Shown here piece by piece: positions 1-12,614 of a DNA stretch of 12,614 bases. Both the position numbers and the translations under genes were made by a program. A model generated the notes under the pieces. It ran no database searches. It had not been told where the DNA came from and worked only from the letters and a program-made list of their open reading frames with translations. The stretch is taken from assembly GCA_020433785.1 (NCBI GenBank), contig JAGRCC010000620.1:1-12614 (forward strand), given 5' to 3'. This DNA comes from Anaerolineae bacterium (lineage in GTDB: Bacteria > Chloroflexota > Anaerolineae > 4572-78 > J111). Every line of letters begins with the position of its first letter. Position 1 is the stretch's first letter.

Positions 1-14
1 GTACTATTTCGCCC

Positions 15-716
15 ATGGAAAACAACTTTAACACGACCAGCGACCCACCGTGGACCCCTAAAGATGTTATTTGGGCGCTCATTCTGTCGATTTCGTGGAT
101 TGTAGCGCTCAGCCTCTTAGGCGGGTTAGCTCAGTTTGCCGGTCTGCTCATCGACCCCAGCCTGATCGTGGTGGTGGGAACGTTGTTTTTGTTGGTGCCG
201 GTCTGGTATTTTTCCATACACAAATATGGCGCCAAATGGGCCGATTTGGGACTGCGCGGTTTCCAACCCAAGGCTGTCGGGTTGGGCTGCGGGCTGATGG
301 GGTTGTCCTTTTTATTTAATATGGTTTATGCCGCAATTTTGGGTGTGTTTGGTTTGCAGATCCAACCCGATATTGCGCCAATGTTTCAAGACACCGGCTT
401 TCCCCTGATTTTGTTGTTTGGGGGTGCGATTGTGGCCCCGGTTGTTGAGGAGATATTTTTTCGAGGATTTGTTTTCGCCGGCCTCCGTAAACGTTGGAGT
501 TGGCCCAAAGCCGCCCTGGTCAGCGCCGGTCTCTTTGCGCTGGCCCATATTATACCCACCTCTATCTTGCCGATCTTCATATTGGGGGCTATCTTTGCCT
601 TTCTTTATCAAGTTTCCGGCTCTGTCTGGCCCGCCATATTGATGCACATGTTAACTAACACGTTTGCGCTATCAGCCGCTTATGCCATCTCGCAAGGTTG
701 GGTTCCAACGCCCTAA
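15..716 (+). CDS. CPBP-family intramembrane metalloprotease (CAAX protease/Abi type)
   Basis: A 233-residue polytopic membrane protein with about six to seven hydrophobic segments spread from residue 17 to the C-terminus. The three CPBP (Rce1-like) motifs are all present in order. They are the E145-E146-x-x-x-R150 motif in a transmembrane helix, H178 in the segment FALAH, and H211-x-x-x-N215 near the end. In this family these residues form a buried metal site that hydrolyses peptide bonds within the membrane; substrates are usually unknown in bacteria, where roles include bacteriocin self-immunity and protein maturation. The motifs being intact argues for an active enzyme. The ATG at 15 has no visible Shine-Dalgarno site, and the reading frame stays open to the window edge, so the true start could lie further upstream. 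It ends 60 bp before the next promoter, and nothing in its neighbours suggests a substrate. Confidence 0.9.
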   Translation: MENNFNTTSDPPWTPKDVIWALILSISWIVALSLLGGLAQFAGLLIDPSLIVVVGTLFLLVPVWYFSIHKYGAKWADLGLRGFQPKAVGLGCGLMGLSFLFNMVYAAILGVFGLQIQPDIAPMFQDTGFPLILLFGGAIVAPVVEEIFFRGFVFAGLRKRWSWPKAALVSAGLFALAHIIPTSILPIFILGAIFAFLYQVSGSVWPAILMHMLTNTFALSAAYAISQGWVPTP

Positions 717-760
717 TTGACGGCGGGGTTTCTTTCGATCCAATTAATAATCTGATAATA

Positions 761-769
761 TGGTATAAT
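761..769 (+). promoter_or_regulatory. Extended -10 promoter for the 2H phosphoesterase/pentapeptide unit
   Basis: TGGTATAAT at 761-769 is a perfect TATAAT hexamer with the TG dinucleotide of an extended -10 element. No good -35 lies 16-18 bp upstream (the best is CAATTA at 741-746), as is typical of extended -10 promoters. Transcription would start near 776 and leave a leader of about 78 nt before the ATG at 854. The region 717-853 otherwise holds no gene. Confidence 0.55.
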
Positions 770-853
770 GAGTAGAAATTGATTCAGGGTGCCTCAGACC
801 TGGCAGGACGCCCGCTTACCTCCACCACCATTCTACGCTCGGAGAAAATTTCT

Positions 854-1405
854 ATGTATACGCTTATCGTACCCGTTCCACTAGCACTTGCTACCGCTCT
901 TACCCCTTACCGCCAAAAATATGATCCGTTGGCCTATGGACTGCCGCCTCACATCAGTATCCTCAGTCCTTTTGAATTTTTCGATCCACCGGAGATACTC
1001 TATAATCATTTGCATAATGTGGGCGAAACGTTCGCGCCTATCAAAGTCTCGATAACGGGCTGGGATACCTATCGGCATATTGATTATCAAATCCGCCTGC
1101 CGGTCTTGGCCGGAAAAGAGCTGCTGATAGACCTTCGCGAAAATTTACTGACAGGCCCTTTGAAATATTGTCCTGGCCAGGATAAAGATTATTCGCCCCA
1201 CATTACTTTGGGGAAATTTACCGAGCAGGCTGATCAAGAAAAAGCTAGGCAAGATTTGCAAGGATTTGAACCACACTTTATATTCAGGGTTACACATCTG
1301 GAGCTGCGGCGATGGGAACAACCGGGGCGTCCATGGAAATTGCATAAAAAGTTTTCCTTAGAGGCAACCCTTGCCGGTGCTCGAAGAAACAGACAAATCA
1401 ATTAA
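854..1405 (+). CDS. 2H phosphoesterase superfamily protein (2'-5' RNA ligase-like)
   Basis: A 183-residue protein with the two hallmark H-x-[ST] motifs of the 2H phosphoesterase fold: H33-I-S35 and H116-I-T118, 83 residues apart. In this family (LigT/ThpR, cyclic phosphodiesterases, AKAP7-like) the two histidines act on 2',3'-cyclic or 2'-5' phosphodiester bonds of RNA or nucleotides; the exact substrate here cannot be told. The frame is open upstream to a TTG at 779, but the ATG at 854 is preferred. It has a GGAG at 841-844 at good spacing, the protein then begins directly with the first beta strand, and the upstream extension overlaps the predicted transcription start. The next gene follows after 18 bp on the same strand, so the two are probably co-transcribed from the promoter near 761. 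Confidence 0.85.
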   Translation: MYTLIVPVPLALATALTPYRQKYDPLAYGLPPHISILSPFEFFDPPEILYNHLHNVGETFAPIKVSITGWDTYRHIDYQIRLPVLAGKELLIDLRENLLTGPLKYCPGQDKDYSPHITLGKFTEQADQEKARQDLQGFEPHFIFRVTHLELRRWEQPGRPWKLHKKFSLEATLAGARRNRQIN

Positions 1406-1423
1406 GGGAGCAGATGGAGTCGG

Positions 1424-1735
1424 ATGGAATTTTCGCAAAGGGAATTATATCAATTAATCAACATGGCAAATGGTCCGCTGTGGCTGGTTGGGGCCGACCT
1501 CAGCGAAGCCAATTTGAGCCGAGCGCTGCTGCGTGAGGCGGATTTGGCCTGGAGCAACTTGCGCGGCGCAGACTTACGTGGCGCCGATCTGGAAGAGGCC
1601 AGCTTGCGCAGCGCAGACTTAAGCAACGCCGATTTACGAAATGCGAACCTGAAAGGGGCCAATTTGGAAGGGGCCATCCTTGACGGAGCTAAATTGCAAG
1701 GGGCGATAATGCCCGATGGTAGAACCTACTATTAA
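1424..1735 (+). CDS. Small pentapeptide-repeat protein
   Basis: A 103-residue protein made almost entirely of A(D/N)LxX pentapeptide repeats, running from about residue 23 to 95 (for example GADLS, EANLS, EADLA, GADLR, SADLS, GANLE). Such repeats fold into a right-handed quadrilateral beta helix. A short helical cap (residues 1-20) and the tail ending in DGRTYY bracket the helix; a DG-x-x-[YW] ending is common at the C-terminus of these proteins. Some relatives mimic DNA and protect gyrase (Qnr, MfpA), but most have no known role, and at about 14 repeats this one is short, so no function is assigned. GGAG at 1416-1419 lies close to the ATG and GGGAG at 1406-1410 a little far. The stop is only 2 bp from the stop of the convergent gene on the other strand, so there is no room for a separate terminator. 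Confidence 0.88.
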   Translation: MEFSQRELYQLINMANGPLWLVGADLSEANLSRALLREADLAWSNLRGADLRGADLEEASLRSADLSNADLRNANLKGANLEGAILDGAKLQGAIMPDGRTYY

Positions 1736-1737
1736 CC

Positions 1738-2829
1738 TCAAGTGGTCGCTAGTTGTTCTTTCAACCAGCTAGCTATCCGACAATTTACGGTCGGCATTAA
1801 GGTCAGCATCACGTGGCTGGCCTTTTTTGTTTCGATCAAAGCCGATTGGGGTGCGGCTCGGCGTAGGGCCTGAGCATGCGCCGGCGGCGCAACCCGATCC
1901 CGCCGGCTGTAAACCAGCAAAATCGACAGATGGTTAAGCCGTTTGATATTCGCCAGCGGATCGAGCAGATCGAATAGGGTGCTGGTATTATATTGGCTTC
2001 GATAACCACCCTCATGCCACGTATCCCACACCTGCTTGACCGACATCTCCCGCAGCAGGTCTAATACCGGCGAACCGTAATAGGTATTCCACATTTCCCG
2101 ATAGAAGAGGGCCCGGCTAAAGTTCAAGGCCACGGATGTGGCTATGATCACCAGCGCCTCCGCCAGATCAGGCTCGGTGGCGCTTCGCTCAGCCAGCGAT
2201 CGAATGGCGACGGCCCCGCCCAGGCTAATGCCCACCACGCCCACCCGGTGAATACCCGGCTGCGCTCGTAAAAAATGGAGTGCGGCCGGAATAGTAGTCA
2301 AGGCTTCGGGGTAGGCCAAGGGACGATAGCGATAGTCGCCGTGCCCGGGCAGGTCGATAGTTAGAACAGCCAATCCTTCAGCCAGTAAGGCTCGGATCAG
2401 CCGCCACTTGAACGATGTTTTGGTGTCACCCGCTCCGTGGACCAGACAGACAGCAGCCTGACTACCTACCGGTGGAATCAGCCAATACCCCGGTATCTTG
2501 TCGTCACCGTCCGCTATCTCAACTCGACGGCAGGCGCCGTGGGCGGGATGATCCGCTTCGAAAATCCGGTTGGGGTCAGGTGGGGGCCACAGAAATGAGC
2601 CACCTAACAAAAGACTACAAATAGCCAACAAGCCACCCACCGGCATCCAGAGCAAAACGACAAAAGAATTAGGCAAAATAGCCATGCCTAAAAACAGTAG
2701 CCCTAGTCCGCAGAGGCAACCTAACCATCGGCTCCCCCCAACCAGCGAGGCCCCCCGCAATCGCAGCATAGCGGCCGCCAACTGACCCACACCGAGAGTT
2801 ATCAAAAAAGTTGCTGCCGCTCCCTGCAT
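1738..2829 (-). CDS. Membrane-anchored alpha/beta hydrolase
   Basis: A 363-residue protein. Residues 1-81 hold three hydrophobic segments (about 3-22, 34-53 and 55-80), so the enzyme is tethered to the membrane. Residues 100-360 are an alpha/beta hydrolase domain. H131-G132 mark the oxyanion strand, G200-I-S202-L-G204 is the nucleophile elbow, D311 (in YSRRDRV) is the likely acid and H339 (in KASHVML) the catalytic histidine. The triad is complete, so an active esterase, lipase or peptidase is expected; the substrate cannot be predicted. The ATG at 2829 is preceded on its strand by GGGGA at suitable spacing. It begins 5 bp after the stop of the GNAT gene, so the two are almost certainly one operon transcribed from the promoter near 3402-3430. 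Its 3' end abuts the convergent pentapeptide gene. Confidence 0.88.
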   Translation of the reverse strand: MQGAAATFLITLGVGQLAAAMLRLRGASLVGGSRWLGCLCGLGLLFLGMAILPNSFVVLLWMPVGGLLAICSLLLGGSFLWPPPDPNRIFEADHPAHGACRRVEIADGDDKIPGYWLIPPVGSQAAVCLVHGAGDTKTSFKWRLIRALLAEGLAVLTIDLPGHGDYRYRPLAYPEALTTIPAALHFLRAQPGIHRVGVVGISLGGAVAIRSLAERSATEPDLAEALVIIATSVALNFSRALFYREMWNTYYGSPVLDLLREMSVKQVWDTWHEGGYRSQYNTSTLFDLLDPLANIKRLNHLSILLVYSRRDRVAPPAHAQALRRAAPQSALIETKKASHVMLTLMPTVNCRIASWLKEQLATT

Positions 2830-2834
2830 CGATT

Positions 2835-3362
2835 TTAATCCCCGCCAACCGGACTGACCACCTCTTGCGAATGGTTGTTATGAGCGAAAATTCGAAAGCC
2901 ACGGGCTTGATAGTTTGCCAGAGCCCGAGGATGGTCTAGCGTACAAGTATGGACCCACACCCGAGTCGCTCCTAGCGCCCAGGCTTGCTCAACAGCCGCC
3001 GTTAAAAGAGGTCCACCCAAACCCAAGCCGATAAACGACGGGAGCAGTCCAAAGTAGGCCACTTCCACTATGTTAGCCAGCTGTAATTCCAGTTCAAAGT
3101 ACCCCGCCGGCGTTCCAGACAAGTAGCCGATCCAGGTTTTTAGTTCTGACCGGTCTACCCACTCGGTCCATTGCGGAAGGGTCCAGGTTAGTCGGTTGGT
3201 CCAAAACCAGGCTTTACCGACCGTCGTATAAAGAAATTGGTTCAACTCAGGCAGCGGAATCCCTACTTGTTTGATCTCAAAATTTGGGTTGTTAATAGGC
3301 TTAGGGCGTAGCTGTTGAGGATCGGTCATTTCTAGATAGTACGTTGTAACATCAACCTGCAT
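2835..3362 (-). CDS. GNAT-family N-acetyltransferase
   Basis: A 175-residue acetyltransferase-like protein. The acetyl-CoA binding loop is in G112-L-G114-L-G116-G117, between strand beta-4 (VAYFGLLP, residues 101-108) and the following helix, and motif B is in HPRALANYQARGF (144-156). The family transfers an acetyl group from acetyl-CoA to an amine; the acceptor is unknown. The Arg/Gln that normally opens the pyrophosphate loop is Ile111 here, as seen in some relatives. I choose the ATG at 3362 over an open extension to 3473 because AAGGGGGAG sits six bases upstream. The extension would also run through the predicted promoter and encodes an unconvincing sequence. It is the first gene of an operon with the membrane hydrolase (5-bp gap). 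Confidence 0.85.
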   Translation of the reverse strand: MQVDVTTYYLEMTDPQQLRPKPINNPNFEIKQVGIPLPELNQFLYTTVGKAWFWTNRLTWTLPQWTEWVDRSELKTWIGYLSGTPAGYFELELQLANIVEVAYFGLLPSFIGLGLGGPLLTAAVEQAWALGATRVWVHTCTLDHPRALANYQARGFRIFAHNNHSQEVVSPVGGD

Positions 3363-3401
3363 TATCGGCTCCCCCTTAAATCCGAAGTTAAAAGCAGATA
3401 T

Positions 3402-3430
3402 ATGATATTGACCGAGCCTGAAAACAGCAA
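3402..3430 (-). promoter_or_regulatory. Predicted sigma-70-type promoter for the GNAT-hydrolase operon
   Basis: Read on the minus strand: TTGCTG (3430-3425), a 17-bp spacer, then TATCAT (3407-3402). The start site would fall near 3395, leaving a leader of about 33 nt with the strong ribosome binding site before the ATG at 3362. Each hexamer differs from consensus at two or fewer positions. This supports the shorter start of the GNAT gene. Confidence 0.4.
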
Positions 3431-3645
3431 CTTGCCAACAAAAAAACAACTCGACTTGGATGAGAACCGTCAATACCTAACCGCTTTTATCACGGCGGGT
3501 GAAGGCGTCTCCTCACAACGACGAGTTGTTTATTCAGCTAGTTTTCCAGACGACTGACTTTTAATCACGGTAATGGCAGCGTTGTATTCTCCACACCATT
3601 CTCCGCTTGAGCAAAAACGCTGGCTACCCCATTCGATACAGCTAA
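3431..3645. other. Intergenic region between the GNAT operon and the LPVTG surface gene
   Basis: No gene is supported here. An inverted repeat, CAGCGTT (3577-3583) with AACGCTG (3616-3622), encloses a 32-nt loop, and the heptamer ATTCTCC occurs twice 12 bp apart (3586-3592 and 3598-3604). Neither is followed by a T-run on the minus strand, so a terminator for the upstream gene is not evident. The rest is unremarkable. Confidence 0.3.
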
Positions 3646-4872
3646 TTAGCGATTAGAGCGTGACCAACTCCACTTGGCGCGATAAACAGCGCCGGAGATC
3701 AACAACAATAGCACCAGAACCGCCCCCCAGAAACGACCATCTTGCATCAGGGGAGTGTCGTCTGAACCGGTTACCGGCAGCGCGCCATCGACCAACTCTT
3801 CAGATTGACCGGTTGATGTCGCTGTACCGCCTGAACTTGAACCTTCGCCGGCTGAGGTCATCGCTCCGTTGCCGGTTACCGTACGGGTGATGGTCATCGT
3901 ATGGGTTACCGGCCCGACTAGACTGAGGCCATCGAGGGTATATTCTCCCAGGTTCTGGTCCGGCCACTTGTTCCAACCCCGGATAAAAAGCGTCATCGTA
4001 TCGGTGGTAGGCGTCACCTGGGTGCTAAAGTCAGAGAAGGTGAACTCAGCAGCGTCGAATCCCTGCTCATCCCAGGGTAGCTCTACCCAATCCTCGGACG
4101 GGATAGCCCGCCAATTCTCGCCGCCATCGAAATCAATGGCGTATTGAGCGCGATACCCGTAACTGCTGGCATTGATATCGCCAAAGCCGGAACGAATTTG
4201 TCCATTGAGCGTTAAGGTGTACACTTGCCCGGGCGTCACGGTTACTTTTTGGTAAATGCCGCCATATTGATCCGGTTCAACACCTTGATCAATACTGATG
4301 CGTTGAGCGGCCTGACCACTTTTTACAAACGGAATAGCCGACTCAGCCGAGAAAGTAACAACGCCTCGGTTATTGCTAAAGCCCTGCCAATTAATTCCGA
4401 TGCCATCCTCACTAAATCCTTCTTCAAAGCCGCCATTTTTGAGAATCTCCTCATTTTGCGCGACTTCAACGTCCTCTTCTACAATGGTGGTCGTAGTTGA
4501 GGCAGCGCCCCCGGATGAGCCGGTTCCGCCCGCTGCTGAAGCAGCCGAAGCCGGGGTCGGGGTGGTGGCGGCGGCCTCGGTAGTGGGTTCGGTGGTCGGC
4601 TCTACCGTGGCTTCCTCAGTAGGTTCAACAGTGGATTCTTCGGAAATAACGCGGGTGGGGGTAGGGGTTGTATCCTCCGAAGTTGGCGTCTCTTCCGCAG
4701 CTCCTTCGGCCTCTTCAGTAGAGGCCAGCGTAGCCGTAGGAGGTTCGCCGGCCACATTTTGGCCACCGGCAGCAAAAAACACGTTGTAAATGAGCACTCC
4801 CACCAAACAGAGCAGCACTAAGGCCAACAGCGCGATGAGAATTACCCGTCGATTTTCTTGAAATCTTTCCAT
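3646..4872 (-). CDS. Cell-surface protein with carbohydrate-binding-like domain and LPVTG-type C-terminal anchor signal
   Basis: A 408-residue envelope protein. Residues 10-33 form a signal peptide or signal anchor after an Arg-Arg pair. Residues 42-125 are a Thr/Glu/Pro/Ala-rich stalk. Residues 142-321 look like a jelly-roll CBM-type domain: it opens with the 'LKNGGFE' start usual for CBM4/9-like modules and is rich in Trp, Tyr and Asp. A Ser/Gly/Thr linker follows, then L365-P-V-T-G369, a hydrophobic segment (381-397) and a basic tail ending in SWSRSNR. That triad resembles a sortase sorting signal, which would link the protein covalently to the wall, although the 11-residue gap between LPVTG and the membrane segment is long. 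The ATG at 4872 is chosen because GGAG lies six bases upstream. A TTG 12 bases earlier overlaps that ribosome binding site. It has no recognised enzyme domain. Confidence 0.8.
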   Translation of the reverse strand: MERFQENRRVILIALLALVLLCLVGVLIYNVFFAAGGQNVAGEPPTATLASTEEAEGAAEETPTSEDTTPTPTRVISEESTVEPTEEATVEPTTEPTTEAAATTPTPASAASAAGGTGSSGGAASTTTTIVEEDVEVAQNEEILKNGGFEEGFSEDGIGINWQGFSNNRGVVTFSAESAIPFVKSGQAAQRISIDQGVEPDQYGGIYQKVTVTPGQVYTLTLNGQIRSGFGDINASSYGYRAQYAIDFDGGENWRAIPSEDWVELPWDEQGFDAAEFTFSDFSTQVTPTTDTMTLFIRGWNKWPDQNLGEYTLDGLSLVGPVTHTMTITRTVTGNGAMTSAGEGSSSGGTATSTGQSEELVDGALPVTGSDDTPLMQDGRFWGAVLVLLLLISGAVYRAKWSWSRSNR

Positions 4873-4884
4873 GGCCTGCTCCAA

Positions 4885-4915
4885 ATTATGTGGCTAAAAC
4901 AAATAGTTATGTCAA
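4885..4915 (-). promoter_or_regulatory. Possible promoter of the LPVTG surface gene
   Basis: On the minus strand a perfect TTGACA (4915-4910) is followed after 19 bp by CATAAT (4890-4885). The spacer is longer than the ideal 17 bp, and transcription would begin almost at the GGAG ribosome binding site, giving a very short leader. It lies just downstream of the hairpin terminator of the preceding gene, where a fresh promoter is needed. Confidence 0.35.
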
Positions 4916-4933
4916 CTTGTCTTTCTAAAACAA

Positions 4934-4968
4934 ACGCCCCGAAGCTAGTCGGGGCGCTTGTCTTTTTT
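4934..4968 (-). terminator. Factor-independent terminator after the PKD/LysM gene (possibly bidirectional)
   Basis: CGCCCCGA (4935-4942) and TCGGGGCG (4949-4956) make a perfect 8-bp GC-rich stem with a 6-nt loop. Read on the minus strand, it comes 22 bp after the stop of the PKD/LysM gene and is followed by TTTGTTTT, so it should end that transcript. The plus strand also has a T-run (4963-4968), so the element could stop transcription from both sides. Confidence 0.8.
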
Positions 4969-4978
4969 CATAATATTG

Positions 4979-6433
4979 TTAGTAAGTCCAGGGCGGAATG
5001 ACGACAGCCTGATCAGGCTGCAAGCCTTCATCCAGGCTCATACCATTCGCGTCAGCCACAGTCCCTGGAGCCAGGCCACACTCATAGGCAATCGAGTCCA
5101 GCGTATCGTATGGCTGGGCAATATAAACGTTAGGGCCTTCTCTGAGCTGGCCGGTTGGAATAAACATCCCCTGTCCTTCGAAGACATAGGCATCGGCATT
5201 AATATCATTCAGAAACGCCAGATCGGGAATAGGTACGTCAAACTCTTGGGAGATACCGAACAACGTATCGCCGTATTCAACTCGATAACAAAAGCCTACC
5301 GTCCCGGCATTTGAGGCTGATTGAATCGCTGCGGCTACGGAAACCGAACTTTTTTGACTGGATTCCTCGTTCGATTCTTCACTATCAGCATCTTCTTGCT
5401 GCGAAGGCGGGGTTGGTCCCACCACCGTCACGTCGGCAGTATCGGTGGCTGTAGCGCCACAGTTATCGGTCACGGTTAGAGTCGCCTGATAAGTGCCGTT
5501 ATTCTTGTAACCGTGAGTTACACTCTGGCCTTCCTCAGTCGGGGTGCCATCGCCAAATTCCCAACTATAGGTGTCGATTGTACCGTCGGGATCGCCGGAG
5601 CCGCTGCCGTCAAAGATAACAACCGCTTGCCCTTTACCTTGCATCGCGTTGTAGGGGCCGTTGGCGTCGGCGATGGGCGGCATATTCCCGTCGCAGCTAA
5701 CCGGAGCTTCGCCGGTCGGTTCGCCCGTGGGTTCAGCACCCGGCGACTCGCCGGTGGGTTCACCGGTCGGTTCCATACCCGGTGTTTCGCCGGTCGCTTC
5801 ATCTGTGGTTTCAGCACCAGACGGCTCGCCGGTGGGTTCGCCCGTCGATTCCATACCCGGTGTTTCACCGGTCGGTTCGCCCGTCGATTCCATACCCGGT
5901 GTTTCGCCGTTTGATTCGCCCATGGATTCCATATCGGCGGTTTCACCAGTTGGTTCACCGGTGGGTTCCATACCCGATGTTTCGCCGGTCGGTTCGCCCG
6001 TGGGTTCAACGGTGGCGCCGGGTGGTAACGGTTCGGTTGTGCCCGGCGGCGGCAGTGGCTCGCCGGTCGCTTCACCATTTGCTTCTTGGGGCTCTCCTGT
6101 TGATGGCGGCACTTCACTGGTCCCTTCGCCAGGAGTCAGTCCTTCGTCAGTCGGCTGAGCGGTTGTTTGGACGGGCGGTATATCTCCCACTCGCGGCGGA
6201 CTGATGCCGGGAATTTCAAATGGCAGTCGGGGCAAGAGGAAGAAGCAGAGGACACACAGCAACGCCAGCACCAACAGAATTAAAATAATAAGGCGCAGCG
6301 GACTCTGGCGGCGAACCTCTACCACTTCTTCGTCATCATCAATGGCTTCAGCCTCATACTCTTCTTGAGGCTCATTCTCCTCATCTTCGTCGTTATACTC
6401 AAATGAGCTCCGAAGGTCATCCAGGTTTGACAT
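4979..6433 (-). CDS. Membrane-anchored PKD/LysM cell-wall protein with 13-residue repeat stalk
   Basis: A 484-residue single-pass protein. Residues 1-45 are cytoplasmic and extremely acidic (runs of Asp and Glu), followed by an Arg-Arg pair and a membrane segment (48-69). A Pro/Thr/Gly/Glu-rich stalk (80-246) contains eight 13-residue repeats. Residues 252-337 are a PKD domain with the typical WEFGDG (291-296) and GTYQATLTVTD strand. After an acidic-Ser linker come two LysM modules, about 383-426 (YRVEYGDTLFGIS start) and 437-480. LysM binds N-acetylglucosamine glycans such as peptidoglycan; PKD is a beta-sandwich spacer or binding module. The protein therefore probably sits in the cytoplasmic membrane and grips the wall. 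The ATG at 6433 has AAGGAG upstream at good spacing. A strong promoter precedes it and a hairpin terminator follows, so it looks like a single-gene unit. Confidence 0.87.
   Translation of the reverse strand: MSNLDDLRSSFEYNDEDEENEPQEEYEAEAIDDDEEVVEVRRQSPLRLIILILLVLALLCVLCFFLLPRLPFEIPGISPPRVGDIPPVQTTAQPTDEGLTPGEGTSEVPPSTGEPQEANGEATGEPLPPPGTTEPLPPGATVEPTGEPTGETSGMEPTGEPTGETADMESMGESNGETPGMESTGEPTGETPGMESTGEPTGEPSGAETTDEATGETPGMEPTGEPTGESPGAEPTGEPTGEAPVSCDGNMPPIADANGPYNAMQGKGQAVVIFDGSGSGDPDGTIDTYSWEFGDGTPTEEGQSVTHGYKNNGTYQATLTVTDNCGATATDTADVTVVGPTPPSQQEDADSEESNEESSQKSSVSVAAAIQSASNAGTVGFCYRVEYGDTLFGISQEFDVPIPDLAFLNDINADAYVFEGQGMFIPTGQLREGPNVYIAQPYDTLDSIAYECGLAPGTVADANGMSLDEGLQPDQAVVIPPWTY
5696..6007 (-). 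repeat. Eight tandem 39-bp coding repeats (13 residues each)
   Basis: Residues 143-246 of the PKD/LysM protein divide exactly into eight units of 13 residues without indels. The consensus is EPTGEPTGETPGM, and units 3 and 6 (ESMGESNGETPGM and ETTDEATGETPGM) are the most divergent. Such phase-perfect tandem units are typical of surface stalks that change length by recombination or slippage. Confidence 0.9.
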
Positions 6434-6475
6434 GGGCTCTCTCCTTGCAAAGTGGCCTTTTAACGCAAATATATA

Positions 6476-6496
6476 TTATGGTCAAGTATACCATAA
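6476..6496. promoter_or_regulatory. Inverted repeat over the -10 region (candidate operator)
   Basis: TTATGGT (6476-6482) and ACCATAA (6490-6496) are perfect 7-bp inverted arms around a 7-bp centre that contains five of the six bases of the -10 hexamer of the minus-strand promoter. A dimeric repressor bound here would block the promoter of the PKD/LysM gene. The AT-rich context means chance is possible. Confidence 0.35.
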
Positions 6497-6514
6497 CACA
6501 TAAATTTATGTCAA
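6485..6514 (-). promoter_or_regulatory. Strong sigma-70-type promoter of the PKD/LysM gene
   Basis: On the minus strand a perfect TTGACA (6514-6509) is followed by an 18-bp spacer and TATACT (6490-6485), one base from consensus. Transcription would start near 6478 and give a leader of about 45 nt ahead of the AAGGAG site and the ATG at 6433. It lies in the divergent region shared with the sbcC-like gene, for which no equally good promoter is visible. Confidence 0.65.
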
Positions 6515-6599
6515 CCAGAACAATTCAATTTTAATTGCTCCGTTAGTTAGGACGTGGTAACATATTATGATTAATGAGTTGAGACGGCAGAGGTAGACT

Positions 6600-9149
6600 G
6601 TGATCCCCATTAAATTAAAGCTTCGCAACTTTATGGCTTATCAAGATGCTGAATTAAATTTTCAAGGTCTGCATTTGGCGGCGCTAACCGGTGAAAACGG
6701 CGCCGGCAAAAGCAGCCTGCTCGACGCGATCACATGGGTGGTTTGGGGTAAGGGCCGCGCCAAAAGAGACGACGAAATGATCCGTTTAGGGCAGACAGAG
6801 ATGGAGGTGGAGTACACCTTTGACCTGAATAACAACATTTACCGGATCATCCGCAAACGAGATGCCAGCAAGCGAGGCCGAAGCGATTTGAGCTTTCAGG
6901 TTCAAGATGCCGGCGGCTGGCGCACTCTATCCGAAAGCAGCCTGCGGGCTACCGAGAAAAAAATCAACGATATCATGCGGTTGGATTACGACACCTTCAT
7001 CAACTCGGCTTTTTTGCTGCAAGGGCGGGCCGATGAATTTACGACGAAGGCCCCGGCCCAACGCAAGAAAATTTTAGGCGATATTCTGGGGTTGGCGATT
7101 TATGATCTCTACGCCGACCGCGCCAAGCAACGCGCCAATGAAAAAGATCGTGAGGCGGCCATCATTGAAGCGGAGATGAGCCAAATTGAACGAGAGTTGG
7201 CCCGCGAGCCGGAGTACCGGGCTAATCTAATCGAGGCAGAAAAAGCGGTTGCTTCATTATATACAGATTTGCAAGCAGCGGAGCAAACCCATTTAACCCT
7301 CCGCGATCAGCACCGAGCCATCAACGACAAGCAGCGCCAGCTTGACGATTTGAGGGACCGACTATCGGGCGCGCAGGCCGATATCGCCGATTTGGATGAA
7401 GCCATTGCCGCCGCGCAGCAGGCGATTGAACGGTATAAAACTATACTTAATCGCCGGGACGAAATTGAGGCCGGGTTGAGCCGATTGAGCCAGGCCCGCG
7501 AAACTTTAAAGGATTGGGATCAACGGCTGCGCGAATCGACTGAACTGGCCAATCAAAAGTATGCCTTGGACAGCGCCCGACGTGAAGCCGAAGCTAAAAT
7601 CAAAGCGGATTTGCGAGAAGTCGAAACTCGAATTAACATGCTGACGCCAAAAGTGACCAATATGGAGATGCAGCGGTCTCAGTTAAAGCAGGCCCAAACT
7701 GAACTCGATACCCTGACGGCTTTGGAAAAAGAGCAAGAAACGCAGCGGGCTATGCAGCAAGCCCTAGCTGAAGAATCGGCTCGATTGACCGAACAAAATC
7801 GACAATTCAAGCAGGAAATGGAAAATATTAAGGACAGCCTGACTCAGTTAGAGCAGGCGGCCTTCAATTGTCCAATTTGCCGGCGGCCGTTAGATGAAAC
7901 TCACCGGCAAGAGGTGTTGGCTCAATACCAGGCCGAAGGTACAGCCAAAGGCGATCAATTCCGCGCTAACCGGACTCGCTTGCAGGAAATTGTCGAACAG
8001 CAAGCCCAATTGAAACACAGTCTGACTCAGAACGAAAAAGTACTGCGGGAGACCGCCAAGCTCCAGCGAACGGCAGCCCAACTTGAGCAGCTCCTACAAG
8101 AGGCCGAGCAAGCCGCCATTGACCTGGCGGCCAGCCGGGGACAGGAAGGCGAGCTACAAAAACGGCTTGAGCAGCAAGATTTTGCACTCGATGTATTTAA
8201 TAATCTCAAAAATGTTGAGGCAGAATTAGCTAAATTAGGGTATAATAAAAACGCGCATGATCAGGCTCAGGCCGAGGTTGAACAGTGGGTCCACTTTGAG
8301 GATGAGGGCCGCGCTTTAACCGAAGCTGACAAACGCATCAAAGAAGAAGAAAAACGCCAGGAGCGGGATCGGGCCAGGTTGCAACGGTTGTTGGAACAAA
8401 CCGCCGCCGATCGCGCGCGAGTGGCTGAACTGGAAACTGAAACGGCCGGATTAGCCGAGCTTAGTCTCAAGCTTAATCAGGCTAGCGCGGCGCTGGATGC
8501 CACCCAATTTCAATATCGTTTGGCTCAAGACAAGGTCGCCTCAACCAAACAGCAGTTAGATCATATCGCCTATCAGGTCAAAGAGCGGGCTAAAAAAGAA
8601 GAACAGCTTCAGCAGGTTCGGGAGGCGTTGGGCGTTTATAAAGAGTTACAGGTGGCTTTCGGTAAAAAGGGGGTTCAGGCCCTGCTCATCGAAAGCGCTA
8701 TTCCTGAAATAGAAGAAGAAGCCAACCGCCTGCTCACCCGTATGACCGATGGCCGAATGAATATTCGCTTTGAAACGCAGCGCGAAGCCAAAAGCGGCGA
8801 CAGCACCATCGAAACACTTGATATTCGGATTGCCGATGAGGTCGGCACGCGCGATTACGAAATGTATTCCGGCGGCGAAGCCTTTCGCATCAACTTCGCC
8901 ATTCGAGTGGCCATCAGCAAAATTCTGGCCCGACGAGCCGGAGCGCGCTTGCAAACGCTGGTTTTGGACGAAGGCTTCGGCACGCAAGACGTACAGGGTC
9001 GAGAGCGGCTGGTTGAAGCCATCAACGCCATTCAAGATGATTTTGAAAAGATCATCGTAATCACGCACATCGATGAATTAAAGGATGCTTTTCCGGCCCG
9101 GATCGACGTTTGGAAAACATCTCAGGGGAGTCAGTTGGCTATTCGCTAG
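6600..9149 (+). CDS. sbcC: SbcC/Rad50-type SMC-like ATPase
   Basis: An 849-residue ATPase with all landmarks of SbcC/Rad50. Walker A is G31-E-N-G-A-G-K-S38, the Q-loop glutamine is Q141 (FLLQGRADEF), and a long coiled coil covers about residues 165-700. It is broken by a zinc hook C424-P-I-C427, through which two molecules join around one Zn ion. The C-terminal lobe has the signature S757-G-G-E760, Walker B with D790-E791, and switch histidine H823. The family works with the SbcD/Mre11 nuclease to open and trim DNA ends and hairpins. At 849 residues it is nearer archaeal Rad50 than the roughly 1,050-residue E. coli SbcC. The start is GTG at 6600 with AGAGG six bases upstream. No sbcD/mre11 gene adjoins it, although the two are usually neighbours. 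The next gene begins 41 bp downstream and may be co-transcribed. Confidence 0.95.
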   Translation: MIPIKLKLRNFMAYQDAELNFQGLHLAALTGENGAGKSSLLDAITWVVWGKGRAKRDDEMIRLGQTEMEVEYTFDLNNNIYRIIRKRDASKRGRSDLSFQVQDAGGWRTLSESSLRATEKKINDIMRLDYDTFINSAFLLQGRADEFTTKAPAQRKKILGDILGLAIYDLYADRAKQRANEKDREAAIIEAEMSQIERELAREPEYRANLIEAEKAVASLYTDLQAAEQTHLTLRDQHRAINDKQRQLDDLRDRLSGAQADIADLDEAIAAAQQAIERYKTILNRRDEIEAGLSRLSQARETLKDWDQRLRESTELANQKYALDSARREAEAKIKADLREVETRINMLTPKVTNMEMQRSQLKQAQTELDTLTALEKEQETQRAMQQALAEESARLTEQNRQFKQEMENIKDSLTQLEQAAFNCPICRRPLDETHRQEVLAQYQAEGTAKGDQFRANRTRLQEIVEQQAQLKHSLTQNEKVLRETAKLQRTAAQLEQLLQEAEQAAIDLAASRGQEGELQKRLEQQDFALDVFNNLKNVEAELAKLGYNKNAHDQAQAEVEQWVHFEDEGRALTEADKRIKEEEKRQERDRARLQRLLEQTAADRARVAELETETAGLAELSLKLNQASAALDATQFQYRLAQDKVASTKQQLDHIAYQVKERAKKEEQLQQVREALGVYKELQVAFGKKGVQALLIESAIPEIEEEANRLLTRMTDGRMNIRFETQREAKSGDSTIETLDIRIADEVGTRDYEMYSGGEAFRINFAIRVAISKILARRAGARLQTLVLDEGFGTQDVQGRERLVEAINAIQDDFEKIIVITHIDELKDAFPARIDVWKTSQGSQLAIR

Positions 9150-9190
9150 GTCCTTTAAGCGTAGAAATTTCTATCAAAGAGTAAAGCTGT

Positions 9191-10282
9191 ATGTCACACT
9201 CAGGCGACTCGCTGTCACGTGAACAGCGCATCCGAAAACAAGCTGAACTTCAGGCGCTCTATAATGCCTTGTCCAATCTAAGAGACCGTGAGCTTTCCTA
9301 TATAGAAGCTTCCGCCGCCGTACCTGAACTATCCGTCAATCAAACCAACCAGATTCGGCACCGAATTGTGGCCATCGAAGGCGAACTGCTGACTGCCTCC
9401 GGCGAAGAGGATACCTCGGACACGTTTGCGCACCGTTTCTATCGAGAGGGGTTTGAGGCCGAACTGGCCGGCGATGGCGACAAAGCCATTAAGCTGTACA
9501 AAAAAGCCGATCGGTACGATCATCAAGACGCCGAGATGGCCATCCGTAGCCTCCGCTATCGGATTAGACGGGAAAGAACGATTCCCCGAGATCTACAAGC
9601 CTGGCTCCCGCCGCCAGCGCATAATCTCAGAAATCGATTAATTGTGGGCGTAGCCGCCGTTTTAATCTGCACGCCACTGGCTATTTTTATTTTTTATCGA
9701 AGCAATTCACTCCAGACATCGCCAGATATCGCCGCTGAACTGACCGCTACCCTTACCCTAACCCCTACTCCGGTGGCCGTTCAACTGATTGTCCCCGACA
9801 CCGCAACCCCTCTCCCTACGTTTACCTCCACTCCGCTGCCCTTGCCCTCCGTTCCCCCGCTCCCTACTCGCACCGCCCTGGCCACTACCGCCGATACAGC
9901 CACGGCAGCGCCGCCGGCAACGCCGACTCTCGTTTTTCTGCCTGCACCTAAAATTATTGGTCCCCGGGATGGATTAGTCTGGCTCGATGGGGCCGTGGTG
10001 TTTGAATTCGAGCCGGTCGATTTACAACCTGATGACCTTTACTGCTTGAACACCCTGCGCGGTTTGGACAGCACTAATACCGAAAACTGGAGCTATCCCC
10101 CCACCGGCAATGAAAAACCGATTATTGCCGTTCAGGCCAATGTGCTTCGAGTAGCCCAGGTTCAGGGCATGCAGTGCATTATTTGGTCAGCCGCAATTGG
10201 CCGGGGAAACTGCGACAACATTATTAGCGATAGTACGTCAGAACGGGTGATCGGCTTACCTCGGGTGTGTGATCTTAATTAA
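9191..10282 (+). CDS. Single-pass membrane protein with helical cytoplasmic domain and four-cysteine ectodomain
   Basis: A 363-residue protein I do not recognise as a named family. Residues 8-68 are predicted helical, a short coiled-coil hairpin. Residues 80-128 resemble one TPR-like helix pair (FYREGFEAELAGDGDKAIKL and following). A membrane segment covers about 149-169, with basic residues on its N-terminal side, so the N-terminus is cytoplasmic. Then comes a Thr/Pro-rich stalk (about 185-250, with TPTP) and an external domain of about 110 residues (253-363). It begins PKIIGPRDG, has the strand pattern of an Ig-like fold, and carries four cysteines (285, 329, 341, 360) that could form two disulfides. 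It follows the sbcC-like gene by 41 bp with only a weak ribosome binding site (AGAG), so they may share a transcript without sharing a function. A role in envelope sensing or adhesion is possible but unproven. Confidence 0.75.
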   Translation: MSHSGDSLSREQRIRKQAELQALYNALSNLRDRELSYIEASAAVPELSVNQTNQIRHRIVAIEGELLTASGEEDTSDTFAHRFYREGFEAELAGDGDKAIKLYKKADRYDHQDAEMAIRSLRYRIRRERTIPRDLQAWLPPPAHNLRNRLIVGVAAVLICTPLAIFIFYRSNSLQTSPDIAAELTATLTLTPTPVAVQLIVPDTATPLPTFTSTPLPLPSVPPLPTRTALATTADTATAAPPATPTLVFLPAPKIIGPRDGLVWLDGAVVFEFEPVDLQPDDLYCLNTLRGLDSTNTENWSYPPTGNEKPIIAVQANVLRVAQVQGMQCIIWSAAIGRGNCDNIISDSTSERVIGLPRVCDLN

Positions 10283-10332
10283 GCATATTTAAATGGTAAT
10301 TTGATCGCATCATTCCCATTATTCAGAATGGT

Positions 10333-10358
10333 GTAAGACAAACTTAAGTTTGTCCTAC
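10333..10358. repeat. Long near-perfect palindrome
   Basis: GACAAACTTAAGTTTGTC (10337-10354) is a perfect 18-bp palindrome. It extends outward to 26 bp (GTA at 10333-10335 and TAC at 10356-10358) with one mismatched pair, A10336 opposite C10355. It has no loop and no T-run on either side, so it is more like a protein-binding site or the end of a dispersed repeat than a terminator. Confidence 0.7.
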
Positions 10359-10485
10359 AAAAACCCCACTTTTAAGAAGACACATTTGACCTCTAGAATT
10401 CGGTTAGCGCCATCATTTTATCATTTGTCGCCTAAAAAACGGACAACTAGCAGTTTAATTACCCCAACCTATCGGTAATACCCAC

Positions 10486-10513
10486 TTGTTAATTCAATTT
10501 TTCTGTTTAAAAT
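10486..10513 (+). promoter_or_regulatory. Candidate promoter of the phosphoglycerate dehydrogenase fusion gene
   Basis: TTGTTA (10486-10491), a 16-bp spacer and TAAAAT (10508-10513) form a fair sigma-70-type promoter. The start would lie near 10520, giving a leader of under 20 nt with the AAAGGAAC ribosome binding site and the ATG at 10537. The AT-rich surroundings make chance matches likely. Confidence 0.35.
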
Positions 10514-10536
10514 TAACTATAGAAAGGAACAATACA

Positions 10537-12285
10537 ATGGACGCCAATCGCCGCCGGCCCCGAGTACTGATTTGTGATCAGATCGCGGAGGCAGGCATCG
10601 ATCTTCTCCGCGAGCATGCCGATGTCGATATTAAGACCGGGCTAACGCCTGAAGAGCTGTTGAAGATCATTGGCAACTATGAGGCGGTTGTGGTTAGAAG
10701 CGCCACCAAAATCAGAGCCAATGCGATTGAGCGGGCCTACAGCCTGAAAGTGATTGGACGGGCCGGAGCCGGTTTGGATAATATCGATGTTGATGCGGCT
10801 CAAAAGCGCGGTATCAAGGTGGTCAACTGCCCCGACGCCAACACCCGGGCGGTAGCAGAACATACGATGGCGATGATGCTGGCCCTGGCTCGACACCTGC
10901 CTGAAGCGGACACCAGCTTAAAGGAAGGGCGTTGGGAAAAGAACAAACTGATGGGGACAGGCTTGTTTGGTAAAACATTGGGGATCATCGGTTTTGGCCG
11001 GATTGGCCGCGAGGTGGCGATTCGTGCGCAGGCTTTTGGGATGAAAGTGCTGGTCAACCAGCGTCGTCCCACCCCGGAACTCAACCTGGAGGCGAAAGTC
11101 CAGGCGGTTGATTTGAATGATCTGCTCCAACAATCAGACTTTGTCACTCTGCACGTGCCGGCCAAACCGGAAACCGAACATCTCATCGGAGCTGAGCAAT
11201 TGGCCCTGATGCGCCCTACCGCTTACCTCATTAACACCGCCAGAGGAACGGTAGTCAACGAGGCCGCACTGCTCGAGGCGTTAAATCAAGGTCTCATTGC
11301 CGGCGCGGCGCTCGACGTCTTCGCCAAAGAGCCGGCCATCGACAGCCAATTGGCTCAGCACGAACGGGTTATCGCCACACCGCACGTTGCCGCCAGCACC
11401 GAAGATGCCCAAAACTTGGCGGCGATCACCGTCGCCCAGCAGATCATCGATATTATCGATGCGGTGCCGGTCGATAATCCCCTCTCACTCCGCATCGTGC
11501 CCACCGCCAAAGTGGTTCCACACGAAAACACCGATCCCCGACGGGTCGAGCGGTTGGTGCAGCGACTGGAGGAAGACGGTATTTTGGCTAATCCGCCGGT
11601 AGTGATTGAGGCCGATGATCGGTATGTCGTGCTTGATGGAGCCACTCGCGTCAAGGCGGTAAAGGCCATGAAAATTCCGCACTTATTAGTGCAACTGGCC
11701 TCATCTGAAACTGGACTTGAATTACAAAGCTGGTATCATGTCATTCGACACATAGAATTACCACAGCTTATGGATTTGCTTAATGCTGTTCCAACTGTCT
11801 CTTTGCGGCAAACAGATCCCCGGCATGTCCACAACGAAATGGTCGAGTACGGCGGGCTATGCTTTCTGCGCACCATCGAGAACAAACTTTACCTGGTTGA
11901 GGCCAGGCCGGGGATTAACAAGCTGGAGGCGTTGAATCAGTTGACCGAAACCTATATCAACGCCAGCTATGTCACCCGAACCCTGGAGGGCCAACTCGAC
12001 CACCTACGTGATGAGTATCCTGACATGGCCGCCGTGGTTGTCTTCAGCAACTATACCACTGAGCAGATTTTGCAGATAGTCCAGGCCGGCCATTTTCTAC
12101 CGGCCGGTATCACCCGTTTCATTGTGTCGGATCGCGTATTGCGGGTCAACCTTGGGCTGGACTATCTCAGATCGGATGAGTCGCTGCTGGACAAGAATAA
12201 ATGGCTACGCCAACTGGTTATCGAAAAGCTAGGCAACAGTCAGGCCAGGTACTACGCTGAGTCGGTTTATTTGATGGATGAGTAA
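10537..12285 (+). CDS. D-3-phosphoglycerate dehydrogenase fused to an SbnI/SerK-like (ParB/Srx-fold) serine kinase domain
   Basis: A 582-residue two-part protein. Residues 1-315 are a D-2-hydroxyacid dehydrogenase of the SerA type. The NAD-binding loop is G152-F-G-R-I-G157, the catalytic residues are R236 (NTARG), E265 (AKEP) and H283 (PHVAAST), and GRAGAGLDN and the NTRAVAEHT segment are typical of 3-phosphoglycerate dehydrogenase. This enzyme oxidises 3-phosphoglycerate to 3-phosphohydroxypyruvate, the first step of serine synthesis. The usual C-terminal ASB and ACT domains are absent. Residues about 318-582 instead resemble SbnI/SerK. They have the H329-E330-x-x-D-P-R335 segment, VVLDGATR (364-371), LPAGITRF (521-528) and the closing RYYAES (571-576). 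SbnI and SerK phosphorylate free L-serine to O-phosphoserine. The DGHHR-type motif of known kinases is D367-G-A-T-R371 here, so kinase activity is uncertain; a serine-sensing role is the alternative. The ATG at 10537 is chosen over an open frame from 10486 for its AAGGAA site. Confidence 0.88.
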   Translation: MDANRRRPRVLICDQIAEAGIDLLREHADVDIKTGLTPEELLKIIGNYEAVVVRSATKIRANAIERAYSLKVIGRAGAGLDNIDVDAAQKRGIKVVNCPDANTRAVAEHTMAMMLALARHLPEADTSLKEGRWEKNKLMGTGLFGKTLGIIGFGRIGREVAIRAQAFGMKVLVNQRRPTPELNLEAKVQAVDLNDLLQQSDFVTLHVPAKPETEHLIGAEQLALMRPTAYLINTARGTVVNEAALLEALNQGLIAGAALDVFAKEPAIDSQLAQHERVIATPHVAASTEDAQNLAAITVAQQIIDIIDAVPVDNPLSLRIVPTAKVVPHENTDPRRVERLVQRLEEDGILANPPVVIEADDRYVVLDGATRVKAVKAMKIPHLLVQLASSETGLELQSWYHVIRHIELPQLMDLLNAVPTVSLRQTDPRHVHNEMVEYGGLCFLRTIENKLYLVEARPGINKLEALNQLTETYINASYVTRTLEGQLDHLRDEYPDMAAVVVFSNYTTEQILQIVQAGHFLPAGITRFIVSDRVLRVNLGLDYLRSDESLLDKNKWLRQLVIEKLGNSQARYYAESVYLMDE

Positions 12286-12290
12286 AAATT

Positions 12291-12432
12291 GTAAGCGTTC
12301 AGCCATTAGCTGTCAGCTATCAGGTTTTTACTTATTTTGACAAATGTCTAGGTTCCACAGCCGGTCATAAAGGGCCAAACGTTATCTTTAGCGACAAAGC
12401 TGACGGCTGAAGGCTGATAGCTGAACGCTAAC
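12291..12432. repeat. Inverted pair of heptanucleotide (STRR-like) repeats, possible MITE or RNA hairpin
   Basis: The left arm (12291-12323) and the reverse complement of the right arm (12400-12432) match at 26 of 33 positions, enclosing 76 bp. Each arm is a tandem 7-bp array. On the right are GCTGACG, GCTGAAG, GCTGATA, GCTGAAC and GCTAACT (12399-12433). On the left the same pattern appears in reverse, as GTTCAGC, CATTAGC, TGTCAGC and TATCAGG. It fills almost all of the gap between the fusion gene and the deformylase gene. If transcribed it could fold into a long imperfect stem. Confidence 0.75.
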
Positions 12433-12459
12433 TAAAAATAATCGAGGATTTTAGATATT

Positions 12460-12614
12460 ATGGCGGTCAAACCCATTGTAATGTATAGTGAAAATGAAGC
12501 CGCGTTACGCAAAAAGAGCGAGCCGGTGCGCGTGATGAACCGGCATGTCAAAAAAATCATTCGCGATCTCAAAGATACGCTGCTGCACTGCGATAACGGC
12601 ATCGGTTTGGCTGC
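12460..12614 (+). CDS. def: Peptide deformylase, N-terminal part (cut by window end)
   Basis: The first 51 codons of an open frame that runs off the window. The protein begins MAVKPIVMYSENEALR-like (with an extra Ala) and reaches N-G-I-G-L-A-(A), which is the first conserved motif of peptide deformylase (G-x-G-L-A-A-x-Q). This loop shapes the active site next to the metal. The enzyme removes the formyl group from the initiator methionine of new proteins in the cytoplasm. The spacing from start to the GIGLAA motif, about 45 residues, fits the family. GAGGA at 12444-12448 lies 11 bases upstream, a little far but usable. The Cys and HExxH metal ligands lie beyond the window, so integrity cannot be judged. 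Confidence 0.88.
   Translation, partial: MAVKPIVMYSENEAALRKKSEPVRVMNRHVKKIIRDLKDTLLHCDNGIGLA

Follow-up and report, generated by a model that had tools for sequence, protein, structure and literature searches.

The window, the whole 12,614-nucleotide stretch of Anaerolineae DNA analysed here, encodes a 582-residue protein in which a single uninterrupted reading frame joins a D-2-hydroxyacid dehydrogenase core to a domain of the SbnI/SerK type (Table 1), as an earlier sequence-only reading of this DNA had proposed. This combination of two known enzyme families is real and conserved and, apparently, undescribed: no paper describing a fusion of phosphoglycerate dehydrogenase (PGDH) with SerK or SbnI was found in the open-access PMC literature, preprints being outside that scope, and the words "dehydrogenase" and "phosphoglycerate" are absent from the main text of a 2025 survey of ParB-fold fusions (PMC12704722). 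An assembly or frameshift artefact, a possibility raised by the sequence-only reading itself, is ruled out by the recurrence of the fusion across many clusters and contigs.

We see about an even chance that the protein is a bifunctional enzyme, serine kinase and PGDH in one, that acts by way of O-phosphoserine (OPS). The C-terminal domain would phosphorylate free L-serine to OPS, a phosphoserine aminotransferase, whose putative gene lies upstream of the fusion in some relatives, would connect both ends by interconverting OPS and 3-phosphohydroxypyruvate, and the N-terminal domain would catalyse the step between 3-phosphohydroxypyruvate and 3-phosphoglycerate in either direction, its cofactor probably being NADP(H) and not NAD(H). 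Fusion and aminotransferase together would then cover all three steps that lead from serine to 3-phosphoglycerate, in the manner of the serine-assimilation path suggested for Thermococcus SerK, and regulated serine synthesis would be left to a separate, longer SerA of ACT-bearing length encoded elsewhere in the genome.

Table 1. Features of the fusion gene and its product, in window coordinates
Feature	Position	Strand	Remark
Fusion gene, 582 aa	10537..12285	+	Coordinates include stop
Probable ribosome binding site AGAAAGGA	10521..10528	+	Inference from reading the sequence
D-2-hydroxyacid dehydrogenase core, residues 10-315, PF00389/PF02826, PGDH-like	10564..11481	+	
R54, probable substrate-phosphate Arg	10696..10698	+	Aligned with maize PGDH Arg
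K135, probable second phosphate contact (human R134', E. coli K141')	10939..10941	+	Aligned with maize PGDH Arg
Dinucleotide loop GFGRIG, residues 152-157	10990..11007	+	
Cofactor loop N174-Q-R-R177 replacing SerA Asp	11056..11067	+	Alignment to maize PGDH (HDPY)
Catalytic R236	11242..11244	+	
Catalytic E265	11329..11331	+	
Catalytic H283	11383..11385	+	
SbnI/SerK-type free-serine-kinase-like domain, residues 317-582	11485..12282	+	
E330, aligned with SerK E30 and SbnI E20	11524..11526	+	Alignment, numbering by hand
D367, aligned with SerK D69 and SbnI D58	11635..11637	+	Alignment, numbering by hand
PAGITR motif, residues 522-527, common to SbnI (PAGVTRF)	12100..12117	+	

An in-frame TTG at 10486 was considered as an alternative start and judged unlikely.

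With the whole 582-residue model, the best 50 fold matches were dehydrogenases only, and the C-terminal part was therefore folded separately. Alone, it matches the SbnI/SerK fold over its full length and well above ParB, which upholds the identity assigned to this region from the sequence and speaks against an unrelated fold. The domain is a distant relative rather than SbnI or SerK itself, since its scores against the NCBIfam models NF033589 (SbnI, 85.4 of 350 bits) and NF053625 (SerK, 31.1 of 380 bits) lie far under both equivalog cut-offs. SbnI, the staphyloferrin B L-serine kinase (PDB 5ujd, 6nr6), is a stand-alone protein of a siderophore cluster. The ADP-dependent SerK (TK0378; PDB 5x0b), 14% identical to the fusion domain over the fold alignment, is likewise a stand-alone protein, of archaeal origin, whereas the window's domain is fused to a PGDH core.

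The same region gives a weak Pfam match to ParB_N (E 0.063), and the NCBIfam name for SbnI is bifunctional transcriptional regulator/O-phospho-L-serine synthase; the domain might thus be no metabolic enzyme but a regulator or nucleotide switch of the ParB type, in line with the regulator part of SbnI's name. We hold this to be very improbable: the alignment to Noc/ParB is limited to about 86 residues as against the full length for SerK/SbnI, the informative gene neighbours belong to amino-acid metabolism, and no HTH DNA-binding domain was present among the Pfam matches of the fusion protein, whereas ParB CTPases combine a ParB-N lobe with an HTH. According to one survey (PMC12704722), a SerK-like archaeal protein bound CTP instead of ATP, a point against the bifunctional reading. 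Database names for the relatives of the fusion are oxidoreductase, phosphoglycerate dehydrogenase-like, hypothetical or ParB-domain protein.

The active-site Glu and Asp of SerK, E30 and D69, are both present in the fusion, as E330 and D367. They are kept in 284/284 and 286/286 readable copies, respectively, from a set of 286 domain copies in which some genes are counted twice via overlapping loci. Across the window's protein and 120 listed relatives, H329, E330, D333, R336, D367, G368, R371, W399, H401, G524, T526 and R527 are invariant (121/121); these relatives were chosen by similarity to the kinase part, a bias favouring its conservation, and the wider 286-copy set, which includes the genome sample, agrees on the invariance of E330 and D367. 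R336 is replaced by His in the fusions of G114, G133 and G094 (L104, L106 and L108), an aminotransferase-linked branch, and is otherwise nearly invariant. We take D69 of SerK to be a catalytic residue. As for E30, it is mutated in PDB 5x0k and 5x0e, and the E30A and E30Q structures contain, by their titles, phosphoserine and AMP; binding would thus not require the Glu, which suggests that it is conserved for catalysis.

The dehydrogenase half of the window's protein displays the SerA features, an Arg-Glu-His triad and GxGxxG, and matches TIGR01327 below cut-off (381.6 of 454 bits) over model positions 1-310 of 525. Both phosphate-contact positions (human R53/R134') are basic, being occupied by R54 and K135 in the alignment with the maize PGDH Arg residues; their match to the human and E. 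coli numbering was made by eye and is tentative. The phosphate-contact role of the corresponding human residues is described in PMC6300728. The cofactor loop departs from SerA, as the conserved Asp associated with NAD preference is absent and Q175 stands in its place; this position is Q in 103, E in 13, D in 1 and M in 1 of the 118 proteins with a letter there, drawn from the 120 listed relatives and the window. In a survey of 2HADH enzymes (PMC6303947), the SERA Asp of the cofactor loop is reported as highly conserved and linked to NADH, almost all dehydrogenases as using NAD+ only, and reductases as using either cofactor. The loops NQRR and NQPR differ from the GHRA NADP fingerprint given in that survey, and the use of NADP(H) by the fusion is thus a guess. 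In the core of type III D-3-phosphoglycerate dehydrogenase (PDB 1wwk), Asp specifies NAD where the fusion has Gln; this type carries nothing C-terminal, whereas the fusion carries the kinase-like domain, and types II and I carry ACT, or ASB plus ACT, at that end (types as described in PMC6300728).

Using residues 316-582 as query, 335 proteins were recovered at E<=1e-3; among the 120 listed, 112 have at least 500 residues. Organism names accompany 15/120, of which 14 are Anaerolineae, Anaerolineales, Ardenticatenales or Chloroflexi/Chloroflexota and one is a Deltaproteobacterium (P0118), and the shorter relatives include Desulfosarcinaceae, Desulfobacula and Desulfobacteraceae names. A contig search on the dehydrogenase motifs yielded mostly ordinary SerA-like matches, with the whole fusion spanned by one of 80 loci (L001), whose genome was the centre of the whole-genome searches. 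There, the domain was detected in 125/298 genomes sampled from the class of G001 (E<=1e-5) and in 21/301 sampled from its phylum (E<=1e-10). Dehydrogenase and domain share one frame in 35 of the 125 domain-bearing genomes, as was confirmed for G152 and G282; the remaining domain-bearing genomes mostly have frames of about 275-390 aa. The sets of 36 genomes mentioned below include G097, whose kinase frame is without dehydrogenase, and the 35 fusion genomes exclude it.

The dehydrogenase is less constant than its partner. Of the 113 proteins with 500 aa or more (the window's own and those among its 120 listed relatives), 21 lack one or more residues of R236/E265/H283. Moreover, nine genomes (G168, G291, G195, G001, G235, G182, G115, G068 and G282) have a third domain N-terminal in the same frame, exemplified by the 916-aa product of L001:2701-5451, in which a PLP domain of the Thr/Ser/hydroxyaspartate-dehydratase type precedes a decayed PGDH core and the SbnI/SerK-like domain. 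This third domain (PF00291) most closely resembles threo-3-hydroxyaspartate ammonia-lyase (427 of 452 bits) and Thr/Ser dehydratases, and those of the other eight genomes are 68-80% identical to it. The triad is incomplete in 8/8 triple fusions scored (G282 unscored), the Arg being replaced in each.

A quick tree was built from 103 of the 286 domain copies, leaving out duplicates, one contig-edge copy and rows not hand-chosen, with long branches flagged. One starred group of 83 rows contains every one of the 56 fused and triple rows together with 27 nested stand-alone copies, the stand-alone P rows possibly containing truncated annotations. The stand-alone label changes 14 times on the tree, at least 8 of these being forced by starred branches, and the triad state changes 8 times among the 56 scored rows (39 intact, 17 not). 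The simplest reading would be a single ancient fusion, after which the dehydrogenase was repeatedly lost or decayed while the kinase part stayed, gain and loss being not strictly separable since the tree is unrooted. No dehydrogenase match was found in the roughly 1.3-1.4 kb upstream of the stand-alone loci L084 and L089; L083 has only about 210 bases upstream. Another 19 loci (L114-L132) encode stand-alone SerK/SbnI-like proteins with the same E and D and form a separate deep branch of the tree. No recurring serine gene was seen beside the stand-alone kinase loci (20 loci, minus L114, L120 and L121; L142 missing for the fusions). Those of their recurrent neighbours that were inspected by eye are an M23/LysM-type peptidase, a prolyl-tRNA-synthetase-like protein and an RluD-like protein.

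The sequence-only reading had left a choice between a kinase and a substitute for ACT. The latter would be a kinase fold that binds serine and nucleotide with slow turnover or none and controls the attached enzyme in an ACT-like manner. The domain does occupy the exact place of ASB/ACT, and nine of the sampled genomes have the module fused in frame behind a PLP Thr/Ser/hydroxyaspartate-dehydratase-type domain, of a family that often carries ACT. Nevertheless, such a sensor seems unlikely to us, given the invariance of the catalytic Glu and Asp, the persistence of the domain where the dehydrogenase triad is lost or the dehydrogenase is absent, and the presence in 31/35 fusion genomes of another, separate SerA-like frame of 528-610 aa (none in G270, G191, G291 and G133; G201 has additional ones of 549 and 537 aa), which, judging from its length, would bear ACT. 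The first branch of that choice, a working kinase, is the one that we favour, because the Glu and Asp never vary, the domain is retained both by itself and next to a dead dehydrogenase, and in some branches the fusion follows an aminotransferase gene whose product probably acts on the same intermediate.

This class-V aminotransferase gene lies upstream of the fusion, close to it and on the same strand, in 8/35 fusion genomes. In G067, G034, G094, G133, G114 and G155 nothing was found between the two genes and the triads are REH in 6/6; in G095 and G001 a separate serA core (about 314 aa) is intercalated, and the triads are HSG and HEY. About 1.5 kb behind the fusion of G095 (L138:10282-10602), the kinase domain is matched a second time, partially and with one TGA, by a decayed or broken copy. 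When the aminotransferase of L138 served as query, 32/36 genomes matched at 1e-10, with one stop inside the matched stretch in G001 (C146), G282, G152, G053 and G177. In 9/36 genomes, the same aminotransferase family occurs on one strand in the order HAD - aminotransferase - serA, namely in G205, G195, G168, G182, G282, G115, G068 and G235, with serA frames of 528-561 aa, and in G273, where a short serA precedes one of 558 aa. As this is the order expected for serB-serC-serA, the neighbouring aminotransferase is taken as a phosphoserine aminotransferase, which it probably is. Against this identity, BhcA is the NCBIfam model that it fits best (198.9 for L138 and 205.3 for L142, of 650 bits) and the match to serC_3 is weak (105.2 and 81.8 of 401.65 bits), all under cut-off. 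For the HAD neighbours, too, the matches to serB are weak; SerB TIGR00338 is over cut-off in 2/36 genomes, with weak matches in the remainder. In 7 genomes, PF00266 proved too broad a family to name a SerC for the window-like group.

Within that group, no aminotransferase match at 1e-10 was obtained in G270, G201 and G162, and G279 gave a 32% match only; none was seen within 10 kb upstream of the window's fusion either. The operon evidence thus derives from other branches. The window's own neighbours with Pfam matches (Rce1-like protease, 2'-5' RNA ligase, pentapeptide, alpha/beta hydrolase, GNAT, PKD/LysM, SbcC-like and peptide deformylase) are uninformative for the serine pathway. The closest relative with flanking context compared, G201, shows 71-76% DNA identity in blocks around the fusion, in the same order. 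Several features of this surrounding region can be recorded. A peptide deformylase gene start (PF01327, 2e-6) lies directly 3' of the fusion (window 12460-12614), as also in G201 and G270. On the minus strand, window 4982-6433 encodes a PKD and LysM protein with, by eye, a long Thr/Pro/Gly/Glu-rich repeat (TGEPTGE-type). Window 6600-9149 encodes an SbcC/Rad50-like ATPase with a zinc hook and is followed at 9191-10282 by a gene whose product has no Pfam match and, by eye, one hydrophobic stretch; in G201 (L134), an 849-aa and then a 371-aa gene precede the fusion in the order found in the window.

Makino et al. (PMC5120207) showed free-serine kinase in Thermococcus and proposed the path from Ser through phosphoserine to 3PG. 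According to the same work, serK of Desulfurococcales has PGDH and aminotransferase genes in its vicinity, and that of Thermococcales is not clustered with them; the bacterial fusion repeats the former association as a single protein. A role in this reverse direction, from serine to 3-phosphoglycerate, was absent from the sequence-only reading and would agree better with both the cofactor loop and the operon.

Alternatively, the two halves may both supply OPS, one starting from 3PG and the other from serine, for a sulfhydrylase that uses OPS or for another OPS-derived product, a role compatible with the bifunctional reading and one that we consider doubtful. SbnI and SerK each supply OPS users, and CysE over its curated cut-off is rarer in fusion genomes (4/35) than in other domain-bearing (31/90) or domain-less ones (89/173; Fisher p 9.3e-6 for fusion against domain-less, kinship uncorrected and genome completeness not stated). 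Since cysKM-type genes over cut-off remain in 25/35 fusion genomes, OPS-dependent cysteine synthesis is possible in many of them. However, these CysE statistics ignore kinship, and the four CysE-bearing fusion genomes are G162, G201, G270 and G279, among them the window's closest compared relative, G201. Some weaker CysE match exists in 288/298 genomes. In addition, the CysK-like protein of G125, a genome with no CysE over cut-off, scores higher against ordinary cysteine synthases (2egu, 247.5 bits) than against the Mtb O-phosphoserine sulfhydrylase (225 bits), and cysM is the family that fits it best, below cut-off; this inspection of cysteine synthases covered L184, L189 and L194, the intended frame having been missed in L190 and L192. 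An OPS-dependent cysteine role is not indicated in the window's own branch.

Coming back to the bifunctional enzyme, a more detailed picture is possible, though we lean against its holding in every part: one protein would combine a serine kinase as first step with an NADPH-linked phosphohydroxypyruvate reductase as last step, the neighbouring aminotransferase would provide the middle one, the dehydrogenase half would have decayed to a scaffold in some branches, and in one branch a PLP serine/threonine-dehydratase-type enzyme would have captured the module.

Besides the archaeal enzymes, the characterised free-serine kinase is SbnI, from a staphylococcal siderophore cluster. The archaeal ones come from a few archaea (PMC5120207). 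If the kinase is active, phosphorylation of serine would be commonplace in bacteria and would open a way from serine back to glycolysis, considering that the domain is found in 125/298 sampled genomes of the class and is fused to PGDH in 35. Intact fusions, dead dehydrogenases, lost dehydrogenases and triple fusions form a natural series in which the purpose of the fusion can be probed. The finding suggests that a conserved double-headed enzyme would link serine and sugar metabolism.
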